From assembly GCF_004217495.1 (NCBI RefSeq), contig NZ_SHLC01000001.1:3038001-3102000 (forward strand): a DNA stretch of 64,000 nucleotides, written 5' to 3'. Positions 1 through 64,000 of the stretch are shown piece after piece. Under the pieces are notes generated by a model. It searched no databases and was not told the origin of the DNA. It saw nothing but the letters and a program-made list of their open reading frames with translations. Position 1 is the first letter of the stretch. Each line of letters opens with the position of its first letter. The translations under genes were made by a program, and so were the position numbers. This DNA is from Microterricola gilva. Its GTDB lineage: Bacteria; Actinomycetota; Actinomycetes; Actinomycetales; Microbacteriaceae.

Positions 1-412
1 CGCTCAGCCACTCAAACGCCACCGCCTCGATCCCGGCCACGCCAGTCTCCACCGGCTGGACGGCTGCCCCGAGCGGCGAGTCATCGACGGCGTCGACCTC
101 GGGCGCGAGCGCGTCATCGCCTGACGCATCCGGAAGGGCGGCCGTCACGGCTCCGACCGTCGTCAACCTCAGGGTCGCGGTCAGAGTCGAGCCGACGCGT
201 GCTTCTCCGTGCACCGACACCTCGACGCCGCGGCATCCGCGGTCTGACTCGTCTGCTGGCGTGCCGACGGAGGCGCCGACCGACGACGTGACGTCGTCGG
301 TTCCGGATGCCGCGGCAGCCGTCAACGGCAGTGCGAGCGCCGCGGCGGACGCGGCGCAGAACGCGGCAGCGGCGAGCGCGCTGAGCACTCGACCTCGGCG
401 CGTCTGCTGCAC
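1..412 (-). CDS. Secreted protein, N-terminal part (runs off the window edge)
   Basis: Only the first 137 codons are in the window. A GTG start is chosen because a G-rich Shine-Dalgarno stretch (GGGGGGA) lies about 5 bases upstream and the protein then opens with a basic stretch (QTRRGR), a long Ala/Leu hydrophobic core and an Ala-rich cleavage region, a classic Sec signal peptide. After it comes a Ser/Thr/Asp-rich linker and a piece reading GEARVGSTLTATL and later EAVAFEWLS. This resembles the start and the Trp strand of the bacterial Ig-like repeats seen in many actinobacterial wall proteins (family assignment is inference). The product is therefore probably exported. No enzymatic motif is visible in this portion, and whether a wall anchor follows cannot be seen. 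Confidence 0.6.
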   Translation of the reverse strand, partial: MQQTRRGRVLSALAAAAFCAASAAALALPLTAAAASGTDDVTSSVGASVGTPADESDRGCRGVEVSVHGEARVGSTLTATLRLTTVGAVTAALPDASGDDALAPEVDAVDDSPLGAAVQPVETGVAGIEAVAFEWLS

Positions 413-488
413 AACAATCCCCCCGCTGGCGTGGGACGGCGCGATGGCCGACCAGCCGCGTTCGCAGCAGTACGTTCCCGCACCAAGG

Positions 489-2093
489 CTAGTGGACGGC
501 CGAGTTCCCCTCGCCGCGCGACACCCGTTCCTCGGGCTGGCCGATCGGAATCCGCACCGTGAACACCGTGTCGCCCGGCTCGCTCTGCACGGTGACGGTT
601 CCGCCGTGCGCCTCGACCACGGCGCGCACGGTCGCGAGGCCGAGACCCGTGCTCTGCACGGCGGCACCACCGTCGCCGCCGTCGGCGCGGAAGCGCGAGC
701 TGTCACCGCGCACGAAGCGCTCGAACAGGGTGCCCTGCACGAGCGGGTCGACACCGGGGCCGTCGTCACGCACGGTGAGCACGGCATCCGACCCCGCCTT
801 GTGCAGACCCATCTCGACGTTCGTCCCGGGCGGCGTGTGCACGCGGGCGTTCGCGAGCAGGTTGACGACGACCATCTGCAGGCGGCTCGCATCGCCGTTC
901 ACGACGATCGGCTCCTCGTCGAGTGCTGCGCTCCACTCGTGATCCGGTCCGGTGACCTGGGCGTCGCCGAGCGCGTCAACGGCGAGCGCCGTCAGATCGA
1001 CCGGCAGGGATTCCAGCGCGCGCCCCTCGTCGAGGCGGGCCAACAGCAGCAGGTCTTCGACGAGCGCGCTCATCCGCTTCGATTCGGCCTCGATCCGGCC
1101 GAGGGCGTGGGCGGCATCCGGGGGCAGCGCCTCGCCACTCCGACGCGTCAGCTCGGCGTAGCCGCGAATCGCCGCGAGCGGCGTGCGCAGCTCGTGGCTG
1201 GCGTCGGCGACGAAGTGCCGCACCTTGCGCTCGCTCGCCTCGCGGGCGGTGAGGGCGGATGCGACGTGCCCCAGCATCCGGTTGAATGCCGCACCGAGCT
1301 GCCCGACCTCTGTGCGCACGTCGGTGTCGGTTGTCGGCACTCGTTCGGCGAGCGCGACCTCGCCGCGATCCAGTGGCAGTTCGGAGACCCGCCTGGCCAG
1401 GTGCGTCACCCGCTCCAGCGGGGCCAGCGAGGCGTCGATGAGACGGGTTCCGGCGATCACGGCGATCGCGATGCCGAAGAGCGCCACGATCGCGATGATC
1501 AGTGCGAGCTGCGCCGAGGTGCCTTCGACGCTCGCGAGCGGCAGCGCCACGATGAAGCTGAGCCCCGGGCCCTGCTCGCTGACGATCGCGCGGTAGTTGC
1601 CGAGCCCCGGCATGTCGACGCTGTACGGGTTGCCGTCGGCCGGAACGGTCAGTAGCGCTGCACGTTGCTCCGGCGTCACGCCGAGCACGCCGCCGCTCTC
1701 GGAGATGCGCCCGGCCGACTCGATCGTGTCGCCGAGGATGACGGCCCCGATGGTGCCGACCGGCTGCCCGGGAACCTGCAGGGCCAGGCCGGCCTCGCCG
1801 CTGCCGTCCGGCGGGGTGCTGCCGGGCGGCAGGCCGGAGCCAATGCCGATGCGGCCGCGGTCGGCCGCGGAGTGCAGCTGCACGTCGAGGCGTTCCACGA
1901 GCGAGCCGTGCAGGGCGGCGACGCTCACGAGTCCGATGATCGTCGTGACGAGCACGAACAGCGCGATCGTGCCGAGCAGCAGCCGGCGGCGCAGCGTGAG
2001 CGGGGCGCGCAGCGCCCCGAGCGGGGATCCGGCGTCGGGCTCGGTTTCGGAGTCGGGCGCTGGGCTCGACGCCGACACGGGTGCCTGCGTCAT
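489..2093 (-). CDS. Two-component sensor histidine kinase
   Basis: A 534-residue membrane sensor kinase. The start at MTQAPVSAS is chosen because it forms an ATGA overlap with the stop of the upstream response-regulator gene; a longer upstream frame merely reads through that gene. Layout: Pro/Ser/Asp-rich cytoplasmic N-terminus, membrane segment near residues 38-60 (LLLGTIALFVLVTTIIG), an extracellular sensing region of roughly 150 residues, second membrane segment (LALIIAIVALFGIAIAVIAG), HAMP linker, dimerisation domain with phospho-acceptor His in SHELRTPLAAI, then a GHKL ATPase domain with N box NLLANARVH, G1 DDGPGVD and G2 GLGLATV. It phosphorylates the adjacent OmpR-type regulator. The stimulus is unknown; the divergent MacB-like exporter suggests an envelope or antimicrobial-stress signal (inference). 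Confidence 0.95.
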   Translation of the reverse strand: MTQAPVSASSPAPDSETEPDAGSPLGALRAPLTLRRRLLLGTIALFVLVTTIIGLVSVAALHGSLVERLDVQLHSAADRGRIGIGSGLPPGSTPPDGSGEAGLALQVPGQPVGTIGAVILGDTIESAGRISESGGVLGVTPEQRAALLTVPADGNPYSVDMPGLGNYRAIVSEQGPGLSFIVALPLASVEGTSAQLALIIAIVALFGIAIAVIAGTRLIDASLAPLERVTHLARRVSELPLDRGEVALAERVPTTDTDVRTEVGQLGAAFNRMLGHVASALTAREASERKVRHFVADASHELRTPLAAIRGYAELTRRSGEALPPDAAHALGRIEAESKRMSALVEDLLLLARLDEGRALESLPVDLTALAVDALGDAQVTGPDHEWSAALDEEPIVVNGDASRLQMVVVNLLANARVHTPPGTNVEMGLHKAGSDAVLTVRDDGPGVDPLVQGTLFERFVRGDSSRFRADGGDGGAAVQSTGLGLATVRAVVEAHGGTVTVQSEPGDTVFTVRIPIGQPEERVSRGEGNSAVH

Positions 2094-2848
2094 CCGGCGG
2101 CCTTGATCATGTAGCCGGCACCGCGCACGGTGTGGATCATCGGCTCGCGGCCGGCGTCGATCTTCTTGCGCAGATAGGAGATGTAGATCTCGACGACGCT
2201 GGCCTTGCCCTCGTACTCGTAGCTCCACACCCGGTCAAGGATCTGGGCCTTGCTCAGCACACGGCGAGGGTTGCGCATGAGGAAGCGGAGCAGCTCGAAC
2301 TCGGTGGCGGTCAGCTCGATCGGCTCGCCGGCGCGGCTCACCTCGTAGCTGTCCTCGTTGAGCAGGAGGTCGCCGACGCGGATCACCGGGTCGTTGGCCT
2401 GACCGACCGCCAGCGAGGAGCGGCGGATGAGTGCACGCAGCCGGGCGATGACCTCTTCGAGGCTGAACGGCTTCGTCACGTAGTCGTCGCCGCCGGCGGT
2501 GAGTCCGGCGATGCGGTCGTCGAGGGAGTCCTTGGCGGTGAGGAAGAGCACTGGCACCTCGCTGCCGTCCGCGCGCACGCGCTTGAGCACCTCGAGCCCG
2601 TCGATGTCGGGCAGCATGATGTCGAGCACGATGGCGTCGGGGCGGAACTCGCGCGCGGCGACGACGGCGCCGTGCCCGTCTCCGGCCGTGCGCACCTCCC
2701 AGCCCTCGTAGCGCAGCGACATCTTGAGCAGATCGGTGAGCGAACGCTCGTCGTCGACGACGAGCACCCGCACGGGGTTTCCGTCGATGCGCACGAGCGG
2801 CGCGATGGCTGCGCTGGTGGCGGGGGCGTCGAAGTTTGAGCTGTTCAC
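2090..2848 (-). CDS. OmpR/PhoB-family response regulator
   Basis: A 252-residue DNA-binding regulator translated just ahead of its kinase partner. The receiver domain shows the acidic pair at 32-33 (VVDDE), phospho-acceptor Asp76 (VLDIMLPD), switch Thr104 and Lys126 (VTKPF). The C-terminal winged-helix domain follows from about residue 150, with the usual LLRFLMRNPRRVLSKAQIL recognition region and a VRGAGYMI wing end. The N-terminal 25 residues are an unusual loose extension before the receiver; an alternative internal start cannot be excluded. Direct repeats with 11-bp spacing in the divergent promoter region fit this family's tandem binding mode, so autoregulation and control of the ABC exporter are likely. 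Confidence 0.95.
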   Translation of the reverse strand: MNSSNFDAPATSAAIAPLVRIDGNPVRVLVVDDERSLTDLLKMSLRYEGWEVRTAGDGHGAVVAAREFRPDAIVLDIMLPDIDGLEVLKRVRADGSEVPVLFLTAKDSLDDRIAGLTAGGDDYVTKPFSLEEVIARLRALIRRSSLAVGQANDPVIRVGDLLLNEDSYEVSRAGEPIELTATEFELLRFLMRNPRRVLSKAQILDRVWSYEYEGKASVVEIYISYLRKKIDAGREPMIHTVRGAGYMIKAAG

Positions 2849-2870
2849 CGTTCGAGTATGCGATGCGTGC

Positions 2871-2954
2871 CTATGAGCTGTCTATGAATCAGATCTACGG
2901 ACGCCGCACGCGCCGTCATAGTGCTCTCCCAGCTCTGCCATAGGCGTGCCATAG
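2871..2954. promoter_or_regulatory. Candidate response-regulator boxes, CTATG/CATAG repeats at 11-bp spacing
   Basis: Seen directly: CTATG begins at 2871 and 2882 (11 bp apart), and its reverse complement CATAG begins at 2917, 2939 and 2950 (22 and 11 bp apart). The array sits between the divergent response-regulator and ABC-permease starts. OmpR/PhoB regulators bind tandem half-sites with 10-11 bp spacing, so this is a good candidate operator for the adjacent regulator acting in both directions. Function is inferred. Confidence 0.6.
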
Positions 2955-3025
2955 TCGCCGCTCCTAGCTTCGAGCCAGCCACCCTCGACACGCCCCGTGG
3001 CCGAGATCCAGAGTCAAGGAGCCCC

Positions 3026-4513
3026 ATGTTCTTCACCCTTCTCCGGCGCGAAATCGCCGGCCGGCGCAAGCAGACGGTGATCATCGCCGTCGGCATGGGT
3101 CTCGCGATCGCGCTCGTGATCGTCGTCAGTGCGTTCTCGGCCGGCGTGAAAGACGCCCAGGCCGCCGTGCTCTCCTCCGTCTACGGCGTCGGCACCGACA
3201 TCACCGTGACACAGGCGCCAACGGCGCCGGTCGAGGGCGGCGGCCGCTTCGACTTCGGGGCGGAGGCCGGGGCGACCAGCGACGGCACCACGGCCATCAG
3301 CACGTCACGCCTGGAGGCCTCCCGCGGCACGAGCACCTTCGATGCGGCCGCCCTGGACACCGTCGCCGGCGTCGACAATGTCGCAGCGGCATCCGGCACC
3401 CTCGCGCTGAACAACACGACGTTCAGCGGCGAACTGCCCGACATGACGCAGATGCAGCAGGGCGCGCCCGGCGACGGTCAGGCCCCGCCCCAGGGCGGAC
3501 CGGACGGCGCGGGCGGCAGCTCGTTCGACGTCGACTCCTTCAGTGTGCTCGGTCTGGACCCGACCGCTGCGGCCGTCGGCCCGCTCTCCTCCGTGACCCT
3601 GAGCGCTGGCCGCAGCCTCACCGCCGACGATGCCGAGGCCGCGGTCGCCGTGCTCGACTCCGCCTACGCCACGACGGCCGAGCTCGCCGTCGGCGACAGC
3701 ATCACCGTGGCCGACACTGAGCTCGAGGTGATCGGCATCGTCACCTCCAACGCCGCGGATGCCGCGACCGCCGCCGACGTCTACATGCCGCTCGTGCTCG
3801 CGCAGCAGCTCGCCGGCCTCGACGGCCAGCTCAGCACCGTCTATGTGCAGGCCGCCTCCTCCACCGACATCGACCAGGTGCAGGGCGACATCGAGACGGC
3901 GCTGCCCGACGCCACGGTGAGCACGCAGGCCGATCTCGCGTCGAGCGTCTCCGGATCCCTCGCGACCGCGTCCAGCCTCGTGACCAGCCTCGGCCTGTGG
4001 CTCTCGGTCGCTGTGCTGCTCGCCGCGTTCCTCATCGCCATCCTCTTCACGATCTCCGGGGTCACCCGTCGCACCCGGGAGTTCGGCACGCTGAAGGCGA
4101 TCGGCTGGTCCAACCGCCGCATCGTCGGGCAGGTCACGGGCGAGTCGCTCGTACAGGGCCTCATCGGCGGGGCAGTCGGCGTGACCGTCGGCCTCATCGG
4201 GGTGCTCGTGGTCAACCTCGTCGCCCCGACGCTGAGCAGCGGCGTCGACGGGGCCGGTGGCGGCATGCAGGCAGGCGGCCCTGGTGCCGGGGCGGATGCC
4301 GCGGCGGCAGGCCCCGGCGCCATGCCGGGTGGTTTCGGCCAGGCGGCATCCGCTGCAGCCTCGAGCGACGTCACACTGCAGGCGCCCGTCACCCTCAGCG
4401 TCGTGCTGATCGCGGTCGGGCTGGCTGTGCTCGGCGGCCTGCTCGCCGGTGCGTTCGGCGGCTGGCGCGCCGCCCGGCTGCGCCCGGCCGAGGCCCTGCG
4501 CAGCATCGGCTAA
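3026..4513 (+). CDS. MacB/FtsX-type ABC transporter permease
   Basis: A 495-residue membrane protein; the start at MFFTLLRRE is preceded by AAGGA at a suitable distance. One N-terminal membrane helix (about 17-38, TVIIAVGMGLAIALVIVVSA) is followed by a large extracytoplasmic MacB-type domain and a C-terminal FtsX domain with three helices, including the typical cytoplasmic loop RRTREFGTLKAIGWSNRRIV and the end GGWRAARLRPAEALRSIG. Two low-complexity inserts stand out: a Gln/Pro/Gly stretch near residue 150 and a Gly/Ala/Met-rich extracellular loop of about 40 residues between the last helices. It pairs with the ATPase gene 100 bp downstream. MacB-like systems couple ATP hydrolysis to extracytoplasmic events such as efflux of peptides or lipids; the substrate is unknown here. 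Confidence 0.9.
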   Translation: MFFTLLRREIAGRRKQTVIIAVGMGLAIALVIVVSAFSAGVKDAQAAVLSSVYGVGTDITVTQAPTAPVEGGGRFDFGAEAGATSDGTTAISTSRLEASRGTSTFDAAALDTVAGVDNVAAASGTLALNNTTFSGELPDMTQMQQGAPGDGQAPPQGGPDGAGGSSFDVDSFSVLGLDPTAAAVGPLSSVTLSAGRSLTADDAEAAVAVLDSAYATTAELAVGDSITVADTELEVIGIVTSNAADAATAADVYMPLVLAQQLAGLDGQLSTVYVQAASSTDIDQVQGDIETALPDATVSTQADLASSVSGSLATASSLVTSLGLWLSVAVLLAAFLIAILFTISGVTRRTREFGTLKAIGWSNRRIVGQVTGESLVQGLIGGAVGVTVGLIGVLVVNLVAPTLSSGVDGAGGGMQAGGPGAGADAAAAGPGAMPGGFGQAASAAASSDVTLQAPVTLSVVLIAVGLAVLGGLLAGAFGGWRAARLRPAEALRSIG

Positions 4514-4537
4514 CGCCCCGCCTCCCGCTCTCCCGCT

Positions 4538-4571
4538 GGTCGAGTAGGCCGTCTACGGCTGTATCGAGACC
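4538..4571. repeat. REP-like palindromic intergenic repeat
   Basis: The arms GGTCGAGTAGGC and GTATCGAGACC form an imperfect inverted repeat in the gap between the permease and ATPase genes. Short GGTCGAG...TCGAGACC elements are, from memory, scattered between genes in Microbacteriaceae; a related GGTTGAGCCTGTCGAAACC sequence occurs at 54951-54969. It may act as an mRNA stem-loop between the two transporter genes. Confidence 0.5.
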
Positions 4572-4611
4572 AAGGCCCCCGAAACCACTTCACACCACAA
4601 AGGACCCACTC

Positions 4612-5280
4612 ATGTACACCCTCGAGAACGTCTCCAAGAGCTACAAGCAGGGCAAGCGCACCGTAACCGCACTGTCCGGTGTCACCCTCTCCATCCCCGA
4701 GGGGGCGCTCGTCGCCGTCCAGGGCCCGACCGGCGGCGGCAAGTCGACGCTGTTGCAGATGCTCGGCGCGCTGGATCGGCCCAGCTCAGGCAGCGTGCGG
4801 CTCGGCGAGAACACGCTGTCGGCGCTCGGCGACCGCCGGCTCGCGCAGATCCGGGCGCGCGAGATCGGCTTCATCTTCCAGAGCTTCAACCTCATCCCGA
4901 CGCTGACCGCGGCAGAGAACGTCGAGACGGCCCTGGCTCCGCTCGGCCTCCCCGCGGAGGCTCGGCGCACCCGTGCGGCGGCCGCCCTGGCATCCGTCGG
5001 TCTCGCCGACCGCCTCGAGCACCGTCCCGCCGAACTCTCCGGCGGTCAACAACAACGTGTGGCCATCGCCAGGGCGCTCGTGAAGGAACCGGCGGTGCTG
5101 CTCGCCGACGAGCCGACGGGCAATCTCGACGAGCAGACCCGCGACGAGATCATGGATCTGCTCGAGGGCCTCTGGCGTGAGCGCGGACTCACGCTCGTGC
5201 TGGTGACCCACGACTCCGCCGTGGCCGCGCGGGCCGAGCGCCGGCTGCACATCGCGCACGGTTCCGTGCGCGAGCTCTAG
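4612..5280 (+). CDS. MacB/LolD-type ABC transporter ATPase
   Basis: A 222-residue nucleotide-binding subunit, start supported by AAGGA about 8 bases upstream. Walker A GPTGGGKST at residues 38-46, Q-loop in FIFQSFNLIPTLTAAENV (typical of the MacB/LolD group), signature LSGGQQQR, Walker B VLLADEPTGNLD and the switch His in LVTHD are all present, so it should be active. It energises the permease encoded immediately upstream. The two genes are probably one transcript controlled by the divergent two-component system. The Walker A has GGGKS where most relatives have SGSGKS. Confidence 0.95.
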   Translation: MYTLENVSKSYKQGKRTVTALSGVTLSIPEGALVAVQGPTGGGKSTLLQMLGALDRPSSGSVRLGENTLSALGDRRLAQIRAREIGFIFQSFNLIPTLTAAENVETALAPLGLPAEARRTRAAAALASVGLADRLEHRPAELSGGQQQRVAIARALVKEPAVLLADEPTGNLDEQTRDEIMDLLEGLWRERGLTLVLVTHDSAVAARAERRLHIAHGSVREL

Positions 5281-5719
5281 GTACATCCGTCGTGACGATC
5301 GAGGCGCTTGGAACAAGCACCTTCCACGAGCCCGGCAACGACAACCTGGGCCGCCCGGCCGTCAATTTCACGCCCTCTGCTGCGCCCCGGTGAGAGCAGC
5401 CAGGTCTCGGATCCCTTCTCCGTCGCAGCGAGCGGCCGCGGCAAATTCTCCGGGTTCTTGCAATGCAGAACACACCGACGGTGGCGATCGACCCGTCAGG
5501 CAACAATTTGGAACTACTACGGGAAGCCTCAGGTCCCTAGATGTGATGAACGCTAGGCCCTCGCTTGTCGCACGTATCCCTATCACCTGTCTTGATTCAG
5601 GTTTTCGTTCACCAGCGTCGATACCGACGGTTGCTCAGAGTTGTGGAATCATAGCGTCATAGGTTTTCGGCTGTTTCAAAGGCGTCGATTCGGCTGGCTC
5701 TGAGTGCACGGGGGAGCAA
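5281..5719. other. Intergenic region at the left border of the polysaccharide locus
   Basis: About 440 bp without a convincing gene. Composition becomes clearly less GC-rich from about 5440 onward, marking the passage from ordinary chromosome into the polysaccharide locus. The last 100 bases probably hold the promoter of the sugar-phosphate transferase gene, but I cannot fix -35/-10 elements with confidence. No terminator hairpin with a U-run is evident after the ATPase gene. Confidence 0.5.
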
Positions 5720-7186
5720 TTGGGTTTGGACAGCATGCGCGCGACGGGGGTTCTCAGGCGCAAGACCTGGCAGCGCGCGTACGCGATCCGTCTTTTTCTG
5801 AGCGACATCTCTGTCGTACTTGTGGCCGTCTTTGGAGCTCAGATCTTCTGGTTTGGCTCAGAGCCCGTTGACCTTGCCGCGCAAAACGCTGGTGGCGTGC
5901 GGATCGGGTACACCACGATTTCAGTCCTTCTCGTCGCAGCATGGATGATTGCCCTCGACGTTTTCGCCACACGCGATCACAAGGTGATCGGGAGTGGCAC
6001 GCTCGAGTACAAGAGGGTCGCTGACGCGACGATCTGGCTGTTCGGCCTGTTCGCGATTCTGGCGTTTCTATTCCGAATCGAGCTCGCTCGTGGCTACTTT
6101 CTGACGGCGCTCCCCATCGGCCTCCTTCTCCTCTTCGTGGCTCGCTGGACGTGGCGGCAGTGGCTGCGTCGTCAGCAAAGCGGGGACCAGTATGTGTCGC
6201 GGGCCCTGCTGATGGGTGAGCGACTCAAATCGGCTCACGTCGCCAAGACAATTCAACGCACACCCGGAGCCGGCCTGCTTCTAGTCGGAGCGCTCACTCG
6301 TTCGGGAACAATGAGCAAAGGGCCAATCCAGGGCGTCGCGGTACTAGGTGACTACTCCGAGCTCATGATCGCCGTCGACGCGTCGAATGCCGACACGGTG
6401 ATCCTCACCGGCGCCGACGAGATCAGTCCCGACGATATGCGCCGCATCGGCTGGGACCTTGAGGCACGCAACATCGAGCTCATTGTGGCACCGGCATTGA
6501 CCGACATTGCAGGACCGCGCATCCATGCTCGCCCGGTCGCTGGCCTGCCGCTCATCCATGTGAGCTATCCGACTCTCGAAGGCGCGAAGCGAGTGTACAA
6601 GCGCACTTTCGACATCCTCGGCTCCGCCTTCTTGATTCTCCTCGGATCGCCCGTACTCATCGCCGTGGCCATTGCAGTCAAGCGATCGGGCCCTGGTGAC
6701 ATCCTCTACCGCCAACTTCGTGTTGGCCGACGCGGTAGAGAGTTCGGCATGCTCAAGTTCCGCTCCATGGTTCAAGATGCCGACGACCAGCTCGAGAGCC
6801 TGCTCGACGCTCAGGGCACCTCGGAAACCCCGCTCTTCAAGGTCACGAACGATCCGAGGATCACCCCAGTGGGAAAGTTCCTTCGGAAGTACTCGCTCGA
6901 CGAGGTTCCCCAGCTTTTCAACGTGTTGCTCGGCGAGATGAGTCTGGTTGGCCCGCGCCCGCAGCGAGCAGCAGAGGTGGCCCTTTACGATGACGCCGCA
7001 CATCGGCGATTGATCATGAAGCCAGGCATGAGCGGGCTCTGGCAAGTGAGCGGTCGGTCAAACCTCAGCTGGGAAGACAGTATTCGTCTCGACCTCTACT
7101 ACGTAGAGAATTGGTCTCTAACGGTAGACATCATGATTCTGTTCCGCACCGTTCGAGCGGTCGTTACCCCCGAAGGTGCGCGCTAA
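5720..7186 (+). CDS. Polyprenyl glycosylphosphotransferase (initiating sugar transferase)
   Basis: A 488-residue membrane enzyme that starts repeat-unit synthesis by moving a sugar-1-phosphate onto undecaprenyl phosphate. Four to five N-terminal membrane helices and a CoA-binding-like central domain precede the catalytic C-terminal third: KRTFDILGSAFLILLGSPVL (membrane anchor), QLRVGRRGREFGMLKFRSM, DPRITPVGKFLRKYSLDEVP, LGEMSLVGPRP and MKPGMSGLWQVSGRS are hallmarks of the bacterial sugar transferase family (WcaJ/CpsE). TTG starts at 5720 or 5726 are possible; GGGGAG at 5711-5716 is better spaced for 5726, and an ATG at 5735 is too distant. It is the first gene of the polysaccharide locus. Confidence 0.92.
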   Translation: MGLDSMRATGVLRRKTWQRAYAIRLFLSDISVVLVAVFGAQIFWFGSEPVDLAAQNAGGVRIGYTTISVLLVAAWMIALDVFATRDHKVIGSGTLEYKRVADATIWLFGLFAILAFLFRIELARGYFLTALPIGLLLLFVARWTWRQWLRRQQSGDQYVSRALLMGERLKSAHVAKTIQRTPGAGLLLVGALTRSGTMSKGPIQGVAVLGDYSELMIAVDASNADTVILTGADEISPDDMRRIGWDLEARNIELIVAPALTDIAGPRIHARPVAGLPLIHVSYPTLEGAKRVYKRTFDILGSAFLILLGSPVLIAVAIAVKRSGPGDILYRQLRVGRRGREFGMLKFRSMVQDADDQLESLLDAQGTSETPLFKVTNDPRITPVGKFLRKYSLDEVPQLFNVLLGEMSLVGPRPQRAAEVALYDDAAHRRLIMKPGMSGLWQVSGRSNLSWEDSIRLDLYYVENWSLTVDIMILFRTVRAVVTPEGAR

Positions 7187-7330
7187 CTGCCCACGGCGGC
7201 TCTCAACTCCAACACCTCAGAGACTCGGGTGCTTGCCTCCCTGGAGCGAGAATCGTGAACCGCTCCGTCCGCCGACCCTAAGACACTCCACAAGTTCGTG
7301 CGTCCAATTCGATGAACAATTTGGGGTGGC

Positions 7331-8092
7331 TCACGGCTCCCAACGCTCATCAACCACATCAACCGTTTTCTGAGTCGAGCCCGCATTGATTTCGGAAAGT
7401 TCCGGATGCATTCTGACGACGCGCAAAAGGTCGAGCCAGTTCATTGTGGTTGGCGGCACGAAACCGGCAAGCGCACGGGCCAACGCAAGATCTTCAGGGG
7501 TATCAACCGTCCATCTGAGGCTTGACAGGTCTTCGTCTAGATCGATGATCTCGATGGAGAAGCTGTCGGGGTTTTCATAGATGAATGGCATCACGTGCTC
7601 TCGGTGGTGTCCTTCACGCGCCTCTGCCCACGTGCGCTCCAACGCCGCACGCGTGACTACCTCGACATCGAGACCCACTGGGTACGTGCGCGGATATGGC
7701 GGCGGCAGCCTGCTCGCGGCGAAGTCGACATTGTGTTCCTGTTGCGCGCGAATGACAGCGTCGATCACTGCGGGGTCCATGAAGGGGCAGTCTGCCGTGA
7801 TGCGCACGATTAGGCTCGCTTCGGGATGTTGTTGGAGCGCCTGATAGTAACGGTCCAAGACGTCAAACTCACTGCCTCGATGCACCTTGACGCCGAGCTC
7901 AGCGCCTAGTGCCTCAACGAGATCGTCGGCCGGCGAGACAGTTGTCGCAATCGCCACCTCGCTCACGAGGCGTGATGCCTGCGCTCTCCGAACAACACGG
8001 CTCAACATCGGTTCCCCTCCGATGTCGGCGAAGACCTTGCCTGGGAGGCGGCTCGACCCGGCTCGGGCCTGAATCAAACAGAGCACGCTCAT
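7331..8092 (-). CDS. SpsF-like cytidylyltransferase
   Basis: A 253-residue nucleotidyltransferase. The N-terminus LIQARAGSSRLPGKVFADIG is the nucleotide-binding signature of SpsF/acylneuraminate cytidylyltransferases, and ITADCPFMDP carries the metal-binding Asp. Family knowledge: these enzymes activate a nonulosonic or related sugar with CTP. Last gene of a five-gene operon, joined to the glycosyltransferase upstream by an ATGA overlap. With the NeuB-like synthase two genes upstream it should complete formation of a CMP-activated acidic sugar. SpsF proteins are less certain in substrate than NeuA, so the sugar is not predicted by sequence alone. Confidence 0.85.
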   Translation of the reverse strand: MSVLCLIQARAGSSRLPGKVFADIGGEPMLSRVVRRAQASRLVSEVAIATTVSPADDLVEALGAELGVKVHRGSEFDVLDRYYQALQQHPEASLIVRITADCPFMDPAVIDAVIRAQQEHNVDFAASRLPPPYPRTYPVGLDVEVVTRAALERTWAEAREGHHREHVMPFIYENPDSFSIEIIDLDEDLSSLRWTVDTPEDLALARALAGFVPPTTMNWLDLLRVVRMHPELSEINAGSTQKTVDVVDERWEP

Positions 8093-9165
8093 TGCGTTCC
8101 CTTCTCGGGATGCCGATCCTGGTGACGACTGATCGCCAAGTCAGCAAGGTCGCGGAGCCTTTGAGGGGCCTTGGCCCAATCAGCTCGCTCACGCACCAGC
8201 GTCAGCGCATTGCGTGTGCGTTCAGCAGACGCTTCATCCGGTGATGTTCGTCGATGGCACTCCCGCATGAAAGTACTGAGCCGATCGACATCGCCCACCG
8301 GGAAACTGGATCCGGAATGTTCAGTCACCCACTGTGCGTTTCCAGGGATCGCCGTTACACAGACAGGAGTCCCGCACGCCATCGCCTCAAGAAGTGAAAC
8401 GGATGTTCCATCGACGGGGGAAGGACTGATGTACAGATCAGCCGTTCGATACAACGCAGGCAATCGAGCCCAATCCACGGATCCGATGAATTGAACGCGC
8501 TCGGCCAAGCCCGCGTCCACAATCATCTGCTCAAGCGTTGCAGAAAGCGAACCACCAGACGCAATAAGCAGTCGAAGCTCCCGATCGCTGGACGCCGCGA
8601 GGATGAAGGCGCGAATCAGAGTATGAAGGTCGTATAGAGGCTCGTGTTGCCGGGCGCACAGTACCACGCGCTCATCATTCACCCAGCCGAGCTCCTGCCG
8701 AAGGTCTAAGCCCTCAGGGGTCATACGCGCGAGGTCGATGCCCCAAGGAAACTGCACGATCGAGCCTGCTGGAGCCCCTAGCGCAAGCGCCTTTGCCTGC
8801 GGCCCATCGTTGTCGACTAGTATCGCGTCAGCCCGCTCGATGGACCGCCGCGCTTGCGCTAGAGCTAGCACATCGATGTCGACATCCTTCATGAGGTCGA
8901 AGCCCCACGAGGTCACTATCAGCGGACCATCCCAGTGTTTCACCACTTCGGCAGCTACGTCAGTGAGGGGCCCAGCTTGCACAATGTTGGGCGAGAACTC
9001 CCCAAGCGCAGCTGCTACTCGCTCCCCAAAATCACGAAGCTGCGGCGACGACGATGACCCGTCGCTGACTGCAACCATGAGCACGTCAAACCCTGCAGCC
9101 ATCCACGCGTCCAGAAAACGCACATCGTGCGTTGTTCGACCGCGCGAGGCGTAGAGGATTCGCAC
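8089..9165 (-). CDS. Glycosyltransferase family 4 (GT-B fold)
   Basis: A 358-residue retaining-type glycosyltransferase, GTG start overlapping the NeuB-like stop by one base. The N-terminal half opens with MRILYASRGRTTHDVRFLDAW. The C-terminal half contains the nucleotide-sugar region ISPSPVDGTSVSLLEAMACGTPVCVT, a clear GT4 signature (the E of LLEAMACG contacts the donor). It probably adds one sugar of the repeat unit on the cytoplasmic face of the membrane. Its place between the NeuB-like and SpsF-like genes suggests it belongs to the same sugar, but GT4 enzymes usually use NDP rather than CMP donors. Confidence 0.85.
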   Translation of the reverse strand: MRILYASRGRTTHDVRFLDAWMAAGFDVLMVAVSDGSSSSPQLRDFGERVAAALGEFSPNIVQAGPLTDVAAEVVKHWDGPLIVTSWGFDLMKDVDIDVLALAQARRSIERADAILVDNDGPQAKALALGAPAGSIVQFPWGIDLARMTPEGLDLRQELGWVNDERVVLCARQHEPLYDLHTLIRAFILAASSDRELRLLIASGGSLSATLEQMIVDAGLAERVQFIGSVDWARLPALYRTADLYISPSPVDGTSVSLLEAMACGTPVCVTAIPGNAQWVTEHSGSSFPVGDVDRLSTFMRECHRRTSPDEASAERTRNALTLVRERADWAKAPQRLRDLADLAISRHQDRHPEKGTQ

Positions 9166-10238
9166 TAGGGCTGCCGTTCGAGGTCGCTCCAGCTCACGGC
9201 ATCGTCGGCCGACACGTCACGGCGGACTACCAGGCCCACGAGCGACTCAACCTTGCTCGCCGGGATAGCGTCAGCAGGACATGGCCGGAGCACGACGAGA
9301 TCGTTGCGGCTGAGGACCGTTCCAGCAGCGACATCCCTGCGGAAACGAACCGCACGACGTTGCACGACGACGGTGTCAACTTCGTTGGCCTCCACGTGCT
9401 TGTACGACGTTCCGAGTGACGCCTCCAGCTCACGCGAACGATCAACCATGTCTCGCCACGTGATCGGGTCCATTGAGAAGAGGTGGTCTGGTCCGGGTCG
9501 GGTTGTGTCGTCGGTGAAGTGCTTCTCAACCACGCGAGCACCAAGAGCAATGGCGCCAAGCGTTGAGGCATGTCCTGGCGTGTGATCAGACAGACCCAGC
9601 ACCACATCGGGATACAACTGGGCGAATGACTTCAACACGTTCAGATCAAGGAAGTTGAAGTTGTCGTGTGATGCCGTGTAGTTCGTGTTGCACTGCATCA
9701 AGACAATATCGTTGGTGTGCTTGCGCACTGCTTGCATCGCGGCATCGACATCGCCAATGCTTGACGCTCCGGTCGCCAACAGCATTGGCTTGCCCTTTGA
9801 AGCGGTGTAGCTGATCGCCTCGAGCCAAGTAATGTCCCCGCTTCCGATCTTGTACGCCGGAACGTACGGCTCAAGCATGTCAATTGCTTCGAAATCGTAA
9901 GCAGCGGAAAAGTAGTGGATGCCTGCGTCGTCACACGCCTGCTTCAGCACCGGCGTCCACGCGTGGGGAATAGACGCCTCGGCGTAGACCTCTGTTACTG
10001 GCTTTGTCCAGGACGCCTGGTGGCTCAGCTTTCCGCCAAGCTCCGCGAAACCCTTGTCGGAGACGATCTCTTTCGCTGCGAAGTTCTGAAACTTCGCAGC
10101 CTCCGCACCTGCCTCTGCAGCGAGGTGGATGAGAGCGACGGCCCGATCCAGATCCCCGTCGTGGCTGGCGGCGATATCGGCGACGAAATATGTCGGGTAC
10201 TCAAGCCCGATCTTTCTGCCGGCAATCTGAAGGTCCAT
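9165..10238 (-). CDS. NeuB-like nonulosonic acid synthase
   Basis: A 357-residue TIM-barrel synthase with a C-terminal antifreeze-like (SAF) domain. Motifs: VADIAASHDGDLDRA near the N-terminus, AAKFQ, MQCNTNYTA, LSDHTPGHASTLGAIALGA and RVVEKHFTDD...GPDHLFSMDP, all placed as in N-acetylneuraminate/pseudaminate/legionaminate synthases, which condense phosphoenolpyruvate with a six-carbon sugar. SAF domain from about 290 (RRAVRFRRDVAAGTVLSRND). Operon partners are a PseB-like dehydratase and an RmlD-like reductase rather than the usual aminotransferase. The exact acceptor sugar is therefore open; see findings. Confidence 0.9.
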   Translation of the reverse strand: MDLQIAGRKIGLEYPTYFVADIAASHDGDLDRAVALIHLAAEAGAEAAKFQNFAAKEIVSDKGFAELGGKLSHQASWTKPVTEVYAEASIPHAWTPVLKQACDDAGIHYFSAAYDFEAIDMLEPYVPAYKIGSGDITWLEAISYTASKGKPMLLATGASSIGDVDAAMQAVRKHTNDIVLMQCNTNYTASHDNFNFLDLNVLKSFAQLYPDVVLGLSDHTPGHASTLGAIALGARVVEKHFTDDTTRPGPDHLFSMDPITWRDMVDRSRELEASLGTSYKHVEANEVDTVVVQRRAVRFRRDVAAGTVLSRNDLVVLRPCPADAIPASKVESLVGLVVRRDVSADDAVSWSDLERQP

Positions 10239-10250
10239 TTGTTCCTCGCT

Positions 10251-11162
10251 CTAGTTCGCGTACTGTTTGATGATCTCCGGCACACCGGAATCGAACGCCG
10301 CTCGGAGCCGCGCAATACCGTCAAGCTGCCCTACCGGTCGGGAACCGGTCGTACTCCAGAACTTGTCGACCGAGAGGCTCATCTGCGACCCGCGGCGGTC
10401 TGCGAGATGATCCGCCGAGGTGGCTTCCCTCACCAGAAGGGGATCGAAGCCGAAGGCCTTAGCGATGTTGCGGCCGAAATCGTACTTTGAAATTGGCTCG
10501 CTGCTCACGACGTTGAAAATTCCACTCGCGCGATGAGCGACGAGAAGCGCGATGCTCTCAACGAGATCCCCAACATACATCGTGCTTACAACAGTGTCCG
10601 TGAAACCGTTCACTGTGTGACCGGCCGCAAGCTCGCGATGAAAGAACTCCGCAAGGCTTCGTCGTCCGGTAGGACTCCACCCGTAGAAGTTGACGCGGGC
10701 GATGATTGCATCTGGATTGGCCTCGAGCACCGCATTCTCGGCCCGTACTTTGCTTCGCCCGTACTCAGTTGATGGAGAGGCGGGATCGGTTTCGGAATAG
10801 TTTCCGATGGATCCGTCGAAGACCGCGTCGGTTGAAATGAAAACGAATTTGCTTCCAACGGCGTAAGCCTGGCGCGCTAAATCGGCTGAAGCGTCAACGT
10901 TGACCAACTGTGCGAGCGCCGGGTTGGATTCGCAGGCCTCGATCGACGAGATGGCGGCGGAATGGAAAATGACGTCGGCAGCCGCACGATCCACCAATCC
11001 ACTTCGACTGTTGGCAGAAGCGAGATCGGCGGCGAGGAAGGTCGCTGGGGCGGACCTGGGCGCGCTCCGAGCTGTCAGAACGATCTCTGACTCTTCGCCA
11101 AGCCGCAATGCGACGTTCGAACCAAGCAGGCCAGTGGCCCCGGTCACCAACCACCGTGGCAT
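10251..11162 (-). CDS. RmlD-like NAD(P)-dependent sugar-nucleotide reductase
   Basis: A 303-residue extended short-chain dehydrogenase. The Rossmann motif TGATGLLGSNVA is at the N-terminus, and the catalytic Tyr/Lys pair is in TEYGRSKVRAE. Overall layout (FISTDAVFDGS, NFYGWSPTGRRSLAEFF) matches dTDP-4-dehydrorhamnose reductases and the related 4-keto-sugar reductases of aminosugar pathways. It lies 4 bp downstream of the 4,6-dehydratase gene, so the simplest reading is that it reduces that enzyme's 4-keto-6-deoxy product to a 6-deoxy-N-acetylhexosamine (inference). No dTDP-rhamnose genes (rmlA, B or C) are in the window, which argues against rhamnose synthesis here. Confidence 0.8.
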   Translation of the reverse strand: MPRWLVTGATGLLGSNVALRLGEESEIVLTARSAPRSAPATFLAADLASANSRSGLVDRAAADVIFHSAAISSIEACESNPALAQLVNVDASADLARQAYAVGSKFVFISTDAVFDGSIGNYSETDPASPSTEYGRSKVRAENAVLEANPDAIIARVNFYGWSPTGRRSLAEFFHRELAAGHTVNGFTDTVVSTMYVGDLVESIALLVAHRASGIFNVVSSEPISKYDFGRNIAKAFGFDPLLVREATSADHLADRRGSQMSLSVDKFWSTTGSRPVGQLDGIARLRAAFDSGVPEIIKQYAN

Positions 11163-11166
11163 GTGC

Positions 11167-12147
11167 TTAGTCGTTCGCTCGGATCATCTCGCGCAGCTCA
11201 TCGACTGACAGCCACAGATCGTTGGTGTTGGAGTAGTAGGCGAATCCATCTTCAACAGGCGTGCCTGCTGGCGCCTCGTATCCCCAGCCACCGATGTGCG
11301 GCATGACGACATAGCGGGATCCCAAGTTGAGCGTGCGGCGGGAGTCGTCCGGAGCAATCATTTCCTCGTGAAGCTTCTCGCCTGGACGGATCCCGATCTC
11401 GTGCGTGCGTGCTCCAGGGGCGATAGCTTCAGCCAGATCGGTAATACGCATTGAGGGAATTCGAGGGACGTACAGCTCACCGCCGGACATACTCTCAAAC
11501 GACTCGAGCACGAAGCCGACGGCCTGCGAGATCGTGATCCAGAAGCGAGTCATGCGGTTGTCAGTGATCGGTAGCGACTCGCCGCGCTCGGCGAGCGCAC
11601 GCCATGCAGGGACGATGCTTCCACGGGATCCCATGACATTGCCGTACCGCACGACAGCAAAGCGCGTTTCGTAGCCGGCAGCATAGTGATTACTGCTGAT
11701 GAAGAGCCGGTCTCCGACGAGCTTCGTGGCACCGTACAAGTTGATAGGGCTGGATGCCTTGTCGGTTGACAGCGCGACGACCTTCTTGACTCCACTGTCG
11801 ATCGATGCATCGATCACGTTCTGCGAGCCGGCAATGTTCGTGGCGACAAATTCCGAAGGGTTATACTCGGCCGTGTCAACTTGCTTCAACGCCGCAGCGT
11901 GAATGACGTAATCTACGCCGTGAAAAGCACGACGCAAGCGCGCCGCATCTCGGATATCGCCAATAAAGAAGCGAAGACGCGGGTCATCGTTGAACATCCG
12001 GCGAACTTCAAGCTGCTTCAATTCGTCACGGCTGAAAATGGCCAAGCGGCGGACATCATGGTTGGCGAGAAGCTCACCAATGAGTGCTTTTCCCAATGAA
12101 CCAGTTCCGCCGGTGATGAGAACGGAACTTCCACTAAGAATTGACAT
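11167..12147 (-). CDS. UDP-GlcNAc 4,6-dehydratase (PseB/FlaA1-like)
   Basis: A 326-residue soluble dehydratase. Rossmann motif GGTGSLG at residues 13-19, catalytic Asp-Lys in LSTDKASSPINLYGATK with the conserved Tyr, then VRYGNVMGSRGSIVP and TRFWITISQAV. These match PseB, which removes water from UDP-GlcNAc and inverts C5, and the related CapE/FnlA enzymes. Length equals the short soluble form. First gene of the minus-strand operon; GAGGG just upstream is the ribosome site. Product is UDP-4-keto-6-deoxy-HexNAc. It could feed pseudaminic acid, FucNAc/QuiNAc or a new sugar depending on downstream enzymes. Confidence 0.9.
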   Translation of the reverse strand: MSILSGSSVLITGGTGSLGKALIGELLANHDVRRLAIFSRDELKQLEVRRMFNDDPRLRFFIGDIRDAARLRRAFHGVDYVIHAAALKQVDTAEYNPSEFVATNIAGSQNVIDASIDSGVKKVVALSTDKASSPINLYGATKLVGDRLFISSNHYAAGYETRFAVVRYGNVMGSRGSIVPAWRALAERGESLPITDNRMTRFWITISQAVGFVLESFESMSGGELYVPRIPSMRITDLAEAIAPGARTHEIGIRPGEKLHEEMIAPDDSRRTLNLGSRYVVMPHIGGWGYEAPAGTPVEDGFAYYSNTNDLWLSVDELREMIRAND

Positions 12148-12613
12148 TGACCCTCATAAGACTCTTGTTCGAGTGACTCCCGACCTGAACGTGAGAGTTT
12201 CATGAGACATGCACTTGTGCCGCCCCCGAAGAGCCACTATACATGCGAGGTTTCGATGGCGATTTCGCTGAACCGCGATTCTCATTTGACGCGGAGCTGC
12301 TCGATCGGGGCGCATCAACGATGCCTCTGTGCCGTGGTCCGGGCCGGGAAGCGCAAGCAAGGGCGGCAGGACTGGAGTTTTCCGAAATGCCCTTTAGACT
12401 TACCGAGCTAAGGGAACGGCTGAGGTCGACCCCGATTAGATGGATGACGAAGACAACCCGGCAGTGGCTCGGTTGCTGTTTTCAGCTTGGGCGCCGCTGA
12501 ATCGTCTCCGCATTGCATCGTCCGCACGACAACATCGTGTCGCGCGCCCTGTTCGAGGTCTAGCGACCGTGGCTGAGTTGGAACAGCAGTGAAGCAACCA
12601 TGATCGACACCGG
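12148..12613. other. Divergent promoter region inside the polysaccharide locus
   Basis: About 466 bp of comparatively low GC with no convincing gene on either strand. Short open frames here have erratic composition and no ribosome sites. It must hold the promoters for the leftward sugar-supply operon and the rightward flippase-polymerase genes. A small inverted repeat (ACTC, six bases, GAGT) near 12161-12174 lies just upstream of the dehydratase start. Nothing else is supported. Confidence 0.5.
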
Positions 12614-14083
12614 TTGCACTGGGGGTTGGAAGAGATCTTAAGAATCAAAGCAGTTCCGAAACGTGCCGGTGGCCAATTGGTGACCACGGGCAGCCTCTAC
12701 ACGCTGGGGCTTGTTGCGCCGATCATTTCGATGCTCCTCACCACTCCCCTAGTCACGAGAGCCCTCGGACCGGAAGGCTATGGAACCGTCGGCGTAGCAA
12801 TCACGCTGAACCAAGTCGGCGCCATCCTCCTTGGATTCGGCCTTCCGTACGCCATCACCCGGCATGCAATCATACGGAAATCCGGCGTCAGAGGGGCGTC
12901 CTTCCTCGTAGCCTTCGGAACACTTCTCGCACTGCTCACGGGTGCTGCTCTCGCCGTTCTTGTCCCTCTTTGGGGGCCGTTGGTCCTTACGAACGGCGAC
13001 AGCGATGTGCTGATCTGGCCCGTCATCTCCGCGGTCGGCCTAGCCATGCTTTCACTCACCCAGGCGTTCTTGCGCGCTGTCGACAGAGTGTGGCTCTTCG
13101 TTGGTCTCGGGACATTGTCGTCTCTGCTTGCGCCGGCTCTCGGGTTCGGGATGCTGCTGGCATTGGGCCCATTGCCTTCCAACTACCTGAGCGGGTTGGG
13201 TATGGGACATCTCATTGCTGGCATCGTCAGCATCCTCGCGACTGTGATGATCGCTGTGCCCAAGATCTCAATGCGCGAGCTCTGGCAGAGCATACGAATC
13301 GGCGCACCGACCATCGTGCACACCATCGCCACAACCTTTCTGATCAGCGCCCTCGTGGTTCTGGCTTCACAGATGGCAGGCGCAGAGGTGGCAGGAAGAC
13401 TTCAGCTCGGACTGCTTCTCGGCACTGCGCCGATAATCCTTCTTGGTGCGTTCAATAACTCTTGGGCACCAATCGTTTATCGCTCAAGCGATGCCACTCG
13501 TTCGAACGTGCTGCAGGACACGCTCCGAATAGTGTCTCTGCTTGTTTTCGTCCTGGTCGGCGGTTACTGCACGCTGGCGCCCGTCGTCGTGCCGTTCATC
13601 GCCGGCCCCAGTCTCTTCACACCCGAAATGCTGGGTGCGTCCCTAGTGGCCACAATCGCGGCGCCCTTCATGGCCCTCTACCTTGCGAATATGCATCTGG
13701 TGTTCCTTGCGGGCAATACGGCTTGGTTGACGCTCACGACGCCTCTCTCTTTGGTGTTCAGCGTCGGAGTGGTGGTCGCTGGCATCCAGCTCGGAGACAC
13801 TACCAATCTCGTCATTTTCGCGTGTGGAGTTCCAGCCTTCTACTTCGCGCAATGGTTGATCAGCATTCTGTTGCGTCGACGGACTGGATTCGAGTCGCCG
13901 CGGATTCGTTCCGCGCTGCCCGCGTTGTGCGCAGCAATGGCGCTTCCAGCAGTTGTTATTCTGCTTCGGATCGACGCTGTCGTTACGGGAGTCCTCTTCG
14001 TGACGCTCGCCGCTGCTTTCGCGTTCTCTACGAAAGTGAATGGCTTGTTTTGGAATCGGGCAAAGGGTATGGGACGACGATGA
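12614..14083 (+). CDS. Wzx-type polysaccharide flippase
   Basis: A roughly 489-residue polytopic membrane protein with about 12-14 hydrophobic segments. Near its N-terminus, LLTTPLVTRALGPEGYGTVGVAI is the typical signature of Wzx/MurJ-related repeat-unit translocases. It should flip lipid-linked repeat units to the outer face for polymerisation. The start is uncertain: TTG at 12614 is used here, but TTG 12626, TTG 12677 or GTG 12680 are possible; none has a strong ribosome site. Stop overlaps the next gene's start (ATGA), indicating translational coupling with the polymerase. Confidence 0.85.
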   Translation: MHWGLEEILRIKAVPKRAGGQLVTTGSLYTLGLVAPIISMLLTTPLVTRALGPEGYGTVGVAITLNQVGAILLGFGLPYAITRHAIIRKSGVRGASFLVAFGTLLALLTGAALAVLVPLWGPLVLTNGDSDVLIWPVISAVGLAMLSLTQAFLRAVDRVWLFVGLGTLSSLLAPALGFGMLLALGPLPSNYLSGLGMGHLIAGIVSILATVMIAVPKISMRELWQSIRIGAPTIVHTIATTFLISALVVLASQMAGAEVAGRLQLGLLLGTAPIILLGAFNNSWAPIVYRSSDATRSNVLQDTLRIVSLLVFVLVGGYCTLAPVVVPFIAGPSLFTPEMLGASLVATIAAPFMALYLANMHLVFLAGNTAWLTLTTPLSLVFSVGVVVAGIQLGDTTNLVIFACGVPAFYFAQWLISILLRRRTGFESPRIRSALPALCAAMALPAVVILLRIDAVVTGVLFVTLAAAFAFSTKVNGLFWNRAKGMGRR

Positions 14084-15585
14084 CGAGCCAAATGAGCTTT
14101 TCGAACGCTGTGGCATTCGCGAGGAAGATTGACTACGTTCCGTGGGTCTACGGTGCCGCTCTCCTTCTCACGCTGATCCCCGCGTCGATTGCAGTGCTGT
14201 TCTCAGACGCAGGCTGGACGCCGTTGGTCAAGGTTCTGGCTGTTGCCATCGCCGTCGGAGCCGCTGCAGCGCTTTTCCAGTCAGCAGCCCGAAAGACATT
14301 CAGTTTTGCGATGTCGCTCTTCTGGATGTGGGTGTATGTGTTCCTCGGGCTCACCCAGCTATATCAACTCGCGAGCAACAAATTCCCGTGGGGAGCAGCT
14401 TTCGATGATTCGACCGTCTTAACCGCACAAGCGGTCATTCTGCTCGGGAGCGGATCCCTGTATCTCGCTTCAGAAATGACGATGCGGCGCAAACGCGCGG
14501 TGCTCAGCGCCACGGCCGCGCATGGTGAACCGCCCGTGCGACCTGCCAAGTTGCGGATCACAGTCCTGACATTTTGCTACGCGTACTCCGCAGTCACGAT
14601 CTGGTTCATCATCTCGAACGGCTCCGCGCTTTTCCAGGGCAAGGCTGCCTTCCAGGACCAGCTTGAGGCGAACGCGAGCATACCGGGCTCCGGCACCGTG
14701 TTCTTGGTCGCCATCGCCGGTGCAATGTGCATCCCGGCGATCGCGATCATCGCGAGGCGATATGACGTTGGCATACCGCTCCCGGTCGTGTTGCTCGTTT
14801 GTGCCCTGGGATTTGTCGCAACGAATCCGCTGACCGGTTCACGATTCCTCACCGGTACGTTCCTTCTCGCCCTAATCGGCGCACTACTTCTCCGCAGACA
14901 CCTTCTGAGATTCGTCCCGCTGGGGATAATGCTCACTTTCGTGACGCTGTTCCCTTCCCTGGACATTCTGCGAAATGACGGAACCGGCGCCGAGGAACTC
15001 GCGCTCTCGATGCCAAGCCAGACTCTGCTGACCTTTGATTTTGACTCGTTCGAAATGCTGCTCAGAGCCGTGACTGTATTCGGCCACGTGCCCAATGGCT
15101 TTCCGACCCCGTTTGAGCTCTTCCTGGCGCCAGTTCTGAGGTGGGTTCCGGTGTTATCTGCAACAACTCAGGGTCACGACGGCGGCCCGGTTGTGGCCGA
15201 AATCACCGGAATGACCTGGACGAATGTATCCATGCCGCTGTGGGGAGAAGCCTACTTGGTCGGCGGATTTGTCGCAGTTGCGTTGGCGTTCGCGGCGTTT
15301 GGCATAGTTTTGGGGCTAGTTCGACCGTCTCCAGGTGTGCTCCAGCCCATGCGCACGCCCGCTGCACTGATGATCGAGGTCCCGGTCGGTGCGCTTCTGA
15401 TCATGTTGCTTCGGGGTTCGCTTGCATCTGTTTTGGGCTACTTGCTCTTCACACTTGCGCTGGGGATCGTGATATGGCTGGTTTGGCGGCGGGACGAGGC
15501 AGGGCCCCGAATCAGGACGCGCAACTCGGCGGCAGGCGTCAGCGCACACAATCGTCCTCAGCAAACGAGTAGGAGCGGCTGCTAA
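14080..15585 (+). CDS. Wzy-like repeat-unit polymerase
   Basis: A 501-residue integral membrane protein with about 11-13 hydrophobic segments and a large external loop around residues 330-400, as in O-antigen/oligosaccharide repeat-unit polymerases. The start ATG overlaps the flippase stop as ATGA. A fragment reading TNPLTGSRFLTGTFLLALIGALL resembles the conserved Arg-containing loop of that family. Sequence conservation in Wzy proteins is poor, so the call rests mainly on topology and on position directly after the flippase. It should join flipped repeat units into chains on the outer membrane face. Confidence 0.75.
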   Translation: MTSQMSFSNAVAFARKIDYVPWVYGAALLLTLIPASIAVLFSDAGWTPLVKVLAVAIAVGAAAALFQSAARKTFSFAMSLFWMWVYVFLGLTQLYQLASNKFPWGAAFDDSTVLTAQAVILLGSGSLYLASEMTMRRKRAVLSATAAHGEPPVRPAKLRITVLTFCYAYSAVTIWFIISNGSALFQGKAAFQDQLEANASIPGSGTVFLVAIAGAMCIPAIAIIARRYDVGIPLPVVLLVCALGFVATNPLTGSRFLTGTFLLALIGALLLRRHLLRFVPLGIMLTFVTLFPSLDILRNDGTGAEELALSMPSQTLLTFDFDSFEMLLRAVTVFGHVPNGFPTPFELFLAPVLRWVPVLSATTQGHDGGPVVAEITGMTWTNVSMPLWGEAYLVGGFVAVALAFAAFGIVLGLVRPSPGVLQPMRTPAALMIEVPVGALLIMLLRGSLASVLGYLLFTLALGIVIWLVWRRDEAGPRIRTRNSAAGVSAHNRPQQTSRSGC

Positions 15586-16907
15586 TGTCCCAACCTGCTT
15601 CCGCAGACGCGGCCCGTACAATCCCCCAGGCTCTGCCCACCTCAGAGGCAAGAGAAGCATTAGCGGCCGAGATCATTGGATCTCTCGCCGTCGGGGACCA
15701 TGGTTTTCACTCAAAGGCTGTGCTGCGTGCGCCCTTCGGGCTTGCGACTTTGTTCCTCAACGCCACCAGGAACTTGTTCGGAAACGACAAGGAGGCGCTT
15801 CCGCCCGGTGAAGTACTCCTTCTGATCGCAAACCCCCTCGCCCATGGAGCTCGACTCGCGAGCGCCACGCAACGCAGCATCCACAGCAGATCCGTGGTCA
15901 CGGTCGCAGACGCACGATTTGCCGATCCCAGCCTGAAGATTGACTACTCGTTCCCCGGAATCTCCTCTCGCTCGCTCAAAGCGGCTACGACTTTTGGCCG
16001 ACTGTTCGAGGGGTTGCGCCTTCGACGCTCTGTACCGCGTACACACCAGCTGATCGGCTCTCAGAACCACTTCTACCGGGAGTACCTGTTCCTGGCCCAG
16101 GCGCTGCGCTTCATCGAGGCACGCGAGATCGTCAGTCGGCTGGCCCCGGAGACGGTTCTAGTCACGGACTACGATCGCCATACGTACAACTGGCCGTGGA
16201 TCTCGGCCGCAAACGAGCGTGGTCTCTCAACTGCGTCACTAGTGCACGGCTCACCGAATGACTCCAACTACGTGCCTGTTCTCGCGCGAAACGTGCTGGT
16301 CTGGGGGCAAGCACAACTCAGTTGGTTCGCAGAGCGGAGCCCCGACGCTCGAGCGATTGTCGTCGGGCGACCGGATCTGTCGAACTGGACTGCTGACGCG
16401 CCACAGCGGCTTCGGCGCGTCGTGGTTTGCCACTCGCGGGAAATTCTGAGCCTCACTGAGGTTGAGCGCATCACCGCATCAGTCGCTGCGTTCCAGCGGC
16501 GCGGGCTTGAAGTGCATCTGAGGCTGCACCCGAGCATGGTGGAGGAAGGGCTCGATTCGAACTGGGCGAGAATCTCGAGGATGGCCTCATCAGTCTCCGG
16601 TGGGCGCGAATCTTTCGCGGAGAGCATCTCCGCAAGCGACGTCGTTGTGTGCGTTACGTCAACTTCGGCGATCGATGCGATCACAAAAGGTGTACTGACC
16701 CTTGTGCTCTGTGATGACGACCGTGTCCTGCCCTGCGACCTTGGCGAGGTTCGCAGGAACGCGCCGAGCGTTCTTGACGCTATCGAGAAGCGGCTAGCCG
16801 GCAGCCTGGCTGGAACCTCGGTTCCTCGGGAGCTGGTGGATCATCTCATTGCATCCCGCGGACCAGACGCCGAAGCACTCTTGGATTCGGCGGTTGCGTC
16901 ACTCTAG
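15585..16907 (+). CDS. Putative GT-B glycosyltransferase, possibly CMP-nonulosonate-dependent
   Basis: A 440-residue soluble protein whose start overlaps the polymerase stop by one base (TAATG). I do not recognise a named family with certainty. Seen: LVTDYDRHTYNWPWISAANE followed by a VHGSP turn, HLRLHPSM (an HP motif) around residue 310, and VCVTSTSAID around 350 (a Ser/Thr-rich motif). Bacterial sialyltransferases of the GT-B type (for example GT38/GT52) have HP and Ser/Thr motifs in this order, binding CMP of the donor, and a CMP-sugar is made by this locus. Teichoic-acid-type polymerases (CDP-glycerol families) share part of this fold, so that is an alternative. The stop shares CTAG with the convergent gene. 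Confidence 0.55.
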   Translation: MSQPASADAARTIPQALPTSEAREALAAEIIGSLAVGDHGFHSKAVLRAPFGLATLFLNATRNLFGNDKEALPPGEVLLLIANPLAHGARLASATQRSIHSRSVVTVADARFADPSLKIDYSFPGISSRSLKAATTFGRLFEGLRLRRSVPRTHQLIGSQNHFYREYLFLAQALRFIEAREIVSRLAPETVLVTDYDRHTYNWPWISAANERGLSTASLVHGSPNDSNYVPVLARNVLVWGQAQLSWFAERSPDARAIVVGRPDLSNWTADAPQRLRRVVVCHSREILSLTEVERITASVAAFQRRGLEVHLRLHPSMVEEGLDSNWARISRMASSVSGGRESFAESISASDVVVCVTSTSAIDAITKGVLTLVLCDDDRVLPCDLGEVRRNAPSVLDAIEKRLAGSLAGTSVPRELVDHLIASRGPDAEALLDSAVASL

Positions 16908-17800
16908 CCAGCCAGCCTCTCGCGGCTGTCCAGCGAGGATGCGGGCATCCGCTCTCCCTCACGCCAGCCTTTCGCGATCTCGAGAAAGGAAGACCACCGA
17001 CCGCGCTTTGTGAGCAGCGCGCGGGCAATTGAACGGGTGATCTCGAAACTGACGGCTATCCGTCCACGGTTCTTTGAGTACAGTTTTCGGTGGAAGAGAA
17101 ACAAGTTCCGCCCCAGGAGCCGTGAAGGGATTCCGCTGGACTTCTGGCTGACGCGCGCGCGCGGAACCCAGATGACTCTATGCCCGGCCCGTCGGAGTCT
17201 CGTGTGTAGGTCAGTCTCCTCGAAGTAGAGGAAGTACGTCTCGTCGAGCTTGAAATTCTCGAGGTCGGCGGTGCGATACATCGTAAATGCACCGTCGAGC
17301 CATTCTCGATCGACATTCGATTCGTTCGCCAAGGCGTCAAGATTGACCCAATGCCGTGGCAATTTCAATGTTGGTGTGAGCCTCCCACCAACTGACCAAA
17401 TCTGCCTGCCGGTGTCAGCATTCAGCAAAGTGGGGCCCGCGACCGCGATCCGCGGGTCGCCGAGAATCTCTTCTCTCATCGCTCGAACCGCCCCTGGCGC
17501 CGCAAGCGACTCATGAGTTGAAACGAGCGTGAGGGCTCGATCCTGCTCAGTCGACTTCAGGTGCGCGACCCCATCGTTGACGGCCGCGGCATAGCCGCGA
17601 TTTCTCGTGTACAAAACCGCATAGCCGTCACAGCCGGGGATCTGGCGGTCAGTCGCGTCATTCCCGTTGTCGACAATGAGGATGCGATCCTGAGCCACTC
17701 CGTTGGCTGTGAGCGCCCCAAGGGTGTGCACCAGCGTTTCAGGGCTCTTGTGATGCACGACGATGCACGCAACGTCATCGACCACTTCGGAGACACTCAA
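16904..17800 (-). CDS. Glycosyltransferase family 2
   Basis: A 298-residue GT-A enzyme. The start is a TTG overlapping the upstream stop as TTGA, with AAGG about 7 bases upstream; a longer frame upstream is just the reverse reading of the preceding gene. DDVACIVVHHKSPETL opens the nucleotide-binding domain, ILIVDNGND and YTRNRGYAAAVNDG are typical of the rhamnosyltransferase-like GT2 group, and FLYFEETDLHTRLRRAG carries the catalytic-base region. The usual DxD position reads STHES, so metal coordination may differ. Third gene of a three-gene GT2 operon in the surface polysaccharide locus. Confidence 0.85.
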   Translation of the reverse strand: MSVSEVVDDVACIVVHHKSPETLVHTLGALTANGVAQDRILIVDNGNDATDRQIPGCDGYAVLYTRNRGYAAAVNDGVAHLKSTEQDRALTLVSTHESLAAPGAVRAMREEILGDPRIAVAGPTLLNADTGRQIWSVGGRLTPTLKLPRHWVNLDALANESNVDREWLDGAFTMYRTADLENFKLDETYFLYFEETDLHTRLRRAGHRVIWVPRARVSQKSSGIPSRLLGRNLFLFHRKLYSKNRGRIAVSFEITRSIARALLTKRGRWSSFLEIAKGWREGERMPASSLDSRERLAG

Positions 17801-18771
17801 CGGTTCGCCTTGGCGTGAGCGGCGCGCCAACGGAGCCCAACCGGATAACCGGCCATCTTCGCGAGGTCGCCGGCGACAACAATCAGTGGTACGAGCGCAA
17901 GGCCCCAGATCAGCCCCGGTCCGAAGCGCGCACGTCGATTCCACACGCGACACCAGAACTTTCGCATGTAGAAGACGAATCCGAGCGCAAGCGCCACCGC
18001 GGCCCACGGGGTGAAGAAGGACCCGACTAGCAAGAGCAACCCCGCGATGTATGCGAGATAGCGCGCAAGGTGCCGCTTCCACCACAGGCTCGCTTTGCCA
18101 TCCCCGCGTGCATATCGAAAGTACTGCTTCATAAACGAGCGAACGCTCGATCGTGCCGACCACGTAACTATGGCCTCGGGGACGAAAGCAAAGACAAAGC
18201 CGCGGTTCTTCATACTGATATCGAAGATCAGGTCCTCGCAGTAGTCGAGCCACTCCGGGTATCCCTCGACACTTTCCCACGCCTCCCGCACGAATGCGAG
18301 TGAGCGGCTAGACGGGAGAAACGAAGTTGGTTCGATTTCGTGAAGTTCCGGTGTCACGGCAAAAGCAATGGTGCGTTCGGTGAGCGATTGGCCGACCGGT
18401 TCAAAGAACCCGCCCACGACCTGAGGCGCCTCGGGAGAATCAAAGGCAGCGAGCATGCGTTCAACCCAACGCGGGTCAAGTGTGGTCCCGCCGTCGGTCA
18501 CCAGGATACGTTCGGCCGACGTCTGCGCCACAGCAATGTTGCGCCCTTCAGAGATACTCGCCCCGGGTCGCACCAGCAAAGTGAGCATGCAGTTTGCTGG
18601 GGCTGGCCAGGCACGGAGCAAATCTACCGTGCCGTCGGTGGAGCCACCGTCGACGACGACGATTTCAGAAGGGAGAACGCTCTGCGCCGACAAGCTCTCC
18701 AGAAACACGGGAAGACCCCGCGCCTCATTCAGTACGGTCAGCACGAGGGCCCCTGCCCGAATAACTGGCAT
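17797..18771 (-). CDS. Membrane-anchored glycosyltransferase family 2
   Basis: A 324-residue GT2 enzyme starting MPVIRAGALVLTVLNEARG; GGAG lies about 9 bases upstream and the previous gene stops 2 bp before. IVVVDGGSTDGTVDLL and LVTDGGTTLDPRWVERML are the donor-binding and DxD-like (TDGG) motifs. Around 240 the protein reads FMKQYFRYARGDGKASLWW (QxxRW-like processivity region without the exact motif), followed by two C-terminal membrane segments (YLAYIAGLLLLVGSFF and LIWGLALVPLIVVAG). It likely acts at the inner membrane face on the growing lipid-linked unit. Confidence 0.85.
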   Translation of the reverse strand: MPVIRAGALVLTVLNEARGLPVFLESLSAQSVLPSEIVVVDGGSTDGTVDLLRAWPAPANCMLTLLVRPGASISEGRNIAVAQTSAERILVTDGGTTLDPRWVERMLAAFDSPEAPQVVGGFFEPVGQSLTERTIAFAVTPELHEIEPTSFLPSSRSLAFVREAWESVEGYPEWLDYCEDLIFDISMKNRGFVFAFVPEAIVTWSARSSVRSFMKQYFRYARGDGKASLWWKRHLARYLAYIAGLLLLVGSFFTPWAAVALALGFVFYMRKFWCRVWNRRARFGPGLIWGLALVPLIVVAGDLAKMAGYPVGLRWRAAHAKANR

Positions 18772-18773
18772 TC

Positions 18774-19616
18774 CTAAGCTCCGTAGACTTCGCGGCTGAT
18801 CCTCGCGTGCTTGCGAGACGCGATGTTCCTGCCCAATAGGAATTCTGGGTAGCGTCCGTAGAACTTGAACATAGACGCCAACTCTCGCTTCCATGGCGTC
18901 GCGCTCAAGTTGGAGGTCTCACGAGCCCAGCCGTGCGTCCACCTCACGCGCGGGACAACGGCCACGGGGACTCCAGCCTTCCACGCCCGCAAGCAGAAAT
19001 CCTTGTCCTCGTAGTAGAGGAAGAAATGCGAATCCCAGGCACCGAACATCTCAATGCTCTGACGGGCCGCAAAGATGGAAGCGCCCATCAGCCAGCACAC
19101 CATTCTTGGCTCATCGGATTCGCTGAACAACAAGTAGCTACCATGAAGCTTCTCTCCGGAGCCGAGCCTGTTCCTGACCTTGTCCAGCAGGAAAGGGAAC
19201 CCTCGCCCGTTTGGTTGCACGGAGCCATCGGCATTCATCAGCTGCGGCGATACGACCGCTTGATTCTCAGTCGCGACGAGCTCGAGTGCTTTCAAGTCCG
19301 CATACTTCACACGAATGTCTGGATTGACGAAGCCAACAAACTGGCCGCGAGCGATCTCAAAACCCTTGTTGTTCGCCAGACCAAAACCAAGGTTCTCGGT
19401 GAGTCGGATGACCCGCGTGGCGCCTAGCCGTTCGGCGAGCTCGGCACTTCCATCCGTAGAGCAATTGTCAACGACGATCCACTCGACGTCGGAGGGAACC
19501 GCATCGTTCTTGCCCCAAAACTCTTCAAGAGCCTTTCGGCTATTGTGCGTCACCGTGATGAGCGAGCACCACGGACTTTCAGACCTGCCGGCAACGCTTG
19601 GGATTGAACTCACCAC
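18774..19616 (-). CDS. Glycosyltransferase family 2 (rhamnosyltransferase-like)
   Basis: A 280-residue GT2 enzyme with a GTG start, first gene of the three-GT operon. SLITVTHNSRKAL, WIVVDNCSTDGSAELAE, LTENLGFGLANNKGFE and FVGFVNPDIRVK are the standard motifs of dTDP-Rha-type GT2 transferases, with the NPD triplet as metal site. WLMGASIFAARQ and FFLYYEDKDFCLRAW supply the catalytic region (EDKDFC). Acceptor and donor are not predictable. No rhamnose synthesis genes are in the window, so if it uses dTDP-rhamnose the supply is elsewhere. Confidence 0.88.
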   Translation of the reverse strand: MVSSIPSVAGRSESPWCSLITVTHNSRKALEEFWGKNDAVPSDVEWIVVDNCSTDGSAELAERLGATRVIRLTENLGFGLANNKGFEIARGQFVGFVNPDIRVKYADLKALELVATENQAVVSPQLMNADGSVQPNGRGFPFLLDKVRNRLGSGEKLHGSYLLFSESDEPRMVCWLMGASIFAARQSIEMFGAWDSHFFLYYEDKDFCLRAWKAGVPVAVVPRVRWTHGWARETSNLSATPWKRELASMFKFYGRYPEFLLGRNIASRKHARISREVYGA

Positions 19617-19737
19617 TAACTTTCATCTATTGTGCTGTCAGAATTGCGACATGCAGCCGTCCGCGCGGTACGAACCAGATGCCCCCTGCAACCCACGCAT
19701 GGCAACCGCGGCTGAGCCATACATAGTCTCCTGAAGA

Positions 19738-20247
19738 TTACAGCACTAGTTCCACACCAACGGCCTCTCCGCTGGTAGAGCGCTCTCCGTTGGCCGGAGC
19801 GAGCTTGGAGCCGCGCTCCGCTCTCACCGGCATCGTGACGACGAACGCCCCACGCATCATCAGACCTTCGGGTTCGACCCTACGAAGCGGTGCTACCTCA
19901 ATGTCGAGGCGACCGTCATGGCCAGTGCCCGCACTGGCACCCCGTAGTACAGCTTTCACCTGCAGGCTATCGGGGTGTACCGCAACAGCATCAGCAGTGG
20001 GGGCTTCGAATCGGCACTGTCGATGGGTGGAGGATGAAGGCTCTCTGAAGGTGAGATCCAGCTCGACAGGTAGTGGCTCGAATGCCGCCCAAGCAGGTGT
20101 ACTGCCCGGGGACGCTCACTCCCGCACACCACCTACACGCCTGGTGCAGGCGAGGACCGAGTGTGGGCCGACTTCGCCTTGGCGCAGGGCAAGACGAACG
20201 AACTTTCCTAGCCCGATGTAGGCGAAACCGCCGCGCGTGGGGCGGTC
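19738..20247 (-). pseudogene. Remnant of a protein gene interrupted by an in-frame stop
   Basis: Between the GT2 operon and ugd the minus strand holds one frame with protein-like content on both sides of a TGA at 20116-20118. The upper part reads GGFAYIGLGKFVRLALRQGE; the lower part, about 125 codons down to a TAA at 19738, includes LPVELDLTFREPSSS, DSLQVKAVLRGAS and RLDIEVAPLRRVEPEGLMM. The lower stretch has no ATG, GTG or TTG before codon 52 of that part (GTG at 19957-19959). I read this as a decayed gene following ugd. I do not recognise the family. A short intact protein from the GTG at 19959 (73 residues) is an alternative. The 120 bp on the left of it hold nothing I can name. Confidence 0.35.
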
Positions 20248-20249
20248 GG

Positions 20250-21551
20250 CTACGGCCGCCCCATGCCGCGGTACGTCCAGCCTGCGGCGCGCCATGCAGC
20301 GGCATCGAGAGCGTTCCGTCCGTCGATGATGGTTCGCCCCGCGGCCAAGGACGCGACGTGGGCTGGGTCGAGTTCGCGGAAGTGCGTCCACTCGGTGGCC
20401 AGCACGACCAGTTCGGCGCCGTTGAGAGCCTCGTCGATCGAGTCCGTGTAGTCGAGCTGGGGGTGGCGCAGCCGTGCATTCTCGATGCCCTGAGGGTCGG
20501 TGGAGATCACACCGGCGCCCAGACCCTTCAGCTGCACCGCAATGTCGAGTGCAGGAGAGTCACGGACGTCGTCAGAGTTGGGCTTGAAGGTGACACCGAG
20601 CACAGCGATGCGCTTGTTGTAGACGGAACCGCCGAGGGCTTCGACGGCGAGGTCGACCGCGCGCTGACGACGACGTAGGTTGATGGCATCGACCTCTTTG
20701 AGGAAAGCCACCGATTCGCCGCGGCCAAGCTCCTCGGCGCGGGCGGTGAAGGCGCGGATGTCCTTGGGCAGGCAACCGCCGCCGAATCCGACACCGGCGT
20801 TCAGGAAGCGGCGACCGATGCGCGCATCGTGACCGATCGCATCCGCGAGCTGGCTCACGTCGGCGCCCGTCACCTCGGCGATCTCTGCCATCGCGTTGAT
20901 GAAGGAGATCTTCGTCGCGAGGAAGGCGTTGGCCGCCACCTTGACGAGCTCGGCAGTCGCATAGTCGGTGCTGATGCGTGGGGTGCCCGCGGCCAGCGCC
21001 GCGGCGTAGACCTCGTCGAGCACGGCCGCCGCGCTCTCGTCGGCCACACCGTATACGAGCCGGTCAGGTTCGATGGTGTCCTTCACGGCGAAGCCCTCGC
21101 GGAGGAACTCGGGGTTCCAGGCGAGCGTCGCGCCGGTGCCGCTGTCGGCAATCAGTTGCGCCAGGCGAGCGGCAGTGCCCACCGGCACGGTGCTCTTGCC
21201 CACGACGAGGTCGCCGGGCTTGAGGTACGGCAGGAGGCCGGCGACCGCCGCGTCGACGTAGCTCATGTCGGCGGCGTGGCTGCCCTGCATCTGCGGGGTG
21301 CCGACGGCGACGAAGTGCACGGTGGCGTCGGCGACATCCGCCATGTCGGTGCTGAACCGCAGACGTCCGCTCGCGCCTGCCGATGCGAGGATCTCGGGCA
21401 GGCCGGGCTCGAAGAAGGATGGCTTGCCGGCAGCGAGCTGCATGATCTTGGCGGCGTCGACGTCGATGCCGACAACCTCATGACCGAGTTCGGCCATCGC
21501 CGAGGCGTGCACGGCGCCGAGGTAACCGCATCCGATCACTGACAACTTCAC
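20250..21551 (-). CDS. ugd: UDP-glucose 6-dehydrogenase
   Basis: A 433-residue NAD-dependent enzyme oxidising UDP-glucose to UDP-glucuronate in the cytoplasm. The GTG start giving VKLSVIGCGYLGAVHA is chosen over an ATG 15 bp upstream because GGAGAG is well placed for GTG and the family normally begins at this point. Seen: Rossmann motif GCGYLG, substrate loop STVPVGTA, LVKVAANAFLATKISFINA, catalytic Cys in GFGGGCLPKDIRAF, and the C-terminal VLGVTFKPNSDDVRDSPAL. It supplies an acidic sugar donor for the neighbouring surface polysaccharide. GC content and motif use return to chromosomal norm in this gene. Confidence 0.95.
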   Translation of the reverse strand: MKLSVIGCGYLGAVHASAMAELGHEVVGIDVDAAKIMQLAAGKPSFFEPGLPEILASAGASGRLRFSTDMADVADATVHFVAVGTPQMQGSHAADMSYVDAAVAGLLPYLKPGDLVVGKSTVPVGTAARLAQLIADSGTGATLAWNPEFLREGFAVKDTIEPDRLVYGVADESAAAVLDEVYAAALAAGTPRISTDYATAELVKVAANAFLATKISFINAMAEIAEVTGADVSQLADAIGHDARIGRRFLNAGVGFGGGCLPKDIRAFTARAEELGRGESVAFLKEVDAINLRRRQRAVDLAVEALGGSVYNKRIAVLGVTFKPNSDDVRDSPALDIAVQLKGLGAGVISTDPQGIENARLRHPQLDYTDSIDEALNGAELVVLATEWTHFRELDPAHVASLAAGRTIIDGRNALDAAAWRAAGWTYRGMGRP

Positions 21552-21675
21552 GAAGGCACTCTCCATTGCTTGGTGTCGGGGCGGCGTGACCACCCTCCTC
21601 GCCGGTGGTGCCGACGAGCTTCAGTATCAATCATCCTCGCCTGTGACAGCTGAGAGAAATCTCACCGCTGTGGGA

Positions 21676-22185
21676 TCAGTAGCGCGGAACCGCGGGACGT
21701 GGGGTCTGCTTGGCCTGCCAGAGCGCTCTCGCAATCACCTTCTCGTCGCGGGCGTTGACGATCGCACGCAGAATCACGGCAATCAGTGTGCCGAAGAGCC
21801 CGCCGAGCGTGTTCGCGAAGACATCACTCGCCGTCGCGAAACGCGACTCAAGCAGGCCGGCTTGGGTGAGCTCGATCGCAATGGAGATCGCCGGAGACGC
21901 GAGCAGGGCGAGCCACCAGACACGCGCCGGAAGCGCCAGGCCAATGAGGAATCCCAGCGGAATGAACATCGCGATGTTCGCCGTGAACTCAAGCTTGTTG
22001 TATCCGAACCACTCCGGGACTCCGTTGCGGTGCAGCACGCCGAGGAGCTTGTCGATGGATGACTCGAAGCCCTGGTCGAGCGGGGTCGGGGAGAGGGTCA
22101 TCGCGGCGACGACACCCGCGTAGGCAAGGAGCAGCAGCAGCGAGATGTTGCGGCGCGCGTGGCTGGGTGGTGGTTGCTGGCTCAT
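21676..22185 (-). CDS. VanZ-like membrane protein
   Basis: A 169-residue protein with four hydrophobic segments starting MSQQPPPSHARRN; GAGGGG lies about 9 bases upstream, and a longer upstream frame is without support. TLSPTPLD after the first helix, NKLEFTANIAMFIPLGFLIGLALP and SIAIELTQ...ATASDVFANTLGG are the conserved VanZ family features (polar N/E/D positions in helices). VanZ in enterococci gives low-level teicoplanin resistance by an unknown mechanism; most actinobacterial homologues have no known role. It stands between ugd and the catabolic operon with its own likely promoter. Confidence 0.85.
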   Translation of the reverse strand: MSQQPPPSHARRNISLLLLLAYAGVVAAMTLSPTPLDQGFESSIDKLLGVLHRNGVPEWFGYNKLEFTANIAMFIPLGFLIGLALPARVWWLALLASPAISIAIELTQAGLLESRFATASDVFANTLGGLFGTLIAVILRAIVNARDEKVIARALWQAKQTPRPAVPRY

Positions 22186-22270
22186 CGGCTGTGCCCCTCG
22201 TTTGCCGGTCAGGTCAGAGTGCAACCGTAGGCGAGGTGGCTGGGCGTTCGCAAAGCGCCCAGCCCGAGCC

Positions 22271-23284
22271 CTACTGCGTCGAGAACGCCGCGTCGAAGCC
22301 GGCCGTCGGCCGCGGCCAGAGCAGTGAACGGATGTAGGCGAGCGCCTGCGGGCCACCGTGCAGGCGGTCCATCCCGGCGTCCTCCCACTCGATCGAGATG
22401 GGGCCCGAGTAGCCGATGGCGTCGAGCGCGCGGAACGCATCCTCCCAGGGGACATCGCCGTGCCCGGCTGAGACGAAGTCCCAGCCGCGTCGTGGGTCGC
22501 CCCACGGCAGGTGCGAACCGAGCACTCCGGCCCGCCCGTTTTGCGGCCGCATCCGTGTGTCCTTGCAGTCCACGTGGTAGATGCGGTCCTTGAAGTCCCA
22601 GATGAAGCCGACGGGGTCGATGTTCTGCCACATCATGTGGCTGGGATCCCAGTTGAATCCGAACGCCGGGCGGCGGTCGATCGCCTCGAGCGTGCGCACG
22701 CTCGACCAGTAGTCGTAGGCGATCTCGCTCGGGTGCACCTCATGGGCGAAGCGCACGCCCTCGTCGTCGAAGACGTCGAGGATCGGATTCCAGCGGGTGG
22801 CGAAGTCCTCGAAGCCTGCGTCAATGACGCTCGCCGGAACCGGTGGGAACATCGCGACGTACGGCCAGATCTTGGAGCCGGTGAAGCCGACGACGGTGTC
22901 GACGCCGAGCTTGCGGGCCACCCGCGCCGCGCGCTTCATGTCCTCGGCCGCGCGCTGGCGCACGCCCTCGGCCTCGCCGTCGCCCCAGGTGTAGTCGCGC
23001 AGGATGGCCTGGTGCCGGAAGTCGATCGGGTCGTCGCACACCGCCTGCCCGGTGAGGTGGTTCGAGATCGCGTAGACGCTGAGTCCGTGGCGGTCGAGGA
23101 TCTCGAGCCGCGAGCGCAGATAGGCCACGTCCTCGTCGGCTCGCCTGAGGTCGAGGTGGTCGCCGGATGCCGCGATCTCCAGCCCGTCGTAGCCCCACTC
23201 GCTCGCGAGCCGCGCCACCTCCTCGAACGGGAGGTCCGCCCACTGGCCGGTGAAGAGCGTGATCGGATGCGTGGTCTCGGTCAC
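22271..23284 (-). CDS. Xylose-isomerase-like TIM barrel (sugar isomerase/epimerase or 3-keto-glycoside lyase type)
   Basis: A 337-residue AP-endonuclease-2/sugar isomerase superfamily barrel, GTG start overlapping the previous stop (GTGA). Likely metal ligands: Glu in FAHEVHPSE, Asp in FNWDPSHM, His in IYHVDCKD and Glu in ISIEWEDAGMDR. Family knowledge: members isomerise sugars or, in 3-keto-glycoside pathways (CarC/DgpC and lyase relatives), abstract a proton and eliminate the aglycone. Because it sits at the end of an operon with two sugar oxidoreductases, the lyase role is attractive (inference). Last gene of the seven-gene operon. Confidence 0.8.
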   Translation of the reverse strand: MTETTHPITLFTGQWADLPFEEVARLASEWGYDGLEIAASGDHLDLRRADEDVAYLRSRLEILDRHGLSVYAISNHLTGQAVCDDPIDFRHQAILRDYTWGDGEAEGVRQRAAEDMKRAARVARKLGVDTVVGFTGSKIWPYVAMFPPVPASVIDAGFEDFATRWNPILDVFDDEGVRFAHEVHPSEIAYDYWSSVRTLEAIDRRPAFGFNWDPSHMMWQNIDPVGFIWDFKDRIYHVDCKDTRMRPQNGRAGVLGSHLPWGDPRRGWDFVSAGHGDVPWEDAFRALDAIGYSGPISIEWEDAGMDRLHGGPQALAYIRSLLWPRPTAGFDAAFSTQ

Positions 23285-24243
23285 AGTTCACCGGCCTTCA
23301 CTCGACGCATCCACTCGGCAGAGACGGCAGCGCTCTCGCCCGGATTCATCGATGCACGGTCAACCTCGATGAGCACCCACCCGTCAAACGCCTCGGGCAG
23401 GGCGTTCAGAACGCCAGGCAGGTCGATCTGCCCCAGACCCGGCTCGAGGAAGAGCCCACGGTTCGTGCTCACGTTGTAGGGCACGGGGTTCTCGCGCGCA
23501 GAACGCGCCACGGCGAGGTTGAGGTCCTTGATGTGCAGATCCATCAGTCGGTCCGACCACTTGCTCAGGTAGCTCGGGGAGTCGATACCGGCCCACTCAA
23601 GGTGGCCGATGTCGAAAGAGGCACCGAGCAGTGAGCTGTCGACCTGGCCGAGCACGTACTCGATCTCGGCCTCCGTCTCGACCCATGTTCCCACGTGGTT
23701 GTGCAGGCCAGAGCGGATCCCCTCAGCTTTCAGCACCTCACACGTCTCAATGAGGTACTCGACGAACTCGTCGAGCCGATCTTGCCGAAAGTCGTAGCCA
23801 ACGGCGGCCCTCTCATTGAATCGCACGCCGCTGGGAGTCTGGTTCACCTCGGCCGAGACGAAGATCGTGTCGAGGCCGAAGTAGTTTGACTCCTCGGCGC
23901 GGCGGCGCGCGTGGTCGAACCAGTGCGCACGCTCGTATGAGCCTCGCGCAAGCTGCCCTCCGTGATCGGATGGCAGCGGCACCTCGACGTAGCCAGGCGA
24001 GAGCTGCAGGCCAGCGGCATCCACCATCGCCTTGTAGTTCTGCAGAGTCTGGGTGTCGAGAACTTCGAGCATGGTGGTGTCAAAGCCAGCGGCTTTGATC
24101 TGGCCGAGCACATCGGGGTAGTCAGCCACGAAGCTCGGGTCTGCGAAGCGCCACAGGTCTGCGCTGTTCGGGTCGTTGGGGTCTTCTTTGACGTTGATCC
24201 ACTGGATGGCGTTGAGCGCGAATTTGAGGTCTCGACGAGACAT
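23281..24243 (-). CDS. Xylose-isomerase-like TIM barrel
   Basis: A 320-residue paralogous-superfamily barrel, only distantly like the next gene. Seen: FDTTMLEVLDTQTL, GLHNHVGTWVETEAEIEYVL, LGASFDIGHLEWAGID, LMDLHIKDLN and VLIEVD, giving likely His, Asp, His and Glu metal ligands. Plausible roles are isomerisation of a keto-sugar or cleavage of an oxidised glycoside. AAAGGA-type sequence precedes the ATG. The gene is 50 bp downstream of the ABC permease and overlaps the second barrel gene, so the pair is translationally coupled. Two such barrels in one operon suggests successive or subunit-like functions. Confidence 0.8.
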   Translation of the reverse strand: MSRRDLKFALNAIQWINVKEDPNDPNSADLWRFADPSFVADYPDVLGQIKAAGFDTTMLEVLDTQTLQNYKAMVDAAGLQLSPGYVEVPLPSDHGGQLARGSYERAHWFDHARRRAEESNYFGLDTIFVSAEVNQTPSGVRFNERAAVGYDFRQDRLDEFVEYLIETCEVLKAEGIRSGLHNHVGTWVETEAEIEYVLGQVDSSLLGASFDIGHLEWAGIDSPSYLSKWSDRLMDLHIKDLNLAVARSARENPVPYNVSTNRGLFLEPGLGQIDLPGVLNALPEAFDGWVLIEVDRASMNPGESAAVSAEWMRRVKAGEL

Positions 24244-24294
24244 GGCATGTCCTTTCTTGAAACGGATGCAGTGTCGGCAGGTGTTGGGCGGTGA

Positions 24295-25122
24295 CTACTT
24301 GAGCCCTGCGGTGGCGACGCCTTGAATGAAGTACTTCTGCAGAAAGAGGAACAGGATGAGGATTGGAAGCAGCACGATCATCGAACCGGCGAGCATCACT
24401 CCGAAGTTGAGTGTGTTGGAGGCTTGAGAGGCCACGGCCAACCCAACCGGAGCGGTGTAGGTGTCTTGCGACTGGGCTACCACGAGCGGCCACAGAAAGT
24501 TGTTCCATGCCGCAAGGAACGACAAGATGCCAACCGTGGCCAGGCCGGGGCCCGACAACGGCAAGAAGATACGGAAGAAGATCCGCGACTCACCCGCGCC
24601 ATCGAGTCGCGCAGCTTCCATCAGCTCGAACGGCACGGCGTGCGCGAACTGCCGCATGATGAACACGCTCAGCGGCATCACGAGCAGCGGCAGGGCTATG
24701 GCTGTGAGCGTGTTGACGAGGCCCATCTGCACCACGATCACGAACTGTGGCACGAACAGCGCAACGTAGGGCACGATCATCGACACGATCACCAGGGGGA
24801 AGACGAACCCCTTGCCCCGAAAGCGAAGCTTGGCGAGCGCGTAGCCCGCCATCGCGCTGAACAGCACGTTCCCGGCGACGACGGCCACCGCAACGATGAT
24901 GCTGTTGCTCATGTAGCCGCCGAAGCCGCCCGAGATGAAGAGTTCGACGTAGTTGCCCAGTTGGAATGCCTCAGGAAACCACGCGCCGGGGTTCGAGAAG
25001 AACTCTGACTGTGTCTTGAACGATCCAAAGAACAGCCACACGAATGGCAGCAACATCACAACGGTGATGACGATGAGTCCCGTGTAGGTCAGGGCGAGAC
25101 GGGTAGGCGATGCAGTTTTCAA
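24295..25122 (-). CDS. Carbohydrate ABC importer permease (MalG type)
   Basis: A 275-residue inner-membrane subunit with six helices. The binding-protein-dependent EAA loop reads ELMEAARLDGAGESRIFFRI, where the ATPase docks. A TTG start overlaps the upstream permease stop as TTGA, the same arrangement as in the GT2 operon. C-terminus FLQKYFIQGVATAGLK is typical of MalG-type CUT1 permeases. No ATPase gene is in this operon; CUT1 systems in actinobacteria often share an MsmK-like ATPase encoded elsewhere. Confidence 0.93.
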   Translation of the reverse strand: MKTASPTRLALTYTGLIVITVVMLLPFVWLFFGSFKTQSEFFSNPGAWFPEAFQLGNYVELFISGGFGGYMSNSIIVAVAVVAGNVLFSAMAGYALAKLRFRGKGFVFPLVIVSMIVPYVALFVPQFVIVVQMGLVNTLTAIALPLLVMPLSVFIMRQFAHAVPFELMEAARLDGAGESRIFFRIFLPLSGPGLATVGILSFLAAWNNFLWPLVVAQSQDTYTAPVGLAVASQASNTLNFGVMLAGSMIVLLPILILFLFLQKYFIQGVATAGLK

Positions 25123-26081
25123 TGTTTTGGCCTCAGCATTCGAAACTGAACAATGGCCACGATGCCCACGAGCACCAGCAGCACTACGGAACCGGCCATA
25201 GACGCCGAAATGTTTCCGAATCCGAACTGCTCATAAACCCAGAGCGCCATCGAGCGCGTTGAGCCGAGCGGCCCACCCTTGGTGAGCAGGAATGGTTCCT
25301 CGAAAATATTGAGGAATGACACCGTCATGAGCACGGTCACCAGCAAAGTCGTCGGGCGCAACAGCGGGAGGGTGATCGACCACAACCGCCGCAGGCCACT
25401 CGCACCGTCTGTTGCCGCCGCCTCATACATCTCCTCTGGCACGGCCTGCAGCCCGGCAAGAAAGAGGATCATGCAGGTTCCGGCCGTGCGCCAGATGCCC
25501 ATCATCACCACGAGTGTGATCGACCACCCCGACTCACCGAGCCAATTCGGCTGGGCGAGGTCCAACGCGCCCAGGGACGAGTTGACCGGCCCCGAGATCG
25601 AGAACGCGTATTGCCAGATCACCGCGGCAGCCACGATGTTCGTGATCACGGGCACGTACACAGCGGCACGAAAGAATGCGCGCAAGCGGCGAATACCCCG
25701 GTTGAGCATGAGCGCCAGCGCAAACCCCAGTGCCATGCTGAGCGGAACGCAGAGAACCACGAACATGATGGTGTTGAGGAACGCGCCCTGAAAGGACGGG
25801 TTGCCGAGCACCTTTGCGAATGCATCGAGACCGACGAAGTTGACGGCGAAAGGGTCGCGCACGTCACGTGCAGACATATCGGTGAGGCTCGCGCTCACGG
25901 CGAGAACCGTCGGAATCGCGGTGAAGATCAGGAAGATCGCGAGGAAGGGTGCGAGAAACACCCAAGCGGTGGCAGTCTCAGCACGACTGCCTTCAGACGT
26001 CTTACGGCTCGGGCGGCTGTCCCAGAGGCGCCGCGTGGGCGCCTCTGGCACAGTTACCGAGCGCGTTGCACTCATCGACAT
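25119..26081 (-). CDS. Carbohydrate ABC importer permease (MalF type)
   Basis: A 320-residue permease with six predicted helices after a basic cytoplasmic N-terminus. The EAA loop is EMYEAAATDGASGLRRLWSI followed by TLPLLRPT. NTIMFVVLCVPLSMALGFAL is a typical second helix region. Two in-frame ATGs (MSM) are possible starts, 6 bp apart; neither has a clear ribosome site. Forms the translocation pore with the MalG-type partner and receives substrate from the lipoprotein encoded 8 bp upstream. Confidence 0.93.
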   Translation of the reverse strand: MSMSATRSVTVPEAPTRRLWDSRPSRKTSEGSRAETATAWVFLAPFLAIFLIFTAIPTVLAVSASLTDMSARDVRDPFAVNFVGLDAFAKVLGNPSFQGAFLNTIMFVVLCVPLSMALGFALALMLNRGIRRLRAFFRAAVYVPVITNIVAAAVIWQYAFSISGPVNSSLGALDLAQPNWLGESGWSITLVVMMGIWRTAGTCMILFLAGLQAVPEEMYEAAATDGASGLRRLWSITLPLLRPTTLLVTVLMTVSFLNIFEEPFLLTKGGPLGSTRSMALWVYEQFGFGNISASMAGSVVLLVLVGIVAIVQFRMLRPKH

Positions 26082-26089
26082 GGTGGGGA

Positions 26090-27403
26090 CTACTGCCCTA
26101 CGCCGATTGATTCAGCTTGCTGCTGGGCGGCATCGAGCGCATCCTGCGCCGATACATCGCCGCGCACGACCGTCTCGATCTGCTTGCCGAGGATGTCGCC
26201 AACCTGCGACCACGTCGACACATTCGGCTGGCCGACACCGTGCTCAAGCGCGGAGTGCACCGCGTCGAGCAGCGGGTCTCCCTGCAGCGCAGGGTCTTCC
26301 CATGCGGCGCGAAGCGCGGGCATGTTGTGCATGAGCTCGTACCACTTCACCTGCGAGGTCGGCTCCGACATGAAGCGCGAGAACTTCCACGCTGCATCCT
26401 TGTTCTTGGCGTCCTTCGGCACGAACCAGCTACCGCCACCCGTTGTTGCAGCCTGGTCGCCACCGGGGCCAGTGGGGTTGTCGACGAATGCGAGGTGGTC
26501 TGCGCCCCAGCCCGCGCCGTTGGCGTCATCGAACCACGAGGCAAACCACGGTCCACCGTCAACGATTGCCGCGTTCTTGCCCTGCGACGACCACGGAACG
26601 GTGTCGAGGAACTGCGGGCCGTCTGCCGACGAGAGCCCGTCCTTGATCAGGCCAGACCAGAACTCCAGAGCTTCAACGTTCTTGGGGTCGTTGATCGTCC
26701 AGGCAGAGCGATCGGCCTTCAGAAGCGAGCCGCCATTCTGCACGGCGAAGACACCCACCTGCGCGGCCGTGTACTTGTCGTAGCTGGCAGCGAGCGCGAG
26801 CGGAAACTCCACACCGTTGGACTTGAGGTCCTCGGCAAAGGTGCGCAGCTCGTCCCAGTCCTTCGGAGCTGCTGCGACGCCGGCCTCCTGCGCGAGGTCG
26901 GTGCGGTAGATCAGCACATTCGCGTAGGTGTACCACGGCACACCGTACTGAACGTCGTCAACGATCGAGTTGGCCCACATCGCTGAGAAGAAGTCGTCTT
27001 CCTTGACAAGTCCTTCCGGCATCGGGTCGAATCCGTCGGTGTTGAGCAGCGCGGGCTGGTCTTCTGTGTAGGAGAAGATCAGGTCGGGCACGGTGCCCGC
27101 GGTGATCGCCGCGGTCATCTTCGACGCGAACTGGTCACCAGGAAGCTTGGTGAGCTCGATCTCGACATCGGGGTTCGACTTCTTGAACTCTGCGATCATG
27201 TCTGGCAGCTTGTCGCCGTCGGCGCCCTGTGCCCAGAGCTCAACGGTTCCTGTTGCCGGCTTGTCATCGATGGCGGCACCGCTTCCGCCGGCGGCGTTGC
27301 CGGTGTCGGATGCACGGCCGCAGCCTGTGAGGGCGACTGCTGTAACGGTGATGAGTGCCGCGCCGAGCAGCACTCTATTCCGCTTGGTCAGGTAGCTTCG
27401 CAT
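26090..27403 (-). CDS. Sugar-binding lipoprotein of ABC importer
   Basis: A 437-residue extracytoplasmic solute-binding protein of the CUT1 type. The signal peptide ends in lipobox LTGC with Cys28, so it is lipid-anchored outside the membrane. Start supported by AAGGAG upstream. Features: VELWAQGADGDKLPDMIAEF, DLIFSYTEDQPALL, GVPWYTYANVLIYRTDLAQE and a C-terminal half rich in Trp residues that would stack on sugar rings. Its operon partners suggest the ligand is a glycoside or oligosaccharide that is oxidised after uptake. Confidence 0.93.
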   Translation of the reverse strand: MRSYLTKRNRVLLGAALITVTAVALTGCGRASDTGNAAGGSGAAIDDKPATGTVELWAQGADGDKLPDMIAEFKKSNPDVEIELTKLPGDQFASKMTAAITAGTVPDLIFSYTEDQPALLNTDGFDPMPEGLVKEDDFFSAMWANSIVDDVQYGVPWYTYANVLIYRTDLAQEAGVAAAPKDWDELRTFAEDLKSNGVEFPLALAASYDKYTAAQVGVFAVQNGGSLLKADRSAWTINDPKNVEALEFWSGLIKDGLSSADGPQFLDTVPWSSQGKNAAIVDGGPWFASWFDDANGAGWGADHLAFVDNPTGPGGDQAATTGGGSWFVPKDAKNKDAAWKFSRFMSEPTSQVKWYELMHNMPALRAAWEDPALQGDPLLDAVHSALEHGVGQPNVSTWSQVGDILGKQIETVVRGDVSAQDALDAAQQQAESIGVGQ

Positions 27404-27474
27404 GGCCTTCTACTCCTTTGAGTTCTCTGGGGGGGGATGGTGAAACGTTGTGCGATTGTGAATCGGGTCGTGAT

Positions 27475-28968
27475 TTAGGAATTGATGTGGGCGACCATCG
27501 CCCGTGCAGTGCGCACGGCGAGGGTTGCGCCTGTGAGGGTTGCATTGCAGGTGAGCGCGGTCGGGGTCACGCCGTTGCCCGCGAGGTAGAGGTTGGAGAA
27601 CCCCCACACGCGGCCATCTGTGTCGCACACACTGGTGCCGTCGTCGACGGGGCCCATGCGCACGGTGCCGGTGTAGTGCAGCGACGCTCCGGCGGGGAGA
27701 ACCTCAGAGGACTCCGCACTGAATACGCCAATGGCGTTGGCAGCAGCGCTCTGTACCTCTTGGGTGGCGCGAATCTGCTCGAGATCGCGCTCCGAGTAGG
27801 AGAAGTGCACAGTCATGTGCGGCATCCCGAGTGAATCTGTCAGTTCGTCGGAGAACTCGATGCGGTTCTCGGGGCGAATCTCGGTTGAGCAGTACCATCC
27901 GACGCCGAGAACGTGTCCGAGACCTTCTGCGTCGCGCTCCATGAGCTGCCCGTGTGTTGGGCGCTCGGCACCGATGGATGGGCTCCAGTACGAGCCGATG
28001 AACGGTTCGCCGGCAGGCGGGGTGGGAATGTCGGCATCCGTCAGGCCGAACCGTTCCGCGTCAATGACGACATCGCCGTCGATCGAAGCATGCTCGTTGA
28101 GGCGCACGCCGAGGGCCTCAGGGCGGATGCCGGAGGCCCACAGCAGCTGGGGGGTGCGCAGCGCGTCTGCGGCGACGAGGTAGGTGCGCCCCGTGTATGT
28201 GCGCTCCTCGCCGGTGACGATGTCACGCCCCACGATGCCGCTCACGTCGTGCCCGTCGCTCACGATGCGTGTGCAGAGCACTCCGGTCTTGAGAGCCACG
28301 CCTGCTGCGCTGCCGTCAAAGAGGAACGGTGCGATATCGCGCGGTCCGGTGCGCGCAAAGGGCGCGCCATCGCGGTCAACGCCGGCCATCGGCATGAAGC
28401 CGGCTTCGCGGCTGGGGTCTGGGCTCGGCACTGCCGTGCGGAGCGCCTCGAAGATGGGCTCGGTGAATGGGTTGGGCACCAGCGGGCCTCGACTCACGCG
28501 CAAGAGCTCACGGGCCGCCTCCACGTCGGCATCCCACTCTGCACTGGGCAGAAAGTCGGGGATTTCTTCTGCGTAGGGCCACGGGCACGCAGCAGTCCAG
28601 TGCACACCCATGCCGCCGATGTTCCACGCAATTGACGCACCGGGAAACTCGGCAAAGTTGTGCCCGAGGAATGCCGCGGGAAACACCCCAGGCAGGTCGT
28701 CGCGCCAGGAGTCGCCTTCAATCTCGTTCATCGAGACGGCGCCCTTCACGTACTCGATCTGGCGCGCACGGCGCATGAGGTCTTCGTACGAGGCGTTCAT
28801 CGCGTTCTCGTCGGCTTCGACGAGGTGCTCACCGGCGATGCCGGTGATCTCGCGGCCTGCCTCCAGCACGAGAACCGACGTCTCTGGCGATGCAGAATGG
28901 ATGCGCGCAGCAACGATCGCGCCGTTGATGCCGCTGCCGACGATGACAACGTCGTAGGTCTCGCTCAT
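27475..28968 (-). CDS. GMC flavoprotein of the pyranose-2-oxidase/C-glycoside-3-oxidase type
   Basis: A 497-residue FAD enzyme. The dinucleotide motif VVIVGSGINGAIVA is at residues 7-20. IGGMGVHWTAACPW places His123 where pyranose 2-oxidase carries its His-linked FAD. C-terminal motifs SLHYTGTVRMG (His431), GFSNLYLAGNGVTPTALTCN and CNATLTGATLA (Asn475) supply the catalytic His/Asn pair, 44 residues apart versus 45 in the Trametes enzyme (recalled numbering H548/N593). Bacterial relatives such as CarA-type enzymes oxidise the C3 hydroxyl of C- or O-glucosides or free sugars. No signal peptide, so it acts in the cytoplasm on imported substrate. Oxidase or dehydrogenase use cannot be decided. 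Confidence 0.85.
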   Translation of the reverse strand: MSETYDVVIVGSGINGAIVAARIHSASPETSVLVLEAGREITGIAGEHLVEADENAMNASYEDLMRRARQIEYVKGAVSMNEIEGDSWRDDLPGVFPAAFLGHNFAEFPGASIAWNIGGMGVHWTAACPWPYAEEIPDFLPSAEWDADVEAARELLRVSRGPLVPNPFTEPIFEALRTAVPSPDPSREAGFMPMAGVDRDGAPFARTGPRDIAPFLFDGSAAGVALKTGVLCTRIVSDGHDVSGIVGRDIVTGEERTYTGRTYLVAADALRTPQLLWASGIRPEALGVRLNEHASIDGDVVIDAERFGLTDADIPTPPAGEPFIGSYWSPSIGAERPTHGQLMERDAEGLGHVLGVGWYCSTEIRPENRIEFSDELTDSLGMPHMTVHFSYSERDLEQIRATQEVQSAAANAIGVFSAESSEVLPAGASLHYTGTVRMGPVDDGTSVCDTDGRVWGFSNLYLAGNGVTPTALTCNATLTGATLAVRTARAMVAHINS

Positions 28969-29035
28969 CGGTTCTCTGTCCTTGTCTCGTGGTTCGTCTG
29001 TGGGATGGTGCGATCTTCTGTGAGTGGCCGAGCGC

Positions 29036-30220
29036 TCATGACAGCACCTCGACCCAGGCTCCGGATGCCGCTGACTCCAACACTGCGGCGGTCACGCGCA
29101 CCGCGCGCAGGCCGTCGGCGAAGGTGGGGAGGCCCTCTGGGCTGCAGCCCGACTCCACGCCCGTGCTGGCTGCGAGGCTATTGGCCGCTGCGTCGGCGTA
29201 GCTGTCTGCGACGAAAGCGTTGAAGGCGTCTTGGTAGCCCATTGGATGCCCGGACGGCACTGTGCTGAGCCTGGCTGCATCTGGTGCAAGCTCTGCCGGG
29301 TCGCGCAGAATGTGTTGTGAGCCCACCCGACGACCGAGCCAGAGTTCGTCGGGGCGCTCCTGGTCGAAGCGAATGCTCTGCTCTGTGCCGGCGATCTCGA
29401 GCACGAGGCTGTTCTTGCGGCCGGGCGCGACCTGCGAGATCAGCAGCGTGCCGACGGCACCGCCTCTCATCTCGACAACCAGGGCAACGAGGTCTTCTGT
29501 TGCGATGTCGTGGTTGTTCGAACGGTTGCCATACACCGTGCGGGTTGTGGCGTTCAGACGGACGATGCGGTCGGCTGTGATGAATTCGAGCAGGTCGACG
29601 AGGTGCGAGCCGATGTCGGCGAAGGCACGAGATGGGCCGCCGAGGTCAGCGTCGACACGCCAGTCGTCTGCGTGAGGCTCTGCCAGCCAATCCTGCAGAT
29701 AGCCGCCGTTGATCGTGAGTACGCGTCCGGTCTCGCCCGCCTGCACTCTGGCGCGGGCTTCGCGCACCATGGGGTGGAAGCGGTAGACAAAGGGGACGGT
29801 AGCGGTGAGCCCCGTTGCTTCTGCCCGACGCACAAGAGCAGCGGCATCCACCACCGATGTTGCAAGCGGCTTCTCACACACCACGTGCTTGCCCGCGTCG
29901 AGAGCAGCCAAGGCAAATCGTGCGTGGGTGGTGTTGGGGGTGCACACATGGATGATGTCGATCGCGTCATCGGCGAGGAGCGCATCAACCGAACTGTACG
30001 AGCGTGCGAGCCCGAGCTCGAGGGCTGCGCGCTCCGCGCTGCCGCTGCTCGACGATGCGACGCCAGCGAGTTCGGCACGCGCCGCGCGAGCGGCCCTGCT
30101 GTGCACGGTGGTCATAAAGCCAGCACCGATAAAGCCCGCACGCAAAGCGACGGCCGGGCCAGTCGCTTCGGTGCGGTCGGCTCCGGCCGGTGCGGCGGAG
30201 TCAATGACTGTCTTTGTCAT
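29036..30220 (-). CDS. Gfo/Idh/MocA-family oxidoreductase
   Basis: A 394-residue NAD(P)-dependent sugar oxidoreductase. Rossmann motif GFIGAGFMTTVH, then HVCTPNTTHARFALAALDAGKHVVCEKPLA (split here as two motifs: VCTPNTTH and VCEKPLAT) with the catalytic Lys in EKPLA. DLGGPSRAFADIGSHLVDLL carries the substrate-site His/Asp. The start at MTKTVIDS is preferred; an MM pair 21-24 bp further upstream is also open and lies inside the regulatory region. First gene of the catabolic operon. Gfo/Idh enzymes act on C3 in 3-keto-glycoside pathways (DgpA-like) or on inositols; together with the flavoprotein it gives the operon two redox enzymes. Confidence 0.88.
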   Translation of the reverse strand: MTKTVIDSAAPAGADRTEATGPAVALRAGFIGAGFMTTVHSRAARAARAELAGVASSSSGSAERAALELGLARSYSSVDALLADDAIDIIHVCTPNTTHARFALAALDAGKHVVCEKPLATSVVDAAALVRRAEATGLTATVPFVYRFHPMVREARARVQAGETGRVLTINGGYLQDWLAEPHADDWRVDADLGGPSRAFADIGSHLVDLLEFITADRIVRLNATTRTVYGNRSNNHDIATEDLVALVVEMRGGAVGTLLISQVAPGRKNSLVLEIAGTEQSIRFDQERPDELWLGRRVGSQHILRDPAELAPDAARLSTVPSGHPMGYQDAFNAFVADSYADAAANSLAASTGVESGCSPEGLPTFADGLRAVRVTAAVLESAASGAWVEVLS

Positions 30221-30245
30221 GCTGGAGAGTGTGACACACATCATT

Positions 30246-30289
30246 CGACTTTTGCTAGTTAAAAATCAAAAGTTGTTTGTTGTACAACA
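30246..30289. promoter_or_regulatory. Palindromic operator candidates between the catabolic operon and its ROK repressor
   Basis: Two structures in a strikingly AT-rich gap: an inverted repeat CGACTTTTG (30246-30254) with CAAAAGTTG (30267-30275), eight of nine positions paired, and a perfect 12-bp palindrome TGTTGTACAACA (30278-30289). They lie between divergent starts and are good candidates for binding by the adjacent ROK regulator. Binding is inferred. Confidence 0.55.
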
Positions 30290-30336
30290 TCTTCATTAAG
30301 TTCTACCTCAGTAAGCCGATGTGGTTTACTGTGCGA

Positions 30337-31527
30337 ATGGTGGACATTAGCCGGGGTGCCGCCCTCGGAACATTCGGGGCGAGCGAGCTGTTCCAACTGC
30401 TGCGCGACGGTCAGCCGCGCACACGTGCAGAACTCGCAGCAATGACCGGCCTTGCCCGCTCAACGGTCGCCGCACGCGTTGAATCGCTGATGTCGCTCGA
30501 GCTCATCTCTCCTGTTGGAGACGCCGCCTCGACCGGTGGCCGCCCTTCTTCGCAGTTCGCGTTCAACCCTTCTGCCCGGGTGGTGCTCGCCGCCGACCTC
30601 GGCGCCTCCCACGCAACGCTCGCCGCAACAGACCTCAACGGAGCTGTGCTCGGAGAGGTGCACACGAGCATCGACATCGCGAGCGGCCCCGAGGCCGTGC
30701 TCGGCTGGATGGTGTCGGCCGCCAGGCAACTGCTCGACGAGCTGGGGCGCCCGCGCCACGACCTCGTCGCGATCGGCGTCGGGATTCCCGGCCCGGTGCA
30801 GTACTCCACTGGCCGGCCGGTGAACCCTCCGATCATGCCCGGCTGGGATCGCTTCGACGTCCCCGGCTGGGTGCAGCAGCACCTCGAGGTACCGGTTCTG
30901 GTCGACAACGACGTCAACATCATGGCCCTCGGTGAGCGCGCGTTCGCCTGGCCGAACAGTGAGCACCTCATGTTCGTCAAGGTGGCCACCGGCATCGGTG
31001 CCGGCGTCATCTCCGGCGGGCTGCTGCAGCGCGGCGCCCAGGGCATTGCCGGCGACATCGGCCACGTCCAGGTGGCACGCGGGGCGGGCGTGCCCTGCCA
31101 CTGCGGCAACCGCGGATGCCTGGAGGCGCTCGCATCCGGCCCCGCCATCGCACGGTCGTTGCGGGAGGCCGGCCTCGACGTGAGCTCCGGCCGCGACGTC
31201 GTCGAACTCGTCAAGCGCGGCAACATCGAGGCCATCCAGGCCGTGCGGCAGGCCGGGCGCGACATCGGCGAGGTGTTGACGGCCGCCGTGAGCCTGATCA
31301 ACCCCTCGGTCATCGCCATCGGCGGCTCCATGGCCCGCGCCGGAGAGCACCTCATCGCCGGTGTGCGTGAGGTCGTGTACACGCGGTCGATGCCGCTGGC
31401 CACAGAGCACCTCTCGATCGTGCAGAGCTCGGCGGCCGAGAACGCCGCGGTGCTCGGCGCCAGCATGCTGGCGATCCACCACGCGCTCTCCCCCGAGGGC
31501 GTCGACGCCCTCTCTCCGCGCGCCTGA
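30337..31527 (+). CDS. ROK-family transcriptional repressor
   Basis: A 396-residue regulator. An N-terminal winged-helix (LLRDGQPRTRAELAAMTGLARSTVAARVESL, seen as TRAELAAMTGLARSTVAARV) is followed by a sugar-kinase-like ROK domain: ADLGASHATLAATDLNG, GIGVGIPGPV region, VDNDVNIMALGE, TGIGAGVISGG and the zinc site GHVQVARG...CHCGNRGCLE. Family knowledge: these proteins bind a sugar or sugar phosphate and leave DNA. ATG 30337 is chosen for the MVDISRGAALG start; ATG 30319 is in frame and possible, and leaderless translation is likely since no ribosome site is clear. Divergent from the seven-gene operon it very probably controls. Confidence 0.9.
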   Translation: MVDISRGAALGTFGASELFQLLRDGQPRTRAELAAMTGLARSTVAARVESLMSLELISPVGDAASTGGRPSSQFAFNPSARVVLAADLGASHATLAATDLNGAVLGEVHTSIDIASGPEAVLGWMVSAARQLLDELGRPRHDLVAIGVGIPGPVQYSTGRPVNPPIMPGWDRFDVPGWVQQHLEVPVLVDNDVNIMALGERAFAWPNSEHLMFVKVATGIGAGVISGGLLQRGAQGIAGDIGHVQVARGAGVPCHCGNRGCLEALASGPAIARSLREAGLDVSSGRDVVELVKRGNIEAIQAVRQAGRDIGEVLTAAVSLINPSVIAIGGSMARAGEHLIAGVREVVYTRSMPLATEHLSIVQSSAAENAAVLGASMLAIHHALSPEGVDALSPRA

Positions 31528-31584
31528 GCCTGCCCAGACGTTCCGGCGGTTCGCACTTCGGCGAGCGCGAGAGAGAATGGACGG

Positions 31585-32322
31585 GTGAGTGATGCTGTGC
31601 TGGGCCTGTTCGACACCGATTCCATCGGTGACGCCGCCCCGCCGGCATCCGTCGCCCCCTGCCTGACGCGCATCGTGGCCGATTCGGGTGACCGCGCCGC
31701 CTGGCTCTACGCCAGGGCCCGCGGCATCACCGCGACGGATGTCGCGAAGCTCTCGACCCCGCGCTCCATCCAGTCGGCGGCCCACGAGAAGCTCAACGGC
31801 TCGAACTTCGGCGGGAACTCCTGGACCGACCACGGCCGCGCCCGCGAACCGGTGATCGCCGAGTGGGTGCGCCGCGAACACGGCATCGAGCCGAGCTCGA
31901 GCCTGTTCCACGCCGCTGAGGAGCGGCTGCACCTGGCCACACCTGACGGCATCGTCGTGCGTGACGGCGGCCGGGTCGAACTGGCCGAGATCAAGACGAC
32001 GAGCAAGGCGTGGCGCAGCATTCCGCGCGCGTACCTGCGTCAGGTCTGGTGGCAGCAGTACGTGCTCGGCGCCGAGCGCACGCTCGTCGTGTGGGAGCAG
32101 CACGAGAACTTCGTGCCGATCGGCGACGAGCCACTCTCGCGCTGGGTCGACCGTGACGACGAACAGATCGCGGTGCTGATCGGGCTCGCCGGGCAGCTCG
32201 TCGACGAGTTGCGCGGTCGTACGGCCCGCAAGCTGGAGGCCGCCGCCGCGGCATCCGCCCGCGCCGCCCGCGCCGCCGAGGCCCGCGAACTCTACGGCCC
32301 CGGCGCGCTCTACGTTCCCTAG
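31585..32322 (+). CDS. YqaJ-like (lambda exonuclease fold) nuclease-domain protein
   Basis: A 245-residue protein with a GTG start and purine-rich upstream sequence. WLYARARGITATDVAKL and SWTDHGRAREPVIAEW match the YqaJ/viral-recombinase domain, with LATPDGIV (Asp) and LAEIKTTSK (Glu and Lys) forming the PD-(D/E)xK active site, and LRQVWWQQYVLGAERTLVVWEQ following. The last 40 residues are an Ala/Arg-rich helix. Phage relatives degrade one DNA strand for recombination. No phage genes surround this copy, and the AGGAGG at its end serves the next gene. A chromosomal role in repair is possible but unproven. Confidence 0.8.
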   Translation: MSDAVLGLFDTDSIGDAAPPASVAPCLTRIVADSGDRAAWLYARARGITATDVAKLSTPRSIQSAAHEKLNGSNFGGNSWTDHGRAREPVIAEWVRREHGIEPSSSLFHAAEERLHLATPDGIVVRDGGRVELAEIKTTSKAWRSIPRAYLRQVWWQQYVLGAERTLVVWEQHENFVPIGDEPLSRWVDRDDEQIAVLIGLAGQLVDELRGRTARKLEAAAAASARAARAAEARELYGPGALYVP

Positions 32323-32329
32323 GAGGCCA

Positions 32330-33109
32330 GTGGTCACGGTTCTGCTGCACGGCCTCGGTGCCGACCGGCACCAGCCGCTCGGGCTGTTCGCCCCCGTGCT
32401 GACCACCGCCGAGCGGAGCGACTCCGTCATCGCCCTGGATGTGCGCGCCCACGGAGACTCGCCGCTGCTCGGTGCGGCCGGTGACTTCGCCCTCGACGCG
32501 CTCGCACGGGAGCTCGCGGCAACCGTCACCGCTGCCACCGACGGCACGCCCGCCGAAGCTGAGCCCGTCACCCTGATCGGCATCTCGATGGGCGCGGCAC
32601 TCGCGCTGCGGATCGCGCTCGGCGAGATGCTGCCGGTGCGGCGGGCCGTATTCGTGCGGCCGGCATTCGCGGGCGAGTCGCTGCCGCCGAATCTGCGCGC
32701 CTTCCCGGTGATCGCCGAGTTGCTCGCGCGGCTCGGGCCGGCCGCGGGTGCCGCCGCCTTCCGCGAGAGTTCGCTGTACCAGCATGTCGCCGCCGCATCG
32801 CCGCTCGGCGCCAGCGGGCTGCTCGGCCAGTTCACGGCACCGGATGCCGCGGCCCGCGCCGTGCGCCTGAGCGAGATTCCGCGCAACAGCGCCTACCGGG
32901 ACCCGGCCGAGCTCGCCGCCCTCGCCGCGCGCGGGGTGAGCTCCCTCGTCGTGGCCGCGCCGCGGGACCCCGTGCACCCGATGACGGTGGCCGAGGAGTG
33001 GGCGGCGGGGCTCGGCTCACCCCTGCTGCGTGTGCCGGCCCGTGACGACGGGCAGCCGGCGCAGACCGCCGCCCTCCGCACCGGTGTGGCTGACTGGCTG
33101 CGCGGCTGA
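32330..33109 (+). CDS. Alpha/beta-hydrolase fold protein
   Basis: A 259-residue hydrolase with a GTG start 7 bp after the preceding stop and AGGAGG overlapping that stop, so it is translationally coupled to the nuclease gene. VTVLLHGLGADRHQ gives the oxyanion HG region, and IGISMGAALALR holds nucleophile Ser86. VVAAPRDPVHP provides a likely acidic residue. The usual C-terminal catalytic His (GHxxQ-type) is not evident: the matching region reads VPARDDGQPAQTAAL. Activity is therefore uncertain. The protein starts directly at the first catalytic strand, shorter at the N-terminus than many relatives. Confidence 0.75.
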   Translation: MVTVLLHGLGADRHQPLGLFAPVLTTAERSDSVIALDVRAHGDSPLLGAAGDFALDALARELAATVTAATDGTPAEAEPVTLIGISMGAALALRIALGEMLPVRRAVFVRPAFAGESLPPNLRAFPVIAELLARLGPAAGAAAFRESSLYQHVAAASPLGASGLLGQFTAPDAAARAVRLSEIPRNSAYRDPAELAALAARGVSSLVVAAPRDPVHPMTVAEEWAAGLGSPLLRVPARDDGQPAQTAALRTGVADWLRG

Positions 33110-33172
33110 ACCGGTGGCGCCGGTCCGGCAGCGCGACCCGGCGGCGCCGGCATCCCCCGCCGCGCACAGGAA

Positions 33173-33207
33173 CAGGCCCGACCCCTCCGTGGTGGGAACC
33201 GGGCCTG
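33173..33207. terminator. Bidirectional hairpin between convergent genes
   Basis: CAGGCCCG at 33173-33180 pairs perfectly with CGGGCCTG at 33200-33207, and the intervening bases can add CCC/GGG pairs. It lies between the ends of the hydrolase and M28 peptidase genes. There is no long U-run, so it is a hairpin of the kind common in high-GC genomes. Confidence 0.6.
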
Positions 33208-33231
33208 CGCCTGATCGCTGTGCTCAGGGCA

Positions 33232-34806
33232 TTAGCGGATCAGCTTGCTGCCCCAGTAGTCGACGCTGCTCACGTCGAGCTGCGCCGACTTGGCCATGCG
33301 GCTGCCGTCTTCGAAGAATCCGGTCTTGCTGACGGCCAGGGTCATGATGGAGTGGGCCGCCGCATCGCCGAGTTCGTTGAGCGCGGCCGTGCTGAGGTTG
33401 TCCACCGTGTCGCAGGCCTGGTGGTAGCAGGCGTCGTATGGCGCCCCCGCAGTGCCGCCGTAGACGACGGCCTCCTCCGCGGTCTTCAGACCCTCCGCAC
33501 CGCTGAACAGTCCACCGGCGGGAATACCAACGGCGATGAAGGGGCCGTAGTCGGAGCGACCGTCGAAGGCGGTCGGCTCACTGGCGAGTCCCTTGGAGGC
33601 GAAGTAGTCGGTGAAGACCGCCTCGATCTGCGCGGATCCGGGAGGGCCACCGATCCCCTCGGGGTCGGCCGAGCCATCGCCGTCGTAGACGAAGCGCACG
33701 TAGTTTGGCGACCCGAGCATGTCGAAGTTCAGGTTCGCGTAGATCGTCGCCAACTGCACATCGCTGAGGGTGTCGACGTAGTGCGTCGATCCCAGCAGAT
33801 TGTTCTCCTCTGCACCCCAGAACGCGAAACGCAGCTGCTGCTGCGGTTTGATATTGAGGTTCGCCATCTGGATGGCGGTCTCGAGTATCGTGGCCGTTCC
33901 GCTGCCGTTGTCGTTGATGCCCGGTCCGACGAGCACCGAGTCGAGGTGCGCCCCGACGACGACGACCTTGCCTGGATCGCCCCTCTTGGAGTCGGCCAGC
34001 ACATTCGTCGTCGTGCGGGTCTCCGAGATGGTCGAGGTGCTCAGCGCGACGACGGTCGACCCAGCCTGGGAGGCGTCGTAGAGTGCGACACCGTCGGCGT
34101 AGCTCAGGCCGACGACCGGGATCGCTGCCGGAACGCCCAGCGTCACGCCCGCAAGCAGGTCGGTCCGGCCGGGGTTGCCCTCGTTGAAGATTGCGGCGGC
34201 GTCATAGCCGGCAGCTGCGGCGTTGGCGACCTTCACCTCGAAGGTGCATGTGCCGCGCTGGATGAGCGCGACCTCAGGCTCCGTTGCCGAGGCGGGAGTG
34301 AAGTCCTCCGGCAGACATCCGGATGCCGAACTCGGGGTCGGCGTGGCCGGGATCACGACGTTGAGCGTCGGCACGATGGCACCGGTCACCTCACCGTTGC
34401 CCGAATACTCGAGCGTCGACACCTCGTAGTCGGTCGGGGTCGGTGAGACCTGGCTGAGCGAGGCCGGCCCGGTCTCCTCGAAGTACGGGAAGTCGAACGG
34501 CTGCGAGGTGACCGTGTATCCGGCCTTGCGCAGCTGATCGCTGACGTAGGCGGCCGAGGCGTCGAAGCCCGAGGTACCCGATGCGCGCGTTCCACCGTTG
34601 TTGTTCGCGATGCGCTGTAGCGCGCGCTCGTGTTGCAGGATGCCGTTGACCGTCACCGCCTTGAGTAGCTTCTCGGTGCTGCTGCCGCCGTTTCCATTGC
34701 CATTGCCGTTGTTGCCGTTACCGTTGCCCGCCAGTGCCGGGGTTGCCGGAACCAGCACGACCGCGGCCAGCACCAGGCCGGCGAGCGCCATTGCTCTTTT
34801 TTGCAC
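33232..34806 (-). CDS. Secreted M28 aminopeptidase with PA domain
   Basis: A 524-residue exported metallopeptidase. The GTG start is chosen because AAGGAG sits 5-6 bases upstream and the signal peptide then begins VQKRAMALAGLVLAAVVLV, ending at ATPALA. A low-complexity Asn-Gly run follows (NGNNGNGNGNGG). The protease-associated domain (PEVALIQRGTCTFEVKVANA) is nested before the catalytic domain. Zinc and catalytic residues: His in VVGAHLDSV, Asp in GINDNGSG, Glu pair in WGAEENNLLGS, Asp in NLNFDMLGS and His in CYHQACD. All are present, as in the Streptomyces griseus aminopeptidase family. It should release N-terminal amino acids from peptides outside the cell. Confidence 0.93.
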   Translation of the reverse strand: MQKRAMALAGLVLAAVVLVPATPALAGNGNGNNGNGNGNGGSSTEKLLKAVTVNGILQHERALQRIANNNGGTRASGTSGFDASAAYVSDQLRKAGYTVTSQPFDFPYFEETGPASLSQVSPTPTDYEVSTLEYSGNGEVTGAIVPTLNVVIPATPTPSSASGCLPEDFTPASATEPEVALIQRGTCTFEVKVANAAAAGYDAAAIFNEGNPGRTDLLAGVTLGVPAAIPVVGLSYADGVALYDASQAGSTVVALSTSTISETRTTTNVLADSKRGDPGKVVVVGAHLDSVLVGPGINDNGSGTATILETAIQMANLNIKPQQQLRFAFWGAEENNLLGSTHYVDTLSDVQLATIYANLNFDMLGSPNYVRFVYDGDGSADPEGIGGPPGSAQIEAVFTDYFASKGLASEPTAFDGRSDYGPFIAVGIPAGGLFSGAEGLKTAEEAVVYGGTAGAPYDACYHQACDTVDNLSTAALNELGDAAAHSIMTLAVSKTGFFEDGSRMAKSAQLDVSSVDYWGSKLIR

Positions 34807-34981
34807 GATGTCTCCTTCGAGATGCGGCCCCTGTTTGGGGCACGTGTACGAGGGTCGCGTACGCCGACCGCCGACGGTGAGCCTCTTTACCAAATCGTTA
34901 TATTTGAGATGGCGCCTGGCGCCGGTGCCACACCGGGATCGAAGTGATGGCACAGTGGTCAGAGACAGTGAGGAGCACAGG

Positions 34982-35998
34982 ATGTCGCAGCAGAACACCG
35001 CACCAGCCACCGTTGGCGCAGCGATCCCGAGCAGCATGCGGGCGGCCGTGATCAGCGAACTCGGCCCGGCAGAGCTGCTGCACATCGCCGAGGTGCCCGT
35101 CCCCGTTCGCATCAGCGACGAGGTGCTCGTGCGCGTCGTGGCCGCGGCGGTCAACCCCATCGATGCGAAGACCAGGGCCGGCCGCGGGGTCTCCGCCGCC
35201 ATCACCGCGTATCCGCAGATTCTCGGCCTCGACTTCGCCGGTGTCATCGAGCAGGTGCCGTACGCCGCGCACCCGCTTCAGCCGGGCGACGCCGTCTACG
35301 GCATGGGCCGCGTGCCGCGTGCGAGTGGCAGCTACGCCGAGTACATCACGGTGTCCTCGATGAGCGTCGCGCCGAAGCCGGCGACCCTCAGCTTCGCCGA
35401 GGCCGCCGCCGTCCCCGTCGCCGCGCTCACCGCGTGGGGAATGGTCGTCGAGGTCGCGAAGGCGCACCAGGGCCAGCGGATGCTCGTGCACGCCGGCGCG
35501 GGCGGAGTCGGCCATTTCGCCGTGCAGTTCGCCCGCTTCTTCGGTGCGACCGTGATCGCGACCTGCTCGGCCGAGAACGCCGACTTCGTGCGCGGGCTCG
35601 GCGCCGACACCGTCATCGACTACCGCAGCGAGCGCTTCGAAGACGTCGTGAGCGACGTCGACGTCGTGATCGACCTGATCGGCAACGTGCACGCAGACAC
35701 CGGCACCCGCTCGCTCGACGTGCTCCGCCCCGGCGGTCTGCTCGTCAACGCACCGACGGGCAGCTGGCCGAGCATGGTCGCGGATGCCGCAGCACGCGGC
35801 ATCCGCGCCACCGGATTCAACACCTCCCCGGACGCACGGACGCTCGCCGTGATCACGCGGCTGATCGAGCAGGGCCAGGTGCGCCCGCACGTCGACCGCG
35901 TGTTCCCCCTGGCGGAGGCCACCGAAGCCCACCGCGTGCAGGAGGGCGGCCACGTGCGCGGCAAGCTCGTCCTGCAGGTCGACGACACTCTCCAGTGA
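34982..35998 (+). CDS. Quinone-oxidoreductase-like NADP-dependent reductase
   Basis: A 338-residue medium-chain dehydrogenase without the structural zinc cysteines, start preceded by GAGGAG. Seen: N-terminal GroES-like fold with VVAAAVNPIDAKTRAG and LGLDFAGVIE, nucleotide motif VHAGAGGVGHFAVQFAR, and the C-terminal VFPLAEATEAHRVQEGGHVRGKLVL typical of the QOR/zeta-crystallin group. It probably reduces quinones or enones with NADPH. Its stop overlaps the photolyase start (GTGA), so the two are cotranscribed. An inverted repeat GTGCCA...TGGCAC stands in the upstream gap. Confidence 0.88.
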   Translation: MSQQNTAPATVGAAIPSSMRAAVISELGPAELLHIAEVPVPVRISDEVLVRVVAAAVNPIDAKTRAGRGVSAAITAYPQILGLDFAGVIEQVPYAAHPLQPGDAVYGMGRVPRASGSYAEYITVSSMSVAPKPATLSFAEAAAVPVAALTAWGMVVEVAKAHQGQRMLVHAGAGGVGHFAVQFARFFGATVIATCSAENADFVRGLGADTVIDYRSERFEDVVSDVDVVIDLIGNVHADTGTRSLDVLRPGGLLVNAPTGSWPSMVADAAARGIRATGFNTSPDARTLAVITRLIEQGQVRPHVDRVFPLAEATEAHRVQEGGHVRGKLVLQVDDTLQ

Positions 35999-37413
35999 CC
36001 ACCGCGCCCGCGCTGCTCTGCTTTCGGGATGACCTCCGCCTCGGCGACAACCCGGCGCTCACGGCCGCCATCGACGCCGGCGGCCCCGTGCTCGCCGTCT
36101 ACGTGCTGGACGAGGAATCCGATGGGGTGCGCCCGCTGGGCGCGGCCGCCCGGTGGTGGCTGCACCAGAGCCTGAGCTCGCTCCGCGCCCAGCTCGCGGC
36201 GATCGGAATCCCGCTGCTGCTGCGCCGCGGCAGGGCCGACTCGGTGATCGCCGGTCTCGCGGCCGAGAGCGGCGCGATGTCCGTGTTCTGGAATCGGCGC
36301 TACGGCCTGGCTGAGCGCACCGTCGACGCCGCGCTGAAGTCCGAGCTGCGCGCCGCCGGCGTGACCGCACAGAGCTTCGCCGCCTCCCTGCTGTTTGAAC
36401 CGTGGACGGTGTCGACGGGTTCCGGCGCGCCGTACTCGGTGTTCACCCCGTACTGGCGACGGCTGATCGCGCTGCCCGAACCCCGGCTACCGCTGCCAAC
36501 GCCGGCCGGCCCGGGGGCGGCGGATGCCGCGGCGGCCGCAGGGTTCGCGGCGACGCTGGCCGGCGATGAGCTGGACGCCTGGGAACTGCAGCCGAGCCGC
36601 CCAGACTGGGCAGGCGGCTTGCGCGCGAGCTGGCAACCGGGCGAGGCGTCCGCGTTGCGGTTGCTGCGGGAGTTCCTCGCCGACGCACTCCCCCGTTATG
36701 AGGCGGAGCGCGATGTGCCGGCCGAGCAGGCGACGTCCCGCCTCTCCCCCGCGCTCCGCTGGGGCGAGATCAGCCCGCACACCGTGTGGCACGAGACGGT
36801 GCGGGTGCGCAACGCCGCCGCTGCGGCATCCGGCGGCTCCAGCCCGCTCGCCTCCGCCGCGACCGCATTCCTGCGCCAGCTGGCCTGGCGGGAGTTCGCC
36901 GCCCACGTGAGCTTCCACGCACCGGATCTCGGTCGGGTCAACTGGCGTCGCGAGTTCGACGGCTTCGAGTGGCCGCCGCTCGATTCTGCCGCACTCGGAG
37001 CATGGCAGCGGGGGCGAACGGGGGTTCCCCTGGTCGATGCCGGCATGCGCGAACTGTGGACGACGGGCACCATGCACAACCGGGTGCGCATGGTCGTCGC
37101 CTCCTACCTGTGCAAGAACCTGCTGATCGACTGGCGCCACGGCGAGGAGTGGTTCTGGCAGACCCTCGTCGACGCCGACGCGGCGAGCAATGCGTTCAAC
37201 TGGCAGTGGGTCGCCGGGTCCGGGGCGGATGCCGCGCCCTACTTCCGGGTCTTCAACCCGCTACTGCAGCAGCAGAAGTTCGACCCGCACGGGGAGTACG
37301 TGCGCCGTCACCTGCCCGAGTGGGGAACGCCGGACTACCCGGAACCGCTCGTCGACCTCGCCGAGAGCCGCCGTGCCGCCCTCGCCGCATACGAGCGGCT
37401 CCGGCGCCGCTGA
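35995..37413 (+). CDS. phr: Deoxyribodipyrimidine photolyase
   Basis: A 472-residue FAD-dependent light-driven DNA repair enzyme. The GTG start overlaps the previous stop (GTGA) and gives VTTAPALLCFRDDLRLGDNP, the correct N-terminus of the antenna domain. C-terminal FAD domain: SRLSPALRWGEISPHTVW, LRQLAWREFAAHVSFH, GRTGVPLVDAGMRELWTTG, MHNRVRMVVASYLCKNLLIDW, and ASNAFNWQWVAGSG with FNPLLQQQKFDPHGEYVRR. These match class I CPD photolyases; a cryptochrome-like role cannot be excluded by motifs alone. The aglycone linker between domains contains an Ala-rich stretch. Confidence 0.95.
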   Translation: MTTAPALLCFRDDLRLGDNPALTAAIDAGGPVLAVYVLDEESDGVRPLGAAARWWLHQSLSSLRAQLAAIGIPLLLRRGRADSVIAGLAAESGAMSVFWNRRYGLAERTVDAALKSELRAAGVTAQSFAASLLFEPWTVSTGSGAPYSVFTPYWRRLIALPEPRLPLPTPAGPGAADAAAAAGFAATLAGDELDAWELQPSRPDWAGGLRASWQPGEASALRLLREFLADALPRYEAERDVPAEQATSRLSPALRWGEISPHTVWHETVRVRNAAAAASGGSSPLASAATAFLRQLAWREFAAHVSFHAPDLGRVNWRREFDGFEWPPLDSAALGAWQRGRTGVPLVDAGMRELWTTGTMHNRVRMVVASYLCKNLLIDWRHGEEWFWQTLVDADAASNAFNWQWVAGSGADAAPYFRVFNPLLQQQKFDPHGEYVRRHLPEWGTPDYPEPLVDLAESRRAALAAYERLRRR

Positions 37414-37438
37414 TGTGACGTCGGGGCGCTGGGCGGGG

Positions 37439-38395
37439 TCAGCCGGCGAGGAGCGCCGAGCCGAGCTCGCTGCGGAGGTAGAGCATGCTGTGCCCGTAGC
37501 GCGTAGCGGTGAGCAGCCCGGCATCCCGCAACACCCGCAAGTGCTGGTTGACCGCAGAGGTCGAGACGCCGAAGCGCACCCCCAGCTCGGTGGATGACGC
37601 CGGCTCCGCGAGCGCGATCAGCAGCCGGGCCCGCGTCTCCCCGACGATCGCGGCGAGCGCCGCGGGGTTCTGCACCCGTTCGGCCTCCCACATCGCGCCC
37701 TGCCCGCGGGCCGGATAGAACATCGACGGCGGTTCGGCGGGGTCGACCGGCGCAGAGGCCCGCGTCGTGAACATCGTCGGCACCAGGGTGAGGCCGGCAC
37801 CCCCGATGTGCTCGATACGCTCACGCGGGTCGCGCAGCCGGAGCGAGAGCACACGGCCGTCAAACTCGGCGGTCGGGGCCAGGCCGTTGAGCATCACGGC
37901 GAGGCCGCTCTGCGCGACCTGCCTCCCGCGGTAGACGATGTCGGCCTCGAGGATCGCGCGCATCCGCACCCAGTACGGCGCGAAGCAGGCCGCCCACAGC
38001 CCCTCAAGCGCATCGACGACCCTGGCGATGGCGACGCGCGGCGGTCCGTCGAGCACGGCGGGCATCTCGCCCTGGTGCACGCCGAGAATCTGGCTGACGA
38101 AGCGCTCGCTCGGCATCCGGCGCAGGGCGGCGAGTTCGTCGTCGAGCCGGGTCAGCGGGGAGAGCGGGCGCGGGTTCAGGAAGTCCGGCGTCCAGAGCCG
38201 CTCGTCCACGAGCGCGGTCAGCACCTCGAGGTCGAGTCCGGCCCTGGCCGCCTCGGTGCGGCGCAGCCACGGCAGCTGCAGCGGGTAGCGGGAGGGCTCG
38301 CGCAGGGTGCGCAGCGAGAGGCCGAGCTCGCAGAGCGGCGAGATTCCGAAGCGCACATCGCCGAGGTCGGCGTCGTGCAGCACGTAGCGCAACAT
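37439..38395 (-). CDS. DUF5937-type transcriptional regulator with ArsR-like helix-turn-helix
   Basis: A 318-residue cytoplasmic protein. The N-terminal 230 residues (ISPLCELGLSLRTLREPSRY, WTPDFLNPRPLSPL) match the helical domain often annotated DUF5937. The C-terminal 80 residues form a winged helix: RARLLIALAEPASSTELGVRFGVSTSAVNQHL with LRDAGLLTATRYGHSMLYL (quoted in part). It is divergent from an MFS pump with only 56 bp between starts, so it most likely represses that gene in response to a small molecule. The AT-rich hexamer AATATT in this gap is a possible part of the operator. Confidence 0.82.
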   Translation of the reverse strand: MLRYVLHDADLGDVRFGISPLCELGLSLRTLREPSRYPLQLPWLRRTEAARAGLDLEVLTALVDERLWTPDFLNPRPLSPLTRLDDELAALRRMPSERFVSQILGVHQGEMPAVLDGPPRVAIARVVDALEGLWAACFAPYWVRMRAILEADIVYRGRQVAQSGLAVMLNGLAPTAEFDGRVLSLRLRDPRERIEHIGGAGLTLVPTMFTTRASAPVDPAEPPSMFYPARGQGAMWEAERVQNPAALAAIVGETRARLLIALAEPASSTELGVRFGVSTSAVNQHLRVLRDAGLLTATRYGHSMLYLRSELGSALLAG

Positions 38396-38451
38396 GAAGC
38401 CCCAAGCTACATCAATATTCGCCGCGATGCCGCGAGTGCGAGAAATGGACC

Positions 38452-39921
38452 ATGAGCACGAACGCCAGCCCCGAGACCGACGGCATCGAGACGATCCCCG
38501 GCGGCTCCCCGAACTCCGGCCCGGATTCCACTGCGGATGCCGGGGCGGCAGCCGCCGACCGCGCCCAGCGCCCGGCCGGCATCCGCGGCGCCCTCGCCGA
38601 CCCGGTGCTGCGGGTCCTGGCCGGCGCCACGATCGTCTCCACGGTCGGCCGTGGCATCTTCTACACCCTCACCGTGCTCTACTTCACGCACTTCGTCGGG
38701 CTGAGCGCGACCGAGATCGCCGTGATCCTCGGCGTCTCGGCCGGCGTCGGGGTGCTCACCTCCTACGCGGGCGGGCACTATGCCGACCGCTTCTCCGCGC
38801 GCCGCATGCTCGTGGTCTTCGTGGCCCTCGAGGGGGTCGCGATGGCGGCCTACCCCTTCGCGAGCGACTTCACCGCGGCCCTCATCCTCGCCACCCTGGC
38901 TACCGGCCTGAACCGGGCGGCGAACTCCACCCGCTCGGCCATCATCGCCCGCGCCTTTGACGCCGAGCACCGGGTGCACACCCGCGCCGTGCTGCGGACC
39001 ATCACCAACGTCGGCATCGCGGCGGGCGGCGCGATCGGCGGCATCGCACTCCTCGCCGGCACGATGGAGGCTTATCGTGGGCTGATGATCGCCGCCGGTG
39101 TGATCTACCTGCTCAGCACGGTGCAGTTGCTGCGGCTGCCTGCCCGCGTTGATGCCCCGCCGCGCGCCGTGCGCATCACCCTGGAGCCGGACGCGGACAC
39201 CGCCGCGCACGCCGCAGCCGACATCGCCGAGGCGCGCGTCGCCGCGGAGGAGGCCGCCGCGGCATCCGCGCGCTCGCCATTCCGCGACCGGCGCTACATC
39301 GCGCTCACCGTGCTCTCCGGCGTCTTCGGCATGCAGTTCGCGCTCGGCGAGATCGGGGTGCCGCTGTGGATCGCGCACAACACCGCCGCGCCGGACGTGA
39401 TGGTGTCGGTCAGCCTCATCATCAACACCCTCGTGGTGATCGCGCTGCAGATTCCGCTCTCGCGCGGCACCGACGACATCCGCAGGGCCGGCCGCTCCGT
39501 GCTGCTCGCCGGCGCGCTCATGGTGCTCGCCTGCGCCCTCTACGCGGCGTCGGCCGGGGAACCGGATGCCGCGGGCGGCGGTATCGACGCTGCCATCGCG
39601 GTGGCGATCGCCCTGCTCGTGGCCGGCGCCCTCACCCACGCACTGGCCGAGATCCTCTCGCAGGCCGGGACGTGGGGGCTCAGCTTCGAGCTCGCCGATC
39701 CGCGGCGCGCCGGCGCCTACCAGGGCATGTTCGGCATGGGCTTCTCGCTCGGCGCGATGTGCGCGCCGCTCGTGATCACGGCGACGGCGCTGCAACTCGG
39801 CACGCTCGGCTGGGCGATCCTCGCCGTGCTGTTCGCGGCGTCATCCGCCGGCATCTGGCTGATCGCCCATCGCGCCGCCCCACCGTCACAACCTTCGGTT
39901 AGAGGGCGCGCTCGAGCGTGA
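38452..39921 (+). CDS. MFS transporter (drug efflux-like)
   Basis: A 489-residue membrane protein with about 12 helices. The loop between helices 2 and 3 reads AGGHYADRFSARRMLV, the MFS signature. Helix 4-5 region contains GLNRAANSTRSAIIARAF. A long cytoplasmic Ala/Glu/Asp-rich loop joins the two halves (DIAEARVAAEEAAAASA). Divergent regulator upstream suggests inducible export. The last 23 bp overlap the 3' end of the convergent acetyltransferase gene. The first 40 residues are Pro/Ser/Ala-rich and probably disordered. Confidence 0.9.
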   Translation: MSTNASPETDGIETIPGGSPNSGPDSTADAGAAAADRAQRPAGIRGALADPVLRVLAGATIVSTVGRGIFYTLTVLYFTHFVGLSATEIAVILGVSAGVGVLTSYAGGHYADRFSARRMLVVFVALEGVAMAAYPFASDFTAALILATLATGLNRAANSTRSAIIARAFDAEHRVHTRAVLRTITNVGIAAGGAIGGIALLAGTMEAYRGLMIAAGVIYLLSTVQLLRLPARVDAPPRAVRITLEPDADTAAHAAADIAEARVAAEEAAAASARSPFRDRRYIALTVLSGVFGMQFALGEIGVPLWIAHNTAAPDVMVSVSLIINTLVVIALQIPLSRGTDDIRRAGRSVLLAGALMVLACALYAASAGEPDAAGGGIDAAIAVAIALLVAGALTHALAEILSQAGTWGLSFELADPRRAGAYQGMFGMGFSLGAMCAPLVITATALQLGTLGWAILAVLFAASSAGIWLIAHRAAPPSQPSVRGRARA

Positions 39922-40447
39922 AGTCGTTCTCGTAGACGCCACCGAGCAGGAACCGCTTGCGACCGACCGTGGCGAAACCGTGCTTCTCGTAGAAGCGGAT
40001 CGCCCGCGCGTTCTGCTCGTTGACGCCGAGCCAGGCACCGGCGGCACCGCGCTCGCCGGCGGCCTCGAGCGTCGCCGCCATCAGCGCGGACGCCGTGCCG
40101 GCGCCGTGCGCCTCGGCCCTCACGTAGCACTTGCTGAGCTCGACGGTCGGGCGGATGCCGAGGGCTCCGGCCACGTCGGGGTCGCTCGGTTCACCGAACA
40201 CCAGCAGCGTGTAGCCGACGGCGAGGCCATCCTGCTCGGCGACGAGCACCAGCTTCGCCGGGTCACTGAGATACTCCCCGAATCGCGCCTCAGAGAGCAC
40301 GTCGCGCAGGAACTCGGCGATCGCCGCCTCGGTGGTCTGCGGCGGGCAGGCGAGGCGGAACGTCGCGGCGGCCAGGGTGGCGAGCGCCGCGGCATCGGCC
40401 GGCCCGGCGGTGCGAACGGCCACGACGGAACTGCTGGCTGCTGTCAT
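39899..40447 (-). CDS. GNAT-family N-acetyltransferase
   Basis: A 182-residue acetyltransferase starting MTAASSSVVAVRTAGPADAA; a 22-codon upstream extension would enter the adjacent terminator and is rejected. Acetyl-CoA motif A appears as LSKCYVRAEAHGAGTASALM (R-x-x-G-x-G/A-like) and motif B as NEQNARAIRFYEKHGFATVG. RimI-like amino-acid or small-molecule acetylation is possible, the substrate is unknown. The 3' end overlaps the convergent MFS gene. Confidence 0.88.
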   Translation of the reverse strand: MTAASSSVVAVRTAGPADAAALATLAAATFRLACPPQTTEAAIAEFLRDVLSEARFGEYLSDPAKLVLVAEQDGLAVGYTLLVFGEPSDPDVAGALGIRPTVELSKCYVRAEAHGAGTASALMAATLEAAGERGAAGAWLGVNEQNARAIRFYEKHGFATVGRKRFLLGGVYENDFTLERAL

Positions 40448-40484
40448 CGCACCAGCATAGGGTCGCCCAGGAGTCGTGCAAAAA

Positions 40485-40541
40485 CGCAGGAGCAGAGCGC
40501 CGCGGGCCGCCATATCGGCCCGGTAACGCTCTGCTCCTGCG
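40485..40541 (-). terminator. Strong intrinsic terminator of the aceA-aceB operon
   Basis: A perfect 15-bp inverted repeat, CGCAGGAGCAGAGCG at 40485-40499 and its complement at 40527-40541, enclosing a second perfect 7-bp stem (40503-40509 with 40516-40522) and a 6-base loop. On the minus strand the stem is followed at once by TTTTT (complement of 40480-40484). It lies 18 bp beyond the aceB stop. Confidence 0.85.
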
Positions 40542-40559
40542 CTTTCTCGGTGGACCGCC

Positions 40560-42263
40560 CTAGAAGTAGCGGGCGTACGCCCCCACCGTCAGGAACGCCG
40601 GGAACTCCGGCTCAAGCGCGACGGACGTGAAGACCTCGATGGCGTCGTCGAAGCGGTCGCCGTCGAAGCGGTCGAGCCCGGCCGTCACCTGCGCGAGCAC
40701 CGAGTGCGCCCACTCGGCGTCGATGCGCCGCCCCTCGGCCGTGACCGTGTTCTCGTTCACCCACTGCCACACCTGGGAGCGGGAGATCTCGGCCGTCGCC
40801 GCGTCCTCCATCAGGTTGTCGATGGCGACGGCGCCGATGCCGCGCAGCCACGACTCGATGTAACGCAGCGCGATCCCGATGTTGTCGGCGACGCCGGCCT
40901 CCGTCACCTGCCCGCCCGCCCAGCCGATGTCGAGCAGCTGGGCCGCCGTCACCTGCACCTCGTCACGCGTGCGGTGCAACTGTTCCGTTGCACCCTGCGG
41001 CCCCGACCGGAACGCCGCATCGAACTCGGCGCGCGCCGTTGGAATCAGGTCAGGGTGCGCGACCCAGGTGCCGTCGAAGCCGTCGGCGGCCTCGCGCCGC
41101 TTGTCTGCGGCGACCTGCTCCAGCGCACGCGCGGTGACCTCTGGATCACGCCGGTTCGGGATGAACGCACTCATGCCTCCGATGGCATATGCCCCGCGAC
41201 GGTGGCAGGTCGAGACGAGCAGCTCGGTGTACGCCCGCATGAACGGCACGGTCATCGTGATGTGTTTGCGGTCGGGCAGCACGAAGCGCCGTCCCCGCGA
41301 GCGGAAGGCCTTGATGATCGAGAAGATGTAGTCCCAGCGCCCGGCGTTCAACCCGGCGCAGTGCTCGCGCAGCTCGTAGAGGATCTCCTCCATCTCGAGT
41401 GCCGCCTGGATGGTCTCGATCAGCACGGTGGCCCGGATGGTGCCCCGGTCGATGCCGATGTAGGCCTGGGCGAAGACGAAGATGTCATTCCACAGACGCG
41501 CCTCGAGGTGGCTCTCGAGCTTCGGCAGGTAGAAGTAGGGTCCACTGCCGAGCTCGATCAGTCGGGTCGCGTTGTGGAAGAAGTAGAGCCCGAAGTCGAC
41601 GAGGCTGCCTGAGGCGTTCATCGTGCGCCCGGTCCGGTCGCGGAAGCGCAGGTGCTTCTCCTCCAGGTGCCAGCCGCGCGGGCGCATCACGATCGTCGGG
41701 GTGTCCGGGCCCGCGATGTCGTGCGTGACCGCGTACTCCTTACCCTCCGTGCTGGTGAAGTGGAGCTGTCCGCTCAGTGCGTCCAGCAGGGTCAGCTGTC
41801 CCTCGATCACGTTCTGCCACGTCGGGCTTGTGGCGTCCTCCTGGTCGGCGAGCCAGACCTTCGCGCCGGAGTTCAGCGCGTTGATCGCCATCTTGCGATC
41901 GGTCGGTCCGGTGATCTCGACCCGCCGGTCTTCGAGGCCGGGCCCGGCGCCCGCGACCCGCCAACTCGTATCCGCACGGATGTGTGCCGTCTCCGCGAGG
42001 AAGCCCGGGTTGCGGCCCTGCGCCGCGTCGACCCTGTTGCGCAGCCGGGCGGCGAGCCGGTCGTGGCGGATGCCGGCGAAGCGGTCGTGCAGAGCGGCGA
42101 GGAAGTCCAGTGCCTCCGGCGTGAGGATCTCGTCGTAGCGCGGCCCGAGCGCCGCCGAGACCTCGATGCGCGGTTCGTACGCCGGGAAAGCCCCGCCGGG
42201 GACTGTGGGGGTCGCTGCCGTCGTGGGCCGCGGCTCTGCAAATGTTGTCGCTGTCGTGTTCAT
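40560..42263 (-). CDS. aceB: Malate synthase A
   Basis: A 567-residue enzyme condensing glyoxylate with acetyl-CoA to malate, second step of the glyoxylate shunt. MRPRGWHLEEKHLRF holds the catalytic Arg, LPKLESHLEARLW the metal-side residues, TIRATVLIETIQAALEMEEI the Glu region, and NLMEDAATAEISRSQVWQW the catalytic Asp. Length matches the A isoform rather than the longer G isoform. AAGGAGA precedes the ATG. It follows aceA by 27 bp, so both are one operon, ended by a strong terminator. The N-terminal 20 residues are Thr/Pro-rich and variable. Confidence 0.96.
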   Translation of the reverse strand: MNTTATTFAEPRPTTAATPTVPGGAFPAYEPRIEVSAALGPRYDEILTPEALDFLAALHDRFAGIRHDRLAARLRNRVDAAQGRNPGFLAETAHIRADTSWRVAGAGPGLEDRRVEITGPTDRKMAINALNSGAKVWLADQEDATSPTWQNVIEGQLTLLDALSGQLHFTSTEGKEYAVTHDIAGPDTPTIVMRPRGWHLEEKHLRFRDRTGRTMNASGSLVDFGLYFFHNATRLIELGSGPYFYLPKLESHLEARLWNDIFVFAQAYIGIDRGTIRATVLIETIQAALEMEEILYELREHCAGLNAGRWDYIFSIIKAFRSRGRRFVLPDRKHITMTVPFMRAYTELLVSTCHRRGAYAIGGMSAFIPNRRDPEVTARALEQVAADKRREAADGFDGTWVAHPDLIPTARAEFDAAFRSGPQGATEQLHRTRDEVQVTAAQLLDIGWAGGQVTEAGVADNIGIALRYIESWLRGIGAVAIDNLMEDAATAEISRSQVWQWVNENTVTAEGRRIDAEWAHSVLAQVTAGLDRFDGDRFDDAIEVFTSVALEPEFPAFLTVGAYARYF

Positions 42264-42290
42264 GGTCGTGTCTCCTTGCGTGGCGAAAAA

Positions 42291-43631
42291 TCAGAACTGT
42301 TCGGCCTCGGTCGATCCGACGAGGGCAAGGGTGGCGCTGTCGGGGTTGAGCGCGGTGGCGATCCGGTCGAAGTAGCCGGTGCCGACTTCCCGCTGGTGGC
42401 GGGTGGCCGTGTAGCCGGAGGTCTCCGAGGCGAACTCGGCCTCCTGCAGTTCGACGTATGCGCTCATGTGCCGGCTGTTGTAGTCCTGGGCGAGCGTGAA
42501 CATCGAGTGGTTGAGCGAGTGGAATCCGGCCAGGGTGATGAACTGGAAGGCGTAGCCGAGCGCCGCCAGATCCCGCTGGAAGGTGGCGATCTGCTCGTCG
42601 TTCAGGTGGCGCTTCCAGTTGAACGACGGCGAGCAGTTGTAGGCGAGGCGCTTGCCCGGGTACTCGGCGTGGATCGCCTCGGCGAAACGGCGTGCGAGCT
42701 CCAGGTCGGGCTCGGCGCTCTCGACCCAGATCAGATCGGCGTACGGCGCGTAGGCGAGGCCGCGGGCGATGACCGGTTCGATGCCGTTCTGCACCGTGTA
42801 GAAGCCCTCGGCTGTGCGTTCCCCGGTGATGAACGGCCGGTCGCGCTCGTCGTGGTCGCTCGTGATGAGGGTGGCCGCGAGCGAGTCGGTGCGGGCGATC
42901 ACGATCGTCGGCACACCGGCGACGTCGGCCGCGAGGCGGGCGGCGTTGAGCGTGCGGATGTGCTGCCCGGTCGGAACGAGCACCTTGCCGCCCATGTGGC
43001 CGCACTTCTTCTCGCTGGCGAGCTGGTCCTCCCAGTGCACACCGGCCGCGCCGGCCTCGATCATCGACGACATCAGCTCGTAGGCGTTCAGCGGCCCGCC
43101 GAAGCCGGCCTCGGCGTCGGCGACGATCGGCGCCATCCAGTCGGTGGCCTCGCCCGCGTCGCTTGAGGCTGTCGACCCCCCGCCCTCCGCGAATTCGATC
43201 TGGCCGGCCCGCAGCAGCGCGTTGTTGATGCGGCGGACGACAGCAGGAACCGAGTTCGCCGGGTACAGCGACTGGTCCGGGTAGGTCTGCCCGCTGAGGT
43301 TGGCGTCGGCCGCAATCTGCCAGCCGGAGAGGTAGATCGCCTGCAGCCCCGCCCGCACCTGCTGCACGGCCTGGTTACCGGTGAGCGCACCGAGCGCGGC
43401 GACCCAGCGGGGGTCCTCCGGCGTGCCGTTGTTCTGCACGAGGTCCCACAGCTTCTCCGCTCCGCGCCTGGCGAGGGTGCGTTCCTCGCGCACCGCGCCG
43501 CGCAGGGCGACCACGTCGGCGGCGGTGTAGTCGCGGCGGATGTCGGTCCAGCGGGCGTCGGCCGCCCACTCGAGCTCCAGCTCCTCCGCGGTCTGGGTCT
43601 GGTCGCCTGCCCGGTTGCTCTGCTGCGTCAT
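42291..43631 (-). CDS. aceA: Isocitrate lyase
   Basis: A 446-residue enzyme splitting isocitrate into succinate and glyoxylate. Start [17 protein letters not shown] is chosen since GGGAGAACACC lies just upstream; a longer open frame has no ribosome site. The catalytic [13 protein letters not shown] loop has Cys210. [17 protein letters not shown] holds the metal-binding Asp, and [18 protein letters not shown] the substrate loop. Divergent from the polyamine-type transporter operon; RamB-like sequences and paired TTCGCAACGAA repeats occupy the gap, as expected for acetate-responsive control. Confidence 0.96.
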
Positions 43632-43748
43632 GGTGTTCTCCCTCGAACTGCTGATTCGGTCGCCGTGTGTTGTTCGGCATCCGTTGTGGCCTGAACCCAC
43701 TCTGCGGCCGCGGCATCGGGTACGGGCCACGGTCCAGGGGGTGAAGTT

Positions 43749-43845
43749 TCGGCAAAGTTCTGCGCGGCGGAACTCCGCCGCTTTCGACGGCCGAACATCA
43801 CGATTTCGACGGTCTTCGCAACGAAATGGCCTCTTCGCAACGAAA
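43749..43845. promoter_or_regulatory. Candidate RamB-like site and repeated operators upstream of aceA
   Basis: TCGGCAAAGTTCT at 43749-43761, read on the other strand AGAACTTTGCCGA, matches 11 of 13 positions of the Corynebacterium RamB motif as I recall it (A[A/G]AACTTTGCAAA). Further on, TCTTCGCAACGAAA occurs twice (43813-43826 and 43832-43845); each holds an inverted repeat TTCG-CAA-CGAA. TTTCGACGG also repeats at 43782 and 43804. Function is inferred from position between aceA and the divergent ABC operon. Confidence 0.5.
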
Positions 43846-43910
43846 AACATTGTGCAAAAGGGTTTTCAAGGATTGAATGACCCACAACGTTTGCAGCTAT
43901 GGAGGTGCCG

Positions 43911-45170
43911 GTGACCGTTCTCGACCAATCCGATTCGAGTGCCCAGCGAGATCGCGAGCGCACGGGGACGATCGAGCTTCAGGGCATCAGCAAGTTCTAC
44001 GGCGACGCCCCGGCGGTGAACGATCTCAGCCTCGACATCGCGGCCGGCGAGTTCATCTCCCTGCTCGGCCCGTCCGGCTGCGGCAAGACGACGACGCTGC
44101 GCATGATCGCCGGCTTCGAACACCCGGATGCCGGCGACATCCGCATCTCGGGTCAGAGCGTGCTCGGCCAGCCGCCGTACCGCCGCAACGTCAACACGGT
44201 GTTCCAGGCCTACGCGCTGTTCCCACACATGAGCATCGCCGAGAACGTGGCATACGGCCTGCAGCAGAAGCGCACGCCCAAGGCCGAGATCCGCGAGCGC
44301 GTCGCCGAGGCGCTCGAGATGGTGCAGATGCGCCGTTTCGCCGACCGCAAGCCGACGCAACTCTCTGGCGGCCAGCAGCAGCGCATCGCGCTGGCGCGGG
44401 CCCTCGTCAACCGGCCGGCCGTGCTCCTGCTCGACGAGCCTCTCGGCGCACTCGACCGGCAGTTGCGTGAGGAGATGCAGCTTGAGCTCAAGCTGCTCCA
44501 GTCCCGGCTCGGCATCACCTTCGTGTTCGTCACCCACGACCAGGGCGAGGCCCTGTCGATGAGCGACCGGATCGCGATCATGCGCGACGGCCACATCGAG
44601 CAGCTCGCCGACGCCGACACCATCTACGGCGCACCGGCCACCGCCTATGTGGCCGGCTTCGTCGGCCAACAGAACTTCATCGGCGGCACGGTCGCGGGCA
44701 CCGCCCCGGATGCCGCGACGCTGCAGAGCTCATACGGGCTGTTGCGGGCGGCGAGCACGGCAAGCGGCAGCGCCCGGCTCCGGGTCGGCGATGCGGCCCA
44801 GGCCGCCGTGCGCCCCGAGTTCGTGCAGATCGCCGCCCGCTCCGCCGCCGAGCCGAGCGACGGCGGCGTCAATCGGGTGGCCGGCAGCCTCATCGGGGTC
44901 TCACACCTGGGCGAGACGATGCAGTACCTCGTCCAGCTCGACGGCGGCGAACAGAGCATGCTCGTGCGCCGGCCGACCCCTGAGGCACCCCGGCTCGCGA
45001 TCGGCGACGCCGTCTGGTGCTCGTGGACGCCGGAGTCCGTCATCCTCTTCCCCGCCGCCGAGGAGCTCCCCGTCGCGGCCCACGTCGAGCCGCCCACCGT
45101 CAACACCGTCGCCGCCGCACACCCGGCGTCGGAATCCGAACCCTCCGCACCCACAGCCAATCGGGAGTAA
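43911..45170 (+). CDS. Polyamine-type ABC importer ATPase (PotA-like)
   Basis: A 419-residue ATPase. GTG 43911 is preferred because GGAGG at 43901-43905 is ideally spaced; an ATG 12 bp earlier overlaps that ribosome site. Walker A LLGPSGCGKTTT, signature LSGGQQQR, Walker B VLLLDEPLGALD and FVFVTHDQGEALSMSDR with the switch His are intact. The C-terminal TOBE-type domain carries ACAVRPE-like sequence (AAVRPEFVQIAA). First gene of a potABCD-like operon (order ATPase, binding protein, two permeases). Longer than E. coli PotA because of an extra Pro/Ala tail of about 40 residues. Confidence 0.9.
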   Translation: MTVLDQSDSSAQRDRERTGTIELQGISKFYGDAPAVNDLSLDIAAGEFISLLGPSGCGKTTTLRMIAGFEHPDAGDIRISGQSVLGQPPYRRNVNTVFQAYALFPHMSIAENVAYGLQQKRTPKAEIRERVAEALEMVQMRRFADRKPTQLSGGQQQRIALARALVNRPAVLLLDEPLGALDRQLREEMQLELKLLQSRLGITFVFVTHDQGEALSMSDRIAIMRDGHIEQLADADTIYGAPATAYVAGFVGQQNFIGGTVAGTAPDAATLQSSYGLLRAASTASGSARLRVGDAAQAAVRPEFVQIAARSAAEPSDGGVNRVAGSLIGVSHLGETMQYLVQLDGGEQSMLVRRPTPEAPRLAIGDAVWCSWTPESVILFPAAEELPVAAHVEPPTVNTVAAAHPASESEPSAPTANRE

Positions 45171-45172
45171 TC

Positions 45173-46360
45173 ATGAGCGCCGAACGATCCCCCCTGCGAA
45201 TTCTGGCCAGCACGTCGGCCGCGCCGATCATCGCCAAGGAGCTCAGCCGACGACGCTTTCTGAGCTTCGCCGCCGCGGCCGGTGGAACCATCTTCCTGGC
45301 CGCGTGCAGCAGCCCGAGCGGCAACGCCGGCTCCAGCCCGCAGGCCTCTGGCGGGCCGTTGGAGGACAAGCTCTCCATCTACACCTGGGGAGACTACGAC
45401 GCCCCGTCCGTGCTCGAGGACTTCACCGCGACCCTCGGCCCGGCAGTCACGCTGGACTCCTTCGCCTCCAACGAGGAGATGATCTCCAAGCTCGTCGCGG
45501 CCAAGGGCACCAGCGGCTACGACATCATCGTGCCGACCGGTCCGTTCATCCCACAGATGGTCGAGAACGGCCTGCTCACCAAGCTCAACCGCGAGCTGAT
45601 CCCGAACATCAGCTACATGGACCCGGCCTTCCTCGGACAGAACTGGGATCCGGAGAACGAGTACACCATCTGCAAGGCATGGGGCACGACGGGCTTCGTC
45701 TACGACAAGACCGTCATCACGCGCGAGCTCACCACCTGGGACGACTTCATTGACGCCGCCCAGAACGAGGCCAGCGGCAAGACCTCGCTGCTCGACGACC
45801 CGGCGCCGATGGCAGGCATCTACTTCTGGTCCAACGGAATCGACTGGATGACGACCGACCCGGCCGAGCTGGACGCCTGCGAGGAATTCATGGTCAACGA
45901 GATGGCTCCGCACGTGACGGCGTTCGACTCCTACCCGGGCGGTGCCGCGATCCCGCAGGCGACGCACGCGCTCATGCAGGTGTGGAACGGCGACGCCCGG
46001 ATCGGCATCCAGGAGAGCCCGGAGCCTGAGCGCTGGCAGTGGGTGCTCGGCGCCCCCGACACCGAGCTGTGGATGGACAACTGGGCGATTGCCGCTGGGG
46101 CACCGCACCCGGAGGCCGCGCACGCCTTCATCAACTTCGTACTCACCCCGGAGAACTCACTCGCCGAGCTCGACTACATCGGCTACCACACCGGCGCCCT
46201 CGACATCCAGCCGGATGCGGAGGCGGCCGGCATCGAGATGCTCGACCTGGTCTTCTTCACGCCGGAGCAGATCGCCACGATGCACACCGGTGAGGTCACC
46301 TCGGCTCAGCAGCGCATCGTCGACATCTGGAACAACACCAAGGCCGCTGCGGGCGCTTGA
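45173..46360 (+). CDS. Polyamine-type solute-binding lipoprotein (PotD-like)
   Basis: A 395-residue exported binding protein. SRRRFLSF at residues 25-32 is a twin-arginine-type motif and the following hydrophobic run ends in lipobox LAAC (Cys45), so it is probably Tat-exported and lipidated. LSIYTWGDYDAPSVLEDF and GYDIIVPTGPFI are hallmarks of the PotD/PotF family; KAWGTTGFVYDKTVI and MDNWAIAAGAPHPEAAHAFINF follow. Family members bind putrescine, spermidine or related amines; exact ligand unknown. It starts 2 bp after the ATPase stop. Confidence 0.92.
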   Translation: MSAERSPLRILASTSAAPIIAKELSRRRFLSFAAAAGGTIFLAACSSPSGNAGSSPQASGGPLEDKLSIYTWGDYDAPSVLEDFTATLGPAVTLDSFASNEEMISKLVAAKGTSGYDIIVPTGPFIPQMVENGLLTKLNRELIPNISYMDPAFLGQNWDPENEYTICKAWGTTGFVYDKTVITRELTTWDDFIDAAQNEASGKTSLLDDPAPMAGIYFWSNGIDWMTTDPAELDACEEFMVNEMAPHVTAFDSYPGGAAIPQATHALMQVWNGDARIGIQESPEPERWQWVLGAPDTELWMDNWAIAAGAPHPEAAHAFINFVLTPENSLAELDYIGYHTGALDIQPDAEAAGIEMLDLVFFTPEQIATMHTGEVTSAQQRIVDIWNNTKAAAGA

Positions 46361-47277
46361 TGGCAGACACCTCCGCTCCGCGTCGCCTGCCGGCGCCCCT
46401 CCTGGCGTTCCCAGCCTGGGCCTGGCTGTTGTTCTTCTTCGTCGCGCCCGTCGGCATGGTGCTCTGGTTCAGCTTCGGCTACAAACCAGGCATCTTCGGC
46501 ACGCACGCCAATGACACGCTCTCCTTCGATCGTTACATCGAGGCGCTCTCCCCCACCTTCTTCGCCACATTCGCGAACACCCTCTGGGTCAGCCTCGCCG
46601 GCACGGCGCTGTGCCTCGTCATCGGTGCTCCTGTGGCCTATTGGATGGCGGTGAAGGCGCCGATGAACCGGCGTGGGCTGCTGCTCGCACTCGTGATGGT
46701 GCCGTTCTGGACCAACTTCCTCGTGCGCACGATCGGCTGGCAGGTGATCCTCGCCCCCGAGGGTTGGCTGTCGACACTGCTGCAGGCGGTCGGGCTGCAG
46801 GAGGGCCCCCTCGAGATCCTCTACACCCGCACCGCGGTGCTCATCGGCGTCGTCTACAACTACCTGCCGCTGATGATCCTGCCGCTGTTCGTCGCCTTCG
46901 ACCGGGTGGGCGGGCCGCTGCGGGAGGCCAGCAAGGACCTCGGCGCCGACCGCATCCGCACCTTCTTCCGGGTCACCGTTCCGCTGGCGCAGCCCGGCAT
47001 CGTCGCCGGCGTGCTGCTCGTCTTCATCCCGCTGATGGGCGACTACATCACCGCAACCGTGCTCGGCGGCGCCAAGGGCAACATGGTCGGCCAGCTCGTG
47101 GCCAGCCAGTTCCAGACGGCACAGAACTGGGCGCTCGGCTCGGCGATGGCCGTGCTGCTCATCCTGGTGATCGCGTTGACCGTGGCCGCCGGGGCCCTGT
47201 TGCTCTGGCTGCTGACGTGGCCGTCCCGTTCGAGCCGCCGCCTCGTGTTGGGCCCGGAGTCTGGAGCAACGTCATGA
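46360..47277 (+). CDS. Polyamine-type ABC permease (PotB-like)
   Basis: A 305-residue six-helix permease. ATG 46360 overlaps the preceding stop by one base (TGATG). ALVMVPFWTNFLVRTIGWQ is characteristic of PotB proteins, and the ATPase-docking loop reads LREASKDLGADRIRTFFRV. MGDYITATVLGG is another family motif. Works with the PotC-like partner whose start overlaps this stop. Confidence 0.92.
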   Translation: MADTSAPRRLPAPLLAFPAWAWLLFFFVAPVGMVLWFSFGYKPGIFGTHANDTLSFDRYIEALSPTFFATFANTLWVSLAGTALCLVIGAPVAYWMAVKAPMNRRGLLLALVMVPFWTNFLVRTIGWQVILAPEGWLSTLLQAVGLQEGPLEILYTRTAVLIGVVYNYLPLMILPLFVAFDRVGGPLREASKDLGADRIRTFFRVTVPLAQPGIVAGVLLVFIPLMGDYITATVLGGAKGNMVGQLVASQFQTAQNWALGSAMAVLLILVIALTVAAGALLLWLLTWPSRSSRRLVLGPESGATS

Positions 47278-48182
47278 CCGAGCTGCACGCCACCCGGGCC
47301 GTCGCCGTCGCCTCCGGCACCAAGCCGCCCCGCAAACACCGCACCCGCCGCTCGGCCACCGATGTCGGCCTGATGGTGTGGAGCGTGCTCGTCTTCCTGT
47401 TCCTGTTCGCCCCGATCATCGTGATCATCGCCTACTCCTTCAACGTCGGCCGCCTCCTCGTCTCCTGGGACCACTTCGGATTCGACTCCTTCGCGGCGAT
47501 CGTCACGAAGTCGGCGATTCGGGATGCCGTCTGGCTCTCGATCCGCACCGGCGTGATCGCGGCCATCTTCGCCACCGCGCTCGGCACCCTCGCCGGAATC
47601 GCGATGGCACGCCGACCGGGCAAGTGGGTGTTCTGGTTCATCGGGCTGCTGCTGCTCGTCTCCGTCACACCCGAGATCGTCGACGCCGTGGCCCTGCTGC
47701 CGTGGCTCGTTTTCCTCGGCCAGGACCTCGGCATGAGCGTCTTCAGCGACGGTGTCGTGCGCCTCGTCATCGGCCACTCGCTCTTCGCGACGGCGATCGT
47801 GGCATACATCGTGCGGGCGAGGCTCGTTGGCCTCGATGCGCAGTTGGAGGAGGCATCAGCCGACCTCTACGCGCCGCCGCTGCGCACCTTCTGGCGGGTC
47901 ACGCTGCCGCTCGCCCTGCCTGCCGTGCTCGCCGGCGGCCTGCTCTCGTTCACGCTCAGCCTCGACAATACGATCGTCGCGGCCTTCGTGCAGGTCTCCG
48001 GCACCACGCCGTGGCCGGTCTACGTGTTGAGCGCGCTGCGCAGCGGGCTGAGGCCGGAGATCGCCGCCGTGTCGACGATCATGCTGCTGCTCACTCTCTT
48101 CGCCCTCGCGATGGTCGCGGTCGTGCTGCGCCGGGCGGGTGACTCCGCCACGCAGATCGCCCGCACCATGGCCGGAAGCTAG
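47274..48182 (+). CDS. Polyamine-type ABC permease (PotC-like)
   Basis: A 302-residue permease joined to the previous gene by ATGA. A basic cytoplasmic N-terminus (KPPRKHRTRRSATD) precedes six helices. APIIVIIAYSFNVGRL is the PotC start signature, LEEASADLYAPPLRTFWRVTLP the docking loop, and LSFTLSLDNTIVAAFVQVSG the conserved end region (PotC has SLDDFVI at this point; here SLDNTIV). Together with the other three subunits it imports an amine-type substrate. Confidence 0.92.
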   Translation: MTELHATRAVAVASGTKPPRKHRTRRSATDVGLMVWSVLVFLFLFAPIIVIIAYSFNVGRLLVSWDHFGFDSFAAIVTKSAIRDAVWLSIRTGVIAAIFATALGTLAGIAMARRPGKWVFWFIGLLLLVSVTPEIVDAVALLPWLVFLGQDLGMSVFSDGVVRLVIGHSLFATAIVAYIVRARLVGLDAQLEEASADLYAPPLRTFWRVTLPLALPAVLAGGLLSFTLSLDNTIVAAFVQVSGTTPWPVYVLSALRSGLRPEIAAVSTIMLLLTLFALAMVAVVLRRAGDSATQIARTMAGS

Positions 48183-48213
48183 GCACCATGGCAACAAACC
48201 AGTAGGAGGCATC

Positions 48214-49860
48214 ATGCCGTACGCCGATCTCGTCTTCTCCGGCGGAAGTGTGTTCACCGCCGACACCGTGCGCTCCACGGCGAGCGCCGTCGCCGTGAAA
48301 GACGGCCGCATTGTCGCCGTCGGCCGGGACGACGTGCGCGAGCTGACGGGGCCGCACACCGAGGTGGTGAATCTGGCCGGGCGACTGCTCGTGCCCGGAT
48401 TCCAGGACGCCCACGTGCACCCGGTGTGGGGCGGACTCGACCTGCTGCGCTGCAACCTCGCCGAGGTCGCCAGCCGCACCGAGTACCGCACGCTGATCGC
48501 CGAACACATGCAGGCGAACCCGGATGCTGAGTGGTTGCTCGGTGGCGGCTGGAGCATGTCGGTGTTCCCAGGCGGCACCCCGCTGGCATCCGATCTCGAC
48601 GACATCGTCGCCGACCGCCCCGCCTTCCTCACCAACCGCGACGGGCACGGCGCCTGGGTCAACTCCCGCGCGCTTGAGCTGGCCGGCATCGACAAGCACA
48701 CGCCGGATCCGGCCGACGGCCGCATCGAGCGGCTCGCCGACGGCACGCCGAGCGGCACCCTGCACGAGGGAGCGATGACGCTGGTGAATCGGCTGCTGCC
48801 GCCCGTCGGCGAGGCCGGCATGCGCGAGGCGCTGCTCACCGGGCAGAGGTACCTGCACGCCAACGGCATCACCGCCTGGCAGGATGCCATCGTCGGCAGC
48901 TACGGCGACGCCGACGACCCTGCGCCCGCCTACCTCGCCGCCGCGCACTCCGGTGAGCTGACCGCCCGAGTGATCGGGGCCCTGTGGTGGGATCGCAGTC
49001 GCGGGCTCGAGCAGATCGATGAGCTCGTCGCCAAGCGTGCTGCCGCACACTTCGGGCGCTTCGCCGCCACCAGCGTCAAGGTGATGCAGGACGGCGTCGC
49101 CGAGAACTTCACCGCCTCGATGCTGGAGCCATACGGCGACGGTCACGGCCACCCGAGCGACAACTCGGGCATCAGCTTCGTGCCGCCGGAGATCCTGAAC
49201 GAGGCTGTGCCGCTGCTGGACGAGCTCGGCTTCCAGCTGCATTTCCACGCCATCGGCGACCGGGCGGTGCGGGAGTGCCTCGACGCCGTCTCCGAGGCCA
49301 TTGCCCGCAATGGCCAGAGCGACAACCGGCACCACATCGCGCACCTCCAGGTGGTGCACCCCGACGACATCCCGCGGTTCCGGGCGCTCGGCGTCGCCGC
49401 GAACATGCAGGCGCTCTGGGCGACCCTCGAACCGCAGATGGTCGAGCTCACGCTGCCGTTCCTCGGCCCGGTCCGCTCGGCCTGGCAGTACCCATTCGGT
49501 GACCTGCTGCGCTCCGGTGCGGTGCTCGCGGCGGGAAGCGACTGGTCGGTGTCGACGCCCAACCCGCTCGCCGCCATCCACACGGCGGTGAACCGGCACG
49601 CGGCCCCCGGCTACGAGGAGGGTGACTACGAGGCCTTCCTGCCGGAGCAGACCATCGACCTGGGGAGTGCGCTCACCGCGTACACGGCAGGCTCGGCCTG
49701 GGTGAACCACCTCGAGAAGGAGACGGGCACGATCGAGGTCGGCAAGTTCGCGGACCTCACCGTGCTCTCCCGCGACCCGTTCGCCGGCCCGCGGGAGGAG
49801 ATCGGCCTCGCCACGGTCGAGCAGACCTTCGTGGAGGGCGAGCGCGTCTTCCACCACTAG
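48214..49860 (+). CDS. YtcJ-like amidohydrolase (amidohydrolase family 3)
   Basis: A 548-residue metal-dependent hydrolase with AGGAGG exactly 4 bases upstream of its ATG. VPGFQDAHVHPVW gives the HxH metal ligands, QLHFHAIGDRAVRECLDA and RHHIAHLQVVHPDDI give further His ligands, and LAAGSDWSVSTPNPLAAI the catalytic Asp. GVAENFTASMLEPYGDG is typical of the YtcJ group. Last gene of the amine-import operon, so it may hydrolyse the imported compound or an acylated amine (inference). Its stop shares CTAG with the convergent GH16-like gene. Confidence 0.9.
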   Translation: MPYADLVFSGGSVFTADTVRSTASAVAVKDGRIVAVGRDDVRELTGPHTEVVNLAGRLLVPGFQDAHVHPVWGGLDLLRCNLAEVASRTEYRTLIAEHMQANPDAEWLLGGGWSMSVFPGGTPLASDLDDIVADRPAFLTNRDGHGAWVNSRALELAGIDKHTPDPADGRIERLADGTPSGTLHEGAMTLVNRLLPPVGEAGMREALLTGQRYLHANGITAWQDAIVGSYGDADDPAPAYLAAAHSGELTARVIGALWWDRSRGLEQIDELVAKRAAAHFGRFAATSVKVMQDGVAENFTASMLEPYGDGHGHPSDNSGISFVPPEILNEAVPLLDELGFQLHFHAIGDRAVRECLDAVSEAIARNGQSDNRHHIAHLQVVHPDDIPRFRALGVAANMQALWATLEPQMVELTLPFLGPVRSAWQYPFGDLLRSGAVLAAGSDWSVSTPNPLAAIHTAVNRHAAPGYEEGDYEAFLPEQTIDLGSALTAYTAGSAWVNHLEKETGTIEVGKFADLTVLSRDPFAGPREEIGLATVEQTFVEGERVFHH

Positions 49861-50675
49861 CTCCTCGGCGCGTAGCCGCGCACCCAGTCGACCTGGAACT
49901 CCTTCGGGTAGTGACCGGCGCCAGCGGCATCCCCAGCGGGCGGGACGTGGAAGATGTCGAGCATGAGCTGCATCGGGTAACCAGGCGATTGCGTCGTCTC
50001 GCGCACGAGCGCGTCGTCGATGTAGAAGCGCACGCCCCGCGGCGACCACTCGGCCGAGTACACGTGGACGTCCGTCGCGTCGCCGGCCATCGTCACCTTC
50101 TCGAAGTCGTCGACGATCGCGGGGTCATTGAACGGGTGCACGCCCATGCCCACGAGCGCGCCCTGGGGATGAACCTCGCTGCCGAAGATCTCCATCACAC
50201 AGATCTCGGCGGACTGCTCCGGCGCCGACTCGACGCCGATCAACCACAACGCCACCATGCTGTGCGGGTCGGAGCTTGCCCGCGCCCGCAGCTCGATGAG
50301 GCCGTAGCGCGGCGTGTAGAGCAGCTCGTCCTCCTGCGCCTCCCGCACGAGCAGGTCACCCCGGAACGGGTGTTGCCCGCTGCCGCTGCCGACCGGGCCG
50401 GAGCGCACACCCGTCTGCAGATTCGAGACGCGCACTGTGCCGTCGTACTCGGGCGACCACGGCGGCTGGTCTGCGTCGATGCGGAGCGTCAGCAGCCCGT
50501 CCGCGATCGAGTAGCGCGCCCTGCTCGCCTCGCGGCCGCTCCACTGCGGCAGGTAGTGCGGAAGCCACTGCGTGGTGTCGAGCCCGCCAGGGCCGTCGCC
50601 CGTCCCGGCGAAATCGGAGTCGAACTCCAGGACGTAGCCGCGACGGTCCAGCATCTCGATCTGGCGCCCAGCCAT
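49857..50675 (-). CDS. GH16-like concanavalin-type glycoside hydrolase with altered catalytic motif
   Basis: A 272-residue protein. The start at MAGRQIEMLDRRG is chosen for GGAG five bases upstream. LTLRIDADQPPWSP, YGLIELRARASSDPHSMVALWLIG and EWSPRGVRFYIDDALVRETTQ fit the GH16/laminarinase jelly roll. The catalytic segment reads EICVMEIFG: Glu157 and Glu162 match the nucleophile and acid/base of ExDxxE, but the middle Asp is Cys159. No signal peptide is visible, which is unusual for GH16. Possibly active with shifted pH, or a binding protein. Divergent from ramB with about 160 bp between. Confidence 0.78.
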   Translation of the reverse strand: MAGRQIEMLDRRGYVLEFDSDFAGTGDGPGGLDTTQWLPHYLPQWSGREASRARYSIADGLLTLRIDADQPPWSPEYDGTVRVSNLQTGVRSGPVGSGSGQHPFRGDLLVREAQEDELLYTPRYGLIELRARASSDPHSMVALWLIGVESAPEQSAEICVMEIFGSEVHPQGALVGMGVHPFNDPAIVDDFEKVTMAGDATDVHVYSAEWSPRGVRFYIDDALVRETTQSPGYPMQLMLDIFHVPPAGDAAGAGHYPKEFQVDWVRGYAPRS

Positions 50676-50776
50676 GTGCACTCCGTTCCCGGCCGCCATG
50701 AGCGGCGACGGCATCAGTGTCGCAGATGGCACAGACGAGCCGCACGAACGCGCCCGCTGCAGCGCGCACCGTCCGT

Positions 50777-50804
50777 AAACAGAAGAAACTCGTTCTTTCT
50801 GTTT
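50777..50804. promoter_or_regulatory. Inverted repeat upstream of ramB
   Basis: AAACAGAA at 50777-50784 pairs perfectly with TTCTGTTT at 50797-50804 across 12 bases, 34 bp before the ramB start. It may be an autoregulatory operator or a site for the divergent GH16-like gene. TTTGCGGG follows it. Function is inferred from position and symmetry. Confidence 0.5.
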
Positions 50805-50837
50805 GCGGGCACGCGTGCCGCGTGGCAACATCGGTGC

Positions 50838-52346
50838 ATGATCACCGCCGATCGCACCGCAGCCTCCGTGCACAACGCCGCCATCACCGGCGACGATGCC
50901 TCGGATGCCGCGACCGAGGTCGACGCGCTCACGCTCGGCCGGCGGATCCGCCAGCGTCGCACAGCACAGGGCATGACGCTCGAGCAGCTGGCCACCGCCA
51001 TCGACCGTGCGCCCAGCCAGGTCTCGACGATCGAGAACGGCAAGCGGGAACCGCGGCTCTCGATGCTGCGCACCATCGCCATGGCACTCGACACCAGCGT
51101 CGACGAGCTGCTGCGCCCCGACGCGCCGAACGCCCGCGCCGCCCTCGAGATCGCCGTCGAGCGGGCTCAGCGCAGCCCCGTGTTCGGCGCGCTCGGACTG
51201 CCGAGCTTCCGCGTGGGCAAGGGGCACAGCGACCAGATGCTGCAGACGATCCTGACGCTGCACAACGAGATCGACCGGCTGCACAGGGAACGGGCGGCAA
51301 CCCCGGAGGAGGCCCGCAGGGCCAACGCAGAGCTGCGGGCGACGATGCGCGCGCGTGACAACTACTTCGCCGAGCTGGAGACGGCGGCATCCGCCCTGCT
51401 CGGCGCCGTCGGACACACGGGCGGGCCCGTCTCGCAGCAGCTGGTTGCCGACATGGCCAGCCATCTCGGCTACTCGCTGCACTACGTCGGCGATCTGCCG
51501 CACTCCACCCGCTCGGTCACCGACAAGCGCAACGGCCGGGTCTACCTGCCCACGCAGCAGTCGGCCTCGCGGGACTCGCGCTCCCCCATCCTGCAGGCCC
51601 TCGCCAGCCATGTGCTCGGACACGAGGAGCCGAGAAATTATGCGGAGTTTCTGCGGCAGCGCATCGAGACCAACTACCTGACCGCGGCGATCCTGCTGCC
51701 GGAGCAGGCGACCGTGCGCTTCCTCAACGAGGCCAAGACGATGCGGCGCATCTCGATGGAGGAGCTGCGCGACGCCTTCGCCGTCTCGTACGAGACGGCG
51801 GCGCACCGCTTCACGAACCTCGCCACCGCTCGCCTCGACATTCCCGTGCACTTCATGAAGGTGCACGAGTCCGGCACCATCATCAAGGCATACGAGAACG
51901 ACGCCGTGCGCTTCCCGAGCGACGCCCTCGGCGCCGTCGAGGGCACCATCGTCTGCCGCAACTGGACGGCGCGCACCGTGTTCGACGTCGAGGACCGCTT
52001 CAGCCCGTGGTACCAGTACACCGACACCCCGAGCGGGACCTTCTGGTGCACATCACGCATCGAGAAGGCCAAGGAGGGCGAGTACTCGGTGAGTGTCGGC
52101 GTGCCGTTCGCCCACGTCAAGTGGTTCCGCGGCCGCGAGACAACGCACCGTGCGGTGTCCCGCTGCCCGGACGAGTCCTGCTGCCGCCGGGCCCCGGCCG
52201 AGCTGGCCGAGCGCTGGGCCGAGCAGTCCTGGCCGGCCGCGCGCACCCCAACGAGCCTGCTGGCCGCGCTGCCGACCGGGACCTTCCCCGGCGTCGATCA
52301 GACCGAGGTCTTCCAGTTCCTCGAGACGCACGCGCCACACTCGTGA
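50838..52346 (+). CDS. ramB: RamB-type XRE regulator of acetate metabolism
   Basis: A 502-residue transcription factor. An N-terminal helix-turn-helix at residues 32-93 (LGRRIRQRRTAQGMTLEQLA, SQVSTIENGKREPRLSML) is followed by a coiled region, an IrrE/M78-like peptidase-related domain (RNYAEFLRQRIETNYLTAAI, LLPEQATVRFLNEAK) and a C-terminal ScfR-type domain with Cys clusters (GTIVCRNW, SRCPDESCCRRAPAE). This layout and length match RamB, which in Corynebacterium and mycobacteria controls aceA, aceB and acetate activation. The aceAB operon lies only about 8 kb away here. The C-terminal cysteines could bind metal or sense redox state (inference). Confidence 0.85.
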   Translation: MITADRTAASVHNAAITGDDASDAATEVDALTLGRRIRQRRTAQGMTLEQLATAIDRAPSQVSTIENGKREPRLSMLRTIAMALDTSVDELLRPDAPNARAALEIAVERAQRSPVFGALGLPSFRVGKGHSDQMLQTILTLHNEIDRLHRERAATPEEARRANAELRATMRARDNYFAELETAASALLGAVGHTGGPVSQQLVADMASHLGYSLHYVGDLPHSTRSVTDKRNGRVYLPTQQSASRDSRSPILQALASHVLGHEEPRNYAEFLRQRIETNYLTAAILLPEQATVRFLNEAKTMRRISMEELRDAFAVSYETAAHRFTNLATARLDIPVHFMKVHESGTIIKAYENDAVRFPSDALGAVEGTIVCRNWTARTVFDVEDRFSPWYQYTDTPSGTFWCTSRIEKAKEGEYSVSVGVPFAHVKWFRGRETTHRAVSRCPDESCCRRAPAELAERWAEQSWPAARTPTSLLAALPTGTFPGVDQTEVFQFLETHAPHS

Positions 52347-52368
52347 TCGCGGGCTGGTAGTTGGCGGC

Positions 52369-54921
52369 TCAGAGGCGCGAGACCGCGGTCACCCGCACGA
52401 CGGCCTCGCCGGCCTCGTCGGATGCCGCCAGGTCGACCTCTGCGCTGATGCCCCAGTCGTGGTTGCCTGCCGGGTCGTCGAGGATCTGACGCACCGTCCA
52501 GCTCGTCGCCGACTCCTCGATCATCAGCAGCGCCGCACCGCGGGCATCCGCCCCGGTGAGGATCTCGTCGTGCTCGGCGTAGTAGTCGTCGAGCGCCTCG
52601 GCCCAGTCCGCCTCGCCGAAGCCGTGCTCGGCGTCGAGCTCGCCGAGCGCCACGGCGTCGTCGCGCGCGGCCAACTGCACCCGGCGGAACAGCTCGTTGC
52701 GCACGAGCACGCGGAACGCCCGCGCGTTGCTGGTGAGGCGCTTGGGCGCGGGCGGCACGATCTCGTGCGCGTGCTCGGCGTGCGCGACGGCATCCGGGTG
52801 CACCATCTCATTCCACTCGTCGAGCAGGCTCGAGTCGACCTGGCGCACCAGCTCACCCAACCACTCGATCAGGTCGTGCAGGTCCTCGTTCTTGAACTCG
52901 TCGGGAATCGTCTGCCTGGCCGCGCGGAACGCGTCGCTCAGGTAGCGCAGCACGACGCCCTCCGACCGGGCCAGCTTGTAGAAGGCGATGAACTCGCCGA
53001 ACGACATCGCCCGCTCGTACATGTCGCGCACGACCGATTTGGGCGAGAGCTCGAAGTCGGCGATCCACGGCTGCGCGGCCTTGTACGTGTCGAAGGCCGC
53101 TTCGAGCAGCTCGCCGAGCGGCTTGGGGTGCGTCACCTGTTCGAGCAGCTCCATGCGCTCGTCATACTCGATGCCCTCTGACTTCATCGCCGCGACGGCT
53201 TCACCGCGCGCCACGAACTGCTGTTGGCTGATCACGGGACGCGGGTCGTCGAGCGTCGCCTCGAGGATCGAGAGGATGTCGAGCGCGTAGGAGGCCGACT
53301 CCGGGTCGAGCAGCTCGAAGGCGGCGAGGGCGAACGGCGAGAGCGGCTGGTTCAGCGCGAAGTTCGGCTGCAGGTCGACGGTGAGGCGGATGTCGACGTC
53401 GCCGGATTCCCGCGTCCATTGCTCGACGATGCCGGCCTGGCGCAGCGTGCGGTAGATGCCGAGGGCCCGTCTGGCGAGCACGAGCTGGTTGCGCCATGGC
53501 TCGTGGTTGTCGAAGACGAGGTCGTGCAGGTGCTGGTAGACGTCGCCGCCACGGCCGATCACGTTGATCATCATCGCGCTGGTGATCTGCATCCGGGAGC
53601 TGAGAGCCTCCGGCTCGGCATCGATCAGCTTGCGGAACGACGGCTCGCCCCACGACACGAAGCCGTCCGGCGCCTTCTTGCGGATGATCTTGCGCCGCTT
53701 CTTCACATCGTCGCCGGCCTTCTCGACGGCCTTGATGTTCTCGCTCTCGTGCTCGGGCGCCTGGGCGACGACGGTTCCGGCGGTGTCGAAGCCGGCCCGA
53801 CCGGCACGGCCGGCGATCTGGTGGAACTCCCGGGCGGTGAGGTGCCGCATCCGCTGCCCGTCGTACTTCGTCAGCGCGGTGAGCAACACCGTGCGGATCG
53901 GCACATTGATGCCGACGCCGAGGGTGTCCGTGCCGCAGATGACGCGCAGCATGCCGCGCTGGGCGAGCGTCTCGACGAGGCGACGGTACTTCGGCAGCAT
54001 GCCGGCGTGGTGCACGCCGATGCCGGCCCGCAGCAGCCGGGAGAGCGTCTTGCCGAAGCTCGTGGTGAAGCGGAACTCGGCGATGAGCTCGGCGATCTGC
54101 TCCCGCTGCTCGCGGGTGGCGATCTTGGCGCTGGAGAGCGCCTGCGCCCGCTCGAGGGCGGCCGCCTGGGAGAAGTGCACCACGTAGATCGGCGACTGCC
54201 CGGTGCTGAGCAGCTCCTCGACGGTCTCGTGGATCGGCGTGACCTCGTAGTAGTAGTGCAGCGGCACGGGCCGCTCGACGCCGGTGACCTCAGCGGTCTC
54301 CCGTCCGGTGCGCCTGGTGAGGTCGCCGGCGATGAAGCGCGTGTCGCCGAGCGTCGCCGACATCAGTACGAATTGCACGCGCGGCAGCATGAGCAACGGC
54401 ACCTGCCAGGCCCAGCCGCGGTCGGGGTCGGCGTAGAAGTGGAACTCGTCCATGACGACCTGGTCCACCTCCGTGTCCTCGCCGTGGCGGAGCGCCTGGT
54501 TGGCGAGGATCTCGGCCGTGCAGCAGATGATCGGGGCGTCCGGGTTCACCGCGGAATCGCCCGTCATCATGCCGACGTTCTCCGCACCGAAGATCTCGAC
54601 CAGCGAGAAGAACTTCTCGCTGACGAGGGCCTTGATCGGCGCGGTGTAGAAGCTGCGCTTGCCTGCAGCGATGGCGGCGAAGTGTGCGCCGACGGCCACG
54701 AGCGACTTGCCGGTTCCGGTCGGGGTGCTGAGGATGAGGTTCGACGCGGAGACGATCTCGAGCAGCGCCTCTTCCTGGGCGGGGTAGAGCGTGAGCCCGC
54801 GATCCTTCACCCAGTCCTCGAACACGTCGAAGACGGCATCCGCGCTGAGTGCGTCGACGGCGAGGGCTCCGGATGCCGTGCGCGGCAGTCGATCGAGCAG
54901 TGGAATCGTCTCGATCGTCAT
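52369..54921 (-). CDS. Ski2-like DEAD/DEAH-box helicase with DUF3516 C-terminus
   Basis: An 850-residue superfamily 2 helicase. LYPAQEEALLEIVSA precedes Walker A STPTGTGKS (65-73), then TAPIKALVSEKFF (Ia), VVMDEFHFY (DEFH box), LMSATLGD (III), and GTDTLGVGINVPIRTVL with HQIAGRAGRAGFD (V and VI). The C-terminal 350 residues match the actinobacterial DUF3516 extension. Starts at MTIETIPLL; 22 bp separate its stop from that of ramB. Relatives are often linked to RNA processing or DNA repair; the role is not established here. A short repeat GGTTGAG...TCGAAACC lies just upstream. Confidence 0.92.
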   Translation of the reverse strand: MTIETIPLLDRLPRTASGALAVDALSADAVFDVFEDWVKDRGLTLYPAQEEALLEIVSASNLILSTPTGTGKSLVAVGAHFAAIAAGKRSFYTAPIKALVSEKFFSLVEIFGAENVGMMTGDSAVNPDAPIICCTAEILANQALRHGEDTEVDQVVMDEFHFYADPDRGWAWQVPLLMLPRVQFVLMSATLGDTRFIAGDLTRRTGRETAEVTGVERPVPLHYYYEVTPIHETVEELLSTGQSPIYVVHFSQAAALERAQALSSAKIATREQREQIAELIAEFRFTTSFGKTLSRLLRAGIGVHHAGMLPKYRRLVETLAQRGMLRVICGTDTLGVGINVPIRTVLLTALTKYDGQRMRHLTAREFHQIAGRAGRAGFDTAGTVVAQAPEHESENIKAVEKAGDDVKKRRKIIRKKAPDGFVSWGEPSFRKLIDAEPEALSSRMQITSAMMINVIGRGGDVYQHLHDLVFDNHEPWRNQLVLARRALGIYRTLRQAGIVEQWTRESGDVDIRLTVDLQPNFALNQPLSPFALAAFELLDPESASYALDILSILEATLDDPRPVISQQQFVARGEAVAAMKSEGIEYDERMELLEQVTHPKPLGELLEAAFDTYKAAQPWIADFELSPKSVVRDMYERAMSFGEFIAFYKLARSEGVVLRYLSDAFRAARQTIPDEFKNEDLHDLIEWLGELVRQVDSSLLDEWNEMVHPDAVAHAEHAHEIVPPAPKRLTSNARAFRVLVRNELFRRVQLAARDDAVALGELDAEHGFGEADWAEALDDYYAEHDEILTGADARGAALLMIEESATSWTVRQILDDPAGNHDWGISAEVDLAASDEAGEAVVRVTAVSRL

Positions 54922-54950
54922 GCTCTCAATCCTAGGCGGGAGGCTCCGCC

Positions 54951-54969
54951 GGTTGAGCCTGTCGAAACC
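54951..54969. repeat. Short palindromic intergenic repeat (GGTTGAGCCTGTCGAAACC)
   Basis: GGTT-GAG/TCGAAACC arms form a partial inverted repeat in the gap between the divergent helicase and RNase H starts. The same 19-mer type is, from memory, common in intergenic DNA of Micrococcales, and it resembles the element at 4538-4571. It may be a mobile REP-like element. Confidence 0.5.
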
Positions 54970-54996
54970 CCCGTCAGGCAATGGAAGACTGGTCTC

Positions 54997-55719
54997 ATGA
55001 CGATCATTGCCTCCGCCGACGGTTCAGCACTGGGAAACCCCGGCCCGGCCGGCTGGGCGTGGTACGTCGACGACGACTGCTGGGCGGCTGGCGGCTGGCC
55101 GCACGCCACCAACAACCAGGGCGAGCTCACCGCCGTGCTCGAGCTGTTCCGCGCGACGGCGCACCTCGACGACGACCTGCACGTGCTCTGCGACAGCCAG
55201 TACGTGATCAACTCGGTGACCAAGTGGATGCCGGGCTGGAAGAAGAAGGGCTGGCGCAAGGCCGACGGCAAGCCCGTGATGAACCGCGAGATCCTCCAGG
55301 AGCTCGACGCAGCACTCACGGGGCGTCGCTACCGCTTCGAATGGGTCAAGGGCCACGCCAACCACCCCATGAACGAAGCGGCGGATGAGCGCGCCCGCGC
55401 CGTCTCCGAGGCCTTCCAGAACCACACACCGATCCCCACCGGACCCGGTTGGACCCGCGGCGGCGCGGCCGCAGTGGCTCCCGTTCCCGGGCTCCGCAGC
55501 CCGGCGGCATCCGCACCGCTCGCTCCGCCGAGCGCACCGTCCCAGCCAGACCTGTTCGACTTCGACGAGCTGAGCGGCGAGCTCGACGAGCTCACGCCGG
55601 AGAGCGCCGGCTGGCACGAGATCACGCTCACGCTGAGCCCGGAGGAGCACGCCAGGCTGATCGGCCGCGCCCACGACCACGGCCTGAACGCCGAGGAGTT
55701 CCTCCGCAGCCTGATCTAG
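54997..55719 (+). CDS. rnhA: Ribonuclease HI with C-terminal extension
   Basis: A 240-residue enzyme cleaving RNA in RNA-DNA hybrids. Active-site residues Asp8 (ASADGSALGNP), Glu43 (NQGELTAVLEL), Asp66 (LCDSQYVINS) and Asp130 (NEAADERARAV) are all present, with the basic handle WMPGWKKKGWRKADGKPV and VKGHANHP. After residue 140 a Pro/Ala linker leads to an acidic segment (DLFDFDELSGELDELTPES) and a final helical piece ITLTLSPEEHARLIGRAHDH resembling a ribbon-helix or small regulatory domain. Standard RNase HI ends near 155, so about 85 residues are extra. No ribosome site is obvious; the leader is short. Confidence 0.92.
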   Translation: MTIIASADGSALGNPGPAGWAWYVDDDCWAAGGWPHATNNQGELTAVLELFRATAHLDDDLHVLCDSQYVINSVTKWMPGWKKKGWRKADGKPVMNREILQELDAALTGRRYRFEWVKGHANHPMNEAADERARAVSEAFQNHTPIPTGPGWTRGGAAAVAPVPGLRSPAASAPLAPPSAPSQPDLFDFDELSGELDELTPESAGWHEITLTLSPEEHARLIGRAHDHGLNAEEFLRSLI

Positions 55720-55965
55720 GGCTGGCCTGCGCAGACCGGATGCCGGGGCGCCGGTTCCCCGAGAGCGCTCAGGGCTTCGCGTGCGTCGCTGCTCCTTCGT
55801 CGCGGCGCCGCTCGCTCAAGCCAGCGTGCTTCCTCCCGCTGGCTCACGCGCGCATGCCCACACCACCGCGCACGGCATTTTCCACGATGGCTTGAGAGAG
55901 CAGCCGAGGAACGAGGCCGCCCCCGAAGCCCTGACACACGCGGACACGTTTCGTCCCGACGGCCG

Positions 55966-56655
55966 TCAGGCGTCAGCGGCGGCAGGCAGCGCCGGTGCAC
56001 TGCGGCGTTGCACCCGCATCCAGGTGAAGAAGCCCCAGATCGTGAAGACGCCGTAGAAGACGTAGAGGATCGCGGAGGCGTAGTAGCCGGCGCTGACCAG
56101 CAGCGGCACTCCGACGATGTCGACGGCCACCCAGATCAGCCAGAACTCGGTCCAGCCCTTGGCCATCCCCCAGGTCGCCAGCAGCGAGCCGACGAAGATC
56201 CAGGCGTCGGCCCAGACCGGTTCGAAGGAACCGAGGGCCGTGAAGATCGGCGTGAGCACCGCCGTTCCGACGACGAGGGCGACGATGATGAACAGCCGGT
56301 TGCGCCCGCCAGCCCAGTGCGGCTGCACGGCGACGTGGGTGCCGGTCGAGAGGTCGACGCGCTTGCGGCTCTGCGACCAGCGTACCCAGCCGTAGATCGA
56401 GACGGCGATGAACATCAGTTGCCGTCCGGCCTGGCCGAGCAGATTGACCGGGTTCGGGGTGCCGAAGACCGCGCCGAGGAACACCGTGAAGAGCAGCACG
56501 TTGCCGACGATTCCGACCGGCCAGGCCCAGACCTTCCGGCGCATGCCGCCGATCGCGCTGGCGATGCCGAAACCGTTGCCGACGATCTCGCGCCAGAGGA
56601 TCGTCTGGTCGCCGATCACGAGCTGCGCGTCAAAGAGCCATTCGATCAGGTTCAT
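55966..56655 (-). CDS. pnuC: Nicotinamide riboside transporter PnuC
   Basis: A 229-residue membrane protein with seven predicted helices. RKVWAWPVGIVGNVLLFTVF holds the W-x-x-x-N core of PnuC, with EFWLIWVAVDIVGVPLL and GYYASAILYVFYGVFTIWGF as later family motifs. It imports nicotinamide riboside for NAD synthesis by facilitated diffusion; trapping needs a kinase encoded elsewhere. Located 6 bp downstream of the DUF3054 gene, forming a short operon. The 246-bp gap to the convergent RNase H gene contains no recognisable gene. Confidence 0.92.
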   Translation of the reverse strand: MNLIEWLFDAQLVIGDQTILWREIVGNGFGIASAIGGMRRKVWAWPVGIVGNVLLFTVFLGAVFGTPNPVNLLGQAGRQLMFIAVSIYGWVRWSQSRKRVDLSTGTHVAVQPHWAGGRNRLFIIVALVVGTAVLTPIFTALGSFEPVWADAWIFVGSLLATWGMAKGWTEFWLIWVAVDIVGVPLLVSAGYYASAILYVFYGVFTIWGFFTWMRVQRRSAPALPAAADA

Positions 56656-56661
56656 TCAGGC

Positions 56662-57159
56662 CTAGATCCCCGGGGTGCGGCGGTTGGGGTCCGGTCGGTT
56701 CAGCGCGGCCTTGGCGGCGGCCTGGGCTTCGGCGTTCACGACCGCGGCGTCCGCCTCCGCCTGCTTCTTCGCGACGCGCTTGGCCGAGATGCGCTCGATC
56801 CAGACGCCGAGCAGGCGCCATCCGACGAGGAACGCGCCGAGTGTCACGGTGGCGACGATGATGAAGGCGATGTCGGTGCCCTGTCCGGAGACCGCGCGCA
56901 GCACCATGCCGCCTGCCACGGTCACCAGCCAGATGATGATGCCCGTCGGCCACACCCGGTCGGGCCAGCGCCAGGCACGGGTCACGAGCCAGCCGAGCAG
57001 CAGAGCTGCGAAGAACGGCCACGCCGTCTGCCAGACTCCGGCGAGGTTGAACTCCTCGTCGTGGCTGCGCCGGCCGATCAGCACGAACGCGACGATCAGC
57101 ACGAGGTCGATCAGCAGATCGGGGAGCACCTTGGGCCGGGGTGCGCGTGTTTCAGACAT
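56662..57159 (-). CDS. DUF3054 membrane protein
   Basis: A 165-residue protein with four hydrophobic segments starting MSETRAPRPKVLPDLLIDLV. RRSHDEEFNLAGVWQTAWPF and GWLVTRAWRWPDRVWPTGII match the actinobacterial DUF3054 family, function unknown. The C-terminal 45 residues are a charged Ala/Lys/Glu helix ending NRPDPNRRTPGI that probably lies in the cytoplasm. A longer upstream frame is rejected since it lacks a start signal. Coupled with pnuC, so a link to vitamin uptake is conceivable but unproven. Confidence 0.85.
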   Translation of the reverse strand: MSETRAPRPKVLPDLLIDLVLIVAFVLIGRRSHDEEFNLAGVWQTAWPFFAALLLGWLVTRAWRWPDRVWPTGIIIWLVTVAGGMVLRAVSGQGTDIAFIIVATVTLGAFLVGWRLLGVWIERISAKRVAKKQAEADAAVVNAEAQAAAKAALNRPDPNRRTPGI

Positions 57160-57188
57160 GGTTCCAGTGTAGTTTCGCGGGCGGAGGA

Positions 57189-58442
57189 CTACAGCGGCCC
57201 GAAGGTGGCGTCGAGCGCACCGCGCAGATCCGCGATGAGGTCGTCGGCCTCCTCCAGCCCGACCGAGAAGCGCAGGTGCCCCCACTCCCGGAACTCCGCC
57301 GGATACGCCGCGACACGGGCACCCTCGGTGCCGACGTGCACGATGAGGGATTCGTCGTGGCCGAGCGAGACGGCCGAGGTGATCACCCGGAGATTCGCGA
57401 CGAAGCGGTTCTGGACATCACCGTCGCCGCGCACGGCGAACGCCATCATGGCCCCGAACCCACCGAACTGGCTGGCGGCCAACCCGTGTTGCGGGTGCGA
57501 TGGCAGCCCGGGGTAGCTGACGTAGGCGACGCGCGGATCGGCGGCGAGGAACGCCGCGATGCGCTCGGCGCTGGCCACGTGCTGGCGCAGCCGCAGCGGC
57601 AGCGTGACGGAGCCACGCATGATCAGCCACGCGTTGAAGGGGCTGATCACACCGCCGACATCGACCATCGCCTCCTTCTTGATCCGCTGGATCAGCGCGC
57701 GGCTGCCGATCACCGCGCCGCCCATCGCGTCGCCGTGCCCGTTGATGTACTTGGTCAGCGAGTGCACAACGAGGTCGGCCCCGTGCTCGATCGGCCGGAA
57801 CAGCGGCGGTGGCGTGAAGGTCGAGTCGACCGAGAGCAGCGCGCCCGCCTCGTGGGCGATCGCGGCGACCGCGGCGACATCCGTCACCTTGGTGGTCGGG
57901 TTCGCAATCGCCTCGATGTGCACGAGCTTGGTGTTGGGGCGGATGCCGGCACGAACGGCATCCAGATCGCTCATGTCGACAAAGCTCGCCTCGATGCCGT
58001 ACTTCTCGGTGAGCAGCTCGGTGAAGAGCTTGAACGGGGCCTCGTAGCTGACATCGGCGATGATCGCGTGGTCGCCGCTGCGCAGGAAGGTGAAGTAGAC
58101 GGCGTGCAGGGCCGCGACGCCGCTGCCGAGCACCACGGCGTCCTCTGCGCGCTCGAGCGCGGCGAGCTTGGCCTGCAAACCGAGCTGGTTGGCGCCGCTG
58201 TTGCGGGTGTACAGCGGCACATCGGTGCCGGACCAGCTGATCTGTGACGGGTCATCCGGCAGCGCGTAGGAGTTGGCCATGATGATGGGCGTGCGCACGG
58301 CGCCGCTCCCGGCGTCGATCGCGTTGCCTGCATGCACGGCCTGGGTCAACAGCCCGAGCGTGCCCGCGTCGTGCTTGTCCGGCCTCGTGCCTGTGCCGAG
58401 GGCGGGGTCGGTGTCAGGATGGGCGGCATCTGGCACGGTCAT
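57189..58442 (-). CDS. Cystathionine gamma-synthase/lyase-like PLP enzyme
   Basis: A 417-residue Cys/Met-metabolism PLP enzyme. PLP lysine is Lys231 in LVVHSLTKYINGHGDAMGG; the ring-stacking Tyr region is SYEAPFKLF and the PLP Asp206 sits in LLSVDSTFTPP. Substrate/phosphate loop: YTRNSGANQLGLQAKLAALE. EAIANPTTKV replaces the common ESPxNPT, and Ser/Thr content around the lysine is typical. MetB, MecB (gamma-lyase) and methionine gamma-lyase share these motifs, so the exact reaction is not decided. No cysteine-biosynthesis genes are near. Start MTVPDAAHPD; a longer frame upstream is unsupported. Confidence 0.85.
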   Translation of the reverse strand: MTVPDAAHPDTDPALGTGTRPDKHDAGTLGLLTQAVHAGNAIDAGSGAVRTPIIMANSYALPDDPSQISWSGTDVPLYTRNSGANQLGLQAKLAALERAEDAVVLGSGVAALHAVYFTFLRSGDHAIIADVSYEAPFKLFTELLTEKYGIEASFVDMSDLDAVRAGIRPNTKLVHIEAIANPTTKVTDVAAVAAIAHEAGALLSVDSTFTPPPLFRPIEHGADLVVHSLTKYINGHGDAMGGAVIGSRALIQRIKKEAMVDVGGVISPFNAWLIMRGSVTLPLRLRQHVASAERIAAFLAADPRVAYVSYPGLPSHPQHGLAASQFGGFGAMMAFAVRGDGDVQNRFVANLRVITSAVSLGHDESLIVHVGTEGARVAAYPAEFREWGHLRFSVGLEEADDLIADLRGALDATFGPL

Positions 58443-58677
58443 GGCGCCAGCGTACGCCCGCCGCGAGCGGCGCGACCAGCGCCTACCGGCTTCATTACGC
58501 CGCGTGGCGGCGGTCGGCGCCCCGCCAATCGCCGAAATGGCGCGGCTCGCCCACTCTCGCAAACTGTTCGTCATCTCCGCGTCATACGACGCCACTACGC
58601 TCGGCTCGTGGCCGATTCGGCACGGCAGCCGGGCGACACCGTCTGGCGGGATCGGCTCACGCGACGAGGGGACGCCG

Positions 58678-59064
58678 ATGGACGACAAGATGTTCGGAAT
58701 TGAGCACGAGGTTGCGCTCGAGCCGGAGCCGGTGGCGCTGCAGAACCTCCGCCAGAACGCCCTCTCGGAGATCGCGACCGTCATCGAGCTGCGCACGGCA
58801 CTCGGCGAGGAGCCGTGGCGCTTCCTGCCGGAGCTGCCGACCCTTGACGAGCAGGTGATCCTCGACCTCTACCGGGAACGCTGCACCCTGCCGGAGCCAG
58901 CAGAGGCCCGGGCCCGCGCCTACCACCCTGCCGCCCGTCCAGGGGCGGCCGAGCGGTTCGAGTTCGACATGCTGCGCGCGATCGCGCTGGAGTACCCGGC
59001 GCTCAGCACGACGGTGTGGCGCCTGCTCGACCGGGCGCCGCGCCTGCTCGGACGCGCGGGCTAA
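58678..59064 (+). CDS. Small hypothetical protein
   Basis: A 128-residue predicted helical protein starting [18 protein letters not shown], with GAGGGG six bases upstream. No signal peptide or membrane segment. Contains acidic stretches and motifs such as [19 protein letters not shown] and [20 protein letters not shown] that I cannot assign to any family. Its stop overlaps the end of the convergent DUF255 gene (CTAA shared). A 31-codon frame beginning GTG at 58607 and running across this start could be a leader peptide, but support is weak. Confidence 0.6.
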
Positions 59065-61064
59065 CGCCCGCGTTCCGCCCCAGGATCGAGATCGGGCTGC
59101 AACAGGGCGGCGAGCGCCGCGGCATCCGTCACAGGAAGCCGGCAGACGAACTGCTCACAGAGATAGCTCGCCGCCCGGCCGCGTGCTGTGCGACCGGCGA
59201 ACAGCTCGAATCCCGCGTCGGCGAATGCCGCAGCCTGGGCCTCGGTCACCACGATGGCGATGGCGACGGATGCCGCCAGCGCCACGTCCAGCAACGCCTC
59301 CCCCGCCCGTGACGCATCTGCGTCGGCGTCGGCAGCCACAGCGCCCGTAACCACAGCGCTCGTAACCACACCGCTCGTAACCACACTGACCAGTTGCACG
59401 ACGGGGCGCTGCAACCGCGCCGCCAGGGTCAGCAGCGCGCCGTAAGCGAGCGGGCGCTCCGCGGCGGTCGGGCCGACGAGCGCGACGGCCTGCTCCGCGG
59501 CGTCAAGGTAGCCGCGGTCGCCGCTCAGCAGGTAGAGCTCGAAGGCCGCCGTGCCGATCGCGCTGAGCCCGGACGGGTACGCCCCCTCCGCGGCATCCAA
59601 CTCCAGAGCGAGGCCCTGCGCGGAGAGGAGAGGCTCAGCCCCGCCCGGCACGGCGAACGGCAGGCGGGAGGAGGCTGCCGCCTCGATGCAGGCGTCGACG
59701 AGGTCACGGGCGGTCACCGCGTACCCGGCCTCCCCCGTCGCGACGGCGAGCGCCAGCAAACCGTCGGCGAGCATGCCGAAGTCCTCCAGCGTCGCGGGGG
59801 CCGAGGAGACCCGGCTCCCCCGTGATGCCCGCGCCAGGGACCGCCCGCCCCGGCGCGCGTCGTCGGGCCGCCAGTGCAGCGCGAGCAGCTGCTCGGCGGC
59901 CGCCCGCGCGGCCTCGACCCAGTCCGGGCGCCGCAGCGCCGTGCCCGCCCTGGCCAGTGCCCCGATCGCGAGGCCGTTCCAGCCGCTCAGCACCTTCTCG
60001 TCGAGGGCGGGTGGAGCGACGAGCGCCCGCGCCAGCTCGTCGAGGGCGTAGTAGCCGCCCTCGCTCCGCTGCCCGCCGAGCGTGCTCTCGGAATCCTGGG
60101 CGCTGGCGAATGCGCCCGTCGGCAGGCGCAGCACGTCAAGCAGGAACCCGGCGAGCGCGTCGCTGAGCGTTGCCGCCCACACCGCGCCGTCGTTCCGCCA
60201 CACCTGCACCGCGGCGTCGAGCAGCAGCGCATTGTCGTAGAGCATGCGCTCGTAGTGCGGGTCGCCCCAGTCCCGCCGGGTCGAGTAGCGGAAGAAGCCG
60301 CCCTCGACGGGGTCTCGCAGCGGGGACGCCCCCATCACCTTGAGCGTGCGTGCGCCGAGGGCGGCGCCGGTGCCTGGCTGCTCCAGCAGGAATCCGAGCA
60401 CGGGCGCGACGGGGAACTTGGGATCCGCGAACTCCGGAGGCGTGCCGAAGCCGCCGAACAGTGGGTCCTCGAGTGCGGCCACCCGCGCGACGGCGTCCGC
60501 GAGGGCGGATGCGCCGATGCCCTGCCCGGCGCCGGGCCCGTCCCCCTGAGCGCTGCCGATGGCGGCGGATGCCGCGAGCGCCGCCGCCACGGCATCCGCG
60601 GTCTCGGCCACCTCGGTACGGCGGAGGGTCCAGGCGTTCGTCACCGCCGCCAGCACCCCGGCGAATGCCGGCATGCCGTTGACGGGGCGGGGCGGGAAGT
60701 AGCTGCCGGCGTAGAAGGGGCGCCCGCCCGGCGTCGTGAAGACGTTGAGCGGCCAGCCGAGGTTCCGGGTGAAGGCGGAGGCGGCGGCCATGTAGCTCGC
60801 GTCGACATCAGGGTGCTCCTCGCGGTCGACCTTGATCGCGACGAAGTGGGCGTTGAGGGTGGCGGCGAGCGTCGGATCGCTGAAGCTCTCCCTGGCCATG
60901 ACGTGGCACCAGTGGCAGGTGGAATAGCCGATGGACACGAGCACGGGCACGTCGCGCCTGGCCGCCTCGGCGAAGGCTTCCTCACCCCACGGCCACCAGT
61001 CGACGGGATTCTCCGCGTGTGAGCGCAGATAAGGACTGATCGCATCGGCCAGTCGATTCGCCAT
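59061..61064 (-). CDS. DUF255 thioredoxin-fold protein (YyaL/spermatogenesis-20 type)
   Basis: A 667-residue cytoplasmic protein. [20 protein letters not shown] and [12 protein letters not shown] are the family N-terminus; Cys50-His-Trp-Cys53 in [10 protein letters not shown] is the thioredoxin-like redox site. [13 protein letters not shown] and [13 protein letters not shown] complete that domain. The remaining 450 residues form a six-hairpin (alpha/alpha) barrel ([36 protein letters not shown]). Function in bacteria is unclear. ATG 61064 is chosen; GTG 61070 is an alternative. An in-frame tandem repeat of three 15-bp units encodes Val-Thr-rich [16 protein letters not shown] near the C-terminal part, probably variable. 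Confidence 0.9.
59341..59385. repeat. Three 15-bp tandem repeats inside the DUF255 gene
   Basis: Units GCGCCCGTAACCACA, GCGCTCGTAACCACA and CCGCTCGTAACCACA stand head to tail, in phase with the reading frame and encoding [15 protein letters not shown] type repeats on the minus strand. Copy number could vary by slippage without frame disruption. A GTCGGC repeat lies just to the left. Confidence 0.8.
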
Positions 61065-61126
61065 GCTCACAGCGTAGCCCTGACCCCTGCCCCGCTGGCC
61101 CGCTGGCCCGCTGGAGCAGGCGACGG

Positions 61127-62548
61127 CTAGGCCTCGAGCCTGAGCTCCCGTTCCAGCTGCCGTTCGCGCTCCGCCGCGTAGACGTTCTGCGGGCGCTCCA
61201 GGCCGAGGTGCTCACGCAGGGTGCGCCCCGTGTACTCGGTGCGGAACAGCCCGCGTCGCTGCAGCTCCGGCACGACGAGACTCGTGAACGCCTCGAACTG
61301 CTCGCCCATGAACGCGGTGAGCACGTTGAACCCGTCGACCGCGCCCGCCTCGAACCACCGCTGGAAGTGGTCGGCGACCGAGGCGGCATCGCCGACGACG
61401 ACCGCCGACGGCACGACGTGCGTCACCAACAGGTGCCGGAGTGTCACGGGGCGATCGGCATCACCGACGGTGCGGCCGGTGCGCTCGGTCACCGTGGCGA
61501 GCAGTTGCAGCCCGACGTCGCTGAATTTCGCCACCTGCCGCGCGGTGACGGCGGTATCGAAGCCGACGGGACCGAGCGCGACGCCGACGACACCGGAGAG
61601 CGCCCGCACGGTACGCCCGGCCGGGAAGTCGGGTGCGCCTTCCAACTCTCCGCCCTCGTCGAGCGGAACCAGGGCGATGAGCTCATCGAAGATCGCCCAC
61701 GCCTCCTCCACGGTCGGCGCGACGATCGGCAGGATCGGGGTGACGACCTTGAGCTGATCGGAGTTGCGTCCAACCGTCACCGCCTGCGTCTTCAGCGAGG
61801 TGCGCAGTGCAACGCCCTCCTCGAGCGAGCGCACGGCGACGAGGGCTACATCCGCGAGCTCTCCAACAAGCTGCCGCGACCGCAGGGATGTGCCGGCGTG
61901 CACGATCGGCAGGTGCCCCTGAACCGGGCGATCGACGTTCAGCGGGCCGGTCACTCGCACGTGCTCGCCGACGAAGTCGGCCCGGTGCAGCTTGGCCGGG
62001 TCGAGCAGCTGCCCTCCGGCGGTGTCGCGCACGAATGCGCCGTCCTCGAAGGAGTCCCAGAGCAACCGCAGGGCCTGTACGAACTCGCTGGCCTGGTCGT
62101 AGCGGTGCTCGTTCGGCGCGTGGGCGTCGCGGCCGTGGTTGCCGGCCGCGCGCGGCTCCGCCCCCGTCACGACATTGAGGCCGGCCCGGCCGTCACTGAG
62201 CAGGTCGACGGATGCCGTGGCCCGCGCCAACGCATAGGGGTCGCTGTATGTGGTGTTGGCCGTCGCGATCAGGCCGATCCGCTTGGTCACGCCTGCCAGG
62301 TAGGTGATCGCGGAGAGCGGGTCGATCCTGGCCACGAGGTACGGGTCGCGGAACTCCAGGTCGTGCCCCGTCGCCAGCCAATCGCCGAAGAAGAGGTAGT
62401 CCAGCTTGGCCGCCTCGGCCAGCTTCGCGGTGCGCCGAAGCACGGCGCCATCCCCGCGCGGGTTGTTGTGCGCGCCGGGATAGCGCCACCCGGATGGGTA
62501 GCCGCCCAGCGCCCGGAACATTGCTCCGATGATGATCTGCTCGCTCAT
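61127..62548 (-). CDS. LLM-class FMN-dependent monooxygenase (NtaA/SnaA/DszA family)
   Basis: A 473-residue flavin-dependent oxygenase. [53 protein letters not shown] (quoted as [18 protein letters not shown]) and [15 protein letters not shown] match the family, as does the C-terminal [20 protein letters not shown] and [16 protein letters not shown]. Such enzymes oxidise nitrilotriacetate, EDTA, sulfides or alkanesulfonates using FMNH2 from a separate reductase. ATG 62548 is preferred; GTG 62557 is in frame. No reductase gene is adjacent. Confidence 0.88.
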
Positions 62549-62669
62549 GCAGGGCACGTTACGCCGGGCGCCGGGCGGGCGCCCGCGTGTTACGGGGCGC
62601 TGTTCATACGGGGAAACGCGACGTAACGTGGAGGGATCGGAGCGACCCCCGGGAGTGGGAGGTGGCAGC

Positions 62670-63554
62670 GTGGCCGTACAGATGGGCTTCGCCGCGTTCA
62701 GTGATGACGCACTTGCCAGAGAGCGCGCGCTCGCCCGCGAGCAGGTCTATTCACGGCAGGGCCAGCAGGAGGAGCCGGGCGAGTACACGGACCCGGACAG
62801 CGGGCGAACCGTGCTGCTGCGGGCGAGCGAATGGCGGCTGCTGCAACTCGAGCGCGAGCTGGCACGCCGGGCGGCGCGACGCGACGCCACGACGGCCGAG
62901 CCGGCCGACCTCGGGTCGGGGCAGCGGCCGGGTCCCCGTCCCGATGGGGGCGTTGAGGATGCCGGCGCAGCGGCATCCGCACAGAGTCGGCCGGCCGGCC
63001 GGCGTCTCCTCCGGCGATCATGGGCGCCCTTCGGCGCCGGCCTGCTCCTCGGCGCCCTGGCCGCACTCACCACGACGGGCATTCTGCGGGCGCCAGACCT
63101 CGCGCTGTTCGGGGCCGGCCCGGCGGAGCAGACGCCGACGCCGACGCCCATGGCGGACGGCTACGAAGCCCTGCTGAACGTGTTCAGCGCGGACGGCAAG
63201 GGCAGCCACGAGGCGAGCCTCCCCGCCGTGCTCGAGTCGAGCTTTGCCCCGGACGACGTCGCAATCGTGTTCCTTCCCGCAAACGGCAACACCGGCACCC
63301 GCGTGTACGCCGCCCGCAACGGCCCCGCGCAGCTCTGCCTCGTCGCGGTGATCCCCTCGCAACAGCTGGCCTTGAACTGTGGCGAGCTCGCCGATGTCGC
63401 CAGGGGCGGACTCACCCTGCACTTCTGGCTCACCGACGGGCTGCAGCAGGCTCGCTCGCTACTCGGCGACAACGTCGACATCACGGCCTCGATGGCCACC
63501 GTCAGCTGGAACCCCGACGGCTCGTTCAGCATCACGCAGACGCCGATCGACTGA
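62670..63554 (+). CDS. Hypothetical single-pass membrane protein
   Basis: A 294-residue protein with a GTG start and GGGAGGTGG 7 bases upstream (ATG 62682 is a poorer alternative). The N-terminal 110 residues are a charged, partly coiled cytoplasmic region (LQLERELARRAARRDAT), followed by one membrane segment around 120-140 (FGAGLLLGALAALTTTGIL) and an extracellular domain of about 150 residues (VAIVFLPANGNTGTRVYAAR, LCLVAVIPSQQLALNC with a likely Cys pair). Resembles actinobacterial proteins with unknown roles; a regulator-like topology (anti-sigma-like) is only a guess. It stands alone between divergent and convergent neighbours. Confidence 0.7.
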   Translation: MAVQMGFAAFSDDALARERALAREQVYSRQGQQEEPGEYTDPDSGRTVLLRASEWRLLQLERELARRAARRDATTAEPADLGSGQRPGPRPDGGVEDAGAAASAQSRPAGRRLLRRSWAPFGAGLLLGALAALTTTGILRAPDLALFGAGPAEQTPTPTPMADGYEALLNVFSADGKGSHEASLPAVLESSFAPDDVAIVFLPANGNTGTRVYAARNGPAQLCLVAVIPSQQLALNCGELADVARGGLTLHFWLTDGLQQARSLLGDNVDITASMATVSWNPDGSFSITQTPID

Positions 63555-63559
63555 GTGGC

Positions 63560-64000
63560 CTAGCGCACGGCGCAGCCGAACGACGAGGCCTCGCCGCTTG
63601 TCGCCGGTGCCCACTCCGGGTGCGGTCGGTCATCCTCGTCGAGCTGCCACTGGCCATCGACCTCGCTGTAGCCGGCGGCGGGGCCGTTCTCGAGCAGTTC
63701 GCTGAGCGCGTGCAGCAGGGCGTCGACATCGGCGGTGCTCGAACCGAGCCCGAAGCTCGCACGCACCGCGGCCTTTCCCTGCCCGATGCGCTCCAGCAGC
63801 GGGTGGGCACAGAAGCGTCCGTCGCGCACGGCGATCCCCCACTCCGCGGAGAGCACGAGGGCCGCGAGTCGGGCGTCGAGCCCGTCGATGTGGAACGAGA
63901 CGACGCCGACCGGGTCGACGCTGTCGGAGAAGATGCGGTTCACGTGCACCCGCGGCAGTGCCTCGAGCCCCGTCAACAGCCGCTCGCGCAGGGCGCTCTC
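63560..64000 (-). CDS. Class V aminotransferase/SufS-like protein, C-terminal part
   Basis: The last 147 codons of a gene that continues beyond the window. VGVVSFHIDGLDARLAALVL, WGIAVRDGRFCAHPLLERI and VRASFGLGSSTADVDALLHA are the C-terminal domain motifs of cysteine desulfurase-like class V aminotransferases. The PLP lysine and catalytic cysteine region are outside the window, so reaction type is not known. About 45 residues past the family's usual end form an Asp/Pro-rich tail (QWQLDEDDRPHPEWAPATSG). Confidence 0.8.
   Translation of the reverse strand, partial: ESALRERLLTGLEALPRVHVNRIFSDSVDPVGVVSFHIDGLDARLAALVLSAEWGIAVRDGRFCAHPLLERIGQGKAAVRASFGLGSSTADVDALLHALSELLENGPAAGYSEVDGQWQLDEDDRPHPEWAPATSGEASSFGCAVR

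Follow-up and report, generated by a model that had tools for sequence, protein, structure and literature searches.

Within the window, by which we mean the whole stretch of 64,000 nucleotides of Microterricola gilva DNA that was analysed, five minus-strand genes run from 12147 to 7331 in the order PseB, SDR, NeuB, GT4, and SpsF-like protein. Together with three plus-strand frames to either side, the features are as follows.

5720..7186, plus strand: polyprenyl glycosylphosphotransferase (TIGR03025, 418.2 bits against a cut-off of 295.55)
7331..8092, minus strand: SpsF-type cytidylyltransferase (PF02348), with a predicted role in CMP activation of a nonulosonate
8089..9165, minus strand: GT4 glycosyltransferase of the GT-B fold (PF00534)
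9165..10238, minus strand: NeuB-clade nonulosonate synthase, condensing with PEP (PF03102 plus PF08666 SAF)
10251..11162, minus strand: RmlD-like SDR, predicted NAD(P)H 4-ketoreductase acting on the PseB product (PF04321)
11167..12147, minus strand: PseB, first gene of the operon, predicted C5-inverting UDP-GlcNAc 4,6-dehydratase (TIGR03589)
12614..14083, plus strand: Wzx-like flippase (PF01943, 44.7 bits against a cut-off of 28.2)
13462..15585, plus strand: frame with a possible Wzy-like repeat-unit polymerase (TIGR04370, 27.1 bits, below the cut-off of 40)

The PseB and SDR genes are 4 nt apart and the SDR and NeuB genes 12 nt, while NeuB overlaps GT4 by 1 nt and GT4 overlaps the SpsF-like gene by 4 nt, and because of these short gaps and overlaps we regard the five genes as one operon. 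A preliminary description had placed PseB-like, RmlD-like, NeuB-like, and SpsF-like genes in an operon here, and all four are confirmed by coordinates and profile matches, though it had missed the fifth gene (GT4) inside its own coordinates. The G+C content of the operon is 0.589 versus 0.667 for the window. Judging from its profile match, the polyprenyl glycosylphosphotransferase would start the repeat unit. In the 13462..15585 frame, the TIGR04370 match covers residues 281-619, that is, its later part, and the gene start is not settled.

PseB gives 472 bits with TIGR03589, above the curated PseB cut-off of 407.75, and its best solved relative is 2gn4, entered as 'UDP-GlcNAc C6 dehydratase'. 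Moreover, Ser127, Thr128, Asp129, Lys130, Tyr138, and Lys142 are kept in 66/66 aligned sequences, and passages of PMC8987622 assign the [ST]DK-Y-K motif to inverting dehydratases and also to Pen. The SDR belongs to the RmlD family (PF04321, 147 bits), though with TIGR01214 it scores 141.5, below the cut-off of 224.05. Its structure model (mean pLDDT 96.4) has as its closest solved folds two dTDP-4-dehydrorhamnose reductases that both reach Z 35.2, namely 3sc6 (rmsd 1.8 over 275 aligned positions) and 1vl0 (rmsd 1.9 over 277), and Ser110, Thr111, Asp112, Tyr134, and Lys138 occur in all 73 of the 75 alignment rows that have letters there. For GT4, the model (mean pLDDT 93.6) is closest in fold to BshA (6n1x; Z 37.5, rmsd 2.8, 337 aligned), and comparison with MshA (3c4q) gave Z 35.1 and rmsd 2.3 with 335 aligned. 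As models, those of GT4 and SDR confirm the fold classes, not the substrates; GT4 is predicted to use UDP-6-deoxy-HexNAc or a CMP-nonulosonate. Among solved structures, the SpsF-like protein is best matched by 6oew ('Cytidylyltransferase'). A related operon, at locus L096, has a curated-level PseF (TIGR03584, 288.2 versus a cut-off of 205.7) in its place, a sequence match which suggests that a pseudaminate-like acid is activated with CMP and that the stereochemistry is pseudaminate-like as well.

The NeuB-clade synthase falls below both curated cut-offs (249.4 versus 399.65 for the NeuB model and 218.8 versus 340.25 for the PseI model). The traits of the superfamily are nonetheless present, namely a barrel plus SAF domain, the active-site lysine Lys49, the metal histidines His219 and His240, and the SAF arginine Arg318; these four residues, along with Gln51 and Glu238, are found in 81/81 aligned sequences, and Asp21 in 80/81. 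In a quick tree, from whose outgroup five duplicate or cut rows were left out, the window NeuB and its 80 relatives lie on one side of a 100% branch. By sequence, its best PDB match is SpsE. Passages of PMC6795526 give 13 active-site residues for the meningococcal synthase, and do not name the one that reads C4; by alignment, seven of them are the same in the window NeuB (Gln55, Lys129, Tyr186, Ser213, His215, Glu234, and Arg314), whereas six are changed (Glu25, Asn74, Thr110, Phe112, Asn184, and Phe288), and so homology does not fix the substrate. In the alignments, the stretch RPGPDHLFSM corresponds to RPGPDIVCSM of the ManNAc enzyme, with PseI and SpsE differing there, and this may hint at a 4-hydroxy substrate. 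Comparison of the NeuB pocket with PDB sequences yields hints only.

The preliminary description had noted that the PseC/LegC aminotransferase and the UDP-sugar hydrolase were missing from the window. We widened the search to the complete 3.67 Mb genome, where the statement holds. No DegT-type aminotransferase (PseC, LegC, or SpsC) was confirmed: PF01041 gave nine matches, all partial, of which eight exceeded the loose cut-off of 19.8 bits (best 36.4), and on rescanning eight of the nine proved to be of other PLP families (two Cys/Met, two class V, three class I/II, and one SHMT), with the ninth, L003, having no Pfam match at E 1e-12. Likewise, no PseG match was obtained genome-wide at E 0.001, and no hydrolysing epimerase NeuC was found, the sole PF02350 protein of the genome being of the non-hydrolysing WecB type (TIGR00236, 264.5 against 210.15; NeuC model TIGR03568, 62.3 against 235.9). 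With these partner enzymes not found in the whole genome, a canonical Pse, Leg, or Neu5Ac pathway is rejected.

To see the operon among its relatives, we took the best 80 of at least 543 NeuB loci, so that the counts describe close relatives. By label, these 80 span 12 phyla and are mostly from Chloroflexota or Pseudomonadota; the cassette turns up repeatedly, among others in Anaerolineae, Proteobacteria, and Bacteroidota, and its carriers include Microbacterium algeriense and Leptolinea tardivitalis. The notion that the pathway is peculiar to this family of bacteria is therefore not upheld, since the operon is rare there (6/298 other genomes) and most of the closest loci lie elsewhere; the sample holds 4 further genomes from the genus, and none of them gave a match. 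SDR is directly upstream of NeuB in 74/80 loci, PseB is near NeuB in 68/80, and a cytidylyltransferase is near in 67/80, where 'near' means up to 4 kb upstream or 9 kb downstream and some belong to a neighbouring cluster. All three partners occur together in 55/80 loci, and 41 of these 55 have no aminotransferase on either side in our tblastn census, which counts same-strand ones only. An aminotransferase lies upstream of NeuB in 12/80 loci and downstream in 9/80 (both in L076), and such relatives may add nitrogen. A GT4 like that of the window follows NeuB in 44/80 loci, and 43 of these 44 lack an aminotransferase beside NeuB. While the gene after NeuB thus varies between GT4, a small GT2, or neither, the SDR-NeuB adjacency holds. 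In seven pairs drawn from NeuB, SDR, PseB, SpsF, and GT4, the pairwise protein distances correlate (r 0.70-0.83), with 0/999 permutations as high for each pair. In two relatives a separate nonulosonate cluster of ordinary appearance is also present, beside the intact operon in L122 and, for L141, elsewhere in MYb54; the operon therefore seems to form an independent pathway. AKR and SpsF adjoin in some loci. Phage records gave no match at 1e-40, and plasmid records one, from Maritalea (53%).

Our preferred reading, to which we give a probability of about 0.6, is that the product of the operon is a CMP-activated 9-deoxy nonulosonic acid with a hydroxyl instead of an amine at C7, with reduction replacing transamination. 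Here, PseB would dehydrate UDP-GlcNAc with probable inversion at C5, and the RmlD-like SDR would use NAD(P)H to reduce the 4-keto group, with UDP-2-acetamido-2,6-dideoxy-L-altrose as the most likely product. Some enzyme that cannot be recognised as PseG or NeuC would then detach the sugar from UDP, and the NeuB-clade enzyme would condense the free sugar with PEP to a 5-acetamido-3,5,9-trideoxy-nonulosonate, presumably the 7-hydroxy analogue of pseudaminic acid or its C4 epimer, of the fusaminic type. SpsF would, going by its family, form the CMP-sugar, and GT4 with the flanking Wzx/Wzy-type genes may build it into a surface polysaccharide, possibly also containing the 6-deoxy-L-HexNAc itself. 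The core of this scheme, a reductase in place of the aminotransferase leading through a 6-deoxy-HexNAc to a 9-deoxy acid without a C7 amine, had been proposed beforehand; its gene logic survives, because PseC/LegC, PseG, and NeuC were not found genome-wide and the SDR-NeuB pair is kept across phyla, while the chemistry, including product, stereochemistry, and hydrolase, is still inferred.

The hydrolase is the step that has no evident gene. The preliminary description had correctly named its absence, though it drew no inference from this, and the enzyme is also hard to find in other carriers. A profile scan of 48 carrier genomes, many of them incomplete, gave no curated-level PseG, with the curated cut-off being a strict one (a PseG-like protein near a Pse-type cluster gets 92.8 versus 153.55). 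A PseG query against the 80 NeuB loci had its only match in L076 (E 5.8e-4), where it falls within another nonulosonate cluster further downstream, and NeuC is above its cut-off in only 4/18 carrier genomes. That GT4 frees the sugar from UDP is a speculative idea. As a universal UDP-sugar hydrolase, GT4 was ruled out, since in 36/80 loci, some of which end early, no GT4 follows NeuB: L051 has a small GT2 there, and L084 (ending 778 bases past NeuB) and L098 have a frame that clusters with the PF13302 acetyltransferase of L054. For the GT4-form loci only, such a role is possible. More broadly, and on the doubtful side, a widespread pathway might do without a dedicated hydrolase of the PseG or NeuC kind, with a cassette enzyme (the reductase, the Asp21/QRR-type synthase, or GT4 where present) releasing the 6-deoxy-HexNAc, coupled to the production, in some 12 phyla, of a class of nonulosonic acids that are 9-deoxy and bear a 7-hydroxyl.

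There are two alternatives, each of which we consider unlikely. According to one, there are two products: PseB and SDR supply UDP-6-deoxy-L-HexNAc to GT4 only, while a different free sugar, for instance ManNAc, is turned into a CMP-nonulosonate by NeuB and SpsF. This would suit the modelled GT4 fold, which is closest to the UDP-HexNAc users BshA and MshA, and the higher score of NeuB with the Neu5Ac-synthase model than with PseI; likewise, in the passages on Fusobacterium nucleatum 25586, a 6-deoxy sugar and a nonulosonate share one repeat unit. However, the window's genome yielded no hydrolysing epimerase, few carrier genomes have NeuC, and SDR stays adjacent to NeuB although the gene after NeuB changes. 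In the other, the PseB-like enzyme keeps C5, so that SDR gives UDP-D-QuiNAc or UDP-D-FucNAc and the 9-deoxy acid made by NeuB has the D configuration, resembling Leg or Neu with a 7-hydroxyl. Pdeg of Bacillus cereus, in the passages of PMC4514872, is 46-47% identical to PseB and yet does not invert C5, which means that a PseB-like sequence does not prove inversion; with Preq, it makes a known dehydratase/4-reductase pair, and SpsF of Bacillus subtilis serves a Leg pathway (passages of PMC7439481). Against C5 retention are the PseB equivalog score, well above its cut-off, and the PseF partner in the operon of L096.

Quite improbable, in our estimation, is that the product is ordinary pseudaminate or legionaminate and that unrelated enzymes, such as a class I-III aminotransferase encoded at another site in the genome, carry out the missing steps. 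Other PLP aminotransferases are indeed present in the genome, and in some relatives the operon includes a DegT enzyme or an SpsF fused to a class III aminotransferase, but aminotransferases occur almost only in the form lacking GT4, SDR occupies the expected place of PseC, and the genome has no confirmed DegT-type enzyme. It is hardly credible that the operon is a decayed or inactive remnant, for although its lower G+C suggests acquired DNA and the other sampled genomes of the genus lack a match, all five frames are open and lie close together or overlap, catalytic residues are conserved, and five further Actinomycetota loci (L042, L043, L044, L046, and L121) have PseB and NeuB at 58-79% identity.

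The C7-hydroxyl reading matters for annotation. Prediction of nonulosonates from genomes relies on the Neu, Leg, and Pse gene sets, and a cassette with reduction in place of transamination would be wrongly annotated as Pse or Neu, though its product would differ from Pse and Leg at C7. Because the cassette recurs across groups, the sugar may be common in the surface polymers of environmental bacteria. The cassette also exposes the UDP-sugar hydrolase as an unfilled step. Among the matches listed, the open literature held no gene-level description of such a pathway and nothing useful on nonulosonates in Chloroflexi or Microbacteriaceae; passages of PMC6106888 mention sialic acid genes in Pontimonas.

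Among the known systems, the pseudaminic acid pathway (PseB-C-H-G-I-F) has in common with the operon PseB as first enzyme, a NeuB-superfamily synthase, and CMP activation (by a curated-level PseF in L096). In contrast, the window's genome has no PseC or PseG that we could find, an RmlD-like reductase is there instead, and the synthase is below the PseI cut-off. The legionaminic acid pathway of the B. subtilis sps genes (SpsM-C-D-G-E-F), in the passages of PMC7439481, shares UDP-linked precursors and an SpsF-type last step, but no counterpart of the SpsC aminotransferase or of SpsG was found in the genome. The Vibrio B9-25K2 pseudaminate-like cluster with an SpsF-aldo/keto-reductase fusion likewise has PseB, an SpsF-type domain, a dehydrogenase, and NeuB, and differs by its PseC, PseG, and PseH homologues (passages of PMC7371886). 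The Pdeg-Preq pathway to UDP-D-QuiNAc in B. cereus also places a 4-reductase after a dehydratase acting on UDP-HexNAc, though without C5 inversion, and stops at the UDP-sugar, with no NeuB step described in the passages of PMC4514872. Closest in product class, as compared by structure, is F. nucleatum ATCC 25586, in which, according to passages of PMC13014188 and PMC5595891, a 3,5,9-trideoxy nonulosonate (fusaminic acid), lacking a C7 amine, and 2-acetamido-2,6-dideoxy-L-altrose (L-6dAltNAc) stand in one repeat unit. Such a class of sugar is thus not undescribed, though fusaminic acid has an N-acetimidoyl substituent and is assigned the L-gluco configuration only tentatively. The cassette offers a gene-level hypothesis for the origin of fusaminic-type sugars.

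On the complete chromosome around the window (3,666,811 bases), we found a closely spaced five-gene operon, in which gaps of 4 and 12 nt are followed by overlaps of 1 and 4 nt. The operon and its neighbours are as follows.

12147 to 7331, minus strand: PseB, RmlD-like SDR, NeuB-type synthase, GT4 glycosyltransferase, and SpsF-type cytidylyltransferase, in this order
Flanking the operon on either side, plus strand: initiating glycosylphosphotransferase, Wzx-like flippase, and a Wzy-like polymerase (weak match)

Here, the dehydratase, reductase, NeuB, and SpsF named in the preliminary description were all recovered, though the GT4 gene had been missed. The G+C content is 0.589 in the operon and 0.594-0.603 in the adjoining polysaccharide genes, and since this falls below that of both window ends (about 0.70), the operon locus looks to be acquired DNA. 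The lower-G+C stretch with polysaccharide genes (about 0.59-0.60) spans 5720-19616 and has the look of an acquired island. None of the four congeneric genomes also listed in our sample gave a NeuB match at 1e-20.

NeuB requires a free sugar, and PseG and NeuC are the established enzymes for releasing an amino sugar. The preliminary description had reported neither an aminotransferase (PseC/LegC) nor a UDP-sugar hydrolase in the window, and both absences extend to the complete genome, the latter for PseG and NeuC. A search with PF01041 (DegT/PseC family) gave nine partial matches (best 36.4 bits), eight of which exceed a loose cut-off of 19.8 bits. On rescanning, the nine comprised two Cys/Met, two class V, three class I/II, and one SHMT protein, plus one without a Pfam match at 1e-12, and so no DegT-type PseC/LegC aminotransferase was confirmed genome-wide by search and rescan. 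Moreover, PseG gave no match at E 0.001 in the whole genome, and NeuC was likewise not found there, the sole PF02350 protein being of the non-hydrolysing WecB type. From these results, PseC, LegC, PseG, and NeuC are not recognisable by homology in this genome.

The known dTDP-4-dehydrorhamnose reductases reduce a 4-keto sugar, and in a structure model the SDR fold is closest to these enzymes, with the S/T-Y-K triad kept in the alignment. In PseB, the STDK..Y..K residues are present in the alignment; the available part of one source lists these for inverting dehydratases, and also for the 5,6-dehydratase Pen (PMC8987622). Together, PseB and the SDR would yield UDP-2-acetamido-2,6-dideoxy-L-altrose or its 4-epimer. 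Among the 13 active-site residues given for the meningococcal synthase in the accessible portion of PMC6795526, our own reading of the alignment found that the window NeuB keeps seven (Gln55, Lys129, Tyr186, Ser213, His215, Glu234, and Arg314) and differs at six (Glu25, Asn74, Thr110, Phe112, Asn184, and Phe288). Asp21, at the Glu25 position, is kept in 80 of 81 NeuBs, CNTNY in all 81, and QRR in 26 aligned rows, and all three are absent from the aligned solved synthases. Near the second metal histidine, the RPGPDHLFSM stretch resembles RPGPDIVCSM of the ManNAc enzyme, unlike PseI or SpsE, which hints at a fit with a 4-hydroxy substrate. The expected final sugar would be a 5-acylamino-3,5,9-trideoxy nonulosonate. 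Such a sugar would share its class with fusaminic acid, which the available text of PMC13014188 places beside L-6dAltNAc in F. nucleatum 25586. As we interpret the nomenclature, the L-gluco configuration differs from the L-manno of the Pse type by epimerisation at C4, and its C5-C8 match those of 6-deoxy-L-altrose.

As for how the sugar is freed from UDP, NeuC was above cut-off in 4 of 18 carrier genomes, that of the window not among them. PseG was above a strict cut-off in 0 of 16 and 0 of 32 carrier genomes, many being incomplete bins, with weaker plausible PseG-like proteins in 4 of the 48 (G299, 92.8 bits; G330, 130.1; G331, 73.8; G346, 46.2 plus a second piece of 29.3). Those of genomes G299 and G330 are located in a second nonulosonate cluster, and the remaining carriers gave no match or partial matches of 19-29 bits. 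The fold of the operon GT4 is closest to UDP-HexNAc transferases, e.g. BshA and MshA, and this protein, where present, is a candidate for releasing the sugar from UDP. As hydrolase for every cassette, GT4 was rejected, since our census also found the core without it. In the part of PMC7439481 available, B. subtilis without spsG has strongly reduced yet present Leg on its spores, and mother cells without a significant amount. Because some Leg was retained on these spores, a weak background hydrolase is, by analogy, conceivable.

Scanning genomes with the window NeuB, we found at least 543 relatives and kept the best 80, which share 54-72% identity with it. Their tree labels cover 12 phyla (Chloroflexota, Actinomycetota, Pseudomonadota, Bacteroidota, Ignavibacteriota, Gemmatimonadota, Verrucomicrobiota, Acidobacteriota, Bdellovibrionota, Fibrobacterota, Planctomycetota, and Chlorobiota; one row has none), though single labels may be wrong because most records are metagenome bins. 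Judged by these relatives, the cassette is widespread among bacteria. It is rare in Actinomycetota: only the window itself passes E 1e-100 with NeuB among 396 sampled genomes, and 6 of 298 other Microbacteriaceae genomes have NeuB at 53% identity or more (next best, 38%), a family in which the tree labels put Schumannella and Microbacterium. Dozens of Microbacteriaceae genomes carry a distant NeuB-like stretch (residues about 3-297, 27-33% identity) that covers the barrel and not the SAF domain. It often sits inside very long reading frames and may belong to another synthase family or to a fusion protein.

In a tblastn census of these best 80 of at least 543 NeuB loci, the gene immediately before NeuB is an SDR in 74. 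As to the other six, fewer than 200 bases precede NeuB in L055 and L080, additional DNA separates the two genes in L045 and L120, the SDR is downstream in L114, and none was found in L053. PseB is near NeuB in 68 of the 80, and 67 have a cytidylyltransferase nearby (SpsF type 52, PseF type 22, some loci both), though some of the latter genes may be part of an adjacent cluster. All core genes are present in 55 loci, of which 41 lack a same-strand aminotransferase on either side, 6 have one only downstream, and 8 upstream. The gene after NeuB separates two forms. GT4 follows NeuB, as in the window, in 44 loci, 43 without any aminotransferase. A small GT2 follows it in 26, mostly Proteobacteria; here an aldo/keto reductase and an aminotransferase of the class III or DegT kind often lie upstream, or the core has PseF and lacks an aminotransferase. 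In L079:7091-9115 (by profile scan) and L081:6911-9007 and L094:7079-9115 (by similarity), an SpsF-type cytidylyltransferase and a class III (glutamate-1-semialdehyde-like) aminotransferase form one fused protein just downstream of an aldo/keto reductase, which perhaps adds more nitrogen to the nonulosonate. In a cluster of four, an acetyltransferase-like protein (L054:11062-11583, with PF13302 shown; 174-180-aa frames in L050, L084, and L098) occupies the glycosyltransferase place after NeuB. In Anaerolineae loci (e.g. L070, L072, and L104), a conserved gene order precedes the cassette, by eye comprising a Wzm/Wzt-type ABC exporter-like set and a methyltransferase-like protein, with one protein that weakly resembles Capsule_synth (16.2 bits, under the cut-off); this ABC-exporter-like setting differs from the Wzx/Wzy setting of the window.

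By these sequence comparisons, the five genes behave as one pathway. Protein distances correlate with those of NeuB for SDR (0.80, 75 rows), PseB (0.83, 66), SpsF (0.81, 48), and GT4 (0.80, 43), and for SDR-PseB (0.78, 64), SDR-GT4 (0.70, 41), and PseB-GT4 (0.82, 39). For none of these pairs did any of 999 permutations reach the observed value, though part of the correlation is owed to common ancestry of the hosts. In a quick tree, a 100% branch sets the 81 NeuBs apart from 31 other NeuB-type proteins, partly by construction, since the 81 were picked by similarity. The cytidylyltransferase of L096 is a curated-level PseF, and genomes G293, G104, and G213 (loci L123-L125) have the order PseB, PseF-like enzyme, SDR, NeuB, and GT4-like protein (25-26% identity). 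Genome G111 has, immediately upstream of its intact operon, a second nonulosonate cluster (L122:1435-8264) of dehydratase, DegT-like enzyme, NeuC, Neu/Leg-type synthase, and PseF-like enzyme, and Microbacterium MYb54 has a separate cluster (L141) of PseB, DegT-like enzyme, PseG-like protein, synthase, and SpsF. Cells with both the operon and such a second cluster presumably make two different sugars.

Among the matches listed from the open literature (titles and abstract openings, subscription journals mostly outside), there was no description of a PseB-reductase-NeuB-cytidylyltransferase pathway. The nearest system among these matches is a Vibrio cluster, which, from the part of PMC7371886 available, retains PseC, PseG, and PseH homologues.
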